Below, in pieces: positions 1-64,000 of a stretch of 64,000 nt of DNA. This DNA comes from Actinopolyspora alba. GTDB lineage: Bacteria; Actinomycetota; Actinomycetes; Mycobacteriales; Pseudonocardiaceae. The DNA is taken from assembly GCF_900112765.1 (NCBI RefSeq), contig NZ_FOMZ01000002.1:124001-188000 (forward strand), in the 5' to 3' direction. A program made the translations under genes and the position numbers. The notes beneath the pieces were generated by a model that was not told the origin of the DNA, did no database searches, and saw only the letters and a list, made by a program, of their open reading frames with translations. The stretch's first letter is position 1, and the number at the start of each line of letters is the position of its first letter.

Positions 1-852
1 GGCACCGCTGCGGTGGCGGCCAGCTGGTTGTGCCTGGAACAGCCGGGCCCCTGGGGCGGGGACGCGCTGGTGCGGAGCCATCTGGATCCCGACATCGGAG
101 CCCGACTGGCCGAGCGTGCCGCCGAGACCGGGGTACGGGTCCAGCTCATCCGCAAACCGGGCAGGCACCCGGACACCGGGGTGGACGCGCCGCGCACCGT
201 TTACTTCGCCCACACCCGCCCCGGGGCGAGTTGGCTGCGCCGCACGGAACTGACCGATCCGGCGGAACTGCTCGACCTCGACTTCCGGGCCTTCGCCCGC
301 GGCGAACACGGCGGCTGGGGAACCCCCGTCACCGAGCCGGTACTGCTGGTGTGCACCAACGGACGCCGTGATCAGTGCTGTGCGCTGCGCGGGATCTCCC
401 TGCTGCGCGAGATGGGACCGCGACACGAGGGCAAGCTGTGGGAAACCACACACACCGGCGGTCACCGGTTCGCGCCCACGGGGGTGGTACTGCCGTCGGG
501 CTACAACTACGGGCGTCTCACACCGCACGGCGTGGACGCGGTGCTCTCCGCCGCGACGGCCGGAAAGATGACAACGGCACACTGCAGAGGGCGCTCCGCG
601 TTCTCACAGCGCGCCCAGGTGGCCGAACTGGCGCTGCGCGAGAACCTGGGCGAACACGCGGGGGAAGCACTGACCGTGGCCTCGGAAGCCGACGAGGAAG
701 TGGTGCTGCGGCACCGCGACGGGCGCCGCTGGAGCATCCGACTGCGCGAGATCACGCTGTCACCGCCGCGCCCGAACAGCTGCGGCAAGGCTCCGGTGCA
801 GACGGGCACCTGGACCGCCGAGCGGATCCGCCGGCTGCCGGATCCGGAGTGA
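1..852 (+). CDS. Sucrase/ferredoxin-like (Suc_Fer) family protein, 5' end outside window
   Basis: Reads in frame from base 1 (283 residues visible), so the true start lies upstream; the GTG at 13 is internal to a typical N-terminal helix (GTAAVAASWLCLEQPGPWG). The family has a thioredoxin-like fold binding an [2Fe-2S] cluster and is thought to be a small redox protein, although it is named after sucrase. The family signature is visible as VCTNGRRDQCCALRG followed by THTGGHRFAPTGVVLPSG, which supplies the Cys and His ligand candidates. Substrate and partner are unknown. It is followed by a strong hairpin and tRNA-Pro on the opposite strand. Confidence 0.8.
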   Translation, partial: GTAAVAASWLCLEQPGPWGGDALVRSHLDPDIGARLAERAAETGVRVQLIRKPGRHPDTGVDAPRTVYFAHTRPGASWLRRTELTDPAELLDLDFRAFARGEHGGWGTPVTEPVLLVCTNGRRDQCCALRGISLLREMGPRHEGKLWETTHTGGHRFAPTGVVLPSGYNYGRLTPHGVDAVLSAATAGKMTTAHCRGRSAFSQRAQVAELALRENLGEHAGEALTVASEADEEVVLRHRDGRRWSIRLREITLSPPRPNSCGKAPVQTGTWTAERIRRLPDPE

Positions 853-914
853 ACCGGGTTCGAGAGCGGCGGCTTCGCGGCGCCCGACACGAACCTCGGG
901 GCCCGACACGAACA

Positions 915-944
915 GGGCCGGACATCCCGGGGGATATCCGGCCC
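915..944. terminator. Bidirectional hairpin terminator
   Basis: Inverted repeat with 8-bp arms GGGCCGGA/TCCGGCCC and a second inner stem (ATCCC/GGGAT). It sits between the convergent Suc_Fer gene and the 3' end of tRNA-Pro, six bases from the tRNA. No T-run follows, which is common in high-GC actinobacteria. Confidence 0.6.
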
Positions 945-949
945 GAACG

Positions 950-1023
950 TCGGGGTGGCGGGATTTGAACCCACGGCCCCTCGCACCCAAAGCGAGTGCG
1001 CTACCAAGCTGCGCCACACCCCG
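950..1023 (-). tRNA. tRNA-Pro (anticodon TGG)
   Basis: On the minus strand the 7-bp acceptor stem CGGGGTG/CACCCCG closes, the discriminator is A, the anticodon stem CTCGC/GCGAG encloses the loop TTTGGGT (anticodon TGG), and the T loop is TTCAAAT. No CCA is encoded. The 74-nt length is normal. Confidence 0.95.
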
Positions 1024-1187
1024 ATGACCCCATCGGAACGACTCCACCAGGAGAATTCCCACGAAAGGGGTCCTTCGCGTGCACTCTATCGCTGTTGGCT
1101 AGAATACGGCACACGTGGTCGTCGAGATCGGCGGGACCCCCGGGGATCACCCACGGGGAGCCACTGTTGTAGTATCGGTGGCGCACT

Positions 1188-1259
1188 GCGGGTGTAGCTC
1201 AATGGTTAGAGCCCCAGCCTTCCAAGCTGGTTATGCGGGTTCGATTCCCGTCACCCGCT
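1188..1259 (+). tRNA. tRNA-Gly (anticodon TCC)
   Basis: Acceptor stem GCGGGTG/CACCCGC, discriminator T, anticodon loop CTTCCAA (TCC), T arm GCGGG TTCGATT CCCGT. 72 nt, no encoded CCA. It is immediately followed by a long hairpin with a T-run. Confidence 0.95.
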
Positions 1260-1269
1260 CGGTCTGTCG

Positions 1270-1308
1270 AATCGGTGGTCATCCGCACTGCGGGTGACCA
1301 CCGATTTT
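1270..1308 (+). terminator. Intrinsic terminator after tRNA-Gly
   Basis: Perfect 12-bp arms AATCGGTGGTCA / TGACCACCGATT at 1270-1281 and 1295-1306, with an inner CCGC/GCGG stem, followed by TT. It lies 10 nt past the tRNA 3' end and before the MFS gene. The following bases up to 1539 hold no gene I can support. Confidence 0.75.
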
Positions 1309-1539
1309 CATGGCAGGCGCGGGTTCTCACGGCAGGCTCGGACATCCTCGGATCCGGTCGCGTTCCGGCACGACCGTCGAATCACCGTGCGGCTCCGTCG
1401 TCCGAGGAGCACCGCACCGGACACGACGCCGGTCCAACGGCGTCCCCGAGGAATCTGGTTGGCCCGCTGCGCGCGGTGCGCGCATCCTGAACGTTCGCCC
1501 ACGCACCCCGGTCGACGCTTCCCAGCGTTCCGCTCCGGG

Positions 1540-3036
1540 ATGCCGCGCGTTCCACTCGACACTTACGGAGGCGATGCGCCGTTGCGACGGCTCGAGTACA
1601 AGTGGCTCGTCGGGATAACTTTCGTACTGGCACTGGTCATGCAGATCCTGGACATGACCATCCTCAACGTCGCGCTGGCGACACTGGGAAAACGGTTCGA
1701 CGTCGACGCCGGAACCCTGCAGTGGGTACTGACGGCCTACATGATCAGCCTGGCGGTGTTCATCCCCTCCTCGGGCTGGATCTCCGACCGATTCGGCAGC
1801 AAACGAACCTTCCAGTTCGCCGTGATCATGTTCACCGGGGCTTCCGTGATCTGCGGCGCGGCCCCCGGGATCAAAACGCTGATCGCCGCGAGATTCCTGC
1901 AGGGAATCGGAGGCGGCATGCTGGTCCCGGTCGGACAGGCGATGCTCTTCAGGGCGTTCCCGGCCGATGAGCGCGCCAAGGCTTCCGCGATTCTGGCCAT
2001 CCCGATCACCGCCGCACCGGCGCTGGGACCGCTGCTCGGTGGGACGTTGATCGAGGTGGCCAGCTGGCGGTGGATCTTCTTCATCAACGTGCCCGTGGGC
2101 GCGCTGGCGCTGCTGTGCTCGATCCTGTTCCTGGTGGAGGAGCGGGGACAGCGCCCTGGGCGTTTCGACCTGCCCGGCTTCCTGCTCGCGGGCAGCGGGC
2201 TGGGCGTGCTGCTGTTCGGGCTGGACCGGGCCGCGCAGGACGGTTGGACCGACCCCGCGGTGTGGGCCTGCCTGCTGCTGGCCGTGGTACTGATCTGCGG
2301 GCTCGTGTGGCGGGAGCTCCGGGCGGCCGAACCGATGCTGGATCTGCGACTGCTCGGCAACCGGATCTTCGGAGCCGGTAACGTACTGCTGCTGTGTCAG
2401 ACGGGTGCGATGTTCGGGGTGCTGTTCCTCATCCCGCTGTACTTGCAGAACCTGCGTGGTGCCTCCGCGTTACAGGCCGGTGCGATCCTGATGCCCCAGG
2501 CACTGTCCATGCTGCTGGTCACCCAGGTGATCAGCAGGATCTACGGCCGAGTGGGGCCACGGCGTCTGGTGGCGGGCGGATTCGCGATGCTGCTGGTCAG
2601 CACCGCCACCCTGCAGTGGCTGAGCCTTTCCGTCTCGCTGTGGGCCGTGGTCGGTTCGCTGTTGCTGCTCGGCGCGTCGATGGGGTTGTTGATGACTCCG
2701 CTGCAGACAGCCGCGTTCGCACAGATGAGTTCGGCGGCCATGGGGCAGGCGACCTCGCTGTTCAACGTGAGTCGCCAGGTGGCCACGGCACTGGCCACGG
2801 CCGTGGTAGCCAGTGCGCTGGTGATGTTCACCGAGGCGGCCACGAGTGGGTTGAGTTCACCCGATCCGGGAGAACTGGCGCGGGCGCAGCTGAGCGGTTT
2901 CCACGGTGCCTTCCTGGTACCGGTGGCCTTCGGTGTGCTCGGGCTGCTGCTGACCTCGCTGATACGCGACTCGGACGCCGTGGCCACACTCGATCAACGG
3001 GGGAAGGCGCGGCGGGAGAGATCCTCGGTGAACTGA
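1540..3036 (+). CDS. DHA2-family MFS drug efflux transporter (EmrB/QacA type, 14 TM)
   Basis: Proton-driven efflux permease of the inner membrane; substrate unknown. The first helix begins WLVGITFVLALVMQILDMTI, the loop 2-3 motif A is GWISDRFGSKR, and motif-C-like PALGPLLGG lies in TM5. About 14 hydrophobic segments and roughly 490 residues are the usual DHA2 size. The open frame extends back to 1294, but the sequence upstream of 1540 is Arg/Pro-rich and not membrane-like. ATG 1540 is used here; TTG at 1582, ten bases after GGAGG, is an equally good start. It stands alone, with no adjacent TetR or MarR regulator. Confidence 0.9.
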   Translation: MPRVPLDTYGGDAPLRRLEYKWLVGITFVLALVMQILDMTILNVALATLGKRFDVDAGTLQWVLTAYMISLAVFIPSSGWISDRFGSKRTFQFAVIMFTGASVICGAAPGIKTLIAARFLQGIGGGMLVPVGQAMLFRAFPADERAKASAILAIPITAAPALGPLLGGTLIEVASWRWIFFINVPVGALALLCSILFLVEERGQRPGRFDLPGFLLAGSGLGVLLFGLDRAAQDGWTDPAVWACLLLAVVLICGLVWRELRAAEPMLDLRLLGNRIFGAGNVLLLCQTGAMFGVLFLIPLYLQNLRGASALQAGAILMPQALSMLLVTQVISRIYGRVGPRRLVAGGFAMLLVSTATLQWLSLSVSLWAVVGSLLLLGASMGLLMTPLQTAAFAQMSSAAMGQATSLFNVSRQVATALATAVVASALVMFTEAATSGLSSPDPGELARAQLSGFHGAFLVPVAFGVLGLLLTSLIRDSDAVATLDQRGKARRERSSVN

Positions 3037-3149
3037 CACGGCCCCGGACCGCCCCGTCCCCGGCAGGCAGACTTGCCTCGTAGACAACCGAACGCCGTCA
3101 GAGCAGTCCCGCACCGTCGCGGACGGTGCATCGTCTGGGAGTGACCCAC

Positions 3150-3773
3150 ATGCCGCACGCAGATCAGGTCCGCAAACACGCACGCTGGCGCCAGGGGTGG
3201 TCCTCCGGCCGTAGCAGCCTGGCCTGGCTGCTACCGCTCGGTGACCAGCCGGAGCTGCGGAGACTGGCCAATCAGTACCAGTACTCGCTGCGCGATCTGC
3301 CCGGTTTCGACCCCGTACCACTGGAGTGGATGCACATCCTGCTGCAGGAGAACGGATTTCACGACGAAGCCCCGCAGGGACGTGCGGCGGCACTGCTGGA
3401 GGCGGCACGCGAGCGGCTGTCCTCCTTCGCCGCGCTCTCGTTGTCGTTCCACAGCGGGCTGGTGCTCCCGGAGGCGCTGGCACTGCCCGCCGAGCCGCAG
3501 GCCACGCTGACGGATCTGCGGGCGCGGCTGCGTGAGGCCACCGCGACGGTGGTGGGATCGGATCTCGCCGAGGAGCCCGAGGAGATCGACCAGCACGTGA
3601 GCCTCGCCTTTTCCACGGCGGACGGGCCCGCCGTCTTCGCGAAGGCGACGCTCGACGCGACCAGCGCCGAACCGGCCACGGTGCGGGTGCCGAGCATCTC
3701 GCTGGTACGGCTGAACCGGGATCACGCCTGCAACGAGTGGGAGGTCCTCGGCGAGGTCCAACTGTCCGGTTGA
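3150..3773 (+). CDS. 2'-5' RNA ligase / 2H phosphoesterase family protein
   Basis: 207 residues starting at an ATG eight bases after GGGAG. The 2H fold uses two H-x-T/S motifs to hydrolyse or transfer cyclic 2',3'-phosphates. The second motif is intact (H149-V-S in DQHVSLAFS), whereas the first reads H62-I-L (EWMHILLQENGF), so its hydroxyl residue is replaced. The overall pattern (GDQPELRRLANQY, DLPGFDPVP, VPSISLVRLNRDH) matches small actinobacterial members annotated as 2'-5' RNA ligases. Natural substrate unknown. Confidence 0.7.
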   Translation: MPHADQVRKHARWRQGWSSGRSSLAWLLPLGDQPELRRLANQYQYSLRDLPGFDPVPLEWMHILLQENGFHDEAPQGRAAALLEAARERLSSFAALSLSFHSGLVLPEALALPAEPQATLTDLRARLREATATVVGSDLAEEPEEIDQHVSLAFSTADGPAVFAKATLDATSAEPATVRVPSISLVRLNRDHACNEWEVLGEVQLSG

Positions 3774-3901
3774 CGGAACCGGCCGTACGGCTCCCCGGCC
3801 GTACGGCCGTACGAGCGGTTTACGACGAGCGCAGGGCTTCGACCACCGGAGATCCGGATCGAGCCGGTCGCCCTGCCGACCGCCAATCGCCCTGACAATC
3901 G

Positions 3902-4708
3902 TCAGTCGCCCTGACAGCCGGGGCACCAGTAGAGCTTGCGCCCGAGCAGCTCCGTCATGGCGACCGGGGTGGTGCACACCAGGCAGGGAGCGCCGGCGCG
4001 CCGGTAGACGTAGACCTCACCGCCGTGGCGGTCGTTCCTGGGCCGTCTACCTGTCATCTCGGGCGAGTGCTGTTCCCGAACGGTGTCGATGCGACCGGTA
4101 CGGACTCCATCCGACATCAATTCGACCAGGTCGTCCCAGAGGGCGTCCCAGCATCGCCGGGACAGCGCGTTGCCCGGTAACCGGGGCGGGAGCCCCTGCC
4201 GGAACAACACCTCGGCCCGGTAGGCGTTGCCCACCCCGGCCAGCACGGACTGGTCCAGCAGCAGCGCCGCGATACCCGAGCGCGAGCGCGTCACGCGCTG
4301 CCAAGCGGTCTCGGGATCGGCGTCCGAACGCAACGGATCCGGCCCCAGCCGGGCGAGCCGCTCCGTCAACTCCTCCTCGGTGAGCAGTTCGCAGGCGGTG
4401 GGACCACGCAGATCGGTTCCGTGCGTGGGACCGACCAGGCGCATGCGGACCTTGCCGCGCGGTTGCTCGAGCGGCACGGGTGCCTCGGTGAACTTGCCGT
4501 AGAGCCCCAGGTGAACATGCACCACCCGATCCGGGGCGTAGTGGTGCCAGAGGTGCTTGCCGTGGGCCCCCGCGTCACGGAAGGTGACGCCGTCGAGCAC
4601 TTCGGCGGCGGTGAAACGCCCCTGCGGACTGGTCACCCGGACCGGGCTTCCCGCGAACCGACGCCGATGCAGCTCGGCCAGCCGATGCACGATGTGTCCT
4701 TCCGGCAC
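3902..4708 (-). CDS. nei: Fpg/Nei-family DNA glycosylase-lyase (Nei1-like)
   Basis: Base-excision repair enzyme that removes oxidised bases and nicks AP sites. The start is GTG at 4708 (RBS GGAGG four bases upstream), because the family needs Pro2-Glu3 after Met removal: the protein begins V-PEGHIVHR. Other catalytic parts are the Lys in GAHGKHLWH, the helix-two-turn-helix around LLLDQSVLAGVGNAYRAEVLF, and a C-terminal zinc finger (CLVC, then GRKLYWCPGC). 268 residues is normal. The gene is followed upstream by rpiB, as in the Rv2464c-Rv2465c pair of M. tuberculosis (recalled), which supports the Nei1 assignment. Confidence 0.92.
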   Translation of the reverse strand: MPEGHIVHRLAELHRRRFAGSPVRVTSPQGRFTAAEVLDGVTFRDAGAHGKHLWHHYAPDRVVHVHLGLYGKFTEAPVPLEQPRGKVRMRLVGPTHGTDLRGPTACELLTEEELTERLARLGPDPLRSDADPETAWQRVTRSRSGIAALLLDQSVLAGVGNAYRAEVLFRQGLPPRLPGNALSRRCWDALWDDLVELMSDGVRTGRIDTVREQHSPEMTGRRPRNDRHGGEVYVYRRAGAPCLVCTTPVAMTELLGRKLYWCPGCQGD

Positions 4709-4799
4709 GACACCTCCAGGCACGACCCACCCCGCCGGCACCGACCGCCGCGGGGCCGCGAAACGGCGCGGCCCGCGTGACCAGCGGTGGCGGTGGGGA

Positions 4800-5270
4800 T
4801 CACTTCTCGGGAAGGGCGGGGGGCTCGCCGGTACGTTCGTAGTCGGCCAGCATGTCGATCCGGCGCTGGTGCCTGCCGCCCTCGAACTCGGTGGTCAGGA
4901 AGGTGTCGACGAGCCCCTCGACCTCGTCGAGGCTGTGCATCCTGGCACCGATGCCCGCGAGCAGGGCGTTGTTGTGCTGCCGGGAGAGCTTCGCCGTGTC
5001 CTGGTTCCAGACCAGCGCGGCCCGCGCTCCGGGAACCTTGTTGGCCGCGATCTGCTCCCCGTTGCCGGAGCCTCCGATGACCAGACCGAGACTGCCGGCG
5101 TCGGCGACCACGCGGCGCGCGGCCTCGACGCAGAACGGTGGGTAGTCGTCCTCGGCGTCGTAGACGGCGGGACCGACGTCGACCACCTCGTAACCGAGAC
5201 GGTCGAGTCGTTCGACCAGGTGTGACTTCAATTCGAGACCGGCGTGATCGGAACCAAGATAGACGCGCAC
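4800..5270 (-). CDS. rpiB: Ribose-5-phosphate isomerase B
   Basis: Interconverts ribulose-5-P and ribose-5-P in the pentose phosphate pathway. The start is GTG at 5270, giving the family N-terminus MRVYLGSDHAGLELK (156 residues); the long upstream open frame is spurious. The anion-hole and substrate loop reads GGSGNGEQIAANKVPGARA. This is the actinobacterial type, in which a Glu (GNGEQ) rather than the E. coli Cys is thought to be the base. No clear ribosome binding site precedes the GTG. It lies upstream of nei and is divergent from comB, sharing a 56-bp promoter region. Confidence 0.94.
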   Translation of the reverse strand: MRVYLGSDHAGLELKSHLVERLDRLGYEVVDVGPAVYDAEDDYPPFCVEAARRVVADAGSLGLVIGGSGNGEQIAANKVPGARAALVWNQDTAKLSRQHNNALLAGIGARMHSLDEVEGLVDTFLTTEFEGGRHQRRIDMLADYERTGEPPALPEK

Positions 5271-5326
5271 ACGTGTAGTCTGCCAAACCGCTCCACGCGC
5301 ATTACTCACCCGGTCAAGGGACAGAA

Positions 5327-6076
5327 ATGCCATACGAACAAGCGACATCACCGACCGCACAGCCCGATCACACGGTGAGGTTCGAATGGGGGACGGCGGG
5401 CCTTCGCACCCTCGGGGAGCAGTGTGCCGTGCTGGTGGTGGTGGACGTGCTCTCCTTCGCCACGGCGGTGGACGTGACCACGGCCGCGGGCGCCCACGTG
5501 CTGCCACTCCCCTACCGGGACGAGCGGACCGGTGACGCCGCGGCGGCGGCCGGAGCGGTGCTCGCCGGTGAGCGGGGCAGCGGAGGGTACTCGTTGAGTC
5601 CGGCTTCGCTGGTGAGCGCGCCCGCGGGCACACTCGTCGCGCTGCCCTCACCCAACGGGGCCACGCTGTGTTCGGAGGCGGCGGGATCGGGCGCGGTGGT
5701 GTTCACCGGCTGCCTGCGCAATGCCGCCGCGGTCGCGGCGGCAGCGGGTTCGGCTGCTCACAACGGTCCCGTCGGGGTGATCGCCGCGGGGGAACGCCGC
5801 ACCGACGGTTCGTTGCGTTTCGCGGCGGAGGACCTGCTCGGGGCCGGAGCGATAATCTCTGCACTGCCCGTACCGACGTCCGCCCGTTCGATCGAGGCGG
5901 ACTTGGCCGCACGAGCCTACGAGGCCTCCGACGATCTCGCGCGAGATGTACGGGAATGCGTCTCCGGTCGCGAGCTCGCCGGACGGGGCTACGGGGCGGA
6001 CGTCGAGCTGGCGCTCGCGCGGAACGCCGGCTCGACGGCGCCCAGGCTGCACGCGGGGGTGTTCAGCCACCACTGA
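5327..6076 (+). CDS. comB: 2-phosphosulfolactate phosphatase family protein (ComB-like)
   Basis: The ComB family hydrolyses 2-phosphosulfolactate to sulfolactate, a Mg-dependent step of coenzyme M synthesis in methanogens. Actinobacteria lack that pathway, so the substrate here is uncertain. Recognisable blocks are VVVDVLSFATAVDV near residue 40, LPSPNGATLCSEA, FTGCLRNAAAVA, VGVIAAGERRTDGSLRFAAED and the C-terminal GYGADVELALARNA. 249 residues is the usual length. It is not part of the mycobacterial block, and is inserted between rpiB and the Rv2466c-like gene. Confidence 0.85.
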   Translation: MPYEQATSPTAQPDHTVRFEWGTAGLRTLGEQCAVLVVVDVLSFATAVDVTTAAGAHVLPLPYRDERTGDAAAAAGAVLAGERGSGGYSLSPASLVSAPAGTLVALPSPNGATLCSEAAGSGAVVFTGCLRNAAAVAAAAGSAAHNGPVGVIAAGERRTDGSLRFAAEDLLGAGAIISALPVPTSARSIEADLAARAYEASDDLARDVRECVSGRELAGRGYGADVELALARNAGSTAPRLHAGVFSHH

Positions 6077-6205
6077 TCGTTCCGGTCGCACCGGAGCGGG
6101 TTCCCACCAGGAGTCTCGGCAAGCGGACGACGGCCGGGGAGCACGGACAACGGGGCGGAAAAGTCCGGACGATCCCCCCGGCCCCCGCAGCCGGTCGAAC
6201 CGCCG

Positions 6206-6826
6206 TCAGTCGAACCGGGGGGCTTCCGTACGAGTCCGCTTGAGCTCGAAGAAGTACGGGTAACCCGCCAACGTGCGCGCGGCGTCGAACAACTCGCCCG
6301 CCTGCTCCCCGCGCGGAACGCGGGTCGTGATCGGACCGAAGAACGCCACACCGTCCACGTGGATGGTCGGTGTACCCACCTCGTCGCCCACGGGGTCCAT
6401 GCCCGCGTGGTGGCTGGCACGCAGCTGCTCGTCGTACTCGTCGGTGATCGCCGCCTTGGCGAGCGTGTCGGGCAGCCCGACCTCCGCCAGGGACTCGGTG
6501 ATCACCCGGTCGAAGTCCTTGTCACCGTTGTCGTGGAACCGCGTTCCCATCGCGGTGTAGAGCGGGGACAACACCTCGTTGCCGTGGTGCTCGGCGGCGG
6601 CGATGGCGACGCGGACGGGCTTCCAGGCCCGCTGCATCATCTCGTCGTACTGGTCCCCCAGTTCACGCTCCGCGTTGAGCACGGAAAGGCTCATGACGCG
6701 GAACCGCAGGTCGATGTCGCGCACCTTCTCCACTTCGAGGATCCACCGGGACGAGACCCAGGCGAACGGACAGATCGGGTCGAAGTAGAAGTGGACTTGC
6801 GGCTTCTGCGGACTGTCGGTGCTCAT
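6206..6826 (-). CDS. Rv2466c-like DsbA-family mycothiol-dependent reductase, CPFA active site
   Basis: Cytosolic thioredoxin-fold protein with a DsbA-type helical insert, 206 residues. M. tuberculosis Rv2466c (recalled) is a mycothiol-dependent reductase with a CPWC active site. Here the site is C19-P-F-A22 (FDPICPFAW), so the resolving cysteine is an alanine. The rest matches closely: [23 protein letters not shown], the [17 protein letters not shown] loop with its cis-Pro, and the C-terminal FELKRTRTE. The start is ATG 6826, seven bases after GGAAGG; the longer frame to 6847 lacks a binding site. It is convergent with comB and divergent from pepN, as in Rv2466c/Rv2467. Confidence 0.88.
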
Positions 6827-7148
6827 CAACACGCCTTCCACGATCACATGTGGTCACGATTCCGGTTGGTCAACCACCCGAAGGGGTCATCGTGTTCCCG
6901 GCTGCCGTGGATTCGCGGATGTGGGCGCGCGCACCGAGGGGCGATTTCCGCTCACGTCTCCCTGATCGAAGTTCTCGGTCGGGTTGGTGGGTCGCGCAAT
7001 CGGCGGCACCTCCCGCACGCTCCCGCTCCGGGAGGCCCGACATCGGGTAGCGAGTGCCGGAGCGTGATTTCATTCCGGCATGATTGTTTCCGGGCATCGC
7101 GTGACCCGCGGCCCGGCTCCCATCCGACGACGATCAACGAGGTGATCC
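6827..7148. other. Divergent intergenic region (DsbA-like / pepN) with inverted and dispersed repeats
   Basis: 322 bp without a gene. It holds one copy (7002-7053) of a repeat also found at 61351-61404; both share the core GGGAGGCCCGAC followed by TCGGGT. It also holds a perfect inverted repeat, TGCCGGA (7055-7061) / TCCGGCA (7074-7080), spaced by 12, which is a candidate operator upstream of pepN. Confidence 0.5.
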
Positions 7149-9722
7149 GTGGCTCCGCCGAACCTGACCCGCCAACAGGCAGAGCAGCGCGCCGAACTGC
7201 TGCGCGTGCACTCCTACGCGATCGAGCTCGACCTGTCCGACGGCGCGGGCGGGGAGAACGTGGAGGTCTTCGGATCGAAGACGACCGTGCGGTTCGCCGC
7301 CCGACAGGGCGCCACCACGTGGATCGATCTGATGGCCGCACAAGTGCACCAGGCCTCCCTCAACGGCGTGGAACTGGATCTGTCCGACTACGACGAGGAA
7401 ACGGGGATCGCGCTCCCCGACCTGGCGGAGCAGAACGAGCTGGTCGTACGCGCCGACTGCCACTACACCAACACCGGTGAGGGGCTGCACCGTTTCGTCG
7501 ATCCCGTGGACGGCGGGGTGTATCTCTACAGCCAGTTCGAGACGGCCGACGCCAAACGGATGTTCGCCTGCTTCGACCAGCCCGACCTCAAGGCGAGTTT
7601 CCAGCTGACGGTGACGGCGCCGAGCACCTGGCGGGTCGTTTCGAACTCACCGGGCGAGATCACCGCTTCCAGCGAAACCCGCGCCACGCACACCTTCGAG
7701 GCCACCGCCCCGATCTCCACCTACCTGGTGGCACTGGTGGCGGGCCCCTACGCGGAGTGGCGCGACGTCTACAGCGGCCCGGAGGGCGAGATCCCGCTCG
7801 GGCTCTACTGCCGTGCCTCGCTGGCCGAGTACCTGGATCCCGAACGGCTGTTCACCGAGACCAAGCAGGGATTCGGCTTCTACCAGCGGGCGTTCGGCGT
7901 GCCCTACCCGTTCGCCAAGTACGACCAGTGCTTCGTGCCCGAGTTCAACGCGGGTGCCATGGAGAACGCCGGCTGCGTGACCTTCCTGGAGGACTACGTC
8001 TTCAGGTCGAGGGTCACCGGGTACTTCTACGAGCGCCGCGCCGAAACGGTGCTGCACGAGATGGCGCACATGTGGTTCGGCGATCTGGTCACCATGCGCT
8101 GGTGGGACGACCTCTGGCTGAACGAGTCCTTCGCGACCTGGGCCAGCGTGCTCGCGCAGGCCAACGCCACCGAGTACACCCACGCCTGGACGACCTTCGC
8201 GAACGTGGAGAAGTCCTGGGCATACCGGCAGGACCAGCTGCCCTCCACGCACCCGGTGGCAGCCGACATCGAGGACCTGCAGGCCGTCGAGGTCAACTTC
8301 GACGGGATCACCTACGCCAAGGGCGCCTCGGTGCTCAAGCAGCTGGTGTCCTACGTGGGGCTGGAGAACTTCCTCAGCGGGTTGAAGATCTACTTCGACA
8401 GGCACGCCTGGGGCAACGCGCGGCTCTCCGACCTGCTCACCGCGCTCGAGGAGGCGTCGGGGCGGGACCTGTCGTGGTGGAGTGCGCAGTGGTTGGAAAC
8501 CACGGGGCTCAACACGGTGCGCCCCGAGTTCGAGACCGACGAGCAGGACCGCTTCACCGAGTTCACGGTGCTGCAGGGGCCCGCGAGTCCGGGCGAGGGC
8601 GAGTACCGCACGCACCGCATCGCGGTGGGCGTCTACGACGACGACCCCACCACGGGCAAGCTGGTCCGCACGCACCGGGTCGAGCTCGACATCTCCGGTG
8701 AGCGCACCGACGCCCCCGAACTCGTCGGGGTGCCGCGCGGCAAGCTCGTGCTGGTCAACGACGACGACCTGAGCTACTGCACGATGCGGCTGGACTCGCG
8801 ATCGCTGGCCACCCTGGTGGAGCGGATCGCCGACATCGATCAGTCGTTGCCGCGCGCGTTGTGCTGGTCGACCGCCTGGGAGATGACCAGGGACGCGGAG
8901 ATGCGGGCGCGCGACTTCGTCAGCCTCGTGCTCGGCAAGGACAGCGACGGCGGCATCGGAGGCAAATCCGAGATCGGCGTGGTGCAGCGGGTCCTGATGC
9001 AGGCGCGCACGGCACTGGGCGCCTATGCCGATCCGGGTTGGCAACCGGAGGGTTGGCAGCGCTACACGGATCGGCTGCTGGAGCTGGCACGCGGCGCCCG
9101 GCCCGGTTCGGACAACCAGCTCGCCTTCGTCAACGCGTTGACGGCCGCGAAGCTCGACGAGGACAAGCTCACGTTGCTGCGCGGTTGGCTCGACGGTTCG
9201 CGGGTGCTGGAGGGATTGGTGGTGGACACCGACCTGCGCTGGCAACTGCTGCACGCCCTCGTGGCACACGGCGCGGCGGACGAGTCCGAGATCGACGCGG
9301 AGCTGGCAGCCGACTCCACCGCCACCGGCAGGCGGCGCGCGGAGCGCGCGCGGGCGCTCCTGCCCACACCCGAGGCCAAGGAACGGGCGTGGCAGCGAGC
9401 CGTGCACGACGACGAACTGCCCAACGCCATCAACGAAGCGATCATCTCCGGGTTCCAGCATCCCGCCCAGCACGAGCTGTTGCTCCCCTACGTGCGGCGT
9501 TACTTCGACGAGATCGACGAGGTGTGGCAACGGCGCTCCAGCGAGCGGGCACAGCCGACGGTGATGGGGCTGTTCCCCTCCTGGTCCGTGGACCCCGGGA
9601 CGGTCGAGGCCGCGGACACCTGGCTCGCCGGGGAGCACCCCTCGGCCCTGCGTCGCCTGGTCTCGGAGGGCCGTGCCGGAGTGGTGCGCGCGCTGACGGC
9701 ACGCGAGTTCGACCGCTCCTGA
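7149..9722 (+). CDS. pepN: Aminopeptidase N (M1 zinc metallopeptidase)
   Basis: 857-residue cytosolic aminopeptidase removing N-terminal residues from peptides. The exopeptidase motif GAMEN is at residues 269-273. The zinc motif is H303-E-M-A-H307 with E326 eighteen residues further (WLNESFA). The C-terminal half is the ERAP1-like helical domain (LPRALCWSTAWEMTRDAEM onwards). The start is GTG 7149, preceded by GAGGTGAT with short spacing. The actinobacterial PepN length is about 850 residues. It corresponds to Rv2467 in the conserved block. Confidence 0.96.
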   Translation: MAPPNLTRQQAEQRAELLRVHSYAIELDLSDGAGGENVEVFGSKTTVRFAARQGATTWIDLMAAQVHQASLNGVELDLSDYDEETGIALPDLAEQNELVVRADCHYTNTGEGLHRFVDPVDGGVYLYSQFETADAKRMFACFDQPDLKASFQLTVTAPSTWRVVSNSPGEITASSETRATHTFEATAPISTYLVALVAGPYAEWRDVYSGPEGEIPLGLYCRASLAEYLDPERLFTETKQGFGFYQRAFGVPYPFAKYDQCFVPEFNAGAMENAGCVTFLEDYVFRSRVTGYFYERRAETVLHEMAHMWFGDLVTMRWWDDLWLNESFATWASVLAQANATEYTHAWTTFANVEKSWAYRQDQLPSTHPVAADIEDLQAVEVNFDGITYAKGASVLKQLVSYVGLENFLSGLKIYFDRHAWGNARLSDLLTALEEASGRDLSWWSAQWLETTGLNTVRPEFETDEQDRFTEFTVLQGPASPGEGEYRTHRIAVGVYDDDPTTGKLVRTHRVELDISGERTDAPELVGVPRGKLVLVNDDDLSYCTMRLDSRSLATLVERIADIDQSLPRALCWSTAWEMTRDAEMRARDFVSLVLGKDSDGGIGGKSEIGVVQRVLMQARTALGAYADPGWQPEGWQRYTDRLLELARGARPGSDNQLAFVNALTAAKLDEDKLTLLRGWLDGSRVLEGLVVDTDLRWQLLHALVAHGAADESEIDAELAADSTATGRRRAERARALLPTPEAKERAWQRAVHDDELPNAINEAIISGFQHPAQHELLLPYVRRYFDEIDEVWQRRSSERAQPTVMGLFPSWSVDPGTVEAADTWLAGEHPSALRRLVSEGRAGVVRALTAREFDRS

Positions 9723-9940
9723 TCGGAAAGCACAGCACGGGTGGTCGGGCTCGCGAAGCCTCCTTCACGGACCCGGCCACCCGATCTCCGGCCCGAGGGC
9801 ACGCCGTTGCCCGCTCCCCACCGGACGGCACCGCCACGAGCACGCCCTTCCGGGTGGCATCCGGCGAAGATCACCCAATCGCAGGATCACCGCGCGTAGG
9901 CTTGTGATCGCGCACCGTCCAACACGTCGTGGAGCGGCCG

Positions 9941-10687
9941 ATGCCCGAGCTGATAACCGCCATCGCCACGCTGTTGTGGCCGCTGATCACCCTGCTGGTG
10001 CTGCTGCTGTTCCGACAGGCGATCGGAAGAGTGCTGCGTACCGCCGAGAAACGCGAGCTGGAGTTCGAGGTGGGCGGGCAGCGGCTCACCTTCCACGAGC
10101 TCAACGATCAACAGAACGAGATGATCCAGGACCTGCAGCGACAACTCAGCATCCTGAGCAGTCGACTGGACGAGCGGGAAGCGGTGCCTGCGGGCACGGT
10201 CCCGAGCAGGGGCGGGGACGGGGCGAGCACGCCCGAGGAACCCGCCGGGTGGGAACTGGACGGCGATCCCGAGTCGGCTGAGCTGCCCCCCGTACAGGCA
10301 CCGGTGGGTCCGGAACCGTTCGCGGTGCTGTGGGTCACCGACCGCGCCCAGAGCCACGCACTGCTCGTGGAGCAGCTCCGCAACAACGGGGTGCGGGTGA
10401 CGATCACGGCCACCACGTCGGAGGCGGTGGCCGAAGTGTCCAAACGGCCCTACCGCGTGGTGGTTTCGGACATGGCCCGCAAGGAGGACGGGCAGTGGAT
10501 CACAGACGCGGGCCTGGCGCTACTCCGCGAGCTGCGCGACCTGGGCATGGAGATACCGGTGATCGTCTTCGGCACGCAGCGCGGGCAGCTGCAACACGCC
10601 AACCAGGCTCGCCAGTTGGGCGCCGTGGCCACCACGTCCTCGTCCTACGAGATGTTCCGACACTTCCAGAACTTCGGGCTGCTCTGA
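9941..10687 (+). CDS. Membrane-anchored protein with receiver-like domain
   Basis: 248 residues from ATG 9941, which has GGAG six bases upstream (an in-frame GTG at 9929 is less likely). Layout: one N-terminal TM helix (about residues 4-24), a coiled-coil segment (LNDQQNEMIQDLQRQLSILSSRLDE), a Pro/Gly-rich linker, then a C-terminal fold like a response-regulator receiver. That domain begins FAVLWVTDRAQSHALLVEQL, has a candidate phospho-acceptor Asp177 (VVVSDMARKEDG), then EIPVIVFGTQRGQ. The conserved Lys after strand beta5 is not evident (GAVATTSSSYEMF). No output domain or adjacent kinase is present. Function unknown. Confidence 0.7.
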   Translation: MPELITAIATLLWPLITLLVLLLFRQAIGRVLRTAEKRELEFEVGGQRLTFHELNDQQNEMIQDLQRQLSILSSRLDEREAVPAGTVPSRGGDGASTPEEPAGWELDGDPESAELPPVQAPVGPEPFAVLWVTDRAQSHALLVEQLRNNGVRVTITATTSEAVAEVSKRPYRVVVSDMARKEDGQWITDAGLALLRELRDLGMEIPVIVFGTQRGQLQHANQARQLGAVATTSSSYEMFRHFQNFGLL

Positions 10688-10738
10688 GCGTCCCCCGCCG
10701 TCACCGGGACGGGATCGTGATCGGGCGTCTCGGCACGC

Positions 10739-10777
10739 CCCGGGTGTTCCGGCGTGTCCGCCGCCGAAACACCCGGG
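10739..10777. terminator. Long hairpin between convergent genes
   Basis: 16-bp arms (10739-10754 and 10762-10777) with a single mismatch and a 7-nt loop; each outer end reads CCCGGGTGTT or its complement. It lies between the receiver-like gene and the TPM-domain gene. Just downstream, a short direct repeat CTGCCGGTGGAAACCCCG occurs twice within 10794-10832. Confidence 0.65.
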
Positions 10778-10832
10778 TCCGCGGTTCGAAACCCTGCCGG
10801 TGGAAACCCCGGGCCTGCCGGTGGAAACCCCG

Positions 10833-11339
10833 TCAGTGATGCTCACCTTCGGTTTCGAAATCGGTTCCGGCCGCGTCGGAGAGCATCCGCAACGCGCCGA
10901 TGAGCCCCTCGATCAGGTCACCCTCCTTGAAGGAGGCGACCATGTTCATCACGGCCAGGTTGCAAGTGCGGTCGGGTATCCGCCGATAGGCCTGTTCGCC
11001 GGTGACGATCTCCAGACAACGCTGGGAGGGCGAGACGGCGATGAGCACACCGCGCGATGCGCGGCCGCCCAGACCGGCGTGGATCTGCTCGGCACGCTCA
11101 CGGGTTCGCTCCCCCAGACCACCGAGGTAGATCGCGAATTCGAGCCCGGTCGTGCGGGTGGACAGTGTCAGCGCCTCGTCCAACCGCGCGAGCTCTCCCG
11201 GGGAGAACGGCAGTTTCGGGCGCTCCGGCTCGATACGGCGCGCGATCGACAGCCGACCACCCGCTGTAAGAGCGTGTCCCTCCTCGAGTTCGGCCGGGTT
11301 CACGTCCGCCGCTGTTCGGGTCATCTCACCAGTTGCCAC
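10833..11339 (-). CDS. DUF5130 / TPM-domain family protein
   Basis: 168 residues, actinobacterial DUF5130 type and the positional equivalent of Rv2468c (recalled). The alpha/beta TPM-like core is visible as LDEALTLSTRTTGLEFAIYLG, GRASRGVLIAVSPSQRCLEIVTG, AYRRIPDRTCNLAV and MVASFKEGDLIEGLIGAL. There is no signal peptide or TM helix. The start is GTG 11339, five bases after GGGGAGG; this start overlaps the end of the upstream small membrane gene by 14 bp, implying translational coupling. Biochemical function unknown. Confidence 0.8.
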   Translation of the reverse strand: MATGEMTRTAADVNPAELEEGHALTAGGRLSIARRIEPERPKLPFSPGELARLDEALTLSTRTTGLEFAIYLGGLGERTRERAEQIHAGLGGRASRGVLIAVSPSQRCLEIVTGEQAYRRIPDRTCNLAVMNMVASFKEGDLIEGLIGALRMLSDAAGTDFETEGEHH

Positions 11340-11574
11340 GAGCGCCTCCCCTTGCGGTACCGGTCTCCGACTCGGACTCCGCGTGTTCGGTAGATGGGCT
11401 GCTGGGGCTCACACCGGCGGGGTTCGCCACCCACAGCACCGACGGGAAGTTCCACTCCCCGTCGGGGCGGTAACGGGCACGGAACAGTCTCGGCCACAGC
11501 ACCATCAACATGACGAGGCCGTAGACAGCCGCCGGTATCACGGCCAAGACGAGTACGGTCTGCACGACAGTCAC
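11326..11574 (-). CDS. Small single-pass membrane protein
   Basis: 82 residues from GTG 11574 (VTVVQTVLVLAVIPAAVYG). One TM helix is followed by WPRLFRARYRPDGEWNFPSVLWVANPAG and a Ser/Glu-rich tail. The Y-R-P-G/D-x-x-W-N-x-P-x-x-W-x-A-N-P pattern is typical of small actinobacterial membrane proteins next to DUF5130 genes. The open frame up to 11712 upstream is not protein-like. It overlaps the DUF5130 gene and is probably co-transcribed with it. No function is known. Confidence 0.7.
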   Translation of the reverse strand: MTVVQTVLVLAVIPAAVYGLVMLMVLWPRLFRARYRPDGEWNFPSVLWVANPAGVSPSSPSTEHAESESETGTARGGARGNW

Positions 11575-11926
11575 ACCAGCACGGTATCCGATTTCCCCCA
11601 CGCGCGGTCGACTACCTGTGCCTCCTGCCTCACCCACTGGGAAAACCTCACCCCGTTCCCAGCACAACCCGACCGCGACGCCGTGAAGTAATCGTGCGGT
11701 CACTAAATACACACCACGACTGACACCATTCCTTGTCCCCCGGGCACCTTCGGTGCTGCTTTCGCCCCATTCGGAACCGCCATTCGGAGCCGAACCGGAC
11801 GGCCGCTCGGAGGGGTCGAGTTGGCGGCTTGTACCGGACAGTTTCCGATTCTAGATTTCACCTGTATGGATCTTGCGTAATTGATCGCATCCATGACAGG
11901 AGCAGTTCCGAACACGTGAGGAAACG
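11575..11926. other. Divergent intergenic region, with candidate promoter for the GVRISG gene
   Basis: 352 bp without a supported gene; base composition falls below the local average after about 11830. A plausible sigma-A-like promoter on the plus strand is TTGTAC (11829-11834), 17 bases, TAGATT (11852-11857), about 70 bases before the GVRISG start. No operator stands out. Confidence 0.35.
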
Positions 11927-12466
11927 ATGATGACCATCGAAACCGGGAACAGCAGCGCCAATTTGATCTTTCCGTGTGACGCATTTACCCCGAATGAATA
12001 CTCTGCGTGCACAAAACGGGTGATCCGAACCGGGACGGGAACCGGGACCGGAACTCGGCTCCGGACGGGGGTGCGGATCAGCGGCAGGGAAGGCGTGCGG
12101 ATCAGCGGACACGCCGGTGTGCGAATCAGCGGCAGGAGCGGCGTGCGAATCAGTGGCCGCGCGGGAGTACGGATCAGCTCGCTGGGCGGGGTGCGGATCA
12201 GCGGCCATCAGCGAGGAGTGCGAATCAGTGGCAGCCACGACTCCCGCCGGGCGGACTCCGGCGCGGGCGTGCGGATCAGCGGCAACACCGGAACGGGCGG
12301 AACGAACGAACGCCGACCTGCCACGCCGCGCTGTAACGAACGGCGAAGGGGCGGACGGCAGCCGGTCACACCGGTGGGAGACACACCGCGACCCGGGCAG
12401 AGCCGCGGCGCTCATCGGGACGGGCCGAGCATCGAGAACGACGGCCCGCCTCACCGTTCAGTGTGA
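11927..12466 (+). CDS. GVRISG octapeptide-repeat protein, function unknown
   Basis: 179 residues, start ATG 11927 (ATG 11930 also possible) after a good GAGG site. Residues 1-32 form a short leader containing two Cys and no TM helix; a Thr/Gly-rich stretch follows; then come eight copies of GVRISG/S. The first six are spaced exactly eight residues apart and the last two more widely. Variation between copies falls almost wholly at synonymous positions (GTG/GTA, CGG/CGA, AGC/AGT), indicating selection on the peptide. The C-terminus is Arg/Pro-rich. Alternating Val/Ile with Gly turns suggests a beta-rich repeat. I recognise no family. It ends 9 bp into the convergent HNH gene. Confidence 0.65.
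   Translation: MMTIETGNSSANLIFPCDAFTPNEYSACTKRVIRTGTGTGTGTRLRTGVRISGREGVRISGHAGVRISGRSGVRISGRAGVRISSLGGVRISGHQRGVRISGSHDSRRADSGAGVRISGNTGTGGTNERRPATPRCNERRRGGRQPVTPVGDTPRPGQSRGAHRDGPSIENDGPPHRSV
12068..12283 (+). repeat. 24-bp tandem repeat encoding GVRISGxx
   Basis: Val codons of the eight units begin at 12071, 12095, 12119, 12143, 12167, 12191, 12218 and 12269, so six units keep an exact 24-bp period. The DNA core GTGCGGATCAGCGG is degenerate only where codons are degenerate. Read on the minus strand the same repeat gives D-P/S-H variants, that is, non-synonymous change, which favours the plus-strand reading. Confidence 0.85.
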
Positions 12467-13108
12467 TGCGACCTCGCCGAGATAGGGCAACCACATCGGA
12501 TCGGGGTCGGTCGCGCCGGCCAACAGCCGCCAGTGCCTGCCGCGCGGCGCCTTCGGCGTCTCCGGAAGGCGCCACCCCAGCTCACGAAGCGTCCGATCGG
12601 CCTTTCGATGATTACACCGCGTACAACAGGCCACACAGTTCTCCCAGCTGTGTGCGCCACCCCTGCTCCGAGGAACCACATGATCGATGGTCTCCGCACG
12701 CACGCCGCAGTAAACACAGCGATGGTTGTCCCGCAGCATCAAGGCGGAGCGGGACAGCGGAACCCGCCCGCGATAGGGAACGTGCACGAACCGGCTCAGT
12801 CTGATGACCGAGGGAACCTCGATGCTGTGCGTCGCCGAATGCAACATCGATCCAGCGGAATCACCGTGCACCACTTCGGCCTTGCCGCAGACGATCAACA
12901 CGATCGCCCTGCGCACGGGCAGTGCGGTCAACGGTTCGAACGTCGTGTTCAGTAGTAGTACCCGCCGCTTCGGCCAAGCGCCCACGCCCTCCGATCTGTC
13001 GACGGAGGCCGACAGCCGGTGACCCCGCTTACGTCCGGCAGGACGCGCGGGGGCGCGGGGCGGCGCCGCCTTCGGAGCGCCGCACGGGATCGGTTTTCGG
13101 TCGGGCAC
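12458..13108 (-). CDS. HNH endonuclease
   Basis: 216 residues from GTG 13108, seven bases after GGAGGT; the frame is open further upstream but is not protein-like. The conserved domain runs VLLLNTTFEPLTALPVRRAI, then VPSVIRLSRFVHVPYRGRVPLSR, then the HNH zinc core: C-V-Y-C, IDHVVPRSRGG, ENCVACCTRCNHRKADR. This matches the widespread actinobacterial stand-alone HNH family and the Rv2469c position (recalled). Role unknown; DNA cleavage or repair is plausible. It is convergent with the GVRISG gene and divergent from the prolyl oligopeptidase. Confidence 0.88.
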   Translation of the reverse strand: MPDRKPIPCGAPKAAPPRAPARPAGRKRGHRLSASVDRSEGVGAWPKRRVLLLNTTFEPLTALPVRRAIVLIVCGKAEVVHGDSAGSMLHSATHSIEVPSVIRLSRFVHVPYRGRVPLSRSALMLRDNHRCVYCGVRAETIDHVVPRSRGGAHSWENCVACCTRCNHRKADRTLRELGWRLPETPKAPRGRHWRLLAGATDPDPMWLPYLGEVASH

Positions 13109-13331
13109 TCGACCACCTCCACCGTGTATGTGCATCAGTCGAACACAGAACCCGCCCGGAACGCACGTGTGATCCGCGCCGCACCGGTGACCGGATACCG
13201 AAAATTCGACGAAGAGAAGGCAACACGATCGGAAATGTACGGTTATCCGTGGCGACGAAGCCACTCCGATCATTCGGATCCAGCCGATTCGGCACACGAC
13301 CGACCGCGTCATGTGAACGGACGAACGTTTT

Positions 13332-13345
13332 CGATACCCGTATCG
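13332..13345 (+). promoter_or_regulatory. Short palindrome upstream of prolyl oligopeptidase
   Basis: CGATAC and GTATCG separated by CC, ending eight bases before the GTG start of the peptidase gene. It could be an operator or chance; no regulator is adjacent. The rest of the 245-bp divergent region shows nothing else clear. Confidence 0.25.
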
Positions 13346-13353
13346 TCCGGGGA

Positions 13354-15471
13354 GTGAACGAGGTTCAGTCATTGCCGGAGTCATATCCGAACGCGCATCG
13401 CACGGACACGGTGGAAACGCCGCACGGGTTCGAGGTGCGCGATCCCTACCGCTGGTTGGAAGACCCTTCGGACCCGGCCTGCGAGGCGTGGTCACGTGAG
13501 CAGGACCGACTCACCGACGCGTGGCTGCGCGACCTGCCCCGGCGCGAGGAGATCACCGAGCGGCTGAGCGCGCTGCTGCGCACCGGGTCGGTGTCGGCGC
13601 CGGTGTGGCGCAACGGCCGCTCGTTCTTCACCAGAAGGGAGAGCGACCAGGAGTTCCCGGTGCTGTTCGTGCGCGAACCGAGCGGAACGGTTCGGCAACT
13701 GCTCGACGTGACCGAGCTCGATCCGTCCGGACTGACGACGCTGGACCGGTGGAGTCCCAGTCCGGAAGGGGACCGACTCGCCTACCAGGTCTCGAGCGGC
13801 GGGGACGAGGAGTCGCTGCTGCACGTGCTGGACGTGACCACGGGCGAACCGCTGGAAGGTCCCATCGACCGGTGCCGCTACTCCTCGGTGGCCTGGCTTC
13901 CCGGTGGCGCCGAGTTCTACTACGTCCGCAGGATCGCCCCTGAGCTGGTCCCCGAGGACGAACGACAGTTCCACCGCCGGGTGTGGCTGCACCGGGTGGG
14001 AAGCGACCCGGACGAGGACGTGCTGGTCCACGGCGAACAGCTGCATCACACCTACTTCTACTCCGTGAGCCTGTCCCCGGACGGCAGCTGGCTGCTGGTG
14101 CACGGCAGTCCGGGAACGGCACGTCGTGATTCGCTGTGGATAGCGGATCTGCGAAACGGTGAGCGCGTTCCCGAACTGCGACGCGTGCTGGACGACGAGC
14201 AGGGCGTGCAGGCGAGTGCTCGGGTGGAACCGGACGGGTGGATGTACATCCGCACCACGCTGGACGCCCCGCGCGGCAGGCTCTGCGTCGCCGATCCGAA
14301 CCGCCCGGACCCGACCGACTGGACGGAGCTGATCCCGGAGGATCCGGAATCGGTGCTGGAGACCTCACGCTGGCTCGACAGCACTGGGTCGGATCCGCGA
14401 CTGGCCGTGTTGCGCACCGCACACGCGGTCTCCGAACTCACACTGCACGACGCGGGCACCGGCGAGCTCCGTCGTGCGGTCCCGTTGCCCGGCACCGGCC
14501 AGGTGACCACGATGAACACGGTGGACACCCGGACCACGACCGGACGTGACCGCATCTGGCTCGGCTGGACCGATTTCGCCACTCCACCGTGCGTGTACTC
14601 GTACTCGGTGGCCACGGACGAGACGGAGGCGGTGGAACACGCCCCCGGCCAGGAGGCCGTACCGGAGATAACCAGCACCCAGCTGAGTTACAGCTCGGCG
14701 GACGGCACCACGGTACGGATGTTCGTGCTCGCTCCCGCCACACCACCGCACGGGCCACTGCCCACGCTGCTGACGGGGTACGGCGGTTTCGCACTGTCCA
14801 GGGAACCCGCCTACACCCCCAACGCGCTGGCGTGGGTAGCCGCGGGCGGTGTGTGGGCGTTGCCCTCGTTGCGCGGTGGTGCCGAGGAAGGGGAACAGTG
14901 GCACCGAGCGGGCATGCGGGAGAACAAACAACGCGTCTTCGACGACTTCCACGCCGCGGCCGAGCACCTGATCGAACGGGGCTGGACCACCTCGGAGCAG
15001 CTGGCCATCAGCGGTGGCTCCAACGGCGGGCTGCTCGTGGGAGCGGCGCTGACGCAACGCCCCGAGCTGTACCGGGCAGTGGTCTGCTCGGCGCCGCTGC
15101 TGGACATGGTGCGCTACGAGAAGTTCCTGCTCGGCAGACTGTGGAGCGAGGAGTACGGCAGCGCCGAGAATCCCGAGGAACTCGAATGGTTGCTGTCCTA
15201 CTCGCCGTACCACAACATCGGCGAGGCCACGGAGTACCCGGCGGTGCTGCTGTCGGTGTTCGAGTCGGACAGCCGGGTCGATCCGATGCACGCACGCAAG
15301 ATGTGCGCGGCACTGCAGCACGCGACGAGTTCACCACCGGACAAACGCCCCGTACTGCTCCGGCGCGAGACGGAGGTGGGGCATTCGGCACGTTCGGTCT
15401 CCCGTAGTGTGGGCATGGCGACCGACCATTTCGCGTTTCTCGCGGAAGCCACCGGACTCATCCGGAAGTAG
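13354..15471 (+). CDS. Prolyl oligopeptidase (S9A serine peptidase)
   Basis: 705 residues, the usual size of prolyl oligopeptidase, which cleaves short peptides after proline. The N-terminus PYRWLEDPSDPACEAWSREQ is the family hallmark. A seven-bladed propeller covers about residues 75-430, and the alpha/beta hydrolase domain follows. The catalytic triad is readable: Ser556 in GGSNGG, Asp643 in DSRVDPMHA, His677 in EVGHSARS. No signal peptide is seen, so it is likely cytosolic. The start is GTG 13354; TTG 13372 after GAGG is an alternative. It has no equivalent in the mycobacterial block as I recall it, so it is an insertion. Confidence 0.93.
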   Translation: MNEVQSLPESYPNAHRTDTVETPHGFEVRDPYRWLEDPSDPACEAWSREQDRLTDAWLRDLPRREEITERLSALLRTGSVSAPVWRNGRSFFTRRESDQEFPVLFVREPSGTVRQLLDVTELDPSGLTTLDRWSPSPEGDRLAYQVSSGGDEESLLHVLDVTTGEPLEGPIDRCRYSSVAWLPGGAEFYYVRRIAPELVPEDERQFHRRVWLHRVGSDPDEDVLVHGEQLHHTYFYSVSLSPDGSWLLVHGSPGTARRDSLWIADLRNGERVPELRRVLDDEQGVQASARVEPDGWMYIRTTLDAPRGRLCVADPNRPDPTDWTELIPEDPESVLETSRWLDSTGSDPRLAVLRTAHAVSELTLHDAGTGELRRAVPLPGTGQVTTMNTVDTRTTTGRDRIWLGWTDFATPPCVYSYSVATDETEAVEHAPGQEAVPEITSTQLSYSSADGTTVRMFVLAPATPPHGPLPTLLTGYGGFALSREPAYTPNALAWVAAGGVWALPSLRGGAEEGEQWHRAGMRENKQRVFDDFHAAAEHLIERGWTTSEQLAISGGSNGGLLVGAALTQRPELYRAVVCSAPLLDMVRYEKFLLGRLWSEEYGSAENPEELEWLLSYSPYHNIGEATEYPAVLLSVFESDSRVDPMHARKMCAALQHATSSPPDKRPVLLRRETEVGHSARSVSRSVGMATDHFAFLAEATGLIRK

Positions 15472-15481
15472 CAGGTCAGCG

Positions 15482-15506
15482 ACGGGTGCTTCGCAGGAGC
15501 ACCCGT
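15482..15506 (+). terminator. Terminator of prolyl oligopeptidase gene
   Basis: Perfect 9-bp arms ACGGGTGCT/AGCACCCGT around a 7-nt loop, beginning 11 nt after the stop codon. Confidence 0.6.
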
Positions 15507-15680
15507 GCTCGCATCGTGGACGGCGGGGCGTTCACGAAGCTCGCTCGACAACGCCGGGTCCGCTCGACGGCCTCGGGCGCACCGGCCCACCCGTCGGATC
15601 GCCGAAGCGCACGTGTGGGAGGCCCCACTCGTACACCGACCGTGAAGAACTTTCCAACGTCCGCGTGGAGCCCCGAAACC

Positions 15681-16661
15681 ATGACGACCACGTTGCCCCT
15701 GGCACAGTCCCAATGCTCGGACGAGTCGAGCCGATGGTGCGAGACCGTCTTCGACTGGACCGGCAACTCGTGGCTGGCCAACTACTCGGAGATGCTGATC
15801 GCCACCCCGCTGCGGATCCTGCTGATCGTCGTGGTGGCGTTTTTGACTCGCTACATCCTGCACCGGATCATCACCAGGCTCAGCCGCACCAACGGCGAGG
15901 CACCGAAGCTGCTGCAGCCACTGCGGGAACGGCGTGGCGAGGCGGTATCGGGCGAGACGCTGGCCGAGCAGCGGAGCCAGCGCGCACGAACACTGGGCTC
16001 GGTGCTGAAGTCGGTGGTCAGCTTCGTGGTCTTCGTGTTCGCGGGTTTCTACGTGCTGCGAGAGTTCGGCGTGGATCTGGCGCCGTTGATCGCCTCGGCC
16101 GGAATCGTCGGCGTCGCGCTGGGATTCGGCGCGCAGAACCTGGTGCGCGACTTCCTGTCCGGCATGTTCATGATGATCGAGGACCAGTACGGGGTCGGCG
16201 ACTGGGTGGACCTCGGTGAGGCCGGCGGTACCGTGGAGACGGTGGGACTGCGAGTCACCACGCTGCGCGACATCAACGGCACCGTCTGGTACGTGCGCAA
16301 CGGCGAGATCCTGCGGGTCGGCAACTCCAGTCAGGGCTACGCGGTCGCGGTGGTGGATCTGCCCGTGGCGCACAGCAGTGACGTGGCGCGCGCGCAGGAG
16401 GTGGCGCAGTCGGTCGCGGCCTCGGCGGCACAACGGGAACCGCTCTCCAAGGACGTACTGGAGAAGCCGGAGATGCTCGGTATCAACCAGATCACCTCGG
16501 ATACGATCACGCTGCGGTTGACCGCCAAGGTGCGTCCGGGACAGCAGTGGGCCGTGCAGCGCCTGCTCCGCGCCGAGATCAAGCGGGCCTACGACGAGGC
16601 GGACATCAAGCCGCCCTACCCGGCTGGGCGCTTGATGCCGGAGCCAGGCGAACAGCAGTGA
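15681..16661 (+). CDS. MscS-family mechanosensitive ion channel
   Basis: 326-residue small-conductance channel that releases solutes on hypo-osmotic shock; useful to a halotolerant organism. TM1 is near residues 35-60 ([18 protein letters not shown]), TM2 near 115-135, and the pore helix TM3 follows ([33 protein letters not shown]). The beta domain has GDWVDL and the soluble vestibule ends near PPYPAGRL. The start is ATG 15681, with GTGGAG about 10 bases upstream; the open frame from 15486 is not membrane-like. It is followed 25 bp later by glbO and is probably co-transcribed. Confidence 0.92.
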
Positions 16662-16686
16662 CGTCGAAGCCTCCCGAGGAGGGCAT

Positions 16687-17070
16687 GTGAGCACTCCGGA
16701 AACCTTCTACGACGAGGTCGGTGGCGAGGCCACCTTCCGAACCATCGTGGCCCGCTTCTACGAGGAGGTCGCCAAGGACGAGCTGCTCAGGCCGCTGTAC
16801 CCGGAGGAGGATCTCAGCGGCGCCGAGCAACGGCTGCGCCTGTTCCTGATGCAGTACTGGGGCGGCCCGCAGACCTACTCGGAGCAGCGCGGGCACCCTC
16901 GACTGCGGATGCGGCACGCCCCCTTCAAGATCGGCCTCGCCGAGCGTGACGCCTGGCTGCGCTGCATGCGAATCGCCCTGGACGAGGTGGAGCTGACGCG
17001 GCAACAGCGTGACCGACTCTGGCAGTACTTCGAGATGGCCGCACACAGCATGGTGAACTCGTGGTTCTGA
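16687..17070 (+). CDS. glbO: Group II truncated hemoglobin (GlbO)
   Basis: 127-residue heme protein of the trHbO group, implicated in O2/NO chemistry. Expected features are present: the N-terminal [14 protein letters not shown] at B9-B10, [25 protein letters not shown] with the proximal His, and Trp G8 in ERDAWLRCM. The start is GTG 16687 behind GAGGAGG. It corresponds to Rv2470 in the conserved block. Confidence 0.95.
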
Positions 17071-17460
17071 CCTCGTGGTTCCGACTCCGCGTCGGTACGA
17101 GGCGGTCGGCCCGCCCACCGCTGATTCCGGGCGAACACCCGGTCGGCTCAGGACCGCCCACCACCCCACGACCTCGCTGCGTATCCTGATCAGGCGTGCT
17201 CGGTCGCCTCCGCTTCGAAGTGATCGGTCCTTTCGGGCAGGTCCATACCGAACCGCCGTTCTCCGGTGATCTCCCCAGCGACGACGGGCGGCGGTAGGAG
17301 TGCTGGAATACCCGGCACGACACCGCGGCAGAGTTCGCGGTATTACGGTTATCGACAACATCGACACCGGAGACCGGCGTCGCAGCCGGCGTCCGGGCGC
17401 ATCGGCCTCGTCGTCGGACACTCGGCTACGGTGGCCGGACGCAGTTAAGGGGTGACCACT
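17071..17460. other. Intergenic region without recognisable feature
   Basis: 390 bp between glbO and the first GH13-like gene. I see no ORF with coding character, strong hairpin or clear promoter. AAGGGG at 17447-17452 is the ribosome binding site of the next gene. Confidence 0.4.
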
Positions 17461-18759
17461 GTGCGCCGCTGGACAGAACAAGACGCCCCCGGCCAGGAGC
17501 GGCTTCCCTGGTGGTGGGACGCGACGCACTACGCGATCGACGTCCGGCTGTTCGCGGATTCCGACGGTGACGGTGTCGGCGATCTGGACGGTCTGCGCAA
17601 CCGGCTGGGGTATCTCGAACTGCTCGGCATCGACACGGTGTGGCTCACCGGGGTCGCGATGACGGGTGTGGGCCCCAACATCGGTGAACCGCGGCAGGCC
17701 GCCGCGATCCTGGAATCCTTCGAACACCTGACCACGGCCGCCCACGACTGCGATCTGCGGGTGACCCTCGACATCGGTGCGGACATCTCCGATCTCCGGC
17801 AGCCCCGGGCGCAGCAGGAGCTGGTCCGCACGCTGCGATTCTGGACCGACCGGGGGGTCGACGGTTTCCGCCTCGCCCTCTCCCGCCGTGGTGCGTACTC
17901 CGGCGTCCCCGACGCCGAGGGGCTGGATCCGGAGACCTCCCGCGCCATCAGAGCGGCGCTGGCAGAGGAGTCGGACAGGCTGATCGGCTCTCTGGTGGAG
18001 GAACAGCAGTCCAGCCGGGGGGTGTGGGACGTCGACTTCAACCGCTCCCTCGCGGAGGCGGAGTTCGAGGCGGGTGAGATCCGGGAGGCGATCAGCAAGG
18101 AACTGGCCGCGTGCCGGGAGTTCGGAACGCGCCCCGGCTGGCTGGTTTCCGGCCGGAGCACCCCGCGACAGGTCACCCGGTACGGCGGTGGCGAACTCGG
18201 TCGGGCGCGTGCGCAGGCCATGTCACTGGTGACGCTGGCGCTGCCCGGAGTCGTGTGCATCGACAGCGGGGAGGAACTCGGGCTGCCCGAGGTCATCGAC
18301 TCCGACGCCGAGAACCGTCCCGGCGAACTCGTCGGTGCGCGGGTGCCGATGCCGTGGGAGGGCAACGAGCCACCGTACGGTTTCAGTGCTAACCCGACCT
18401 CCTGTCTACCGGTACCGGCCGACTGGCGGGAGCTCACGGTCGAGGCGCAGTTGGAGAGCGCGGATTCCACCCTGTCGCTGTACCGTCAGGAACTGGAACT
18501 GAAACGCACCGCTCCCGCGGAAGCCGGTGTCGGCGAGAGCTCCGGCACCGCGGGGCTCTTCGACGAGGACACCGTGGAATGGTACGGAGCCCCGAGCGGC
18601 TGCCTGGCGTTCCGACGGGGTGTGGGCGGAGTGATCTGCGCGCTGAACACCTCGGAGCAACGGGTGCCACTCCCCCCGGGAGAGCTCCTCCTTTCCAGCA
18701 CTCCGCTGGTGGACGGGCAGCTACCGCCGAACTCGGCGGTGTGGTTGACCGCGAACTGA
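17461..18759 (+). CDS. GH13 alpha-glucosidase homologue lacking catalytic residues (copy 1)
   Basis: 432 residues from GTG 17461, eight bases after AAGGGG. It aligns along its length with actinobacterial alpha-glucosidases (AglA, Rv2471 position): DGDGVGDLDGLRNRLGYLELLGID, RFWTDRGVDGFRL, LPWEG-type MPWEGNEPPYGFS, and STLSLYRQELELKR. The catalytic sites are gone. The D of DGFRID is Ala139, the acid/base E of VGEAW is Ser177, the NHD of region IV is G231-R232-S233, and the first region with its NH motif plus domain B (about 100 residues) is missing. This is a pseudoenzyme rather than a pseudogene, because the frame is intact. Possible carbohydrate-binding or scaffold role (inference). Confidence 0.82.
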   Translation: MRRWTEQDAPGQERLPWWWDATHYAIDVRLFADSDGDGVGDLDGLRNRLGYLELLGIDTVWLTGVAMTGVGPNIGEPRQAAAILESFEHLTTAAHDCDLRVTLDIGADISDLRQPRAQQELVRTLRFWTDRGVDGFRLALSRRGAYSGVPDAEGLDPETSRAIRAALAEESDRLIGSLVEEQQSSRGVWDVDFNRSLAEAEFEAGEIREAISKELAACREFGTRPGWLVSGRSTPRQVTRYGGGELGRARAQAMSLVTLALPGVVCIDSGEELGLPEVIDSDAENRPGELVGARVPMPWEGNEPPYGFSANPTSCLPVPADWRELTVEAQLESADSTLSLYRQELELKRTAPAEAGVGESSGTAGLFDEDTVEWYGAPSGCLAFRRGVGGVICALNTSEQRVPLPPGELLLSSTPLVDGQLPPNSAVWLTAN

Positions 18760-19019
18760 CCGGGGTCGGCCCGCGGTATCGACGACCGGTGCGGTGCTCG
18801 CCGGCGCTTCGGCGCCGAGACATCACGCCGGTGGCTCGCACCGCCACGGATCCCGCGACCGGTCTCGGGGCCACCGGTCTCGATGACGCCGGAAGTCTGG
18901 CGCGGGGAAACCGCGGTGCGTGGACGACGGATAACGGCGATACGCCTCGTTCGAGCCGACGAGATTTCAAGATCCACTCGATCGTGGTCCCGTCGACATC
19001 GCTGCGACGAGGAAACTCA

Positions 19020-20282
19020 GTGACAGGATGGGCCACCGTGGGCTTGAGCGAATTGAGCCGCGAAGACTCGACGGCGGGGCGTGGCTGGTGGGAAGATCGA
19101 ATCTTTTACCGTGTCGATGTCCGGGCGTTCAGCGACTCCGATGCCGACGGGGTCGGTGATCTGGAGGGCGTTCGGGACAGGCTCGGGTACTTGGAACTGA
19201 TCGGTATCGACGCCATCTGGTTGACCGGTGTGCTGGCTTCACCCGTGGGGCGCCCCGGGCAAGGGCGGGACGTGGATCCGTTGGTAGGCACCCTGGGCTC
19301 GTTGGAAACGCTGCTGGCCGAAGCACACGCGGCTGGGATGCGGGTGACGTTGGACCTCGCCGTGGACGGCACGGAGATCGTTCACAGCGAGAACCAACGG
19401 GAACTGGTGGAATCGCTGCGGTTCTGGAGCGGGCACGGCGTCGACGGGTTCCGCGTCGCCGCACTACCGGGCATCACCGGCCCGATCGACGAGTCCACGC
19501 ACCGGATCGTACGAATGATCCGCTCGGCGCTCGACGAACGGGAATCGGTCATGCTCGGCGGCCTGGTCAACGGCTGGCGCACCGGACTCGGCGAACTGAT
19601 GGAGCTGGACGTCGGCGTGGACCTGCGATTCAGCCTGACCCAGTTCGACGCCACCGAGATACGCCGGATCGTGGACACCGTGCTGACGGACTCGGACAAC
19701 AACGCGGGAACACCGGTATGGACGCTGTCCACATGGGAAAACCCGCGCCCGACCACCCGGTTCGGGGGTGGTGCGCACGGCCTGGCACGCGCACGGGCGA
19801 TGGCGCTGGTCCAGTTCGCGCTGCCGGGGTCGGTCGGAGTGGACAACGGAACGGAACTGGGTCTGCCGGAATCCGAGAAGCCCGATCGCACGAGCAGCCA
19901 ACCCGCCCGCGGCCCGATCCCCTGGGAGGGGACACAACCGCCGTTCGGTTTCTCCGCCGCGCCCGGCAACTGGTGGCCCACCCCACCCAGCTGGGCCGCG
20001 AGCACCGTGGAGGCGCAGTTGGAGGACCCGTTGTCGACGCTGTCGCTGCACCGCAACGCGATGGAGCTGCGACGCCGCCACGAGATCGCGCACCGCACCA
20101 CGGTGCGCTGGTACGGCGCGCCGCGCGGCTGTCTGGCGTTTCGCTGCGACCGTGCCGGCCTGACCTGCGCGCTGAACGCTTCCGGCACGAGCGTGCCGAA
20201 ACCACCGGGCACGGTCGTGCTGTGCAGCGGATCTCTGGAGGGCGAACGCATCCCGCCGAACACGGCGGTGTGGCTGACCTGA
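19020..20282 (+). CDS. GH13 alpha-glucosidase homologue lacking catalytic residues (copy 2)
   Basis: 420 residues from GTG 19020, six bases after GAGGA; GTG 19038 is an alternative. A paralogue of the preceding gene with the same domain-B deletion: DADGVGDLEGVRDRLGYLEL, RFWSGHGVDGFRV, IPWEGTQPPFGFSA, STLSLHRNAMELRRR. The nucleophile position is Ala147, the acid/base position Gly180 and the NHD motif is T237-W238-E239. Both copies therefore lost all three carboxylates, by different replacements. The spacing of 260 bp to copy 1 contains no gene. Function unknown. Confidence 0.82.
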   Translation: MTGWATVGLSELSREDSTAGRGWWEDRIFYRVDVRAFSDSDADGVGDLEGVRDRLGYLELIGIDAIWLTGVLASPVGRPGQGRDVDPLVGTLGSLETLLAEAHAAGMRVTLDLAVDGTEIVHSENQRELVESLRFWSGHGVDGFRVAALPGITGPIDESTHRIVRMIRSALDERESVMLGGLVNGWRTGLGELMELDVGVDLRFSLTQFDATEIRRIVDTVLTDSDNNAGTPVWTLSTWENPRPTTRFGGGAHGLARARAMALVQFALPGSVGVDNGTELGLPESEKPDRTSSQPARGPIPWEGTQPPFGFSAAPGNWWPTPPSWAASTVEAQLEDPLSTLSLHRNAMELRRRHEIAHRTTVRWYGAPRGCLAFRCDRAGLTCALNASGTSVPKPPGTVVLCSGSLEGERIPPNTAVWLT

Positions 20283-20338
20283 GTCGGTCGGGAGGTTCCG
20301 CCGAGCGGACGACCCGGCGACCCGACCGAAAACTTCGA

Positions 20339-20980
20339 TCAGGTCAGCAAGGGCAGCAGGGCGTACCGCCGTCGAACCACGGCCCCGAACCGGGAGTCGA
20401 TGCGAAGCCACGTCTCGGTGGCGCTGACTCGTACGATCTCCTCCTCCGGAGGATCGCTGGCCAGAAAACCCATCCCGGTCAGCACGAACAAACAGCGCAA
20501 CGGAACTTTGACCTGCAGCCCCGAACCGCTGACGGTGAACACTTCCTGGTCCATCAGCGAAGCGGGCGGAGTGCCCTTCGGCCCCACGTTCTGCCTGGCG
20601 ACACCGACCCCCTGCTCGGCGACCTCACCGACCACCCTGGCAGGCAGGTCGTCCACGTGCCGCCACCCCTCCGGGGGAGGCAGCTCGGAGCGCCACAACA
20701 GGTCCCGCTGCGGGCCGGGATCCATCACCGGCCCGTTGGAAACCGTCAACGCGGCCAGCAACTCGTTGCCCGAGACACTCACGTCGGCTGGTTCGACCTC
20801 GCCCCCCACCGAACGAGTGCACAGCGCGTCGAACGGGGTGGCCGACCAGACGTCGATCCGTTCGGCGTCGGACCTGTTCCGCAACCGCACGACCGCCTGA
20901 CCGTCCAGCCGCACGGCACGGGCCACGAACGCGCTCAGGTCGTCACGTTCGACCGAACCGGGCATTCGCAGTTCAGGCAA
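20339..20980 (-). CDS. Conserved actinobacterial protein (Rv2474c position)
   Basis: 213 residues, soluble, no motif I can assign. It is predicted to be mixed alpha/beta with a central RSVGGEVEPADVSVSGNELLAAL and a C-terminal YALLPLLT. It overlaps the thioesterase gene by 8 bp and keeps the gene order recalled for Rv2474c-Rv2475c, so the two are probably one operon. Function unknown. Confidence 0.7.
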   Translation of the reverse strand: MPELRMPGSVERDDLSAFVARAVRLDGQAVVRLRNRSDAERIDVWSATPFDALCTRSVGGEVEPADVSVSGNELLAALTVSNGPVMDPGPQRDLLWRSELPPPEGWRHVDDLPARVVGEVAEQGVGVARQNVGPKGTPPASLMDQEVFTVSGSGLQVKVPLRCLFVLTGMGFLASDPPEEEIVRVSATETWLRIDSRFGAVVRRRYALLPLLT

Positions 20981-21413
20981 TTCGCTGCTCCTCGTTCACG
21001 AGCGGATCGAGTACCCACTCCGCGAGGAACGAACGCTCACCCTCGGTGAGGCGACGCGGACGTCCGGCTCGCAGATCGTAGGGAACCATCATGGTCTCGG
21101 CGGTGGCCACCGAATCGTCACCACCCGCGGCGACAGCGTAGTCGACCACGAACGAGGCCGTGCGCAACTCGCGCACCGACATGCGCACCTGCACGGCTCC
21201 CATGCGGTATTCCACCGGAGAGCGGTAGTCGACCGACAACCGGGCCACCACCATTCCCTCCGACATACCGCCGTGGCCCCGCCGTTCCGCTTCGTTGAAG
21301 AGCAGCCCCGCACGGGCCTCCTCGAGCAGCGTCACGGTTCTGGCATGGTTCACGTGCCCGAAGGCGTCCATATCGGACCACCGCAGGGGCACTTCGGTGA
21401 CGTAGGCTCCCAC
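20973..21413 (-). CDS. Hotdog-fold acyl-CoA thioesterase (4HBT type)
   Basis: 146 residues hydrolysing an acyl-CoA thioester of unknown identity. The signature is LRWSDMDAFGHVNHARTVTLLEEAR, with the catalytic Asp in SDMDAFGHVNH, then VVARLSVDYRSPVEY and FVVDYAV. The start is GTG 21413, six bases after GGAAGG. It is the Rv2475c counterpart and sits between gdh and the Rv2474c-like gene on the same strand. Confidence 0.88.
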   Translation of the reverse strand: MGAYVTEVPLRWSDMDAFGHVNHARTVTLLEEARAGLLFNEAERRGHGGMSEGMVVARLSVDYRSPVEYRMGAVQVRMSVRELRTASFVVDYAVAAGGDDSVATAETMMVPYDLRAGRPRRLTEGERSFLAEWVLDPLVNEEQRIA

Positions 21414-21554
21414 CTTTTGCCTTCCTTAGCGCACAGCCGAACAACAGGGGTCGGACAGCGACCGCGCCACCGGGTCCCCGGTTACACCGTACGCGGCCAC
21501 GGTGCGGAACCGGATCCGACGAACGGCCCACCGCCTGCCGGGCGGAGCGGGAGG

Positions 21555-21596
21555 CCCCTCGGGCCGATCGGCGGGTGAACGAACCGACCCGAGGGG
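21555..21596 (-). terminator. Terminator downstream of gdh
   Basis: Perfect 9-bp arms CCCCTCGGG / CCCGAGGGG at 21555-21563 and 21588-21596, about eight bases past the gdh stop codon. Confidence 0.6.
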
Positions 21597-21603
21597 CAAG
21601 CCG

Positions 21604-24600
21604 TCAACGCACCATGCTGCGCAGCTGCCTGGCCGCCACGGACAGCGTCGCCAGGTCCTGACGTCCCGAACGCCTGATCTCCTCCAACGACGCCCTGGCC
21701 CGTCCGATGCGGGAGGCGTTGGCCGACTCCCACTGCGCGATCTTGTTCTCGGGATGCTCCTCCGGATCGCTGCTACGCAGCACATCCACCGCGATGGCTC
21801 GCAGCGAGGCGTACAGGTCGTCACGCAGCGCCAGCCGCGCCAGCGCGTGCCACCGGTTGCCGCGCTCCAGCTCGGCGACCGACACCAGCATCCGCTCCAT
21901 GTCGAGGTACTCCCACAGCGCGTAGTAGAGCTCCGCGCTCTCGCGGGGACTGCGTTCGGCCACGATGCCCGCGTCCCGCTCCGCCAGCTCCGCTATCTCG
22001 GTGATGTCCAGCAGCGCGAACGTGTCCAGCAAGGTGCTGACACGCCGTGCGGTCCGCTTCGGCACGCCCCGATTCACGAGTCGGTCGGTCTCGGTCGCGG
22101 CGTTGGCAGCCGCCCGCCCGTGCAGCATCTCCCACACCGACTCGGCCAACTCGGTGACCACGGGACGGAAGCGATGTATCTCGGCGCCGATGGCCAACGG
22201 CTGCGGACGGTTGGAAAGCAGCCACCTGGAGGCCCGGTCCAGCAGGCGACGGGTCTCCAGAACCATGGAGTCGACGACATCGATGGGAACCGTGCCGTGC
22301 AGCTGTTCGATCTCCTCCCACAGCGCGGGGAGATCGTAAACGCCGGTCACCACTTCGAAGGCGCGTACCGCGTCGGTGGTGTCGGCGCTCATCTCCTCCG
22401 ACAGGCGGTACGCGTAGGAAATGCCTGCACCGTCGACCACTTCGTTGACCAGCAGGGTCGTGGTGATCTCGCGGTGCAGCGGGTGCTGGCGCACCGCCTG
22501 GCCGTACTGTCCGCGCAGCGGGCGCGGAAAGTACTCGGGCAGCCGCGAGGCGAAGGCTTCCGTGTCGGGCAGGTCGCTGGCCAGCACGTCCTGCTTCAAC
22601 GCGAGTTTGACGTGGCCCATGAGGGTCGCCAACTCCGGCGAGGTGAGACCGTCGCCTGCCTTCTCGAGCTGCCGGAACTGCGCCGGGGTCGGCAACGCCT
22701 CCAGTTCACGGTCCAGTCCGGTGCGCTTCTCCAGTTCGGCGACCTGCCTGGCGTGCACCGAGAGCATGGGCGCCGCGTGCGAGCGGGAAGTGCCGAGCAC
22801 GGCGTTCTGGCGATAGTTGTCCGCCAGCACCAGCTCGGAGACCTCATCTGTCATCTCCCGCAACAACTGGTTGCGCCGGTCCCGGTCCAGTCGCCCGTCG
22901 GCGACCAGCTGGTCCAGCAGCACCTTGATGTTGACCTCGTGGTCCGAGCAGTCGACACCCGCCGAGTTGTCCAGCGCGTCGGTGTTGACCTTGCCACCGT
23001 CGCGGGCGAACTCGATACGCCCGAGCTGGGTCATCCCGAGGTTACCGCCCTCACCGACCACGCGGGCACGCAGGTCGGCACCGTCCACCCGCACCGGATC
23101 GTTGGCCTTGTCCCCCACCTCGCCGTGAGTCTCGGTGCTGGCCTTGACGTAGGTACCGATACCACCGTTCCAGAGCAGGTCGACGGGCGCCCGCAGAATC
23201 GCCTTGATCAGTTCGGCCGGCGCCAACCGGGCGACGTCGTCGTCGATCCCGAGCGCGGCGCGGATCTCGGGGTTGAGCGGGATCGACTTGGCGGAACGCG
23301 GCCAGACACCGCCGCCCTCGCTGATCACGTCGCGATCGTAGTCGTCCCATGTGGATCGGGACATGGCGAACAGCCGGGAGCGCTCGGCGAACGATGCGGC
23401 GGGATCCGGAGTCGGGTCGATGAAGACGTGCATGTGGTTGAAGGCGGCCACCAAGCGGATGTGCTCGGAAAGCAGCATCCCGTTGCCGAAAACGTCACCA
23501 CCCATGTCGCCGACACCGACGACGCTGAACTCCTCGCGCTGCGTGTCGGTACCGAGTTCGCGGAAATGCCGTTTGACGCTCTCCCAGGCCCCCTTGGCTG
23601 TGATGCCCATGGCCTTGTGGTCGTAACCGACCGACCCGCCGGAGGCGAAGGCGTCGCCCAACCAGAAGCCGTAGGACTCGGCGACCTCGTTGGCGATGTC
23701 GGAGAACGTCGCGGTCCCCTTGTCGGCAGCGACCACCAGGTAGGTGTCCTCGGCGTCGTGTCGGACCACGCGGTCCGGGCCGACCACCTGCCCGTCGACC
23801 AGGTTGTCGGTCAGATCGAGCATGCCGGAGATGAACATGCGGTAGCACGCGACCCCCTCGTCACGGACCGCTTCCCGGTCGGCCACGGGGTCTCCGGTCG
23901 GTGCGGGCTGGCGCTTCAGGACGAACCCGCCCTTGGCCCCCACCGGCACGATCACCGCGTTCTTGACCGCCTGCGCCTTGGCCAGCCCCAGGATCTCGGT
24001 GCGGAAGTCCTCGCGACGGTCGGACCAGCGAAGTCCGCCACGCGCCACCGAGCCGAACCTGAGGTGCACTCCTTCGAAGCGGGGGGAGTACACGAAGATC
24101 TCGTACTGCGGCCGCGGCTCGGGCAGGCCGGGAATCTCCTGCGGTTCCAGTTTGAACGACAGGAAGGAACGGGACCGCGACCACTCGTCCTCGACGAAGT
24201 AGTTGGTGCGCAGCGTGGCCCGGATCAGTCCGAGGTAGGCACGCAGGATGCGATCGGCGTCCAGGCTGGTGACCTCGTCGACGGCTCGTTCCGCGGCCTC
24301 GACCAGTTCCTGTTCCCTGGAGAACCGCAGCGTGTCCGCGATACCCGGATCGAAGCGCGTCTCGAACAGCCTGATCAGCCGCACTGTGATCGACTCGTGC
24401 GTGATCAGCGCGTCCTCGATGTAGTCCTGGCTGTAGGCCACTCCGACCTGCCGCAGATACTTGGCGTAGGCACGCAGCACCGTGGTCTGCCGCCAGGTGA
24501 GCCCGGCCCGCAGCACCAGTGAGTTGAACCTGTCGACCTCGGCCTCGTTCTGCCAGGCGGCACGGAAGGCCTCCTCGAACCGCTCCCGAAGCGTGTCGAT

Positions 24601-26595
24601 CCGTTCACCGTCGGACGGATCGAACACCCCCCGCCCTGGACGCAGTCCGAAATCGAAGATCCAGCGGGCGGTGTCGTCGTCCGGGGAGATCTCGTAGGGC
24701 CGTTCGTCGACGACCTCCACCCCCATGCTCTGCAGCACCGGAAGCACCCTGGACAACGTCACCCGCTCGGTGAGGAACATCTTGAAACGCCGGTCGCCCG
24801 GTCCGGCATCACGTGGCGTGTAGAACGACATCGCGAGGTCACCGGGACTGGAGAGCGTCTCCAGCCTGCGCAGATCGATCAAGCCGTCGGATGCCTCGAA
24901 ATCCTCCTTGTACGCCTCGGGGAAGGCCGCCGCGTAGCGCAGCCCGACCTCGTTGATGGTCTCGGAGCCGAACGAGACGAGACGACCGTCCCGACGTGCC
25001 TCCGTGCGGTCCCCCACGCGTTCCGACTCGACCTGTTCGACCATGTCGTCGTCCCAGGTGCGGATGGCTTCGCTGAGTCGGCGCTGCACCCGGTTGACAT
25101 CGGGGTCGAACCTGCTTCCCGGTTCGGTGTGCACCACGAAATGCACTCGGGCCAGCGCGGACTCACCCACCCGGGTGCTGTACTCCAGACCTGTTCCTCC
25201 CAGCTCCGCCAGCAGCACTTCCTGCATCGCCAGTCGGGAACGGGTCGTGTATCGGTCACGCGGCAGGTAAACCAGGCACGAGAAGAACCGGCCGTAGGGG
25301 TCGCGCCGCAGGAAGGGCTTGAGCTTGCGACGTTCCGCGAGGGCGAGCACCCCGGTGATGATCTCCAGCAGTCTGTCGGAGCCGGTGGCGAACAACTCGG
25401 TACGCGGATAGCTCTGGATCTCCTCGAGCATGCGCTGCCCGGAGTAGGACTCCAACGGAAAACCGGCGCGGTGGATCACCTCGCGGGCCCGGCGGGCTAT
25501 AACCGGTATTTCCAGCACGTTCTCGTGCAGCGCGGTGGTGGTGAACAGACCGATGAAGCGGTGCTCACCGGACATCCCACCATCGGAGTCGAAGGTTTTG
25601 ACCCCCACGTAGAACGGATGCCCGGCGCGATGCACGGGGGAGTTCGCGTTCGCCTGGGTCAGCACCAGCAACTCGTCGTCCGGTGACTCGACGAGTATGT
25701 CCGGGCCGGTGGACAGCGTCCTGGCGACGCCGTTGTCGGACCGCAGCACACCGAGACCGGAGGCGAGCACCGGTCGCAGTGTCGGCCCGCCGGAGTCCTC
25801 GTCGTGCACCACCTCGTCGTGGCGGTACCCCAGGAAGGTGAAATGCCCTTCGGCCAGCCAACGCAGCAGGGCGGCGGCATCGGTGGATTGCTCCACGGTC
25901 GACTGGGAACTGTCCCGCTCCAGCGAGTCCGCGAGCCGGCGGGCGGTCTCGTTCATGCGGTCGGTGTCCTCGACGACCTCGCGCACGTCGGTCAACACCC
26001 GCAACAGGCCGTTCTCCAGCTCGGTTATCCGATCCGGGTCGGCCAATTTGTCGATCTCGAGGAACATCCACGACTCGGCCAGGGCGTCCTCGGGCGGGTT
26101 CGAGGGATCCGCACCGGGCAACACCTCACGCAGCTCACCCGCGACGTCCCTGCGCACCACCACAATGGGATGAACCACGCGTTGCACCTGCGCACCGGCG
26201 TGCGACAACTCGGCGATCACCGAGTCGACCAGGTAGGGCATGTCGTCGGTGACGAGCTGGACCACCGAGGCGGGGCTGTACCAGCCCTCGACGGCACGGG
26301 TCGGGTTGAATATCCGCACCATGGCACGTCCGGGCGCGCGGTGGGCGGCCAGCTCGTAGTGCGAGCGCAGCGCACCTGCGAGATCGTCCGGCTCCTCGCT
26401 CACGACTTCCTCGGCCGGGACGTGGCGATAGTAAGTACGTAGCAGGTGGGCCAGTTCCGGGACCGTTCGCACGGCTCGCTCCACCAGGCTCGTCAGATAC
26501 TCGGGGCCTACCGCACCCGGGTCGGACGTCCGCGGTGTCCGCTCTCCGTTCGGCACGGTGTGCTCGGTACTCAACTGTCCGGATTCAGAGGTCAT
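21604..26595 (-). CDS. gdh: NAD-specific glutamate dehydrogenase, large (L_180) class
   Basis: 1663 residues. Oxidatively deaminates glutamate to 2-oxoglutarate with NAD; a key nitrogen/carbon node, regulated in other actinobacteria through GarA. The long N-terminal ACT-containing half ([25 protein letters not shown] region) is followed by the catalytic domain: [70 protein letters not shown], and [16 protein letters not shown]. The start is ATG 26595 behind GGAG. It corresponds to Rv2476c. The gap of about 170 bp upstream suggests its own promoter or weak read-through from the TPR gene. Confidence 0.96.
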   Translation of the reverse strand: [1663 protein letters not shown]

Positions 26596-26764
26596 CGTCA
26601 CGCAGCTCCACAACTAGCGGCACCTCGTTGTGCCAACAAGACCACCCTAGAGTGCTCGACGGCGTGATCGGTGACGGGCTGAACAGATCAAGTGGAACCG
26701 GATTTCAGGGGCGTACCCCGCGCGCGTCGAAACCAGCACACGTGAGCGTCGCGGACGAGCTCGA

Positions 26765-29581
26765 TCAACGGATCCGAGGAGTCCAGCTGTACGACTCGCC
26801 GGGATCGGTCTCCCCCGCGGCGTGTCGTCTACGTCCCCGGAAAGCGGTGTCATCCGTTCCCGTACGGGCCGTCGGCTCGTCCTCGACACGTATCTCGGGA
26901 TCACCGGAACGCCGAGAGCGTCGCGCGGCCGTGGAATTCGATCCGGGAGGGGGCTCCGGAGCCTCGGGAGGCGTCCGCGGTGCCCTCGCCGTGGCGGACT
27001 GCTCGGTACTGGCGGTGTCGTCGTCGGCCCGGTTGCCGTTGCGGTAGGCCACCAACGCTTCCGCGAGCAGATCGGCCAGTCCCGCCTGTCCCGCACCGGA
27101 CTCGGCGCTGTCGGAAACGTCCATCCCGGAGAAGTCTCTGATCAACTCTCTGCTCTGCTCCAGCAGGTGCTCCGGGACCGCGGGACGGGAACTCGTATCC
27201 GGCGAGGTACCTCCGGAGCTATCACCCCACTCGGAGGAAGCTTCCGAACCGCCGCTCTCAGCCGGTGCCGTCGATTCGGCGGGCTCCCCGGAGGCGTCCG
27301 GTTCCGGTGGTTCCGCACGGCGACGGCGTCCTCCGGACCGGGTAGGGGGCGCGGGCTGGGCCGTGGTCCCGGGCTGGGCGGTGACCGGGGACTCCGGGCC
27401 GTTCCCGGTCACCCCGGTGACTTCGGCGGCGCCGGCGGAACGACTCCGACGCTGGCGGGGCGCGCCCCTGCCCTCCGCTTCGAGCGCGGCACGGATCTCG
27501 TCCAGCGAACGACCGTGCGACCGCCGTGCCGGTGGTTCCTCGGTTTCGGCCGGTTCCGCTCGTCGCCTGCCCCCTGTGGTGCCTGACTCGGGCGGTGTTG
27601 AATCGGGTGAGGCCGACTCGGAGGAACCGCTCGTGGCGTGCTCGTGAAGCGACTCGGAGCCGTGGCCCCACGAGGACTCAGCGGCACGGGGGCGGTGGGG
27701 CTCGGCCGATTCGGTCGTGCCACCCGGTTGCGGGTCGGACACGGGCCAAGCCTTGTCCCCGACCGCGTGCTCACCGGCGTCCGCAGGCTGGGGCTCCGAG
27801 TCCGGAAAACTCGGCACGACCGGCATTATCGTGGTCACGTCCTCGGTGGGGGAGGACGACGGAAAACCGCTTCCCGATCCGATTCCCGAACCGGTGCCCG
27901 ACTCCGTGGCGGTCCTGTCGAACCCGGTTTCGGTCGGATTCTCGGCGGGAAAGTCGATGTCCTCCCGGCCACCGTGTTCACGGGATGGGCCGTGTTCGCG
28001 GGGCGGGCGGTGAGCATCCGGTTCACCCTGCCGGACGGTGTCGCTCGACGCTCCCGACGGGTCGAACACGCCCGAGGGTGCGGGATCGGCCGAGGCGCCG
28101 GTGTCGACAGGCGCAGCAGTCCCGGCAGCGGGATACGGATGCGGATCGGTCGCGCCGTGCTCCTCGGCTCCGTCCGGCGCCCGATGACGCCTGCCCGGGA
28201 CGCTTCCACCCGCCGTGACGACCTCGCCGAAGGGGTTATCGGAACGGTGCGCGGCGGTGTCGTGCCCCTCGCCGGTCGAACGGCGATCACCGGTGTCGGT
28301 GCCCTCGTGCTGCTGCGGCACGGCCGCGGAGTCCCGCGTACTCGGCGCCCCACCGGACAGCAGGGTGTTCATCAACCGCCGAGCCTGCTGCCGGGTGTCC
28401 GGATCCTCCGTCGCGGGCGCCGTGGGAGGCAACGGACCTCGTGGCGGATGTTCGACGGTGTGATCGTGCCGATCGTGGCCCTGCTCACCGTGTTCGGACT
28501 GCTGCCGCGGGATCGCGGAGTTCGGCGCCGGGAACTCCTCCAGCAGGCGCAGCCTGGCCTGTTCGACGGTTCTGCGCCAGTGATGGTCGGCCGAGTAGGC
28601 ATCGCGAACACAGCGCAACGCCTCGGGAAGGTCGGAGGCCTTCTCGTGCAGGGCGGACAACGTGTTCAGTACTGCGGCCTGCAGATCGAACAGCTCGTGC
28701 CTGCGCCCACCGTCGAGGGCCTCTCGCAACGACTCGAACGCGGCCGAGTGCTGCCCCGAGGGCACGTAAACCCTGGTCGCCACCGCGAGTCGCAGCCAAC
28801 CGACCGGGGCCGCGGCGGCGGCCCGGAGCGGCTGCCGCACGATCTCGGACGCACACCGCAACGCCTCGGCCTGCTTGCCCAGATCCAGCAGCGACTGCGT
28901 CTGTTCGAGGACCAGCCCGGCGCGGACCTCCCCGCTGTCGGCGGCCGGGTCACCGAGACGTTCCAGAAAGTCGAGGCCCGCCGCGGCGGACTCGATCGCG
29001 AGCGCGAACTCACCGTTACCGCGATAGTGAGCCGCCCGCGCGCCCGCCACCCTGGCACGGAGCAACCGCGTGGTGTCCTGGTCCTCGGTCGACTCGGCGG
29101 CGTAGAGCCGGTCGGCCTCGTCCAGCGCCTCGACACGCTCCGCCGCGCGACGATGCATCGGCAACGCACCACACAGCTCGACCAACGCGTGCGCGCGCAG
29201 CCGTGCCGGAACACGTTCCAGCTCCAGCAACGGATGCAGCACGCGCAACGCGACATCGGGACTGCCGCTGCCACGGGCACAGCAGGCAAGTTCGACCCGC
29301 AGGTCACCGAGCGGTTCAGCCGAGCCCGCGCGCTCGGCGTCCCGAAAGGCCCCGAGCGCGCGTTCGGTGGCGGTGACCGAACGCCCCAAGCGGTTCTCGG
29401 CGAAAAGCGCTATCGCTTCGGCCCGGAGTCGCTGTTCGGTGTCACCGACCTGTCGGGCAGTGGCAGTCGCGCGGTTGGCGAACAACAGTGCCAGCTCCGG
29501 AACCCGCCAGCGCAATTGCCGAGCGGATTCCAGTAGTTCGTGGCCGGGGCTGCTTATCCGCGAACCGCGCTCCCTCGCCAA
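26765..29581 (-). CDS. TPR-like protein with long disordered tail
   Basis: 938 residues from TTG 29581, five bases after GGAGAG and 16 bp downstream of ettA. Residues 1 to about 350 are helical and TPR-like (LFANRATATARQVGDTEQRLRAEAIALF, AEALRCASEIVRQPLR, LFDLQAAVLNTLSALHEK). The following 450 residues are low-complexity Ser/Pro/Glu/Gly/His, likely disordered and strongly acidic. Near the end a short conserved-looking helix occurs (PEHLLEQSRELIRDFSGMD), then LADLLAEALVAYRNG and a terminal SYSWTPRIR. It is not in the mycobacterial block as I recall it. Partner and role unknown. Confidence 0.72.
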   Translation of the reverse strand: MARERGSRISSPGHELLESARQLRWRVPELALLFANRATATARQVGDTEQRLRAEAIALFAENRLGRSVTATERALGAFRDAERAGSAEPLGDLRVELACCARGSGSPDVALRVLHPLLELERVPARLRAHALVELCGALPMHRRAAERVEALDEADRLYAAESTEDQDTTRLLRARVAGARAAHYRGNGEFALAIESAAAGLDFLERLGDPAADSGEVRAGLVLEQTQSLLDLGKQAEALRCASEIVRQPLRAAAAAPVGWLRLAVATRVYVPSGQHSAAFESLREALDGGRRHELFDLQAAVLNTLSALHEKASDLPEALRCVRDAYSADHHWRRTVEQARLRLLEEFPAPNSAIPRQQSEHGEQGHDRHDHTVEHPPRGPLPPTAPATEDPDTRQQARRLMNTLLSGGAPSTRDSAAVPQQHEGTDTGDRRSTGEGHDTAAHRSDNPFGEVVTAGGSVPGRRHRAPDGAEEHGATDPHPYPAAGTAAPVDTGASADPAPSGVFDPSGASSDTVRQGEPDAHRPPREHGPSREHGGREDIDFPAENPTETGFDRTATESGTGSGIGSGSGFPSSSPTEDVTTIMPVVPSFPDSEPQPADAGEHAVGDKAWPVSDPQPGGTTESAEPHRPRAAESSWGHGSESLHEHATSGSSESASPDSTPPESGTTGGRRRAEPAETEEPPARRSHGRSLDEIRAALEAEGRGAPRQRRSRSAGAAEVTGVTGNGPESPVTAQPGTTAQPAPPTRSGGRRRRAEPPEPDASGEPAESTAPAESGGSEASSEWGDSSGGTSPDTSSRPAVPEHLLEQSRELIRDFSGMDVSDSAESGAGQAGLADLLAEALVAYRNGNRADDDTASTEQSATARAPRTPPEAPEPPPGSNSTAARRSRRSGDPEIRVEDEPTARTGTDDTAFRGRRRHAAGETDPGESYSWTPRIR

Positions 29582-29597
29582 GTCGACTCTCCGATCC

Positions 29598-31274
29598 TCA
29601 GCCGCGGGTCAGTTTCCGATGGGTAACCCGGTGCGGACGTGCGGCCTCGGCGCCCAACCGGTCGATCTTGTTGTTCTCGTACCCCTCGAAGTTACCTTCG
29701 AACCAGAACCACTTGGCCGGATTCTCTTCATCACCCTCCCAAGCGAGGATGTGGGTGGCCACCCGGTCGAGGAACCACCTGTCGTGGGAAATCACCACGG
29801 CACAACCGGGGAATTCCTGCAGCGCGTTCTCCAATGAGGACAACGTCTCCACGTCCAGGTCGTTGGTGGGCTCGTCCAGCAGCAGCGTGTTCCCACCCTG
29901 CTTGAGCGTCAACGCGAGATTCAACCGGTTGCGCTCACCACCGGAGAGCACCCCGGCCGGTTTCTGCTGGTCGGCACCCTTGAACCCGAAGGCACTCACG
30001 TAGGCGCGCGAAGGCATCTCCACCTGGCCGACCTGGATGTGGTCCAACCCGTCCGAGACGACTTCCCAGACGTTCTTGTTGGGGTCGATACCGGAGCGGT
30101 TCTGGTCCACATAGCTGAGCTTGACCGTGTCGCCGACCCGCACCTGACCGCTGTCCGGCTCCTCGAGTCCGACGATGGTCTTGAACAGGGTCGTCTTACC
30201 GACACCGTTGGGACCGATGACTCCCACGATGCCGTTGGGCGGCAAGGTGAACGAGAGCCTGTCGATGAGCAGGTTGCCCTCGAAGCCCTTGCTCATCTCG
30301 TTGGCCTCGACCACGAGGTTGCCCAGGCGCGGACCCGGCGGAATCTGGATCTCCTCGAAGTCCATCTTCTTGGTCTTCTCGGCCTCGGCCGCCATCTCCT
30401 CGTAGCGATCCAGTCGCGAACGCGACTTCTTCTGGCGCGCCTTGGTGTTGGAACGCACCCACTCCAGCTCGTCCTTGAGGCGCTTCTGCAGCTTGGCGTC
30501 CCGCTTGCCCTGCACGGCCAACCGCTCGGACTTCTTCTGCAGGTAGGTCGAGTAGTTGCCCTCGTAGGGATAAGTGTTGCCGCGATCGAGTTCGAGGATC
30601 CAGCCGGCCACGTTGTCCAGGAAGTAGCGGTCGTGGGTCACGGCCAGCACGGCGCCGGAGTAGTTGGACAGGAACTGCTCCAGCCAGTGCACGCTCTCGG
30701 CGTCCAGGTGGTTGGTGGGTTCGTCCAGCAGCAACAGATCGGGCCTGCTCAGCAGCAGTTTGCACAGGGCGACCCTGCGACGCTCACCGCCGGAGAGGTA
30801 ACGGACCTCGGCTTCAGGGGGTGGGCAGCGCAGGGCATCCATCGCCTGCTCCAGTTGCGAGTCCAGCTCCCATGCCTCGGCGTGGTCGAGCTCCTCCTGG
30901 AGCTTGCCCATCTCGGCCATGAGCTCGTCGGTGTAATCGGTGGCGAGCTGCTCGGCGATGGCGTTGAAGCGGTCCAGCTTCTCCTTGATCTCGCCAACGC
31001 CCTCCTCGACGTTGCCGAGTACGGTTTTCTCCTCGTTCAGCGGGGGCTCCTGCTGCAGGATGCCCACCGTGTAACCGGGGGAAAGGAAGGCCTCACCGTT
31101 GTTCGGGTGGTCGAGTCCGGCCATGATGCGCAGCACGCTCGACTTCCCGGCCCCGTTCGGCCCCACCACACCGATCTTGGCACCGGGGTAGAACTGGATA
31201 GTCGCGTTCTCCAGTATCATCTTGTCCCCGTGCGTTTTGCGCACATTCTTCATGGTGTAGATGAACTCGGCCAT
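29598..31274 (-). CDS. ettA: Energy-dependent translational throttle protein EttA (ABC-F)
   Basis: 558 residues, ribosome-bound ABC-F ATPase that gates elongation according to ADP/ATP ratio. Two ABC cassettes have Walker A GPNGAGKSS and GPNGVGKTT, signatures LSGGERRRVALCKLLL and LSGGERNRLNLALTL, and Walker B LLLDEPTNHLD / LLLDEPTNDLD. The EttA-type arm and linker (KKSERLAVQGKRDAKLQKRL) are present. The start is ATG 31274 (MAEFIYTMKNVRKTHGDK); the frame open to 31694 is spurious. Rv2477c counterpart. Confidence 0.96.
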   Translation of the reverse strand: MAEFIYTMKNVRKTHGDKMILENATIQFYPGAKIGVVGPNGAGKSSVLRIMAGLDHPNNGEAFLSPGYTVGILQQEPPLNEEKTVLGNVEEGVGEIKEKLDRFNAIAEQLATDYTDELMAEMGKLQEELDHAEAWELDSQLEQAMDALRCPPPEAEVRYLSGGERRRVALCKLLLSRPDLLLLDEPTNHLDAESVHWLEQFLSNYSGAVLAVTHDRYFLDNVAGWILELDRGNTYPYEGNYSTYLQKKSERLAVQGKRDAKLQKRLKDELEWVRSNTKARQKKSRSRLDRYEEMAAEAEKTKKMDFEEIQIPPGPRLGNLVVEANEMSKGFEGNLLIDRLSFTLPPNGIVGVIGPNGVGKTTLFKTIVGLEEPDSGQVRVGDTVKLSYVDQNRSGIDPNKNVWEVVSDGLDHIQVGQVEMPSRAYVSAFGFKGADQQKPAGVLSGGERNRLNLALTLKQGGNTLLLDEPTNDLDVETLSSLENALQEFPGCAVVISHDRWFLDRVATHILAWEGDEENPAKWFWFEGNFEGYENNKIDRLGAEAARPHRVTHRKLTRG

Positions 31275-31530
31275 GCCTCCGATCGTAGATGTGCGGGACC
31301 GCGTGGTCTGCACTGCATCCGCACGGTGTGCACCTCCCGTGACGAGCCCGCGGCGCGTGGCGACCGCGCCCCCAGCGGTGCGGTCGGGAGCGTCGCACCC
31401 ATCGGGCGGAAACATGTCTTGTGCACCGGCGAACCGGCAGCGGACGTGGTCGTGGCGGGGCGCCGGGCGGCGACGCGGAAACCGGATCGCAGCCGCCCGG
31501 CGGACCGTAGTGTCGTTACCCGGTGCGCCG

Positions 31531-31998
31531 TCAGGCGCCGATCGCCTGCGTGGAGGTGTCCTCGGCGGCTCGTGGACAGGGTGGTGCGGCCCGGAAGCAA
31601 TCACGAGCGGAAGCCGCGCCGGCCCCGGCGGTTTCCTCGTCGGTGTCATCCGCCGCGGCGCGGGAGTCGTGCAGCACGTCGAGCCCCACCGCACCGGCCT
31701 CGACCTCCGCGGTGGTTCGACGCTGCCCGTCGGTTTCGTACTCCTTGGTGCGCAGCTTTCCTGTCACGAGTACCGAATCGCCCTTCTCCAGAGCCTGAAC
31801 CACCCCCTGGGCGAGCTGCTTCCAGCAGTGGACCGTGGCGTGTACCCGATCACCGTCGACCCAGCGTTGGTTCGCGCGGTCGAAGCGACGGGCGATGCTG
31901 ACCATGCGGAAACTCGCCACACGATTGCCGTGTCTGGTCTCGCGGGTCTTCGGGGCACTGAGAACTTCACCGACAAGAGTGACAGCGGTTTCATACAT
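31531..31998 (-). CDS. Single-stranded DNA-binding protein paralogue
   Basis: 155 residues with an OB fold: MYETAVTLVGEVLSAPKTRETRHGNRVASFRMVS, then CWKQLAQGVVQALEKGDSVLVTGKLRTKEYE. The start is ATG 31998 after AGGA. The C-terminus (AAEDTSTQAIGA) lacks the acidic DDDxPF tip that recruits partners in the main SSB, so this is an accessory paralogue (Rv2478c position) rather than the replication SSB. Three Cys-containing segments occur in the tail. It lies upstream of ettA with a 256-bp gap. Confidence 0.85.
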   Translation of the reverse strand: MYETAVTLVGEVLSAPKTRETRHGNRVASFRMVSIARRFDRANQRWVDGDRVHATVHCWKQLAQGVVQALEKGDSVLVTGKLRTKEYETDGQRRTTAEVEAGAVGLDVLHDSRAAADDTDEETAGAGAASARDCFRAAPPCPRAAEDTSTQAIGA

Positions 31999-32520
31999 GA
32001 GTTCCTGCCCTTCCACCACTTCGAGTGGTCTCGTCTCGGTTCGGTCGCGCCGTGCGGCGCTGTACTCACCCTGCACGAGAACGAACACACTGAGCGATAC
32101 AACAATTACGATATGTGTAAAAGCGGTAGCCATGTGGACAATTCGCGAGAAGGCCCCTCGCTGCGGTGGCCGACAACATCGCGCGACTCCACCCGAACGA
32201 GCGAGAATCGAGGCGGGCAGACGTCATGAGATAACGACTCGATTTCGCGTAAGCGCAGCGGATAGAGTCATGCGCGAAGCGCGACTACGATGTCCGTGAT
32301 GGGTCGTTGCCGCTGCGCAGGTCGCTACCAAGCTACCCGCGACAGGAAAACGAACAAGATTCAGACAACTGGGATCAACCACTCGGGATTATGATCGGCT
32401 TGCCATTCGATACCGTCTCGGCAACAGCTCCCGTGTGGGTTCTTCGTAAAGCAAGGGGAACCGTTAGTCTGCTTGGCGCGACACGACACGCGCCGTGAGC
32501 GCGCGCTCGGTGTCGCTCGA
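31999..32520. other. Intergenic region upstream of the SSB-like gene and tRNA-Arg
   Basis: 522 bp with no supported ORF. GC is lower than average around 32060-32420, consistent with promoters for the leftward SSB-like gene and the rightward tRNA, but I cannot assign -10/-35 boxes with confidence. Confidence 0.35.
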
Positions 32521-32594
32521 GCCCTCGTAGCTCAGACGGATAGAGCAAGAGACTTCTAATCTCTAGGTCGCAGGTTCGAATCCTGCCGGGGGCG
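32521..32594 (+). tRNA. tRNA-Arg (anticodon TCT)
   Basis: Acceptor stem GCCCTCG/CGGGGGC (one T-G pair), D arm AGCTCAGACGGATAGAGC, anticodon loop CTTCTAA (TCT), T arm GCAGG TTCGAAT CCTGC, discriminator G. No CCA is encoded. tRNA-Arg genes are frequent integration sites, but no integrase or second copy of the 3' end was seen in the window. Confidence 0.95.
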
Positions 32595-33317
32595 CCTAGC
32601 AAACCAGCCGATTGACCTGCAACGGGAAACCGAATCCTCAGGGTAGCTTGGTCGTGCTGATCTGCCGTGCGTGGCAGATGTGGGGCTTTCGTGGTGCGAG
32701 ATTCCCACCGGACTCGCATCCTGCCCAGCTCAGTGCACCAACGTTGCGCCGTGGGGGAGCACCCACATGAGTTGATCACTGGGGCATCGTGATCGTGGCG
32801 TGGCCGAGCACCTCGAATCGTCCGGAGCGGGGCCGTTACCGGTGAGGCTTCCCGCCCCGGCTGTGCCGTGTCCGATGCCGAGCACCGCCCCCACTCGACA
32901 AGACCTCGCGTGATCGCACACAGTTCGATGTCAACAAGCACGTCTCGTGTGAAGCAAAGCAGCACAGTTCGCGAGTACGGCAGAATTCCTCCCGCTGCGC
33001 ATCGTTGACAGCACAACGAAAACGCCTCGCCCTCTGGAAGAGGATCTGGAGGACCGAGCGTTTTCGTGGTTACAGCGCCCAATGATCGCGACTGTCGAGG
33101 TAGTCGATCCAGCACCATTGCTCGTACCCGGTGGCCCCGTGTCGATCCTCGTGTCGGTCATCGCCGGTGCCGAGATCGGCATGGCGGTTGCGCAGCGCGG
33201 ACCAGTCAAAGCCGAGTGGACGACTACTGCGGCTCGTCGTTCCTCGCATTCATACGAGACCAGAATCCAGTGGTGGGCCGGAAGCTAGTGTGACCGCCCT
33301 GGAAGGTGCCCTATCGT
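32595..33317. other. Gene-poor region after tRNA-Arg
   Basis: 723 bp in which I find no coding sequence I would defend. ORFs on either strand have no recognisable domain, and the one crossing the tRNA is an antisense-tRNA artefact. The only structured element is the hairpin at 33017-33066. It may be remnant DNA beside the tRNA. Confidence 0.45.
33017..33066. terminator. Long inverted repeat with nested hairpin
   Basis: Outer arms CGAAAACGC (33017-33025) and GCGTTTTCG (33058-33066), extended by CTCG/CGAG with one bulged base. A perfect inner hairpin, CCTCT GGA AGAGG, lies at 33031-33043. The T-rich right arm fits a rightward terminator; a small structured RNA is the alternative. Confidence 0.4.
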
Positions 33318-33884
33318 GTGGGCGTGTCAGCGTTACCGTTCCCGGACCCTCCGCTCTCCGACGACGCCGTGGCACTGCGCTCCTGGACCACCTCCGACGC
33401 GCGGCAGTGGTTCGACGGCTTCTCCGACCCGTTGTGCCTGCAGTTCTCCTGGCCGCTCGTGGAGCCGTTCACGATCGCACACGTGCAGCAGGACATGGTG
33501 GAGCACGAGAAAATGCGGCTCCGCGGGGAGGCGATCAACTTCGCCGTGGTCGAGGCCACCGACCACGAGCTCGTTCTGGGAGGCGCCTCGATCTACGAAG
33601 TCGCTCTCGACCAAGGACGCGCGGCGGCCGGTTACTGGCTCGCACCCCACGCGCGGGGGCGCGGCCTGGCCACGCGGACACTACGACTCTTGGCACATTG
33701 GGTGTTCGACCACCTGGAGTTGGAACGCCTGGAATTGACCTGTGCTCCGGACAACATCGCTTCCCAGCGGGTGGCCGAGCGTTGCGGCTTCACGCGTGAA
33801 GGAGTGTTGCGTTCACGCATCCGCTTTCAGGGCGGACGACGTGACAGCATGATGTTCAGTCTGTTGGCCGATGAAACGCGTTAG
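33318..33884 (+). CDS. GNAT N-acetyltransferase (RimJ/RimL-like)
   Basis: 188 residues from GTG 33318 (GGAAGG 11 bases upstream; GTG 33306 and 33324 are alternatives). The acetyl-CoA loop is AAGYWLAPHARGRGLATRTLRLLAHWVF, with the R-G-R-G-L/x-A signature, followed by LELTCAPDNIASQRVAERCGFTREGVLR, typical of RimJ/RimL and ribosomal-type acetyltransferases. Acceptor unknown. It is preceded by the gene-poor region. Confidence 0.85.
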   Translation: MGVSALPFPDPPLSDDAVALRSWTTSDARQWFDGFSDPLCLQFSWPLVEPFTIAHVQQDMVEHEKMRLRGEAINFAVVEATDHELVLGGASIYEVALDQGRAAAGYWLAPHARGRGLATRTLRLLAHWVFDHLELERLELTCAPDNIASQRVAERCGFTREGVLRSRIRFQGGRRDSMMFSLLADETR

Positions 33885-33997
33885 GTGGGAAACGACCGGT
33901 TTCCCGAGGAACGACCGGGTTTTCTAATGTGGACCGATGGTCCGGGCCGGCCTCGCCCACCGAGCACACCCGCTACACAGCTGCCGCCGGGAGTCGA

Positions 33998-35055
33998 TCA
34001 GCGCTCGGTCACACCGACCGCGTCCGAACGACCGCCGGATGGCGCGCGGGCGGCGGTGACCGCCAGGAAGACGCAGCACAGGGCGAGTACCGCCAACGGC
34101 ACGAGGACGGAGAGCACCGGCACCACTTCCGTAATCCCGAAGGTGATGAACAGCGTCGCGTGTTCCACCAGGAACAGCGCACCGACCACCGCCAGCGCGG
34201 CCGACCAGGAACTCGGAACCCGCCGGGGGAACGAAGTCGTACGACCAGAGTGAACACGGCGACGACGAGCAGGCCACAGACCCGCGGGCCCGCGACCACC
34301 ACCGGTGGAACGAGCCATCCCAGCAGTATGAAGATCAAGGCGGCGAGAACACCGACAGGCAACGCGAGCAACCACGGTTTCCGCGACGGCTCGGGCGCGT
34401 CGCGGTGGAAGCCGAGGAACACGCACACGACGGGCAACCAGATGCCGACTCCCGTGATCACACTGGTGAGGGACGTGGCCGGGGTGTTGTCCGGGGGAAT
34501 CATCGAGAGCAGCGAAGGCAGCAGCGCGACACCCGAACAGAGCATGCCCGCACGGCGCTTCCCCAGCACCAGCAGCAGATAGGCGGGTACCCACACCAGG
34601 TTCAGCAGCAGGGTCGGGAAGACGTACCCGCCGAGCGGGGACAGCAGCGTGGTGGAGTCAGCGAACGCCACGCCGCTCCGAAGCTGGACGTGCACCAGGC
34701 TGCCCACCGAAACGAGTGCCAGCACGGCCCGCACGAGCACTCCGAGCAGCGCGATGGTGCGAACGGTGTCACCTCGGGCACGAGCCGCGCTCGGGGCTCC
34801 GACACCACCGAAACGGGTTCGGACCGCGAGCCCCGCCACGGCGAGGAACTCGCGCCGGTCCGGCCAGCCGTACTCACCACGCAGATCCTCGTGGTCTCCG
34901 TAGTCCCAATCGTCCTGCTCGTCCTCCGCTCCTCCGCTGTGCCTCGCCGCGTCGGCGAGCAGGAAGACGTCCACCATCTCCTCCTCGCGATCGGCGCGGT
35001 ACCAGCTCGGCAGCAGCCGCAGCAGACGTCGGTAGCGCTGTTCCAGTCGCGTCAT
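33998..35055 (-). pseudogene. Multi-pass membrane protein, frameshifted near the 3' end
   Basis: It starts at ATG 35055, overlapping the padR stop by 4 bp, with an N-terminal cytoplasmic helix (LEQRYRRLLRLLPSWYRADREEEMVDVFLLAD, the motif found in membrane proteins paired with PadR regulators) and about six TM helices. In the first frame the sequence turns Arg/Cys-rich after VFTLVVRLRSP. The hydrophobic protein resumes in another frame (VVGALFLVEHATLFITFGI, then VVPVLSVLVPLAVLALCCVF) and stops at 33998. The switch falls at a C5/G5 run near 34225-34235 and needs one extra base. It is either a real frameshift or a sequencing error. Function unknown. Confidence 0.75.
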
Positions 35056-35402
35056 GCCGTACCACCCGATTCCGGCAGCAGTCCCCGGATCCGCAACCGC
35101 TCGGTGGCCGCCCGCACGACCTCGGAGCGGCGAGCGGTCTCACCGGCCAGTGTGGTCAGCCCGTTGTCGGTGATGCGGTAGTACCGGCGCAACCGGCCGT
35201 TGTGGACCCGCTCGCTGTCGAGTTCCGCGAGTCCGTCGGCGCACAACCGGTCGAGCACCCCGTAGAGGGTGCCCACCCGCAGCACGACCCGCTGCCGCGA
35301 GAGCTCACTCACCGCACGCACGATCCCGTAACCGTGCAAGGCACCGTCGGCCAGCACGGTCAGCACCAGGAACGACTGCTCGGACATGGCTCGCCGTGTC
35401 AT
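35052..35402 (-). CDS. PadR-family transcriptional regulator
   Basis: 116 residues from ATG 35402. The winged-helix PadR core is SEQSFLVLTVLADGALHGYGIVRAVSELS, RVGTLYGVLDRLCADGLAELD, then GRLRRYYRITDNGLTTLAGE. No ribosome binding site precedes ATG 35402, but a -10-like TATACT on the minus strand (35409-35414) lies six bases upstream, so the mRNA may be leaderless; ATG 35387 is the alternative. The palindrome at 35411-35433 overlaps this promoter and predicts autorepression. It is translationally coupled to the downstream membrane gene. Confidence 0.9.
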   Translation of the reverse strand: MTRRAMSEQSFLVLTVLADGALHGYGIVRAVSELSRQRVVLRVGTLYGVLDRLCADGLAELDSERVHNGRLRRYYRITDNGLTTLAGETARRSEVVRAATERLRIRGLLPESGGTA

Positions 35403-35410
35403 GTGAACAG

Positions 35411-35433
35411 TATATATCGCAAACCGATATATA
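35411..35433. promoter_or_regulatory. PadR operator palindrome
   Basis: Perfect 9-bp arms TATATATCG and CGATATATA separated by CAAAC, an AT-rich island in 70% GC DNA. It overlaps the likely -10 of padR, nine bases upstream of its ATG. Confidence 0.75.
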
Positions 35434-35605
35434 ACGAGCGGTGAGATTTTGTATCCATCTAACGGAGGACAGAACCCTCGTGTGAGCACCTCCCCGGGGA
35501 GTACCGATCCGAAGCACGTCGAATGCGACGACGGAGAACCGCCGCACCCGCCGCGCTTACACTCGTGGCGCACGCACCGGCGAAGAGGGTTTCGAGGACC
35601 ACGAC

Positions 35606-36106
35606 ATGAGCACGAGACACACGGTGATCGACTCACCGGTCGGCGAGCTGACCGTCGTGGCCGAGGACGAGCACCTGGTCGGGCTACACTTCGAGGGCCG
35701 CGACCACAAGAACCCGGCGACGACGCTCGGCCCCCGCGTCGACGACGATTTCCACAGCACCAGCGAACAGCTCGCCGAGTACTTCGCGGGGGAACGCACC
35801 CGGTTCGACCTTCCGCTGGCTTTCCACGGCGACGAGTTCGAGCAGCGGGTCTGGCAGCTGATCGCCGGGATCGGCTACGGCGAGACGCGCAGCTACGGCG
35901 AACTGGCCCGCGAGCTCGGCAATCCGGGCCTGTCCCGGGCCGTGGGGACGGCGACCGGACGCAACCCGCTGGCGGTGATCGTGCCCTGCCATCGCGTGCT
36001 CGGCGCCGACGGCAGCCTGACCGGCTTCGGCGGCGGGCTGGACCGCAAGCGCTTTCTGCTGCGCCTGGAGGAGCCTCCTGCCGAAGTGGCGGGCAGACTG
36101 TTCTGA
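35606..36106 (+). CDS. ogt: Methylated-DNA-protein-cysteine methyltransferase
   Basis: 166 residues. Transfers alkyl groups from O6-alkylguanine to its own cysteine in a suicide reaction. The active site is AVIVPCHRVLGADGSLTGF; the helix-turn-helix is EQRVWQLIAGIGYGETRSYGELARELG. The start is ATG 35606 with GAGG eight bases upstream. There is no Ada-type N-terminal domain. It is a stand-alone gene ending at a terminator shared with the next, convergent gene. Confidence 0.95.
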   Translation: MSTRHTVIDSPVGELTVVAEDEHLVGLHFEGRDHKNPATTLGPRVDDDFHSTSEQLAEYFAGERTRFDLPLAFHGDEFEQRVWQLIAGIGYGETRSYGELARELGNPGLSRAVGTATGRNPLAVIVPCHRVLGADGSLTGFGGGLDRKRFLLRLEEPPAEVAGRLF

Positions 36107-36181
36107 GGGACGGGCTCTTCCGAAGAATCTCGCTACGAACCTGGTCCCGGACCGGGAAACAGCCCGCCCGATCCGAAAATC

Positions 36182-36199
36182 AAAGCCTTCGCGGGCTTT
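36182..36199. terminator. Bidirectional terminator between ogt and GNAT gene
   Basis: AAAGCC TTCGCG GGCTTT, with A-rich and T-rich flanks, located between the two convergent stop codons. Confidence 0.55.
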
Positions 36200-36210
36200 C
36201 CCCGGCTCCC

Positions 36211-36960
36211 TCAGTCGAGGAGCCGCACCGAGCTGACGTCGGCGACCCGGCGGTAGCCCAGCCGCTCGTAGACGTCGATCGCCCGAGCGTTGTCCACGGT
36301 CACCCCCAGCGCCACCTCGCCGAACTCGTCGAGCAGCGCGCGGGTCATCGCGGCGGTCAGGTCGCTTCCCAAGCCGCGACCACCGTAGGCTGGATCGACG
36401 GTGATCTTGGCGAGGAAACCGACACCGTTGATGCTCCGGTCGGCCCCGCAGGCGACGAGCCGGTCACCGTCGCGGATGCCGAACCACCGGCGAATGCCCG
36501 AGGCGCACGGGTTCGCCCCGGTGGCCGAATGACCCTCCCGCAGCAACCGCTCGACCCGCTCGCTCTCCCCGCTCGGCAGCACTTCGACCGCCGACTCGCC
36601 GCGCCGCCACTCGGGCGCGCCTTCGGCCGCGAGGAAGTACCAGTCCTCCGGTCCGGAGACGGACAGCCGCTCGTCGCCGTCCTCGCCCGACAACAGCGGC
36701 AGCCGAACGGATTCGACCGAGTCGAGCAGTCCCGCCTCCCGGAGTTCGGCGAGCAGGTCGAGGGCCGCGCGCGGCCGACCGCGCAGCGAGAGCGAACCGG
36801 GCTGCCACGGAATGCTGGTGAACCAGGCGACTGCCTCATCGGTGGCGTAGCCGATCACGTCGTCGGCCACGGTCATGCGGGTGTAGGTGTCGGCACCGGC
36901 CACGGTGAGCAGTTCGGCTGCTCCGGTGAGGTGGCGGACCGTCGCCGCTGACGATGTCAT
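36211..36960 (-). CDS. GNAT N-acetyltransferase
   Basis: 249 residues from ATG 36960, eight bases after AGGA. The N-terminal ~140 residues are a divergent acetyltransferase-like or unknown domain. The C-terminal domain has the CoA-binding segment LAKITVDPAYGGRGLGSDLTAAMTRALL and ends GVTVDNARAIDVYERLGYRRV. Substrate unknown. It is flanked by the response regulator gene on the same strand, 95 bp upstream. Confidence 0.85.
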   Translation of the reverse strand: MTSSAATVRHLTGAAELLTVAGADTYTRMTVADDVIGYATDEAVAWFTSIPWQPGSLSLRGRPRAALDLLAELREAGLLDSVESVRLPLLSGEDGDERLSVSGPEDWYFLAAEGAPEWRRGESAVEVLPSGESERVERLLREGHSATGANPCASGIRRWFGIRDGDRLVACGADRSINGVGFLAKITVDPAYGGRGLGSDLTAAMTRALLDEFGEVALGVTVDNARAIDVYERLGYRRVADVSSVRLLD

Positions 36961-37055
36961 GCCGACGATCCTGACAGAGCCGCACGGCCACCGTGCGAGC
37001 GTGTCCGGAAGACGCCGGAAGCCCCGGAAACACCGGAGGATCGGGAGCCAGGAAC

Positions 37056-37757
37056 TCACTGGGCGCCACGCCCACTCGCCCACTGATACCGGTGTTCGGG
37101 TCTGCCCGCCGAGCCGTACCGCAGGTGCAGCGTGATCCTGCCGGTGGTGGCGAAGTGGTCGAGGTAACGCCGGGCGCTTACCCGGGACAGTCCCGCGTTG
37201 TTGGCGACCTCGGAGGCGGACAGGTCGGTGTCGGCCGAGCGCAGCGTGTCGAGCACCAGGCGCGCGGTGACCGTGGAGAGCCCCTTGGGCAGCTCCTCGG
37301 GAACGGTGCGCTGGGGTTCGGAGGCCCGCAACTTGCCGTAGACCCGGTCCACATCGGCCTGCTCGGCCTCATCGACCGCGTCGAGTTCGTGCTGGGCCTC
37401 GGCGTAGCCGTTCAGCCGTTCCCGCAGCTCCCGGAACGGGAAGGGCTTGAGCAGGTAGTGCACCGCCCCGCCCTGCATGGCGGCCTTGACCGTCTCCACG
37501 TCGCGCACCGCGGTGATCACCAGGACGTCGAGCGGGTGGGCGTTGCCCCGCAGCCGCTGCAACACCCGCACCCCGGATTCGTCCGGCAGGTACAGGTCCA
37601 GCAGCACCAGGTCCGGAAGCAGCCGTTCGCTCATGGTCAGTGCCTCGTGGGCGTTGTGGGCCACGCCCACCGCCTCGAATCCGGCCATGCTCTCGACCAG
37701 TTTGCGGTGGTTGTCCGCGACCCGGACGTCGTCGTCGACCACGAGAACTCGGATCAT
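37056..37757 (-). CDS. CitB/DcuR-type response regulator
   Basis: 233 residues. The receiver domain begins MIRVLVVDDDVRVADNHRKLV, with phospho-Asp in LVLLDLYLPDESG, Thr in VITAVRD and Lys in HYLLKPFPF. The C-terminal winged-helix segment (STVTARLVLDTLRSADTDLSASEVANNAGLSRVSARRYLDHF) is the CitB/DpiA type. The start ATG 37757 overlaps the kinase stop by 4 bp. It probably activates the divergent tctCBA operon in response to a tricarboxylate or related acid (inference from context). Confidence 0.92.
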   Translation of the reverse strand: MIRVLVVDDDVRVADNHRKLVESMAGFEAVGVAHNAHEALTMSERLLPDLVLLDLYLPDESGVRVLQRLRGNAHPLDVLVITAVRDVETVKAAMQGGAVHYLLKPFPFRELRERLNGYAEAQHELDAVDEAEQADVDRVYGKLRASEPQRTVPEELPKGLSTVTARLVLDTLRSADTDLSASEVANNAGLSRVSARRYLDHFATTGRITLHLRYGSAGRPEHRYQWASGRGAQ

Positions 37758-39472
37758 CGGGGGCTCCAGTGGGAGGACTGAGGTCTGGTTCGGATCGACT
37801 GCCGGTGATTTTCGGGCGTTCCGTCGGGTCCCCCTGTTTCCGCGATCTCGCCCACCACGGGCAGCAGCGCGGTGAAGACCGCGCCGTCGTCGTTGTCGGC
37901 GCGCACCCACCCTCCCCGATTGCGGCAGGTCTGCCGGACCAGGGCCAACCCCAGCCCGCCGGTGCCGCCCTGTTGGGCCACCTTGGTGGTGAAACCCGCG
38001 CGGAACACCTCGTCGGCCAGTTCGGGGGCGATGCCCGCACCGGAGTCACCGACCTCGATGCGGGTGACCGCGGCACCGTCGGCTTCCTCCGACAACAACG
38101 ACACCCGTACTCGTCCGGAGCCCGCCAGTGACTCCAACGCGTTGTCGATGAGGTTGCCCACCACCAGTATCAGGTCGTCCCTGGCCGTGGTGGAGGGCAG
38201 GGCGTCGAGGTCGGTGTCGGTGCCGAGCACGAACTCCGCCCCCCGCTCGGCGGCGGCGGCCGATTTCGCCAGCAGCAGGGCCGCGACGGCGGCGTCGCGC
38301 ACCCGGGTGGTGAGGTCCTCGGTGAACCGCCCGTGGGAGGCGCTGAGTTCGTCGACGAAACTGCGCGCCTGCTCGTACTCGCCGAGTTCGAGCAGGCCGG
38401 AAATGGTGTGGATGCGGTTGGAGAACTCGTGCGCCTGGGCTCGGAGCGCGTCGGTGGTGGTCCGCGCCCCGTCGAGTTCCTGGGCGAGCTGGTCGAGCTG
38501 GGTGCGGTCGCGCAGGGTGACCACCGAACCGCCCTCGGTGCTGTCCAGCCGAACCGGCATCCGGTTCAGCGCCAGTACCCTGCCCCGCCGCAGCACGATC
38601 TGATCGGTGCCGTCGGCCTGCCCGGCCAGCACCTCGTGCAACCGCTCCGGCAGTTCGAGCTCGTCGAGGTATCGGCCCTCCGCGTCCGAGGGCAGCCCGA
38701 GCAACCGGTGTGCCTCGTCATTGACCAGGGTGATCCTCCCGGAGGGATCGAAGGCGACCACTCCCTCCTTGAGGGCGTGCAGCATGGCCATGCGGTGTTC
38801 GACCAGGCTGCCGATCTCGTCCGCGGCCATGCCGAAGGTCATCCGGCGCATCCTGCGGAACACGAGATAGGTACCGAGCCCGCCCAGCACCACCAGCGTC
38901 AGCACGGTTCCCAGCAGGTCGGGAAGGCTCTGCGAGACCTCATCGCTGACCGTCGAGACGGGCACGCCGACGGAAACGACGCCGATCACCGTTCCCGACT
39001 CGTCGAGCACCGGCACCTTGGCCCGCATGGAACGTCCGGTGGTGCCGGTCTGGATCCCGGTCCAGACGTTGCCCGCCAGCGCCGGGGCGGCGTCGGTGGA
39101 AAGTTGGTGACCGATGCGCTCGGGGTCGGGGTGCGAGTAGCGGATCTGGCGCCTGTTGGCGACGACGATGAAGGAGGCGCCGGTGGCCCGGCGGATCCGT
39201 TCGGCGAGTGGCGCGATGGTGTTCTCGGGGTGTGGATCGTCGAAGGCGTCGCGCACCGTGTGCAGCGTGGCGACCGACTCGGCGATGGCCAGCACGCGCT
39301 GCGCGTACTGCTCGTCGAGCTCGGCGCGGGTGTTGCGCCACCAGAACAGCCCGCTGGCCACGAGCGCGAGCACGACCAGCACCAGCTGCAGCGCGAAGAA
39401 CTGGCCCGCCAGCGGCCAGCGGCGCGCGGGCCCGCGGGTGCGCGTGGTGTTGCCCTCGGCGATGACGTCCAC
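37754..39472 (-). CDS. CitA/DcuS-type sensor histidine kinase
   Basis: 572 residues. TM1 (LAGQFFALQLVLVVLALVAS) is followed by an extracytoplasmic PAS/Cache (PDC) sensor (RRATGASFIVVANRRQIRYSHPDPERIGH, a citrate/fumarate-sensor pattern), TM2 (LLGTVLTLVVLGGLGTYLVF), a cytoplasmic PAS domain, and the H-box ALRAQAHEFSNRIHTISGLLELG. The ATPase has NLIDNALES, GDSGAGI and GTGGLGLALV. The start is uncertain; GTG 39472 is used, although GGAGG is only one base upstream. It is encoded with the response regulator, divergent from tctCBA. Confidence 0.9.
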   Translation of the reverse strand: MDVIAEGNTTRTRGPARRWPLAGQFFALQLVLVVLALVASGLFWWRNTRAELDEQYAQRVLAIAESVATLHTVRDAFDDPHPENTIAPLAERIRRATGASFIVVANRRQIRYSHPDPERIGHQLSTDAAPALAGNVWTGIQTGTTGRSMRAKVPVLDESGTVIGVVSVGVPVSTVSDEVSQSLPDLLGTVLTLVVLGGLGTYLVFRRMRRMTFGMAADEIGSLVEHRMAMLHALKEGVVAFDPSGRITLVNDEAHRLLGLPSDAEGRYLDELELPERLHEVLAGQADGTDQIVLRRGRVLALNRMPVRLDSTEGGSVVTLRDRTQLDQLAQELDGARTTTDALRAQAHEFSNRIHTISGLLELGEYEQARSFVDELSASHGRFTEDLTTRVRDAAVAALLLAKSAAAAERGAEFVLGTDTDLDALPSTTARDDLILVVGNLIDNALESLAGSGRVRVSLLSEEADGAAVTRIEVGDSGAGIAPELADEVFRAGFTTKVAQQGGTGGLGLALVRQTCRNRGGWVRADNDDGAVFTALLPVVGEIAETGGPDGTPENHRQSIRTRPQSSHWSPR

Positions 39473-39592
39473 CCCTCCGGCTGTCGACGACCGTACGACG
39501 GTAACGGCAGCGCAGTGCGCCGGAAAACCACAGCGGGGACGCGGCCGGGGAATCGGGCGGAGCCCGTGACCACAACGACCACTACTGCGTTT

Positions 39593-39664
39593 ATGAACAC
39601 CACATTTCCCCCGGACGGGTGTGACCCACACCCTGTGATCCACGACTCGTAACGTGCTGTTCAT
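39593..39664. promoter_or_regulatory. Nested inverted repeats in citAB-like / tctCBA divergent promoter
   Basis: In the 302-bp region between the kinase and tctC there is a perfect palindrome GGGTGTG ACC CACACCC (39617-39633), flanked by ATGAACA (39593-39599) and its complement TGTTCAT (39658-39664). Either could be the binding site of the CitB-type regulator. Confidence 0.45.
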
Positions 39665-39774
39665 CCGGCGGTATCGCCGTGCACGGGTTCTCCGCCGGTG
39701 CGCCCGGCCACGAGAACCGGGACAGCGGGGTGCGGAGTCGACGTGAACGATCCGGATTTCGCAGGGAAGAAACC

Positions 39775-40764
39775 ATGACGGGACGACTGATCCTGCGCCT
39801 GACCGCAGCGGTCCTGGGCGTGGTCGTCGTGGGGGCGGGCCTGACCGACGCCCACACGAAGGCCTCCGGTGGGAAAGACCCCCGGGACAAGCTGCAACTG
39901 ATGGCCCCCGCCGATCCGGGCGGGGGCTGGGACACCGTGGCCAGGGAGATCCAGAGCTCGGTGGACGCCCACGGCCTCTCGCGCGCCACCGAGGTTCTCA
40001 ACGTGCCCGGCGCCGGCGGCACCATCGGGCTCTCCCGGTTGGCGAACCAGTCCGGCAAGGGCAACAAGCTGATGATGAGCGGGGCGGTGATGACCGGAGC
40101 CATCCAGACCACCGACTCCGCGACGACGCTGGACGACGTCACCCCGATCGCGCGGCTGGCCGACGACTACGAGGTCGTGGTGGTGCCGAAGGACTCGCCG
40201 TTCCGCACGGTGGAGGACCTCATGTCGGCCTGGCGAGCCGACCCGCGCTCGGTCGCGGTCGGCGGCGGTTCGGCGGGCGGTACGGACCACCTGTTCGCGG
40301 GGATGCTGCTGCGCGCCGCCGGGGTGGACACCTCCGAACTCAACTACATCGCCTACGCGGGCGGCGGTGAGGTCGTCACGGGGCTGCTCGACGGTGGACT
40401 CGACGTCGGGGTCTCCAGCTACGCGGAGTTCGCCGGGCAGATCGAGGCGGGGAAGCTGCGTGCGCTCGGGGTCTCCTCCCAACGACCCCTGGAAGGGGTC
40501 GACATTCCGACGTTCGTCGAACAGGGCGTGGACGCCTCGTTGGCCAACTGGCGTGGAGTCGTCGCACCGCCGGGGCTGTCGGATGCCCAGCGCGCGGAGC
40601 TGGAAAGGATCGTCACAACGGTGCACGGGAGCGGGCGGTGGCAGGACGCGGTGGAACGCAACGGCTGGAAGGACACCTTCCAGACCGGTGCGGAGTTCCG
40701 GTCCTTCCTGGAGTCCGAGACGGCGCGCATCAAGCGAATCAGCGAGGAGCTGGGCCTGTCATGA
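39775..40764 (+). CDS. tctC: Tripartite tricarboxylate transporter substrate-binding protein
   Basis: 329 residues from ATG 39775 (AGGGAAG upstream). The signal peptide MTGRLILRLTAAVLGVVVVGAGLTDA has no lipobox Cys, so the protein should be secreted or held by its signal. The mature TctC fold shows PGGGWDTVAREIQ, NVPGAGGTIGLSRLA, GGGSAGGTDHLFAGML and LRALGVSSQRPLEGVDIPT. It captures a carboxylate outside the cell for TctBA. It overlaps tctB by 4 bp. Confidence 0.93.
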   Translation: MTGRLILRLTAAVLGVVVVGAGLTDAHTKASGGKDPRDKLQLMAPADPGGGWDTVAREIQSSVDAHGLSRATEVLNVPGAGGTIGLSRLANQSGKGNKLMMSGAVMTGAIQTTDSATTLDDVTPIARLADDYEVVVVPKDSPFRTVEDLMSAWRADPRSVAVGGGSAGGTDHLFAGMLLRAAGVDTSELNYIAYAGGGEVVTGLLDGGLDVGVSSYAEFAGQIEAGKLRALGVSSQRPLEGVDIPTFVEQGVDASLANWRGVVAPPGLSDAQRAELERIVTTVHGSGRWQDAVERNGWKDTFQTGAEFRSFLESETARIKRISEELGLS

Positions 40765-41336
40765 CCACATTCGTGCAACGAACCGCCTCGCGGCGGCGGG
40801 ACGACGAGAGCGCTTCCGGTTCGTTCTGGACCGGGCGCAGTGAACTGTTCGTGGGTGTGCTGGTCGGCGCGATCGGCGGTTTCCTGCTGCTGCGTACCGC
40901 GATGATGGACGTTCCCTCCTCGGTCAGCTTCCTCGGCCCCCGGTTCTTCCCGGGGGTGATCGGCGCGCTGCTGGTGGTGCTGGGCGTGTCGCTGGCCGTG
41001 CGGGTGGCGCTGCCCGGGCATCGCTCCACCGTGACGGACACGACCGCGACGGAGGAACAGACCGCCACGGAAGCCGACGCGGCCGGAGCGCGCAGTGACT
41101 GGAAACCGTTGCTGCTGACCGCCGGAACCCTGGTGGCGCATCTGGCGCTGCTGCGAACCGCCGGGTGGATCGTGGCGGGAGCCCTGCTGTTCTGGGGTGT
41201 CTCCTGCGCACTGGGCAGCGAGCACAAACTGCGTGACCTGGGGATATCGGTGGTCGTTTCGTCCGCCGTGCAACTGGCCTTCTCGGCCGGGCTGGGGTTG
41301 TCGCTGCCCTCCGGGCTGCTGCTGGAGGTGCTGTGA
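40761..41336 (+). CDS. tctB: Tripartite tricarboxylate transporter small membrane subunit
   Basis: 191 residues, four TM helices (VGVLVGAIGGFLLLRTA, FFPGVIGALLVVLGVSLAV, PLLLTAGTLVAHLALLRTAG with WIVAGALLFWGVSCALG, and the C-terminal ISVVVSSAVQLAFSAGLGL). The Thr/Ala/Glu-rich loop between TM2 and TM3 is normal for TctB. The start ATG 40761 overlaps the tctC stop (ATGA). The small subunit is needed with TctA for transport. Confidence 0.9.
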   Translation: MTTFVQRTASRRRDDESASGSFWTGRSELFVGVLVGAIGGFLLLRTAMMDVPSSVSFLGPRFFPGVIGALLVVLGVSLAVRVALPGHRSTVTDTTATEEQTATEADAAGARSDWKPLLLTAGTLVAHLALLRTAGWIVAGALLFWGVSCALGSEHKLRDLGISVVVSSAVQLAFSAGLGLSLPSGLLLEVL

Positions 41337-42832
41337 TGGAAACGCTGTCGCTGCTGCTCGACGGGTTCGGCTCGGCGCTGACTCCCGTCAACCTGCTGCT
41401 TTGCCTGGCCGGTGTGGTGCTGGGAACGGTCGTGGGCGTGCTGCCGGGACTCGGCACCGCCATGGCGATCGCCCTGCTGGTGCCGGTCACGTTCCAACTG
41501 GACCCCACCGGCGCCTTCATCATGTTCGCCGGGGTCTACTTCGGAGGCCAGTTCGGTGGGGCGACCACCGCGATCCTGTTGAACACCCCTGGGCAGAGCT
41601 CCTCGATGGCCACGGCGTTCGAGGGCTTTCCGATGGCCAGGAACCGCAGGGCACCGCAGGCACTGGCCACGGCCGTGCTCGGTTCGTTCCTGGCCAGCAT
41701 CGTGGCCGTGACGCTCGTGGTGTTCTTCTCGCCGCTGATGGTCGACCTCGCGGTCGGGTTCGGTCCTCCCGAGTACTTCGCGCTGACCGTGCTGGCCTTC
41801 CTCGCGACCTCGGCAGTGGTGGCGGGCGACGTGCTGCGCGGGCTGAGCGGGCTGGGACTCGGGCTGGCCCTGGCGATGGTGGGCATCGACGAGCAGAGCG
41901 GGGCGGTCCGGTTCACGCTGGGAAGTCCGCGGCTGCTGGACGGGATCAGCATCATCGTGGTGACTGTGGGGCTGCTGGCGATCGGGGAGGTGCTGTACGT
42001 GGCCTCCCGCGCGCGGCGGAATCCCGCCACCGAGACGGTCGCCTCGGGCAGGCCGTGGCTGAGCAAACGGGACCTGGGCCGCTCCTGGCGGCCGTGGTTG
42101 CGCGGCACCGCACTGGGTGTCCCGTTCGGCGTGATCCCCGCGGGTGGTGCGGAGATACCGACGTTCCTGTCCTACGGGGCCGAGAGGACACTGTCCCGCC
42201 GTCGTGGCGACGACGAGTTCGGTCGGGGCGCCATCGAGGGCGTGGCAGGCCCGGAGGCGGCCAACAACGCGACCACGGCCACCTCGCTGGTGCCGCTGCT
42301 GGGGCTGGGGCTGCCCACCTCGGCCACCGCGGCGATCATGCTCGGCGCCTTTCAGCAGTACGGCATGCGTCCCGGTCCGCTGCTGTTCACCCAGGAGTCC
42401 GACCTGGTCTGGGCACTGCTGGCTAGCCTGTTCATCGGCAGCGTCATGCTGCTGTTGCTGAACCTGCCGTTCGCACCGGTGTGGGCGAAGCTGCTGCGGA
42501 TCCCGCGCAACTACCTCTACGCCGGGATCGTCGTGTTCGCCACCCTCGGGGTGTACACCGCGAGGTCCTCGCTGTTCGACGTGCTGCTGCTCTACGTGGT
42601 GGGGGCGCTCGGTTTCATGCTGCGCCGCTACGGCTTCCCGGTGGCGCCGGTGCTGATCGGCGTGATCCTGGGGCCGCTGGCGGAGACCTCGCTGCGGCGG
42701 GCGATGGCGATGAGTCAGGGAGACGTGGGAGTGCTGTTCGCCAGCCCCTTCGCCGTGGGGATCTACGCGATCCTGCTGGTGGCGGTGGTCGTCTCCAGCG
42801 TGCTGCGGGTGCGGCGCGCACGGGCGGCCTGA
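41336..42832 (+). CDS. tctA: Tripartite tricarboxylate transporter large membrane subunit
   Basis: 498 residues with about 12 TM helices. TctA signatures are [50 protein letters not shown] and the second repeat [35 protein letters not shown] 41336 shares a base with the tctB stop and has GGAGG seven bases upstream; GTG 41333 is a less likely start. The operon ends with an 18-bp perfect hairpin. Confidence 0.95.
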
Positions 42833-42854
42833 CACCTCTCCATTCAGCGACACA

Positions 42855-42896
42855 CCGCTCCCCGGAAGGTCCCGAGCCGGACCTTCCGGGGAGCGG
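42855..42896 (+). terminator. Strong terminator of tctCBA
   Basis: Perfect 18-bp arms CCGCTCCCCGGAAGGTCC and complement around the loop CGAGCC, followed by TTGT; 23 nt after the tctA stop. Confidence 0.8.
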
Positions 42897-42982
42897 TTGT
42901 CCTGATCGGTCATCAGCTGCCCCTGAAGGATCACCGAGGTGAAGCACCTGACCCCGGGTACCCGGCACGATAGGTTGGGAAA

Positions 42983-43480
42983 ATGACCGCTCGACTGACA
43001 GTGCTGGGCAGTTGCGGTGCCTGGCCGGAACAGGGCCGGGCCTGCGGTGGTTTCCTGCTGGAACACGCCGGTTTCCGCGTGGTGCTGGACCTGGGCTACG
43101 GAACACTGCCCGGGTTGTCACGGCTGCTGGGAAACACGACAGCGTCCGGTGTGGACGCTTTGATCGTCACCCACCGGCACCCGGACCACATGGTCGATGT
43201 GCACGGTCTGTTCCGCGCCCGCTGGTTCGGCGAGCGCGACGGTGCGGCGATGCCGCTGTACGCGGCTTCCGGTGTGTGGGAACGCTGTGCGAGTTCGAGG
43301 AAGGTTGCACCGAACCGCTGAGCCGGGTATTCGAACCACATCCGCTACCCGCCGAGAAGTATTCGGTGGGGCCTTTCCGCCTCGAATCCAGGAGTCTGCC
43401 CCATTTCGTTGAGGACAGTGTTTCGGCGCCGGAACGGCGAGCTCGGTGCGTCCCGCGCTCCGTCTGCTCCGTGGGGACGA
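42983..43480 (+). pseudogene. Metallo-beta-lactamase-fold hydrolase, decayed
   Basis: ATG 42983 opens a normal MBL N-terminus (LTVLGSCGAWPEQGRACGGFLLEHAGFRVVLDLGYGTL) with the zinc motif HRHPDHMVD. After SGVWER the frame shifts: the 112-residue reading stops at 43321, but LCEFEEGCTEPLSRVFEPHPLP and FRLESRSLPHFVED continue the domain in another frame. After that the expected YTGDTG metal motif is unrecognisable and the C-terminal third is missing. There are at least two lesions, so this is decay rather than a single sequencing error. The closest intact relatives are YhfI-type MBL hydrolases (inference). Confidence 0.75.
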
Positions 43481-43621
43481 ATCCGGTGGTCCGTCCGATG
43501 CGGAATTCACCACGGACGGCCTCTCGAAATCATCGGTTCTTCACCGCGGTATTGACCGGTGTTGACCCTCGCTTGTCACGCTGCTGAGGTCGGCTCACCC
43601 CAGCACGTGAGGAGAACGACC

Positions 43622-44251
43622 GTGCGACGGTTACTGATCGCGTTGACCACCGCGTTAGCCGCGGGAACACTGCTGCTCGCCTCGGCGGGAACCGCCGCCG
43701 CCTATCCACCCGACCCGCCCGGCGAATCCACCGCCCGGCAGCAGCTCGCCGAGCTCACGGTGAGCGCCGAGGGCTCGATGAGCGGCTACGACCGGGACAG
43801 GTTCCCGCACTGGTCGAGCCAATCGGGCAACTGTGACACCCGGGAGACCGTGCTGAAACGGGACGGCAGCGGCGTCACCGTCGGCTCGGACTGCTACCCG
43901 GACTCGGGGAGCTGGTACAGCGTCTACGACCAGCGGTGGGTGAGCGACCCGAGCGAGGTGCACATCGACCACGTGGTCCCGCTCGCCGAGTCCTGGCGCT
44001 CCGGCACCGCGAGCTGGAGCGACGCGAAGCGGGAGGACTTCGCCAACGACCTGGAAAGCCAGCAGCTGATCGCGGTCTCGGGCACCTCCAACATGACCAA
44101 GAGCGACGACGACCCGGCCGCGTGGCAGCCCTCCAACACCGGTTACCACTGCGTGTACGCGCGCAGCTGGATCAACGTGAAGCACGTCTGGGGTCTGAGC
44201 GTCGACTCGGCCGAGCAGAACGCGCTGTCGAACATGCTCGACGACTGCTGA
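43622..44251 (+). CDS. Secreted HNH nuclease (DUF1524-like)
   Basis: 209 residues from GTG 43622 after GAGGAGAA. Signal peptide: RRLLIALTTALAAGTLLLASAGTAAA. The mature domain resembles secreted actinobacterial HNH proteins: SGYDRDRFPHWSSQSGNCDTRETVL, then the core EVHIDHVVPLAESWRSGTASWS, QQLIAVSGTSNMTKSDDDPAAWQP and YARSWINVKHVWGLSVD. His-Asp-His and the later Asn/Lys are in place. Probably an extracellular nuclease for nutrient release or defence. It is a single gene. Confidence 0.9.
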   Translation: MRRLLIALTTALAAGTLLLASAGTAAAYPPDPPGESTARQQLAELTVSAEGSMSGYDRDRFPHWSSQSGNCDTRETVLKRDGSGVTVGSDCYPDSGSWYSVYDQRWVSDPSEVHIDHVVPLAESWRSGTASWSDAKREDFANDLESQQLIAVSGTSNMTKSDDDPAAWQPSNTGYHCVYARSWINVKHVWGLSVDSAEQNALSNMLDDC

Positions 44252-44341
44252 TCGAAAGTTTTCCGGTCGGCCCGACGGTTCCGGCTCCGGCAAGACCCGC
44301 GCCGGTCGGTCAACAGCACGGGAAAAACGTCAGTGAGGTAA

Positions 44342-44377
44342 CCGGAACCGCCGGGCATCACGGCCCGACGGTTCCGG
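44342..44377. terminator. Hairpin between secreted HNH gene and nrdB
   Basis: 15-bp arms with one mismatch (44342-44356 and 44363-44377) between convergent genes. The right arm GCCCGACGGTTCCGG is also present at about 44268-44282, giving a direct repeat. Confidence 0.55.
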
Positions 44378-44395
44378 CCTCTCGACGAACTCCGG

Positions 44396-45487
44396 TCAGT
44401 CCCACTCCAGCGCCGCTCCGGACTGGTACTCGGTCACCCGCGTCTCGAAGAAGTTCTTCTCCTTCTTCAGATCGACGGCCTCCGACATCCAGGGGAACGG
44501 ATTCCCCGTCTCGGGGAACACCGGTTCCAGGCCCAGCTGGTCGCAGCGGCGGTTGGTGATGAAGTGCATGTACTCGGTGCACAGCTCGGCGTTGAGCCCG
44601 AGCATGCCTCGCGGCATGGTCTCCCGACCGTAGGCGACCTCAAGCTCACAGGCCTCGGTCAGCATCGTACGCACTTCCTCCTGGAACTCCGGGGTCCACA
44701 GCCACGGATTCTCCAGCTTGATCCGGTTGATGCAGTCGATCCCGAAGTTGAGGTGGATCGACTCGTCCCGGAGGATGTACTGGTACTGCTCGGCGATGCC
44801 GACCATCTTGTTCCTGCGCCCCAGCGACAGGATCTGCGCGAAGCCGGTGTAGAACCACATCCCCTCGAAGATCACGTAGAACGCCACCAGGTCCCGCAGG
44901 AACGCCTGGTCGGCCTCGGGCGTTCCGGTGGCGAAGTCGGGGTTCTCCAGGTTCCTGGTGTACCGCAGCGCCCACGAGTCCTTGTCCGAGATGGACGGGA
45001 CCTCGCGGTACATGTTGAACAGCTCGCCCTCGTCGAGCCCCAGGCTCTCGCAGATGTACTGGAAGGTGTGGGTGTGCACCGCCTCCTCGAACGCCTGCCG
45101 AAGCAGGTACTGCCTGCACTCGGGGTTGGTGATGTGCCGGTACACCGCCAGCACCACGTTGTTGGCGACCAGGGACTCCGCGGTGGCGAAGAAGCCGAGG
45201 TTGCGCTTGAGCATCAGCCGCTCGTCGTCGGTGAGCCCGTCCGGGGACTTCCACAGCGCGATGTCGGCCTGCATGGAGACCTCGGTGGGCATCCAGTGGT
45301 TGTTGCACCCGGCCAGGTACTTGTCCCAGGCCCAGCCGTACTTCAGCGGCAGCAGCTGGTTGACGTCGGCGCGGGAATTGATCATCGCCTTGTCCGCCGC
45401 GTCGACCCGGGATCCGGAACGGTCGATCTCCCCGAGTCCGCTGGTGTCGGGGCTGACGGCGGTTTCCGGCACGTTCAACGAGGTCAT
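44396..45487 (-). CDS. nrdB: Ribonucleotide reductase beta subunit, class Ic type
   Basis: 363 residues. Supplies the oxidant that starts dNTP synthesis in NrdA. Metal ligands are visible: E104 (FFATAESLV), E135 and H138 ([11 protein letters not shown]), Glu in IFEGMWF, and Glu and His in [10 protein letters not shown]. The residue four past H138, where class Ia proteins carry the radical Tyr, is F142. That is the class Ic signature known from Chlamydia trachomatis R2, which uses a Mn/Fe cofactor and whose sequence is closely similar from memory. The C-terminal [17 protein letters not shown] includes the radical-transfer Tyr. It lies downstream of nrdA (168-bp gap) under the same leader. Confidence 0.94.
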
Positions 45488-45655
45488 ACTGGGTTCCGGT
45501 CCTCCTGTGCTTGATCGCGCCGGACCTGTTCGGTCCGTTCGCGGGCCCGGCGTTCCGACCGAGCGCTCTCGGAGCTTCTGGGGTGGCTGGGTGCTGTTTC
45601 TCGGGCGGCTGGTTTCCGCCCCGTTCTCCGAAGGTCGTGCTCCCGGAGAAGGAGG

Positions 45656-48151
45656 TCACTGGCAGACCTCGCACTCGGGGTCCTCCACCGCGCAGGTCGT
45701 CGCGTCGGAAGAATTCGCCGCGTCGGAGGACGTATCGGCCGGGATCACGGTGGGTGATACGGCGTTGAGCTTGCCGTCGGTACCGCGCAGCGTGCTCTTC
45801 TCCACGTCCGAGGCGCTGCTGGAGCGCAGGTAGTAGGTGGTCTTGAGCCCTTTGCGCCAGGCGTCGCGGTACTGCCGGTCGAGTTCGCGCCCGCTCGGCC
45901 GCGCGAGGTACAGGTTCAGCGACTGTGCCTGGTCTATCCACTTCTGCCTGCGCGCCGCGGCCTCGATTAGCCGGTCCGAGCCGATCTCGAACGCCGTGGC
46001 GTAGAGCTCCTTGAGTTCCGCCGGGATCCGCTCGATCGGCCCGAGGGCACCGTCGTGGTACTTCAGGTCGGCCACCATGCGCCGGTCCCACAACCCCGCC
46101 CGCTTCAGGTCTGCGACCAGATGCGGGTTGATCACCGTGAAATCGCCGGACATGTTCGACTTGACGTAGAGGTTGCGGTAGAGCGGTTCGACGGACTGCC
46201 CGACGCCGCAGATGTTGGAGATCGTGGCGGTGGGGGCGATCGCCATCACGTTGGAGTTGCGCATGCCCTGCCGCCGCACCTTCTCCCGCAGCGGCTGCCA
46301 GTCCAGCGTCGAGGAGGTCGACAGCTCCACGTCGCCGTCGCGTTCACGCCGCAGCAGCTCCAGCGAGTCCAGCGGCAGGATGCCCCGGCTCCACAACGAG
46401 CCCTCGAACGAATCGTAGCGACCGCGTTCGTGCGCCAGATCCGAGGAGGCCGAGATCGCGTGATAACTGATCTCCTCCATGCTGCGGTCGGCGAACTCCA
46501 CGGCACGCTGCGAGGACATCGGGATCCGGCGCTCGAACAGGGCGTCGGTCAACCCCATCACCCCCAGCCCGACCGGCCGGTGCCGCGTGTTCGAGTCGCG
46601 TGCCTCCGGAATCGTGTAGAAGTTGATGTCGATGACGTTGTCGAGCATGCGCACGGCGGTTCGTGTGGTGCGTTGCAGTCGTTCGCGATCGATGCCGTCG
46701 GTGGTGACGTGGTTCGCCAGGTTGATCGACCCCAGATTGCACACCGCCACCTCGTCCCGGTCGGTGTTGAGCGTGATCTCGGTGCACAGGTTGGAGGAGT
46801 GCACCACACCGGCGTGCTGCTGCGGGGAACGCAGGTTGCAGGGATCCTTGAAGGTGATCCACGGATGGCCGGTCTCGAACAGCATGGTCAGCATCCGGCG
46901 CCACAGGTCCACGGCGGAGACCCTGCGGTGAACTCTCAGCTCACCCCGCTCGGCGGCGCGTTCGTACTCGCGGTAGCGCTCGGCGAACTCCGTGCCGTAG
47001 AGGTCGTGCAGGTCGCCCACCTCGTCCGGGGAGAACAACGTCCAGGTGCCGTCGGCCTCGACGCGACGCAGGAACTCGTCCGGAACCCAGTTCGCCGTGT
47101 TCATGTCGTGGGTGCGCCTGCGGTCGTCACCGGTGTTCTTGCGCAGGTCGAGGAACTCCTCGACGTCGATGTGCCAGGTCTCCAGGTAGGCGCACACCGC
47201 CCCCTTGCGCTTGCCGCCCTGGTTGACCGCGACCGCCGTATCGTTGGCGATCTTGAGGAACGGCACGACCCCCTGGGACTGCCCGTTGGTGCCGTTGATG
47301 TGGGCACCGATACCGCGTACCGGTGTCCAGTCGTTGCCCAGACCTCCGGCGTACTTCGACAGCTTGGCGTTGTTGCCGATCGAGTGAAAGATGTGCCGCA
47401 GATCGTCGTCGACGGTGGTCAGAAAGCAGGATGACAGCTGGGGGCGGGTGGTTCCGGCGTTGAACAGGGTCGGTGTGGAACACATGAAGTCCATCGCCGA
47501 CAGCAGCTCGTAGAACTCCACGGCACGGCGACCGCGATCGTCCTCCTCCAGCGCGAGCCCCATGGCGACCCGCATGAAGAACGCCTGCGGCAGCTCGTAA
47601 CGCACTCCCCGCTCGTGCAGCAGGTAGCGGTCGTAAAGCGTGCGCAGCCCGAGGAAGTCGAACGACGTGTCCCGCTCCGGACGCAGCGCGGCGCCGAGCC
47701 GTTCGAGGTCGAACTCGCCGAGCCGCGGATCGAGTTGGCCGTTTCCGATGCCGTGCCGCACGTAGCGGACGAAGTAGTCCGGATAGCGCTGCCGCATCTC
47801 CTCCTGGTCGGCCTCCCGCTGCTGCCCATCCAGGAAGCTGAGGGCTTCGCGACGCAGGTCGTCCAACAACAGCCGGGCCGTGACCCGCGAGTAGTTCGGT
47901 TCGGCTTCGACGAGCGTGCGGGCGGCCATGATCAGCGCGCTTGCCAACTCGTCGGGCGAGATGCCGTCGTAGAGGTTGCGCCGCACCTCGCGCAGCACGT
48001 GCTCGGCGGACACGTCCGCCAACCCGGCACAGGCCTGTTCCACCACCGTGGACAACCTGTCCCAGTCCAGCGGTTCCGGTTCCCCGTCCAGGCCGCTGAC
48101 ACGGATGTCGGGGGCGGCGGAAGACACGACAGCGTCGGACGCTCGAGTCAC
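45656..48151 (-). CDS. nrdA: Ribonucleotide reductase alpha subunit
   Basis: 831 residues from GTG 48151 (GAGGAG about eight bases upstream). Reduces NDPs to dNDPs. An N-terminal ATP-cone (residues about 12-95) gives dATP feedback control. The barrel contains STPTLFNAGTTRPQLSSCFL with the first redox Cys, SSNLCTEITLNTDRDEVAVCNLGSINL with the N-x-C-x-E catalytic motif and second redox Cys, and ATISNICGVGQSVEP. The C-terminal CEVCQ is the swinging redox pair. One ATP-cone is seen, unlike the several in chlamydial NrdA. Expression is preceded by a cobalamin riboswitch. Confidence 0.95.
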   Translation of the reverse strand: MTRASDAVVSSAAPDIRVSGLDGEPEPLDWDRLSTVVEQACAGLADVSAEHVLREVRRNLYDGISPDELASALIMAARTLVEAEPNYSRVTARLLLDDLRREALSFLDGQQREADQEEMRQRYPDYFVRYVRHGIGNGQLDPRLGEFDLERLGAALRPERDTSFDFLGLRTLYDRYLLHERGVRYELPQAFFMRVAMGLALEEDDRGRRAVEFYELLSAMDFMCSTPTLFNAGTTRPQLSSCFLTTVDDDLRHIFHSIGNNAKLSKYAGGLGNDWTPVRGIGAHINGTNGQSQGVVPFLKIANDTAVAVNQGGKRKGAVCAYLETWHIDVEEFLDLRKNTGDDRRRTHDMNTANWVPDEFLRRVEADGTWTLFSPDEVGDLHDLYGTEFAERYREYERAAERGELRVHRRVSAVDLWRRMLTMLFETGHPWITFKDPCNLRSPQQHAGVVHSSNLCTEITLNTDRDEVAVCNLGSINLANHVTTDGIDRERLQRTTRTAVRMLDNVIDINFYTIPEARDSNTRHRPVGLGVMGLTDALFERRIPMSSQRAVEFADRSMEEISYHAISASSDLAHERGRYDSFEGSLWSRGILPLDSLELLRRERDGDVELSTSSTLDWQPLREKVRRQGMRNSNVMAIAPTATISNICGVGQSVEPLYRNLYVKSNMSGDFTVINPHLVADLKRAGLWDRRMVADLKYHDGALGPIERIPAELKELYATAFEIGSDRLIEAAARRQKWIDQAQSLNLYLARPSGRELDRQYRDAWRKGLKTTYYLRSSSASDVEKSTLRGTDGKLNAVSPTVIPADTSSDAANSSDATTCAVEDPECEVCQ

Positions 48152-48285
48152 GGTGCACTCTCCTCGCGAGTTCGAACCGATGCCCGGACCGGGCGGGAAC
48201 ACACGAGGTCCGCGGGACACGGCACCGAATTCCGGGGCACGCGTCCGGCCGAGTTCGCGCGGACCCTCCCTCGAGGTCGCGGACG

Positions 48286-48305
48286 GCGCGCACGGTCGTG
48301 CGCGC
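48286..48305 (-). terminator. Expression-platform hairpin after the B12 riboswitch
   Basis: Perfect stem GCGCGCAC GGTC GTGCGCGC, directly next to the B12 box and about 135 nt before nrdA. It is a candidate terminator or anti-terminator element of the riboswitch. Confidence 0.55.
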
Positions 48306-48307
48306 AT

Positions 48308-48500
48308 CGACGGCAGGTCTTCGGACTCACGGGCTTCCGGCGGCTCGACCGCCGGTCCTGATAACCGTCGCTTCCCGGACCGGTAGCGTCCAGTGCGTCT
48401 CCCACCCTGAGGTGGCACGGCGTTCGTTCCCGTTTACCGCTGCGGGGCAGTCCCGGACTCGCACCGGGTTCCCTGTTGGCACACCGAATCCTTCGAATCC
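48308..48500 (-). promoter_or_regulatory. Cobalamin (B12) riboswitch in the nrdAB leader
   Basis: Read on the minus strand, the leader contains AACAGGGAACCCGGTGCGAG and then TCCGGGACTGCCCCGCAGCG, the conserved core of the Cobalamin family. Downstream are GCCACCTCAGGGTGGGAGAC, CGGGAAGCGACGG and a B12-box-like GAGTCCGAAGACCTGCC close to the 3' end. The order and spacing fit. Adenosylcobalamin binding would be expected to shut off nrdAB when a B12-dependent class II reductase can work, as reported for Streptomyces nrdABS. The boundaries are approximate. Confidence 0.88.
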
Positions 48501-48520
48501 GGTGAACCGCCGACAGCAAC

Positions 48521-48536
48521 ACACTACATGTTGACT
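48521..48536 (-). promoter_or_regulatory. NrdR-box-like site upstream of the riboswitch
   Basis: ACACTACATGTTGACT matches the 16-bp NrdR consensus (acaCwAtATaTwGtgt) at about 12 of 16 positions and sits where the nrdAB promoter should be, just upstream of the riboswitch. Only one box is clear; NrdR usually binds two. Confidence 0.5.
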
Positions 48537-48726
48537 TACTGGATCTAGGCTACCCCCACATGGGTTACCGAGCTTTCGTTTTCGAGTTGGCGGGCAAGGA
48601 AACGACGAGCAGCGGGCGGACCGCATCGGACGCTGTCCCGACAGGAGCGGCCGCGAGGGAACGGCTCCAACGACCTGGAGGACCACGCGACGGGTCCACC
48701 GAGGCGGCACCCGGCGCGGACCGATC

Positions 48727-48753
48727 CGGCCGTTTCGCGGGACGAAACGGCCG
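48727..48753. promoter_or_regulatory. 11-bp inverted repeat upstream of hxlA
   Basis: Perfect arms CGGCCGTTTCG / CGAAACGGCCG around CGGGA, 83 bp before the hxlA start in the nrdA/hxlA divergent region (48541-48836 has no gene). It could be an operator for formaldehyde or sugar control, or a leader hairpin. Confidence 0.4.
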
Positions 48754-48836
48754 CTCGCCGAACCGGGCGGCGGATTCCTAGCGTTATCCGCGAACCAACC
48801 GCCGGACGGCGGACGAACGGCGCTCCGGGAGTCACA

Positions 48837-49544
48837 GTGTCCAGCGAAAGCCGAACGGAACCCCTACCCGCTTCCGGGACTTCCCCACGCGAAAGACCGC
48901 TGCTGCAGCTCGCTTTCGACTTCGTGGACAGTTCCGAGGCGGTACGGATCCTCTCCGAAACCGCTCCGCTGATCGACATCGCCGAGGTCGGGACCTCGAT
49001 GCTGAAGACCGAGGGCGTGTGGGCGATCGAGCGTGTTCGACGAGCGATTCCGGGGACGGACTTGCTGGCCGACGCGAAAACCATGGATGACGCCGCCTAC
49101 GAGGCGGGACTGGTCTTCGAGGCCGGAGCCGACCTGACCACGGTCTGCGCCGGTGCCGCCGACGCGACCGTCACCGGTGTCGTGTCCGAGGCCCGTCGTC
49201 ACCGACGAGCGGTGGTCGGCGACCTGGTTGGGACCAGAGCCACCCCGCACCGGCTGAGCAGGCTGTCGGAACTCGGCGTGGACTACATCGGAATACACAA
49301 CGGCCTCGACGAGCGGGAGGACAGCGATCACCTGTCGACGCAACTGAGAATGTGCGAAGAATTGGGAATCCGCGATGTCCAGCTCTCCGGAGGAATTTCA
49401 CCCGAATCGGTGAGAGCGTTGCACACGGGCACCCCGGCGATCCTGGTCGTCGGCGGCTACGTCCTCGACTCGAGCGAGCCGTGTGACGCCGTGCGGCGGA
49501 TCCGGAGAGCGATGCACGAGCGATTCGGGGGAACGGACTCATGA
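48837..49544 (+). CDS. hxlA: 3-hexulose-6-phosphate synthase
   Basis: 235 residues of the orotidine decarboxylase/KGPDC superfamily. Condenses formaldehyde with ribulose-5-P to give hexulose-6-P. Diagnostic segments are LQLAFDFVDSSEA, IDIAEVGTSMLKTEGVWAIE, LLADAKTMDDAAYEA with the catalytic Asp-x-Lys-x-x-Asp, and VQLSGGISPESV. The N-terminus has a 20-residue extension. The start is GTG 48837 after GGGAG. It overlaps hxlB by 4 bp. In a non-methylotroph the pair more likely detoxifies formaldehyde or, in reverse, supplies ribulose-5-P. Confidence 0.9.
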   Translation: MSSESRTEPLPASGTSPRERPLLQLAFDFVDSSEAVRILSETAPLIDIAEVGTSMLKTEGVWAIERVRRAIPGTDLLADAKTMDDAAYEAGLVFEAGADLTTVCAGAADATVTGVVSEARRHRRAVVGDLVGTRATPHRLSRLSELGVDYIGIHNGLDEREDSDHLSTQLRMCEELGIRDVQLSGGISPESVRALHTGTPAILVVGGYVLDSSEPCDAVRRIRRAMHERFGGTDS

Positions 49545-50107
49545 GCGACCGAACGATCGCTCGGCTGCCACGGCTGCTGCGGCGGAGCGGCGAAGAGGTA
49601 CTGACGAAAATCACCGGGCTGAACGCCCGGTCGGTGGCCGGCGCCGTGGACATCCTCTCGAACGCGGAACGGGTGTTCGTGCTCGGCGCCGGCCGGTCAC
49701 GGCTGGTGGTGGAGGCGTTCGGCATGCGGCTGAGTCAACTCGGGATCGCCTGTCACGTGGTGGGAGCCAGCACCACACCGGCGATCGGCGAGAACGACGT
49801 GCTCGTGTGCTGCAGCCGCTCCGGCAACACCGCCACCGTAGTGCTGCTGGCGGAAACGGCGGTCCGCAACGGTGCCGCGGTCGTGACGGTGACCGACACG
49901 AACTCGTCACGGCTGGGGGAACTCGCCGACCACCTGGTTCCGATCGAGCCTCACACGGGTTCGGACCTCGACGAGGAGTCGCTGTTTTCCAACTCGACGT
50001 TCGAGGAGACCGGTTTCGTGCTGTTCGACTGTGTGGCGAACGCGCTCGCCGAGGAACTGGGAATCGACAGCGACTACGCGGCCCGACGACACGCCAATCT
50101 CGAATGA
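49541..50107 (+). CDS. hxlB: 6-phospho-3-hexuloisomerase
   Basis: 188 residues, SIS-domain isomerase turning hexulose-6-P into fructose-6-P. SIS features are VFVLGAGRSRLVVEAFGMRLSQLG, VLVCCSRSGNTATVV, VVTVTDTNSSRLGELADHLV and the C-terminal FSNSTFEETGFVLFDCVANAL. The start ATG overlaps the hxlA stop (ATGA), showing strict coupling. Confidence 0.92.
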   Translation: MSDRTIARLPRLLRRSGEEVLTKITGLNARSVAGAVDILSNAERVFVLGAGRSRLVVEAFGMRLSQLGIACHVVGASTTPAIGENDVLVCCSRSGNTATVVLLAETAVRNGAAVVTVTDTNSSRLGELADHLVPIEPHTGSDLDEESLFSNSTFEETGFVLFDCVANALAEELGIDSDYAARRHANLE

Positions 50108-50175
50108 ACGCGCCGAACGACAACACGATTTCGCCGAGCGGAGACCCGAACGCCACATCGTCACGAGGAGCGGGC

Positions 50176-50970
50176 ATGTCATCACTCGAGGAGAATGCCG
50201 ACGAAGTAGGAGCCCGAAGCGCGGAAACGGTGCACGGACGACCCGCTCGACGTCTGGTCTGCGTGAGCGCGAAAGCCCACCTGGGAATCGAACGGACCGA
50301 GCGATGGATCGACGGGATCCGACGGGACGTGGACCCGGAACTGCGTCGAATACTGACGCTGCTCGTTCCGTTCCCGCTGCTGGGCACTACCTCAGCCAAG
50401 CTCGGAGCGTCGTGCGGCGCGCAGGACCTCTGGCCGGAAGCGGGCGCCTACACCGGCGAGGTCCCAGCCGACATGTTGGCCGAGGCGGGCTGTCACTACT
50501 GCATGGTGGGACACTCCGAGCGGCGGACCCTCTTCGGCGAGGACGACCGCTCGACCGCGCGCAAGGCGCTGGCGGCCACCACCGCCGGAATCACGCCGAT
50601 CGTGTGCATCGGCGAGGAACAACGGCTCAACCCGGTGTCGGCGGCCGCGCGAGCGGCGGAGCAGGCCGTTTCGACGCTGGAATCGGTTCCCCGAACCTCG
50701 CCCGTGGCTTTTCTCTACGAGCCGCGCTGGGCCATCGGGGCGGAGAGCGGTGCCACACCGGAACACGTGGGTACGGTGCTGGACGAGCTCCGACGCGTGG
50801 CGGACGCTCGTGACGGTGCCACCATGCTGCTCTACGGTGGGGCGGTTTTTCCCGGAACGTTCCGCGCCCTGCGTGCCGAAGCACCGATCGACGGGCTGGG
50901 GGTGGGCAGGTCGGGGCGTGACACCGCCGTGTTGCGCGACATTCTCGACGAGGTGGCCACGTGCGCCTGA
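50176..50970 (+). CDS. Triosephosphate isomerase family protein
   Basis: 264 residues from ATG 50176, six bases after GAGGAG (an upstream ATG 50104 overlaps the hxlB stop). TIM-barrel catalytic residues are kept: Lys33 in VSAKAHLG (the classical GNWKMN lysine), His in MVGHSERR, Glu in LYEPRWAIG, and the phosphate loop LLYGGAVFP. The flanking sequence is far from housekeeping TpiA, and the location after hxlAB suggests a specialised sugar-phosphate isomerase. Close TIM relatives that act on erythrulose phosphates are known in tetritol catabolism. Substrate unresolved. Confidence 0.85.
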   Translation: MSSLEENADEVGARSAETVHGRPARRLVCVSAKAHLGIERTERWIDGIRRDVDPELRRILTLLVPFPLLGTTSAKLGASCGAQDLWPEAGAYTGEVPADMLAEAGCHYCMVGHSERRTLFGEDDRSTARKALAATTAGITPIVCIGEEQRLNPVSAAARAAEQAVSTLESVPRTSPVAFLYEPRWAIGAESGATPEHVGTVLDELRRVADARDGATMLLYGGAVFPGTFRALRAEAPIDGLGVGRSGRDTAVLRDILDEVATCA

Positions 50971-51091
50971 CGGAACATCCCGTCGTGATCGCGAGAAGTG
51001 CACCGCACCGAGGTCTCCCGCCTCGCTCGTGGACCGTCCCCGCGATCTCGGCGGATCCCGGCACCCCGGAGGACTTCGTTGGGCGAGTCCT

Positions 51092-51874
51092 TCAACAACG
51101 GCTCGTCGAACCGGTGGGCAGTAGCTTCGCGGCATCGTGTGCGGCCTGCCTGAGCAATGTCGCCGTGTGCGGGATGTTGTGCACCCGGGCGGTGGGACCT
51201 GTCATCGCCAGCACGGCCATCGGACGCCTGAGCCGGTCCAGCACGGCAGCGGCGAGTTCGACCCGCCCGTGACAAGACCTCTCCACCAACAGCCCGGTCC
51301 TGCGGATCTCCGCGAACTGGGACGAGGACGGACCTCGGACGCGCTCCCCGCGATCACCGATCACCTCGTGCGGTACCGAGTCGAGCGAGAACGCCGACAG
51401 CACCTTGGTCGTCGCTCCGTGGTGTTCGACCGTCCCGCCGGCCGTTCCGATCGGATTCCAGGCACCGCGCCCATGGACGCGGTGCAGCACGACGACATCG
51501 CTACCACGCGGCACCGCCAGTTCCACCGGAAGTCGCGCGGCACAGTAGAGCTCGACCATCACCGGGGACAGGCGCTCGCACAGCAGGCGTGACTCGGTGC
51601 CGGCGGTGAGGTCACGCGCGAGACGTCGCAGTTCGGTGCCGGGGAAGTAGACGTGTTCGGACTCGCGCGCGAAACCCAACCGTCGCATCGTGCGCAGTGT
51701 GCGGTGGACGCTCGGCTTCGGGATGCCGAGCGTTCGGGAGAGCTCCGAAACCCCCACTCCCTCGGGACGAAGTGCCAATTCGCGCAACAACAGCAGAGCA
51801 CGAGCGAGGCTGCCGTTGGCCTCCGCCCCGGGCTCCGTCTCGTCGTGGTGTTTCGGCCGTACCGGTCGACTCAT
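51092..51874 (-). CDS. IclR-family transcriptional regulator
   Basis: 260 residues from ATG 51874. The N-terminal winged helix SLARALLLLRELALRPEGVGVSELSRTLGIPKPSVHRTLRTM is followed by the IclR effector domain (TKVLSAFSLDSVP, QFAEIRRTGLLVERSCHGRVELAAAVLD, and MAVLAMTGPTARVH). It is convergent with the hxlAB-TIM operon, 121 bp away, and is the only candidate regulator there. Effector unknown. Confidence 0.9.
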   Translation of the reverse strand: MSRPVRPKHHDETEPGAEANGSLARALLLLRELALRPEGVGVSELSRTLGIPKPSVHRTLRTMRRLGFARESEHVYFPGTELRRLARDLTAGTESRLLCERLSPVMVELYCAARLPVELAVPRGSDVVVLHRVHGRGAWNPIGTAGGTVEHHGATTKVLSAFSLDSVPHEVIGDRGERVRGPSSSQFAEIRRTGLLVERSCHGRVELAAAVLDRLRRPMAVLAMTGPTARVHNIPHTATLLRQAAHDAAKLLPTGSTSRC

Positions 51875-51927
51875 CGCTATACCCGCTTTCGGAGGGCGGT
51901 GTTCGCCCGTCGGTAGCAATGGAACAA

Positions 51928-51941
51928 ACAACTCCGGTTGT
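51928..51941. promoter_or_regulatory. Inverted repeat upstream of iclR-type gene
   Basis: ACAAC TCCG GTTGT, about 54 bp upstream of the IclR start; IclR proteins bind short palindromes in their own promoters, so it is an autoregulation candidate. Confidence 0.3.
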
Positions 51942-52078
51942 AGCGGGTGGGGCTGACACGGCGTTGACAGCGGAGTGACCGGTCCTCCGCTCCACTGCTG
52001 TGGCACGGGCTCGGAAGGCGTAACGTTGCCCGTGGTCTCGGTGACCCGAACGTGGCAGCTACTCCGGAGGAAGCGCGG

Positions 52079-52924
52079 ATGAACCAGCACGAGGATCCCC
52101 GGGAATCGGTTCCGTTCAGCTCGTTCGCCCCGCCGCCGGGGGAGACACGGACGGACCGACCGAACGCGGCCCGGATGTACGACTACTACCTGGGTGGATC
52201 CACCAACTTCGCGGTGGACCGCGAAGCGGCCGAGGCCGGATCGGCGGCGATGCCGCACGCGCGCGAGTACGCGCGGGCCAACCGGGCCTTCCTCGGTCGC
52301 GCGGTCGCGTACCTGTCCGCGCGGGGGATCGACCAGTTCCTGGACCTGGGCTCGGGCATTCCGACCGTCGGGAACGTGCACGAAGTGGCCCAGTCGCTCG
52401 ATCCGACGGCCCGGGTGGCCTACGTCGATCACGAACCTGTGGCGGTGGCACACGCACAGCGACTGCTCGCCGAGCACTCCAACGTGACGATCACGCTGGC
52501 CGATGTCCGGGATCCCCAGGCGGTGCTCACCGCTCCCGGCGTGGCGGGACTGCTGGACTTCAGTCGCCCGGTGGGAGTGCTTGCGGTAGCGGTGCTGCCG
52601 TTCGTGCCGGAGCAGCGGGCCGCACGGGAGGTGATCACCGCCTACCGCGAGGCGTGTGTGGCGGGAAGCTATCTGGTTCTCTCACACATCTCCGCGATAT
52701 CGGCCACCGAGCGGCAGGTCGCCGACGCCGAGGAGATCATGGCCCGCACGCCGACACCTGTCAGGTGGCGCCCCCCGCACGAGATAACCGAGCTGATGGA
52801 GGGCTACGAGCTGGTGGAACCCGGACTCGTACCGCTGCCGAGCTGGCACCCCCAGGACACGGTCGCCCGTGAGGAGATCGAGGTCTCGAACGCGTACGGA
52901 GCGGTGGGCAGGCTGACGCGTTGA
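52079..52924 (+). CDS. SAM-dependent methyltransferase, DUF574 family
   Basis: 281 residues from ATG 52079 after GGAGGAAG. Hallmarks of the actinobacterial PF04672 family: RPNAARMYDYYLGGSTNFAVDR, then ANRAFLGRAV, FLDLGSGIPTVGNVHEVAQ (the SAM motif I), VAYVDHEPVAVAHA, and SRPVGVLAVAVLPFVP. These enzymes are numerous in actinomycetes; substrates are unknown, but some sit in natural-product contexts. Nothing adjacent suggests one here. Confidence 0.9.
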   Translation: MNQHEDPRESVPFSSFAPPPGETRTDRPNAARMYDYYLGGSTNFAVDREAAEAGSAAMPHAREYARANRAFLGRAVAYLSARGIDQFLDLGSGIPTVGNVHEVAQSLDPTARVAYVDHEPVAVAHAQRLLAEHSNVTITLADVRDPQAVLTAPGVAGLLDFSRPVGVLAVAVLPFVPEQRAAREVITAYREACVAGSYLVLSHISAISATERQVADAEEIMARTPTPVRWRPPHEITELMEGYELVEPGLVPLPSWHPQDTVAREEIEVSNAYGAVGRLTR

Positions 52925-52955
52925 GCAACGGACCGACGTCGGACAGGTACACCGG

Positions 52956-53957
52956 TCAGAAACGGCGCTGAGTCGGGACCGGAACGGGATAGCCGAACCT
53001 GAGCAACGCGTGCGGGGGTCCCGGCAGTCCGAGCCGGTCCCGCAGTCCCGCGCGCACCTCGGTGAGGTTGAGCGGTTGTGTGATGACCGAGGCCGCCACC
53101 CCCAGACTGGTGGCGGTGAGCCAGGCGAACTGCATGGCCTCACCGGCACGGAAGTGCGCGGCGGGTTCGTCGGTGCTGGTGGTCAGCACCATGATCGACT
53201 CGTTCGCGATCCACTCGGCGAGATGCCGTTCGTCGGGGAGTCTGCTGCTCGGTCCGACGAGGCCGACGGCGGCCACTCCCCCGGTACCGAGATCCTCGGA
53301 AGCGATGCCACCTCCCGGATCCACACCGCCCTGACCGTCCACCAGCCACATGGCCAGTTCCCGTTGGTAGTGACGGTCCTTGCGGTGCACCCGGGCCGCG
53401 TAGCCCAGGATCTCCGCGAGGGTCCGCGCCTCCTCGAGGCCGGTTATCCAGCGGGCGTGGACGTCGGCGGAGTTCCCCGCCGCGAGCAGTGCCTCTCTCG
53501 CCACGTGGGGGAGCTGTTGTTCGTGGAACGGCTTGCGGTAGCTGGTGCGCCGGGTGATCGCCCGGAAGCGCTGTCCTTCGGAAACCGACGGCTGTTGCCG
53601 ATGCGTGGCCTTGACGGTGGCGACCAGCCGGGGATCGTCGGATTCGCTCTCCTCCGGCCACCGTCGCACCAGGGCCGCCCAGCCGAGCGCGCGCACCCCG
53701 AGGAACAGGTTGGTCACCGCCGCACCGCAGGAGAGTCGCCGATCCCTGCCTTCCGGATCGTGCTGCTCGAGTGCCACGTCGGGTCGCTCGCGCAGCAGCG
53801 CCGTGCGGTCACTCGTCGTCAGTTCCCAGGGCTGGGTGTTGTGCACCGAGGGGGCCCGGGCGACCGCGTCCTCCAGGCTGTGGACCTCTTCGGGTGACCA
53901 GCCCTGTTCGGTTGTGGAAGTACCGGCTCGTCGCCGGTGCGGTCTGAGCCAACTCAT
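52956..53957 (-). CDS. Acg-family FMN-binding protein (atypical nitroreductase)
   Basis: 333 residues from ATG 53957, six bases after AGGGG. The Acg/Rv3131-type double nitroreductase-like protein: ARAPSVHNTQPWEL (flavin site), DRRLSCGAAVTNLFLGVRALGW, FRAITRRTSYRKPF, GEAMQFAWLTATSLGVAASVITQPLNL, and LRFGYPVPVPTQRRF. Mycobacterial Acg is reported to bind FMN and perhaps sequester it in dormancy; enzymatic activity is doubtful. Function here is inferred only. Confidence 0.88.
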   Translation of the reverse strand: MSWLRPHRRRAGTSTTEQGWSPEEVHSLEDAVARAPSVHNTQPWELTTSDRTALLRERPDVALEQHDPEGRDRRLSCGAAVTNLFLGVRALGWAALVRRWPEESESDDPRLVATVKATHRQQPSVSEGQRFRAITRRTSYRKPFHEQQLPHVAREALLAAGNSADVHARWITGLEEARTLAEILGYAARVHRKDRHYQRELAMWLVDGQGGVDPGGGIASEDLGTGGVAAVGLVGPSSRLPDERHLAEWIANESIMVLTTSTDEPAAHFRAGEAMQFAWLTATSLGVAASVITQPLNLTEVRAGLRDRLGLPGPPHALLRFGYPVPVPTQRRF

Positions 53958-54160
53958 GGTCGACCCCCTGCGACACGAGTGTGCGCGCTCGCCGCGGTAT
54001 CGCGATGAATCGGCACTGGTGGCGGCCGAAGTGCCGGGAGGGATCACCGAGCGCGAAAAGGCCGGATATCGAAATCCCCGGGCTCACTATGGCGCCGTAC
54101 CGGGAAAGACGCAGTCCGAGTGGCGGAGCACGGCGGAGTTCGACGGATATATGTCCGAAA

Positions 54161-54190
54161 CGCGGGCGCGCACGTGGTGCCGCGCCCGCG
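54161..54190 (-). terminator. Terminator of the DUF3817-ctaB operon
   Basis: Perfect 10-bp arms CGCGGGCGCG / CGCGCCCGCG around a 10-nt loop, 66 bases past the ctaB stop and before the Acg gene. Confidence 0.6.
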
Positions 54191-54255
54191 GTCCACGAGA
54201 GTACGGACAACACCCCGTACCGGCTTCCCGGCGGGAACACCGCCCGGGCTCGGGA

Positions 54256-55194
54256 TCAACCGAGCACGGGCAGCCCGATCGCGGCGTCGACGGCCAGGGC
54301 CAGGAACAGCCCACTGAGGTAGCTGTTCGACAGGTGGAACAGCCGCATCGGGTTGACGCCGCGACCGCGGCGCACGCCCTGGTGCAGCCGCTGTGCCACT
54401 ACCAGGAACACCGCGCCGATCAACACGGCGCAGCCGACGTAGATCCAGCTGGTGACCGGGATCAGCAGCAGCGTGCTCGCCACGGTGGCCCAGGAGTAGG
54501 CCAGGATGCGCGCCGAGACCTGCCGCGGAGTCGCCACCACGGGAAGCATCGGCACGCCCGCCCGCTCGTAGTCCGCGCGGTACTTCATAGCCAGTGACCA
54601 GAAATGCGGCGGTGTCCAGAGGAAAACCACGGCGAACATCACCACCGCGGGCCACTCCACGGTTCCGGAGACGGCCGCCCAGCCGACCAGGACCGGCATG
54701 CAGCCGGCGGCGCCGCCCCAGACGATGTTCTGCGAGGTGCGCCGTTTGAGCACCAGCGTGTAGATGAAGACGTAGAACAGGGTGGCCGACAGCGCGAGCA
54801 CCGCCGCCAACAGGTTCGCCCCCGCCCACAGCACGGCGAACGAAGCCACGCTCAGCACGAGCCCGAACACCAGGGCGTGAGTGCGCGGCACGCGGTAGCT
54901 GACCAACGGGCGGGACTTGGTGCGGTCCATGACCGCGTCGATGTCCGAGTCGGCGACGCAGTTGAGCGTGTTCGCGCTGCCCGCGGCCATCGCTCCCCCG
55001 ACCAGGGTGACCAGCACGAGCAGCAACGAGGGGATGCCGCGTTCGGCCAGGAACATGGCCGGAATCGTGGTGATCAGCAGTAGCTCTATGACGCGCGGCT
55101 TGGTCAGTGCCAGATAGGCGCTGAGCACTCCGCGCGCTCCGGCGCGGCCGGTGGACCTCTCGTCGTCCCCGGTGGATCGTGTCGCGGTCGTCAT
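54256..55194 (-). CDS. ctaB: Protoheme IX farnesyltransferase (heme O synthase)
   Basis: 312 residues, membrane UbiA-family prenyltransferase that farnesylates heme B to heme O for cytochrome oxidase. Motifs: [44 protein letters not shown] with the Mg-binding N-x3-D-x2-D-x3-D, and [28 protein letters not shown]. About nine TM helices. ATG 55194 overlaps the DUF3817 stop by 4 bp. Confidence 0.96.
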
Positions 55195-55574
55195 GTCTGC
55201 GCCGACCCGGTCTGCTGGGTTGTCCCGGCCGCGGGACCGTACTTTGCTGTGCTCCACACGCGGAACCACTGAACCACCTTGTGCTCGGCGAAGAAGGCAC
55301 CGAAGGGAATCGTCCCGGCCAACAGGACCAGGATCATGGGCCCGATGGGGACCCGCAACAGCCGGGTGATCAACAGTGCCAACACCAGATAGACCATGTA
55401 CAGCCAACCGTGGGCGATTCCGATGACGGTGGTGGAGGTCTCACCGACGTGCTGCACGTCGGTGCCGCTCGGCCACCCGTACTTGCCCACCATTGCCACG
55501 CACAGTGCGATCAGCAGCACGGCCGTCACATACGCCATGACCCGGTAACCGGTCAGCAGAACACTCGGCTTCAC
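55191..55574 (-). CDS. DUF3817 integral membrane protein
   Basis: 127 residues from GTG 55574 (GAGGGAG upstream). Three to four TM helices: [39 protein letters not shown] and [27 protein letters not shown]. The HGWLYMVY and PFGAFFAEH segments are typical of DUF3817. It is co-translated with ctaB, so a role around heme A/O synthesis or oxidase assembly is possible (inference). Confidence 0.88.
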
Positions 55575-56491
55575 GACAACTCCCTCAATCCCGCCTCGTG
55601 CCTCCACCACGACCGCGGCGGCGATGTCCGTCCCGTTCGTGGGCCGATGGATCGGCTGCCGTCGTGGCACGCGGATGAGGCGGGCCACCGTGGCTGCCCG
55701 TCGTTGAAGACCGTACGCCACGGCTCACAGCGACTTGCGACTACCTGACACCGACAGTGGTCTCGGCCACGTCGGGCGGGAACAACGGCGCTTCGAACCG
55801 CGCGGTTCACATGAGGAACGGGACGCCCACCAGGACGGAACACCGCGAGCCTCCGGAGGGCGACTCCGCGGAGCAGCCGCCCCGCCGGCGACCACCCAGT
55901 GAGCTACTCCCCAGTGAGCTACTACTCCGTGAGCGACCACCCGATGTGCCGCGCCGCTGCGAGCGAGCGGCGAATCGGGGCGGTCTCCCCCGCTACCGGG
56001 CGTCCCCGACTCGGCACTCCTCGGCCGCGGACTCGCGGGAACGCGGCTCGGCCTTCCGGTCGGCGACGTTCGCCGTGATCATCGGCTCGTCACCCCCGGT
56101 GGCGACTCGGAGGCCGGCGAAGGATTCCGTCCTCCGGCACACCCCGCCGAACCCGATGGTCGTTCCCGCTCAACCTTCCGAGTCGATGGTGCGGTTCACA
56201 CCACTCTTCCACGGTCCCCGCTCGCCGGAGGGAGCGGATTCGGCGGCCGGAATCCACCGGCCTACCACTTCCGCACGTTTCACGAACATTCTTCCGAAAT
56301 GTTTCGTGTCCACACCGATTTCACGCGCGAGATCCGCGCATCGCCCCACAAAAATGAATTGCTTTCATTCAATGATACGTCTCGCTCGTTCGAGTGAGAA
56401 CTCGGACGTGCGCATCAAGCATGCGCCGGAAAATCCGTCACTCCGCTTAGGATCACCAGCAGCACAGTGTCGAGCGGAAGTGCGGTGGACC
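55575..56491. other. Long intergenic region upstream of the DivIVA-like operon
   Basis: 917 bp. The reading frame of the DivIVA-like gene is open back to 55757, but the sequence is not protein-like. A short tandem repeat of CCAGTGAGCTACTCC type occurs near 55897-55937. An AT-richer stretch holds inverted repeats CGAAA TG TTTCG (56295-56306) and AATGAA TTGCT TTCATT (56353-56369), and probably contains the promoter. Confidence 0.45.
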
Positions 56492-57568
56492 ATGGAAGAC
56501 GAGGCCATCGTTCCCCTTAGGCCGGGGTTCGACAACGAGTTCCGCGGATTCAACCGAAAACAGGTTCTGGAACACATCGAACTACTGGAGGACCAGATCC
56601 GGATCCTGGTCACGGACAGGGATGAAGCGATCCGGCTCAACGAGGACCAGCGGCGCATCACCGACGAGACGCGCAGACAGATGGAAGAAACCGCCGGTGA
56701 GTTGAAACGGGTGCAGAACGCCGATACGGGGCAGCCCTACATCACCGCGCGGATGCAGCACATGCTGAACGTGGCGGAGGAAGAGGCAACCGCCATTCGT
56801 GAGCACGCCAATCGTGAGGCCGAGACGATCCGCGGCGTCGCCGAGACCGATGCCGAACGCATCCGGACCGAGGCGGAGAACCGCGCGGCCGAACTGCGTC
56901 AGGAGTGCTCGGAGCTCGTCGACGACCTCGAGGAACGCAGAAAACGTCTCGACGAGGAGCACGCTTCGCGTTCCGCCCAGGTCGAGGCGAGGGCCGAGCA
57001 GCTCAAGCAGTCCTACCGCAGTACCTACGAAGAGGCCCTGACAGCCGCGCGCAGGGACGCCGACGAGCTGCTCCAGAACACTCGTCAACGCTGCGGCGAC
57101 TTGGAGGAGGACGCACGCCGCAGGCACAGCGAGCTCATGAGTGAGCTGCGTTCCCGCGCCGAACAGCTGGAGGACCTGCGCAGCAGGTTGGTGCAGAACA
57201 TGGACGCGGTGGCCACCTTCGTCGGGCAACAGCGCGACGTGCTCAGCGAGCAACCCCGACCGCTGTTGATCGTCGAACAGACCCAGCGGGAGCAGACCCC
57301 CTCGTACACCACCCCCGGTGGCGAGGCAACCGGCGAGGCACGCGAAGCGCTCTCCCCCGCCGAACCGGAGATGTCCCGGGAGTCGGTGGAGGAACGCATC
57401 CCGTTCCAGCCGGACCAGCAGGCCGCGGAGACCGGCAACCGCCCGATCCCCGTGAACCCCGTCACCGAGGACGATCCGGTACACGACGAGGTCCCCGTAC
57501 TGAACAGGGCCAACACCCTGGGCACGGACGGCGAGAACCATCCCCACTCGGTCGACTACGGACACTGA
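56492..57568 (+). CDS. DivIVA-domain coiled-coil protein (copy 1)
   Basis: 358 residues from ATG 56492. The N-terminal ~55 residues (IVPLRPGFDNEFRGFNRKQV, then HIELLEDQI) form a DivIVA/Wag31-like membrane-targeting and dimer segment. A long charged coiled coil then runs from about 40 to 250, with an Ala/Glu/Arg heptad region. The last 100 residues are disordered (EQTPSYTTPGG onward). DivIVA-family proteins mark curved membranes and poles. It is followed four bases later by a single-pass membrane gene; copy 2 of both follows. Not the main Wag31, which lies by the ftsZ cluster elsewhere. Confidence 0.8.
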   Translation: MEDEAIVPLRPGFDNEFRGFNRKQVLEHIELLEDQIRILVTDRDEAIRLNEDQRRITDETRRQMEETAGELKRVQNADTGQPYITARMQHMLNVAEEEATAIREHANREAETIRGVAETDAERIRTEAENRAAELRQECSELVDDLEERRKRLDEEHASRSAQVEARAEQLKQSYRSTYEEALTAARRDADELLQNTRQRCGDLEEDARRRHSELMSELRSRAEQLEDLRSRLVQNMDAVATFVGQQRDVLSEQPRPLLIVEQTQREQTPSYTTPGGEATGEAREALSPAEPEMSRESVEERIPFQPDQQAAETGNRPIPVNPVTEDDPVHDEVPVLNRANTLGTDGENHPHSVDYGH

Positions 57569-57572
57569 TTCG

Positions 57573-58202
57573 ATGAATGCTGAGCTGATCCCGTGGGCTC
57601 CGGCCGGATGGCACCTGCTCCGGCTGGGGCTCGCGGTGCTTTCCGGAGTCCTGCTCACGGCACTTCCGGCCACGATCCTGCTCGTTCGAGCACGGCGACG
57701 GCAACAACGGTTGCGCAGGCAACTGGCCAGACTGACCACCTCGACGGCCCTGTTGAGCGGCCCGGGGCGCAACGGACAACCGAGACGGGTCGGAACGGGA
57801 GTTCCCCAGGAGGACGAAGCGAAGCACGCCGACTCCCCCGAGGCAGGCGCGGCGGAACCGGGTGACCGAGCGGTCCCGGCACGGGACGAGGAATCCCGGA
57901 ACCGACCGGTCGCCCCTTCCGGTGTGGAGGCACCCACCGAACCCGACGCGATGGCCGGAACCGATGCTCCGGAGCAACCCGTCCGAACCGAACAACCCAC
58001 GAACACCGGTAACCCGCCCACCGGGAGCTTCGGTGCCGAGACGCACTTCGGCAGCGAGGAGAGCGCGGAACGGTTCCGCCGGGAGTACATCCAACCGATG
58101 GACGACAGCAAACAGCGGTTGGAGGAACTGCGCATGAGCCTGACCGGCGAACTGCGGCTGGAGGAGAACGGACATTCGGGCGACGGACAGCAACAGCGGT
58201 AG
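57573..58202 (+). CDS. Single-pass membrane protein, partner of coiled-coil copy 1
   Basis: 209 residues. One N-terminal TM helix (GLAVLSGVLLTALPATILLV) precedes a basic patch RARRRQQRLRRQLARL, a disordered Pro/Glu linker, and a short C-terminal helix (ESAERFRREYIQPMDDSKQRLEEL). The start ATG lies four bases after the DivIVA-like stop. The layout matches the gene at 59607, although sequence similarity is low. No known family. Confidence 0.65.
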   Translation: MNAELIPWAPAGWHLLRLGLAVLSGVLLTALPATILLVRARRRQQRLRRQLARLTTSTALLSGPGRNGQPRRVGTGVPQEDEAKHADSPEAGAAEPGDRAVPARDEESRNRPVAPSGVEAPTEPDAMAGTDAPEQPVRTEQPTNTGNPPTGSFGAETHFGSEESAERFRREYIQPMDDSKQRLEELRMSLTGELRLEENGHSGDGQQQR

Positions 58203-58374
58203 CGCCGGGGGCACCCGACGGCGACCGGAACTCCCACCAGTCACGGCACGCCGGTAAGCACCACTCCCCTCGTGGTGGGGCCGGCGATCCCACGTCCCGA
58301 TCCGATACGGCAACCCCACTCTCGACCATCATCGAGCCAACCTCGTAAGGCAGTCGCGGACAGGAGGATTCGAC

Positions 58375-59511
58375 ATGGAAGACGCCGCCGACGCCGTGGT
58401 TCCGCTCCGGCCCGGGTTCGACGTCGGGTTCCGCGGATTTCAACGAGAGCAGGTACTGGAGCACCTCGAGGTACTGGAGAACCAGCTCGAACTGGTGACC
58501 ATAGACCGCAACGAGGCGGCTCGACTGAACTCGGATCTGCGCGAGCTCTACGACCGGACCCGCCAGGAGCTGGCCGAGACACAGCAACGCCTGCACCACG
58601 TGGAATCCTCGGAAACGGGCCTGCCAGCCGCCTCGCAGCGGGTGCGGGAGATGCTGGAGCTGGCAGAGGAGGAGCTGCGGGCCATCCGCGAACAGGCCGG
58701 GCACGAGGCGGAAGTGATCCGAGGTTCCGCGGAGAGCGAGGCGAACCGGCTGATCGAGCAGGCCGAGAACACCGCGGGTGAGCTGCACGGGCAGTGCGAA
58801 CGACTGCTCGCCGAGATAGAACGCCGCCACGAGAGGTTGCACCGCGACCGGGCACGACAGCTCAACGAGCTGCGGGAGCGGGAACAGCGGATGCGCCGGT
58901 CCGTCCGGGACGCCTACAAGTCGCTGATGAGCGCGGCACAGCGGGAAGCGTCCGAGCTCGTGGAACGAACTCGCCGCGAATGCGGCAGGCAGGAAGCCGA
59001 GGCGGAACGACACAGGCGGGAGACCCTGGAGGAAATCACCCGGCACCGCACGGAGCTGGAGTCGCTGCGTGACCACGTGCTGAACACGCTCGACACGGCC
59101 AGCGACACCATCGGTGCCTCCGCGGTCTCACTGCGCAAAACGCCGGACGAGACCGGGCAGCAGGGGACTGCGGGGCACGACAGCGCTTCCGGTCAGGATG
59201 AGCGGGAAACGGCCGAAGCCGACCAGGAGTCGGAAGTGCCCCGTTTCGTCACCTCCCCCACTTCGATCCCGGTACAGCTGACTCCGAGCCGCCCCGAAGC
59301 GGAGGACGGGACGCCGGAACCGAGCTCGGGCACCGACGGCTCCGCACCGGAAACCTCGGTGATGGCGAGCACCCCTGACCCCCGCATGGGTGAGTACGAA
59401 CCCCCGGCGGAACAGCCGGATGCGGTGGTGCCCCCTGGTGAGGGGATCACCACCGTCACCGGCACGGTTCCCGGCTCACTGGAAGAGCAGGATCCCGCGG
59501 GCCGGAACTGA
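58375..59511 (+). CDS. DivIVA-domain coiled-coil protein (copy 2)
   Basis: 378 residues from ATG 58375 (AGGAGG upstream). Paralogue of the protein at 56492: the N-terminus VVPLRPGFDVGFRGFQREQV, then HLEVLENQLELVTIDRNEA aligns without gaps with copy 1. The coiled coil covers about 35-250 and the C-terminal 120 residues are disordered and acidic. The shared PLRPGFD motif marks the pair as one subfamily. It is preceded by 172 bp with no gene. Confidence 0.8.
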   Translation: MEDAADAVVPLRPGFDVGFRGFQREQVLEHLEVLENQLELVTIDRNEAARLNSDLRELYDRTRQELAETQQRLHHVESSETGLPAASQRVREMLELAEEELRAIREQAGHEAEVIRGSAESEANRLIEQAENTAGELHGQCERLLAEIERRHERLHRDRARQLNELREREQRMRRSVRDAYKSLMSAAQREASELVERTRRECGRQEAEAERHRRETLEEITRHRTELESLRDHVLNTLDTASDTIGASAVSLRKTPDETGQQGTAGHDSASGQDERETAEADQESEVPRFVTSPTSIPVQLTPSRPEAEDGTPEPSSGTDGSAPETSVMASTPDPRMGEYEPPAEQPDAVVPPGEGITTVTGTVPGSLEEQDPAGRN

Positions 59512-59606
59512 ACCGGGACGACCGGAGGAAGCGCCCCGAACGACCGCCCCGTTGACCGGGCTCGGCGAAGGCAACCCCGAAACAGCAGAGAGGAGCACAC
59601 TCGAAG

Positions 59607-60101
59607 ATGACGCTGGCACAGCTCACCTTCCCGGCGATCGATCTGCTCGCACTCACCTTCCTGGCCGGTTTCGGTGTGGCCACCTTGGTGTTCGTACCGC
59701 TGTTGCGGCGCGAACACCGTCGCGGCGACCGAGCCGCGGCCAGGTCCCGGCGGCAGGCCCGAGTGGTGAACGACGTCCCGCGGTCGAACACGACGCCGGT
59801 GAGCACACCGGCGTCCCAGCCGTCGACCGCACCGTCGACCGCACTTTCGACCGCAGTTTCGAGCGCACCGGAGAATCGACCTCGAAACGTGGACGAGGAG
59901 ACCGATCCGGAGTCGACCCTGCCGGACAGCGAGGACGCGGCAAGCTCCGGAATCACCGACGAGGCCGACCTCGGCACCGGGCGCTCGTCCACCGCCCGCT
60001 GGAGCGAGCGGATCGAACTGTGCGCCGCCAAACACCGGGTACGGTTCGGGCAGGCGAAAGCTCGCCTGCTGACGATCAGCAACGAACTCGAGCTGCACTG
60101 A
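59607..60101 (+). CDS. Single-pass membrane protein, partner of coiled-coil copy 2
   Basis: 164 residues: a TM helix (LLALTFLAGFGVATLVFVPLL), a basic stretch RREHRRGDRAAARSRRQAR, a Ser/Thr/Pro linker with repeated PSTA/STAV, and a C-terminal helix (SERIELCAAKHRVRFGQAKARLLTISNELEL). Same architecture and position as the gene at 57573. The small C-terminal domain could bind the adjacent coiled-coil protein (inference). Confidence 0.65.
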   Translation: MTLAQLTFPAIDLLALTFLAGFGVATLVFVPLLRREHRRGDRAAARSRRQARVVNDVPRSNTTPVSTPASQPSTAPSTALSTAVSSAPENRPRNVDEETDPESTLPDSEDAASSGITDEADLGTGRSSTARWSERIELCAAKHRVRFGQAKARLLTISNELELH

Positions 60102-60175
60102 CCGACGGCGTCGGGAACGACTCCGAAGCCAGTCGGGATCCTCACTCCAACGCTGAGACCGGCCGAGGAGTACGT

Positions 60176-61315
60176 TTGACCGACCCTTCACCGGAACGGA
60201 AAACCGTGTACCTGGTCGGCACCACCGGCCACCCCAACTACGGCGACGAGCACATCGCCGCCTGCTGGCTGCGCCACCTGGCACACCAGGCCCCCGACTC
60301 GGAGGTCTGGCTGGACTGCCCCAATCCCGGGCCGAGTGAGGTGTTGCTGGGAAAGCTGCATCCGAACGTGCGGTTCACCGACACCCTGTGGCGACTCTGC
60401 TGGCACGCCGACTCGCGGGAACCGTGGGAGGTGGCCTCGTTCGTGCGCCAGGCGATCCACGACCCCGGAACAGCACCTCGCTGGGTCGCGGGCGTGGTCG
60501 CGGCCAGGCGGGCGAACGTGGTGCACGTCATCGGTGGTGGCTACATCAACGGGATCTGGCCGCACCACTTCGGGTTGCTCGCGGCGGCCGTGGCCATCGG
60601 GGAGCGCTCCGGTGCGCGGCTGGCGATGACCGGGCAGGGCCTGACGCCGTTGCCCGGCGAGGCGAGGCAGCTGTTGAGTGCGTTGGCGAGGCGGTTCGAC
60701 GTGGTGGACGTGCGGGACACGCCCTCGTTGGACGCGCTGGCCAACGTGCCGGAAGTCACCGACACCGGCGATGACCTGTTCTTCGGGATCACGCCCCACA
60801 TGTACCGGCAGGACGACTGCCCCGAGGTCATGGTCTGCGTGCAGTCCGACCTGCTGAGCATGAGCCGGGCCGCGCTGGCCGGTTTCGTGCTCGAAACCCT
60901 GCGGCGCTGGAAAACCCCCTCCGAACGCATCGGATTCGTGGAGGGGATGCCGCTGGTGGACCGCGAGATCTACGCACTGCTGCGACACGAGCTGCCCGAC
61001 GCCCGCTTCTACCCGTTCTCCGAGATCATGGATTCGGGACTGCCCGCCCACGCCGAGCAGCGGTGGTTGTCCACCCGGTTCCACACGCACCTGGTCGCGG
61101 CGGCGACGGGAGCTGCCGGAACCGCGGTGGCGATCGATGCCGACTACTACACCAGCAAACACGGCTCGCTGATCGCCAACGGCTCCGGTTGGTCGCTGAA
61201 CACGGATCTGAGTACCTCGGTGGCCACGGAACCAGCCGGTGGGTTCGACCTCGGCACGCTGGAGTCGCTTCGCTCGGCCAAGGAAGAGCTGGCCGCCAAG
61301 ATCTACTTCCAGTAG
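60176..61315 (+). CDS. Polysaccharide pyruvyl transferase family protein
   Basis: 379 residues from TTG 60176, five bases after GAGGAG. The PF04230 fold (WcaK/CsaB) transfers pyruvate from PEP as a ketal to a sugar of a surface polymer. Visible segments are VYLVGTTGHPNYGDEHIAACWLR, VVHVIGGGYINGIWPHHFG, LAMTGQGLTPLPG, VVDVRDTPSLDAL and the C-terminal STRFHTHLVAAATGAAGTAVAIDADYYTSKHGSL. It is the last gene of the coiled-coil/membrane module, so pyruvylation of a wall glycan at a pole or septum is a testable idea. Confidence 0.85.
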   Translation: MTDPSPERKTVYLVGTTGHPNYGDEHIAACWLRHLAHQAPDSEVWLDCPNPGPSEVLLGKLHPNVRFTDTLWRLCWHADSREPWEVASFVRQAIHDPGTAPRWVAGVVAARRANVVHVIGGGYINGIWPHHFGLLAAAVAIGERSGARLAMTGQGLTPLPGEARQLLSALARRFDVVDVRDTPSLDALANVPEVTDTGDDLFFGITPHMYRQDDCPEVMVCVQSDLLSMSRAALAGFVLETLRRWKTPSERIGFVEGMPLVDREIYALLRHELPDARFYPFSEIMDSGLPAHAEQRWLSTRFHTHLVAAATGAAGTAVAIDADYYTSKHGSLIANGSGWSLNTDLSTSVATEPAGGFDLGTLESLRSAKEELAAKIYFQ

Positions 61316-61678
61316 AGCCCTGACGGCTCGGGCCACGTAGCTACTCACTTGGCGGAACCTCTGGCACGGCGCTCGTTGCGGGGAGGCCCGACCTCGGGTG
61401 GCGACCTACACAACGTCGGGCCTTCCTCGCGAGAGCCGCACCGGAGACCCCGCGGCGGTGCCGACTGCCGGGATGGTCGGAGTGCGACCTGCGGGAGTGG
61501 TGGGAGTGCGGCTACTCGTCGGTGCTGGCGGCCCGGCGATTTCGCGAGAAATTGACGCCCAACCGTGCCGTCCGGCCCTACCTTCCCGACATTTCGCGAG
61601 AAATCGACGCCGCACCGAAGAACCCCACCGAGCAACAGCTTGAACGGAACTCGGCCCTACCGGCTCCGGGTGAGCGCG
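61316..61678. other. Repeat-rich intergenic region
   Basis: 363 bp between convergent genes, without a gene. It holds one copy (61351-61404) of the repeat also found at 7002-7053, an inverted repeat AGGCCCGAC / GTCGGGCCT (61384-61392 and 61415-61423) likely acting as terminator, and two near-identical 21-bp direct repeats further on. Confidence 0.5.
61539..61611 (+). repeat. Two direct repeats with a 52-bp period
   Basis: ATTTCGCGAGAAAT followed by T/C and GACGCC occurs at 61539-61559 and 61591-61611, 20 of 21 bases identical. Each contains a near-palindrome centred on TCGCGA. Confidence 0.7.
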
Positions 61679-62404
61679 TCAGTCGTGCGGCTCGGGCAGC
61701 CATGCCGCGGTGGGCCAGCTCTCGGTCTCCCACGCGCTGTTCCAGAACAGCCATTCGTACTCACTGCACCGCACGAAGGCGGTGAGCATGCGTCGCCGCG
61801 TGTTCTCGTCGGTTCCCGCGGCGAGCCTGTCGGTGAGTTCCCTGGCGCCGAGTACCGCGTTGGCGAACTCCTCGTCGGCGTAGGTGGCGATCCAGCGCCC
61901 GTAGGGGTGCCCGGCCGTCGTTCCGGTGCTCTCCAGAATCGTGCTGCCCACGTGCTGATACACCCAGAAACAGGGCAGCAGCGCGGCGACCAGCACCGGA
62001 TAGGGCTCGCTCAGCGCGGTGGCACGCAGGTAGGAGGTGTAGGCCAGGCACGTCGGCGAGGTCTGGACACCCGCCATCTCGTCCTCGGTGAGACCGAGCT
62101 GTTCGATGTAACCGGCGTGCAGCTTGCGCTCCTCGGCCAGCGCTCCGTGTGCGCTGCCTGCCAGAAAAGCCGCGTCTGCGGGGTCGTCGGCCCTGCTCGC
62201 GGCGGCGGCCAGTGCCTGCGCGAATCCGAACAGGTAGCGCGAGTCCTGCACGATGTAGAACGCGAACCGGTCCCGTGGCAGGCTGCCGTCGGCCAGTGCC
62301 GTGTTGAACGGGTGGCGCACGATCGCACGTTGCAGTTCCGCCGTGTAAGCCCAGGCTTCGGCGCAGAAACCGCCGGGGACGGGGTCGGGAAGGCGGTAGC
62401 TCAT
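61679..62404 (-). CDS. tenA: Thiaminase II / aminopyrimidine aminohydrolase family protein (TenA)
   Basis: 241 residues. Hydrolyses amino-aminomethyl-methylpyrimidine in thiamin salvage. TenA features: HPFNTALADGSLPRDRFAFYIVQDSRYLFGFAQAL, LRATALSEPYPVLVAALLPCFWVYQHVG with the catalytic Cys, and SEYEWLFWNSAW with the catalytic Glu. It lies 44 bp downstream of thiD under the TPP riboswitch. Confidence 0.94.
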   Translation of the reverse strand: MSYRLPDPVPGGFCAEAWAYTAELQRAIVRHPFNTALADGSLPRDRFAFYIVQDSRYLFGFAQALAAAASRADDPADAAFLAGSAHGALAEERKLHAGYIEQLGLTEDEMAGVQTSPTCLAYTSYLRATALSEPYPVLVAALLPCFWVYQHVGSTILESTGTTAGHPYGRWIATYADEEFANAVLGARELTDRLAAGTDENTRRRMLTAFVRCSEYEWLFWNSAWETESWPTAAWLPEPHD

Positions 62405-62448
62405 GTCTTTCCTCCGCTTCGGCGGTTCGACGTGGTGGGACGGGATGG

Positions 62449-63270
62449 TCAGGTGCGTGGCGTGCCCTCAGCCGGCCACCAGCGGTAAAAGTGGTGCACC
62501 GGGCCGTGGCCCTGTCCGACGTCGAGCAGGTCGGCCGCGCGCAGCGCACCGGTGAGGTAGTCCTTGGCCTCGCGCACGGCGGTGGACCAGTCTCGCCCCA
62601 GGGCACGCAGTGCCGCCGTGGCGGCCGAGAGGGTGCATCCCGTGCCGTGGTCGTTCTTGGTCACCACTCGCTCGTGCGACAACAGTTCGACACCGCTCGC
62701 GGTGCGCAGCACGTCCACGCTGGATTCACCGCCCAGGTGACCGCCCTTCAGCAGCACCCGCTCGACTCCCAGCCCGGCCAGCCGCTCGGCCTGGGCGGAC
62801 ATCCCCTCGGTACCGGTCGTCTCCGACACACCGAGCAGGTCCGCCGCTTCGGGCAGGTTGGGTGTGATCAGGTCAACGTGGGGCAGTAACTCGTCCCGCA
62901 ACGCACGGACGGCGTCGGCGGCGAGCAACCGGTCGCCGCTCTTGGCGACCATCACCGGGTCCAGCACGATCTCGCGTGCCGAGTACTCGGACAGCACCCC
63001 GGCCACGGTTCGGATGATATCCGTGTCCGAGAGCATCCCGATCTTGATCGCGTCGACCCGCACGTCGTCGAACAGGGTCCGTAGCTGATCGGCCACGAAC
63101 TCCGCAGGGATCTCCCGCACCGAGGAGACTCCCGTGGTGGTCTGGGCCACGAGCGCCGTGGTCACCGCCATACCGTAGGTGCCGTGGGCGGAGAAAGCCT
63201 TCAGATCGGCCTGAATGCCCGCTCCCCCGCTGGGATCGGTACCGGCGATCGTGAGCACGTTCGGAATCAC
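62449..63270 (-). CDS. thiD: Hydroxymethylpyrimidine/phosphomethylpyrimidine kinase
   Basis: 273 residues from GTG 63270 after GAGAGGGG. Phosphorylates HMP and HMP-P for thiamin synthesis. The ribokinase-like fold shows LTIAGTDPSGGAGIQADLKAF, KIGMLSD, VLDPVMVAKSGDRLL, ITPNLPEAADLLG and the anion hole NDHGTGCTLSAA with the catalytic Asp-x-x-Gly-x-Gly-Asp variant. First gene of thiD-tenA, following a TPP riboswitch. Confidence 0.96.
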   Translation of the reverse strand: MIPNVLTIAGTDPSGGAGIQADLKAFSAHGTYGMAVTTALVAQTTTGVSSVREIPAEFVADQLRTLFDDVRVDAIKIGMLSDTDIIRTVAGVLSEYSAREIVLDPVMVAKSGDRLLAADAVRALRDELLPHVDLITPNLPEAADLLGVSETTGTEGMSAQAERLAGLGVERVLLKGGHLGGESSVDVLRTASGVELLSHERVVTKNDHGTGCTLSAATAALRALGRDWSTAVREAKDYLTGALRAADLLDVGQGHGPVHHFYRWWPAEGTPRT

Positions 63271-63416
63271 TGCTGCCCCTCTCACGGCTGGACGAGCACG
63301 GGGGCATGGCGACGGCGTACGTGGTTCGTCCGGAACGGCCGCACACCGCCCCGGGAACAGCTGGAACCACCCGGCAACCGGGCGTGACGGCACACGTACG
63401 AGCCGGCAACACCGCG

Positions 63417-63496
63417 ACGTCCCTCCGCTAGTGCGAACTAGTTCAGGTTCGACGGGTCTCTCTCAGCCCGACCGAACGGCCGGGCACCCCGCGTCA
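63417..63496 (-). promoter_or_regulatory. TPP riboswitch (THI element) for thiD-tenA
   Basis: The minus-strand leader reads GCGGGGTGCCC, then GGCTGAGAGAGACCCGTCG and AACCTGAACTAGTTCGCACT, followed by AGCGGAGGGACG: the conserved CTGAGA and ACC-x-GTCGAACCTGA blocks of the THI box in order. About 150 bp separate it from thiD. TPP should repress the operon. Confidence 0.93.
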
Positions 63497-63594
63497 CTGG
63501 CCGGAGGCGGGTCGTTCGTTCCCACTCCGGCGAACCTCAAGATAGCAGCGGCGGTCAACGCCGAACCGAACAACGCCGCACCCGTTCGGCTCCG

Positions 63595-63837
63595 CTACTC
63601 GATCAGCCCGACCGGAAATCCCGGCAACAGCGCTTCACCCTGCCGTACCTGCTGGTGCAGCGTTCCGGTGGCCAGGGAGTGCATCCGGTCGTTCCTGCCC
63701 TCGGCACGTACCTCCGCCAACGGCTGCCCGGCCCTCACCCGACTGCCGTCCGCCGCCAACCACCGGACGAGCACGCCCCTGGTGGTTTCCGGCATACGGC
63801 CGTCCGGCTGTTCGGCGCAGTACAGCAACTCCGTCAT
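63595..63837 (-). CDS. Small biotin/lipoyl-attachment-like domain protein without acceptor lysine
   Basis: 80 residues from ATG 63837 after GGAGGC. The whole protein is one barrel-sandwich hybrid domain: RGVLVRWLAADGSRVRAGQPLAEVRAE, then LATGTLHQQVRQGEALLPGFPVGLIE. At the hairpin where lipoyl or biotinyl domains have E-x-D/M-K, this protein reads EGRNDRMHSL, with no Lys, so it is unlikely to be lipoylated or biotinylated. Its partner is unknown. The upstream region 63838-64000 shows no other gene. Confidence 0.7.
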   Translation of the reverse strand: MTELLYCAEQPDGRMPETTRGVLVRWLAADGSRVRAGQPLAEVRAEGRNDRMHSLATGTLHQQVRQGEALLPGFPVGLIE

Positions 63838-64000
63838 CCACTGCCTCCGACTCGGCCAACGCGCGGTGTGCTCTCCGACCGGTCGCTGCCCGACCGGCCG
63901 GCGGGTACCTTCGAAAGGTGCAGCCTCCAAAACGCACAGTCCCGGACGCAACACCGTGCGGACTCGTGTCGCGGAACGCGAACGGCGGTGGGAGCGATCA

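What the first reader, a model, noticed from the sequence alone, without database searches (positions are those of the whole stretch)
11927..12466. Protein built of GVRISG octapeptide repeats under strong peptide-level selection
Eight copies of GVRIS(G/S), six in perfect 24-bp register, differ between copies almost only at synonymous sites. The gene has a good ribosome binding site and a plausible promoter, is basic, has no TM helix, and matches no family I know. It could be a small beta-solenoid, a nucleic-acid or surface-binding repeat, or a precursor peptide with repeated cores. It is inserted in an otherwise conserved gene block.
Basis: seen in the sequence. Interest (0 to 1): 0.75.

Follow-up and report, generated by a model that had tools for sequence, protein, structure and literature searches.

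The report
Lineage-coded pentapeptide array proteins in actinobacteria
A small uncharacterised bacterial protein made of many copies of one five-letter peptide turns out to belong to an old, vertically inherited family in which each lineage keeps its own version of the peptide, strongly preserved in nearly every copy, for a function that is still unknown.

Summary
ORF 11927-12466 (+) holds eight GVRIS units, six in 24-bp register, whose codons differ silently. It belongs to an unnamed family. In the same slot, beside a convergent HNH gene, 37 of 44 examined genera of the window's family carry such an ORF, as do 7 of 14 genomes read from a second family. The conserved unit is five residues, not eight: [GSA]-[VTIAS]-Arg-[VI]-[STNHEG], 2-51 copies, spacing 6-9 or longer. 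Each protein is nearly uniform, but lineages differ: GVRIS, GTRVT, SVRIT, GTRIT, GVRVT, GIRVN, GVRIH, GVRIE, GTRVG and others. In 16 orthologue pairs unit codons show 266 silent to 12 replacement differences; the rest of the protein 202 to 360. An element at the expected transcription start, TTTCACCTGTACGGGTCTTGC, occurs exactly once, at this locus, in 10 of 10 carriers searched and in 0 of 3 non-carriers. Of 107 proteins, 22 end in tmRNA-tag-like -LAA. Best reading: a cytoplasmic, mostly disordered protein that displays many copies of one short binding motif to a co-evolving partner. Mechanism inferred; partner unknown.

The parts
11927..12466 (+). Repeat-array ORF, 179 aa; the conserved start is probably the second ATG at 11930
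   Evidence: relative L009 lacks the first ATG
12068..12280 (+). Array of eight GVRIS units (15-bp unit; 24-bp register for the first six)
11856..11876 (+). Private conserved element TTTCACCTGTATGGATCTTGC at the expected transcription start; one copy in the genome within 3 mismatches
11819..11857 (+). Inferred promoter: box AGTTGGCGGCTTGT (11819-11832), -35-like TTGTAC (11829-11834), 17 bp, -10-like TAGATT (11852-11857)
   Evidence: footprint across genera. Not found by the strict consensus scan. The box on its own is not specific: the reversed control matched as often or more.
11916..11924 (+). Ribosome-binding site region GTGAGGAAA (GGAGG in many relatives)
12458..13495 (-). Convergent HNH-domain gene whose 3' end overlaps the ORF by 9 bp; used as the marker of the slot in relatives
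11329..11712 (-). Divergent ctaJ (aa3 oxidase subunit), other side of the slot; the profile matches only the last 81 of 128 residues, so the true start is probably nearer 11572
   Evidence: NCBIfam NF050118

Best explanation
The gene encodes a cytoplasmic, largely disordered display protein. A short N-terminal stretch is followed by 2 to 51 copies of one 5-residue binding motif of the form small - beta-branched or small - Arg - Val/Ile - polar or Gly (GVRIS in this window), joined by short, mostly polar linkers. Each copy is proposed to bind, in extended form, a pocket or sheet edge of one conserved partner. The array would then cluster or titrate that partner in a dose set by copy number. The motif changes between lineages because the partner's specificity drifts, and every copy in a genome must follow. 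The gene has its own promoter with an operator-like element at the expected transcription start. In several lineages the protein carries a tmRNA-tag-like C-terminus that would make it short-lived. SHOWN: coding, selection on the 5-mer, free spacing, lineage-specific near-uniformity, inheritance with the locus, a private upstream element, and -LAA tails in 22 of 107 proteins. INFERRED: disorder, cytoplasmic location, existence of a partner, titration or clustering, proteolytic turnover.
For: Unit codons vary silently: third positions differ by 0.24-0.53 (means by unit type), first plus second by 0.00-0.04 (73 arrays with at least 4 units). 1234 exact units stand against 35 one-substitution units in 75 ORFs. 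Orthologue pairs give 266 silent and 12 replacement changes in units, 202 and 360 elsewhere (16 pairs, not independent). Arrays predate close speciations: silent differences within an array (0.37-0.60) exceed those between orthologous units (0.20-0.23; the 3 of 6 pairs tried that had equal copy number). Arg is common to all unit types, while spacing (6-9, longer in L190, L193, L195), copy number and net charge vary. Members with 2-3 copies exist (2 in L069; 3 in L101, L155, L173, L176, L185). AF2 of the window protein shows no structure: pLDDT 44, pTM 0.18. Unit labels cluster on the HNH tree: 20 changes against 69.7 in shuffles (its bootstrap had not settled). The upstream element is present once in 10 of 10 carriers and 0 of 3 non-carriers. 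C-termini such as SEFALAA and NDFALAA resemble these genera's tmRNA tags REFALAA and RAFALAA.
Against: No partner was identified, and no expression or binding data were available. The AF2 alignments were shallow (9-10 rows), so low confidence is not proof of disorder. The GTRVT model has a short strand at most units (pLDDT 58, pTM 0.50), which self-stacking would also explain. Uniform copies are expected of a self-assembling repeat too. The -LAA tail is absent from 85 of 107 proteins, the window's included (one of the 85, L223, is cut at its 3' end). The gene looks dispensable at the genus level: seven of 44 examined genera showed none.
Confidence: 0.42

Rival explanations
1. Self-assembling repeat: units are beta-strands that stack on one another as a beta-solenoid, cross-beta fibre or condensate scaffold. 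Uniformity within a genome reflects like-with-like stacking, and the Arg residues form ladders.
For: Alternating beta-branched pattern; AF2 of a period-6 member places a short strand at most units. Weak sub-threshold profile hits of a period-6 member to left-handed beta-helix enzymes and of two period-8 members to VgrG spikes.
Against: Spacing is not fixed within or between proteins (6/9 in L078, 6/8 in L083, longer Pro-containing linkers in L190/L193/L195), and 2-3-unit members exist. The window protein's model has no secondary structure. The hits are far below curated cut-offs, and the best NCBIfam hit of the period-6 member is a collagen-like adhesin, so they look compositional.
Confidence: 0.22
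2. Multi-copy peptide precursor: the array is cut (for example by ClpP after recognition of the -LAA tail) into many identical short peptides that signal inside or outside the cell. The unit changes between lineages with its receptor, as in yeast alpha-factor precursors (recalled comparison).
For: Many identical copies with variable spacers, lineage-specific unit, own regulated-looking promoter, tmRNA-like tail in 22 of 107.
Against: No evident hydrophobic export signal in the leaders listed (read by eye; no predictor run); no common residue flanks the units; several members of the second family have almost no leader.
Confidence: 0.18
3. Ribosomally made, enzyme-modified peptide (multi-core RiPP) in which the common Arg is modified.
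For: Short N-terminal region followed by repeated cores; one residue common to all units.
Against: The neighbours identified are housekeeping-type genes (DUF5130, CtaJ, HNH, prolyl oligopeptidase, MscS, globin), with no maturase among them; the loci were not otherwise annotated gene by gene. The N-terminal region is not conserved and is nearly absent in L206, L212, L214.
Confidence: 0.06
4. Nucleic-acid or polyanion binder acting through the Arg repeats.
For: 10 of 13 members counted are basic, and Arg is common to all units.
Against: 3 of 13 are acidic overall (L079 24 K+R against 33 D+E; L094 21 against 26; L087 26 against 28).
Confidence: 0.06

Closest known systems
Left-handed beta-helix hexapeptide repeat proteins (LpxD, NeuD type)
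   Same: Period-6 members (GTRVTx) have an aliphatic and a small residue four apart; weak profile similarity
   Different: Scores far below cut-offs; other members have periods 7, 8, 9 or irregular; a fixed Arg is not part of that motif (recalled)
VgrG / gp5-type octapeptide spike beta-helix
   Same: Period-8 members (SVRITARD) weakly resemble VgrG repeats
   Different: No secretion or phage genes among the identified neighbours; the period is not conserved; PDB hits are weak for low-complexity queries (a spike protein E 3.6e-6; VgrG E 3.6e-4)
Multi-copy peptide precursors (yeast alpha-factor, neuropeptide precursors; recalled)
   Same: Many identical copies, variable spacers, unit changes between lineages
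   Different: No evident secretion signal or constant processing site here
Multivalent short-linear-motif proteins (FG-repeat and scaffold type; recalled)
   Same: Short motif repeated in varied numbers with variable polar linkers
   Different: Near-uniformity of the whole motif within a genome together with replacement between lineages is unusual; bacterial; partner unknown
Phage Frankie gp59 SAHVxAxG octapeptide protein
   Same: Period-8 small/beta repeats with weak tblastn similarity
   Different: Different motif without a fixed Arg, further non-repeat C-terminal part, different context

Membership tests
Multi-core RiPP precursor | Maturation enzyme encoded nearby | tested here: not met
   Pfam on 7 neighbours in the window gave none; ctaJ, DUF5130 and HNH flank the slot in 25 of 25 longer loci. 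A distant enzyme is not excluded.
Multi-core RiPP precursor | Conserved leader peptide | tested here: not met
   N-termini differ between genera and are almost absent in L206, L212, L214
Left-handed beta-helix hexapeptide proteins | Regular hexapeptide period and profile score over the cut-off | tested here: not met
   Spacings 6-9 or more; NCBIfam score 22.8 against cut-off 207 for the LpxD model
VgrG/gp5 spike | Family-level profile match and phage/T6SS context | tested here: not met
   26.2 and 24.8 bits against cut-off 100; no such genes among the neighbours identified
Pentapeptide repeat proteins (Pfam) | Pfam match | tested here: not met
   No Pfam family at E<=1 for the window protein; other members were not run against Pfam
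Multivalent short-linear-motif protein (works like) | Motif conserved while linkers are free in length and sequence | tested here: met
Multivalent short-linear-motif protein (works like) | Motif binds a defined partner | not testable with these tools
   No partner identified
Multi-copy peptide precursor (works like) | Secretion signal or constant processing sites | tested here: inconclusive
   No evident signal in leaders read by eye and no constant flank; cytoplasmic proteolysis not testable

The most novel reading that the evidence does not exclude
A bacterial counterpart of a pheromone polyprotein: one vertically inherited gene encodes up to tens of copies of a lineage-specific pentapeptide, with a private promoter and, in many lineages, a ClpXP-type tail that delivers the chain for cutting. 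The pentapeptide 'word' is rewritten in concert in nearly every copy as its receptor changes, giving each lineage its own peptide code.
Probability: 0.15. Interest if true: 0.93.

Novelty: categorically new. Interest (0 to 1): 0.76.

Why it matters
A family found across most examined genera of one bacterial family, and in part of a second, has no named model in the libraries searched here, probably because its only conserved part is five residues long and differs between lineages. It is a natural experiment in co-evolution: within a genome nearly every copy of the motif is held identical despite free silent change, while between lineages the copies differ. Finding the partner would show how a repeated short motif and its reader change together, and why these actinobacteria keep the gene. 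The uniform units make the partner search direct.

Tried and rejected
Antisense reading: the wobble positions of GVRIS coincide with those of an antisense (L)(I/M)RTP frame, so silent variation alone does not fix the strand. The sense strand is favoured by Ser AGY/TCN switching, by CGC/CGG use (which would swap Met and Ile antisense) and by the ribosome-binding site and upstream element.

5' leader RNA structure: no consensus fold over 64 distinct leaders (alifold -0.7) and mean z 0.04 against mononucleotide shuffles for 16 of the 64. Rfam gave only a chance-level match (mir-1292, E 0.58).

Regulon: the upstream element is unique in the own genome and in the 10 carriers, so it does not mark a multi-gene regulon. 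Control: the reversed pattern matched 3 times in the 13 genomes (once in G366, twice in G015), so single chance matches do occur. The second box (one mismatch) was not informative: in G184 it matched away from the locus, in G366 once more elsewhere, and the reversed control matched as often or more.

Second copy or partner with the same 5-mer: the own genome has 16 matches to a GVRIS-like DNA word, 6 of them in the array. Three of the other ten encode Ser; in two of these the pentamer is internal to a long ordinary-looking frame, in one the frame looks non-coding (judged by eye). The word used covers only part of the Ile and Ser codons.

Plasmid and phage collections: 21 plasmid records, and 5 and 8 phage records in two searches, matched. 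By organism and identity (all under 60%) I took them for low-complexity repeats of other motifs; only one (Frankie gp59) was read. Class-wide search of 296 genomes: 8 matches, of which only the in-family one (G028) is a true member on inspection. That search used one GTRVT protein and did not detect even the window's own GVRIS member, so it says little about other units.

Census by profile: alignment A1 matched 112 of 390 family genomes, but it missed GTRVT carriers such as G015, so I did not use it as a census. An early note called hits in L055-L061 spurious. This was wrong for those followed up: one search shows SVRIT, GVRIE and GTRIT members in G063, G327, G385 and G200.

Literature: text searches for GVRIS, GTRVT and SVRIT, Rv2468c/Rv2469c and three word combinations listed no paper that, from its listing, concerns these repeats. 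Only search listings were read; no paper was opened. The library lacks most subscription journals.

Full report
What is in the window. ORF 11927-12466 (+) encodes 179 aa with eight GVRIS units at spacings of 8,8,8,8,8,9,17 residues. It lies between a divergent ctaJ gene (NCBIfam NF050118) and a convergent HNH gene whose 3' end it overlaps by 9 bp. Around it are genes for a response-regulator-like protein, DUF5130, prolyl oligopeptidase, MscS and a globin (Pfam), and further off an aminopeptidase that I take from memory for pepN. A similar order in mycobacteria (pepN-Rv2468c-Rv2469c-glbO) is recalled; in three f8 loci a DUF5130 match lies 0.3-1.3 kb from HNH, and no repeat ORF was found in those loci. 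The window's genus is Actinopolyspora by its closest named relative. Family names below are my inference; the tool gives only numbers (f1, f4, f8), f1 being the window's own, probably Pseudonocardiaceae.

It is an old locus. All 10 genomes of the genus, the own one included, have a match. Named relatives are in Actinopolyspora righensis, Saccharopolyspora and Crossiella. Using the HNH protein as an anchor I read the slot beside it. Of 44 genera of f1 examined (of 46), 37 hold a repeat ORF; g5, g14, g19, g30, g41, g44 and g45 showed none in the stretch read, and g21 and g29 were not looked at. This is my tally. In f4/g49, 14 of the 17 genomes were read: 7 hold one (L155, L204, L206, L207, L208, L212, L214), one (L205) begins an array and is then masked, and 6 showed none. 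No such ORF was seen in 15 loci of f8 or in 17 loci from ten further families of the order; in the latter the HNH match is near 55% identity and the slot was not confirmed. In the 25 longer f1 loci mapped (one genome twice), ctaJ, DUF5130 and HNH are present in all. On an HNH tree of 119 rows the unit labels need 20 changes, against 69.7 in shuffles (bootstrap not settled), so the array is inherited with the locus; the label 'none' needs 3 changes.

The unit is five residues and is a lineage word. Units seen: GVRIS, GTRVT, SVRIT, GTRIT, GVRVT, GIRVT, GIRVN, GVRVN, GVRIN, GVRIH, GVRIE, and in f4 GTRVG, GVRVG, AVRVG, GARIG, GSRIG. The Arg is common to all these types; single substituted units include a few at Arg (4 of 35). 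Spacing is 6, 7, 8 or 9 in most arrays and mixed within single proteins (6 and 9 in L078, 6 and 8 in L083). The g2 members have longer linkers with prolines. Copy number is 2 to 51 over 107 distinct proteins with 1614 units (L191 and L223 are cut fragments). A few arrays are mixed (GIRVN with one GVRVN in L077; GTRVT with one GTRIT in L103; several variants in L049), as expected of gradual replacement.

Selection. In 75 ORFs, 1234 exact units stand against 35 with one substitution. Within arrays, third positions differ by 0.24-0.53 (means by unit type) and first plus second positions by 0.00-0.04; the latter includes silent Ser and Arg codon-block switches. In 16 orthologue pairs, which share some sequences and so are not independent, units show 266 silent and 12 replacement differences in 1174 codons; the remainder shows 202 and 360 in 1722. 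Some of the 12 may be misaligned units. In the three of six pairs with equal copy number, orthologous units differ less at silent sites (0.20-0.23) than units of one array do (0.37-0.60). Those arrays are therefore older than the species, and recent duplication does not explain their uniformity.

A private control element. Of 76 loci (one genome twice), 70 have TTCACC upstream, and in 69 of them the distance from it to the start codon is 69-73 nt. The conserved block reads TTTTCACCTGTACGGGTCTTGC and overlaps or follows a -10-like hexamer (mostly TAG.TT) about 17 bp from a -35-like CTTGT. Exceptions: L096 and L101 have diverged; L124, L126 and L130 read TTTTTCACACGTACGG; L115 is cut. It occurs once in the own genome within 3 mismatches. 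In 13 others it occurs once in each of 10 carriers, at this locus, and not at all in 3 non-carriers; the reversed control gave 3 matches in these 13 genomes. The transcribed part shows no conserved fold. It is most simply an operator or start-site element for this gene alone.

Tail. 22 of 107 proteins end in -LAA, in 11 genera by my count, and 15 more in -AA; 22 end exactly at a unit. The expected frequency of LAA from the composition of one neighbouring protein is about 0.0013, though related proteins are not independent. Tails such as SEFALAA, QDFALAA and NDFALAA resemble the tmRNA tags of nine of these genomes (REFALAA, RAFALAA, TAYALAA and AEFALAA endings). That ClpXP recognises such tails is recalled knowledge. 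The window protein itself ends in PPHRSV.

Structure. AlphaFold2 gave no structure for the window protein (pLDDT 44, pTM 0.18, 10 rows). It gave a low-confidence model with a short strand at most units for a period-6 member (pLDDT 58, pTM 0.50, 9 rows). Weak profile hits follow the period: for GTRVT a collagen-like adhesin (best, E 3.1e-5) and hexapeptide beta-helix enzymes, for SVRIT and GVRIS VgrG spikes, all far below cut-offs; PDB sequence hits are similar and include ribosomal and other chains. PHROGs gave nothing for the window protein but hits to families of unknown function for three others, the best E 2.6e-15 for L085. I read these as compositional similarity; the PHROGs families were not examined further.

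Interpretation. What is held constant is a 5-residue motif with a central Arg, mostly between beta-branched residues. What is free is spacing, copy number, charge, termini and length. That is the signature of a short binding motif displayed many times, and 2-3-copy members make a self-sufficient solenoid unlikely. Near-uniformity within a genome plus replacement between lineages points to a co-evolving reader. Self-assembly and a peptide-precursor role remain live rivals. No partner is known, and all function is inferred.

Noticed in passing
L204, 0.4-1.1 kb from the HNH 3' end; L208, about 0.9 kb and 0.3 kb from it: Tandem paralogues: three consecutive AVRVG-array ORFs in L204, each preceded by AGGAGCTCCC, and two GSRIG arrays in different frames in L208.
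   Followed up: partly
L042, L032, L051 and other Saccharopolyspora-group loci, upstream of the array promoter: CRP-like palindrome (TGTGACCCAAATCAC and variants such as GTGTTATACATCAC) between ctaJ and the array gene, seen by eye.
   Followed up: no
window 12027-12054: A 12-bp repeat (GAACCGGGACCG, 2.3 copies) in the leader gives a Gly-Thr stretch that differs between close relatives.
   Followed up: no
window 10793-10832: Perfect 21-bp tandem repeat (1.9 copies) between the response-regulator-like ORF and DUF5130.
   Followed up: no
L237:1915-2820: Mycobacterium phage Frankie gp59 has an SAHVxAxG octapeptide array followed by a non-repeat part.
   Followed up: partly
Bordetella phages BPP-1, BMP-1, BIP-1, bbp36 / VR2 region: tblastn similarity of the SVRIT array to the bbp36/VR2 region, E down to 2e-20; probably compositional.
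   Followed up: no
window 55894-55942 and 61458-61509: Other short tandem repeats (15 bp x 3.3; 24 bp x 2.2) in the window.
   Followed up: no
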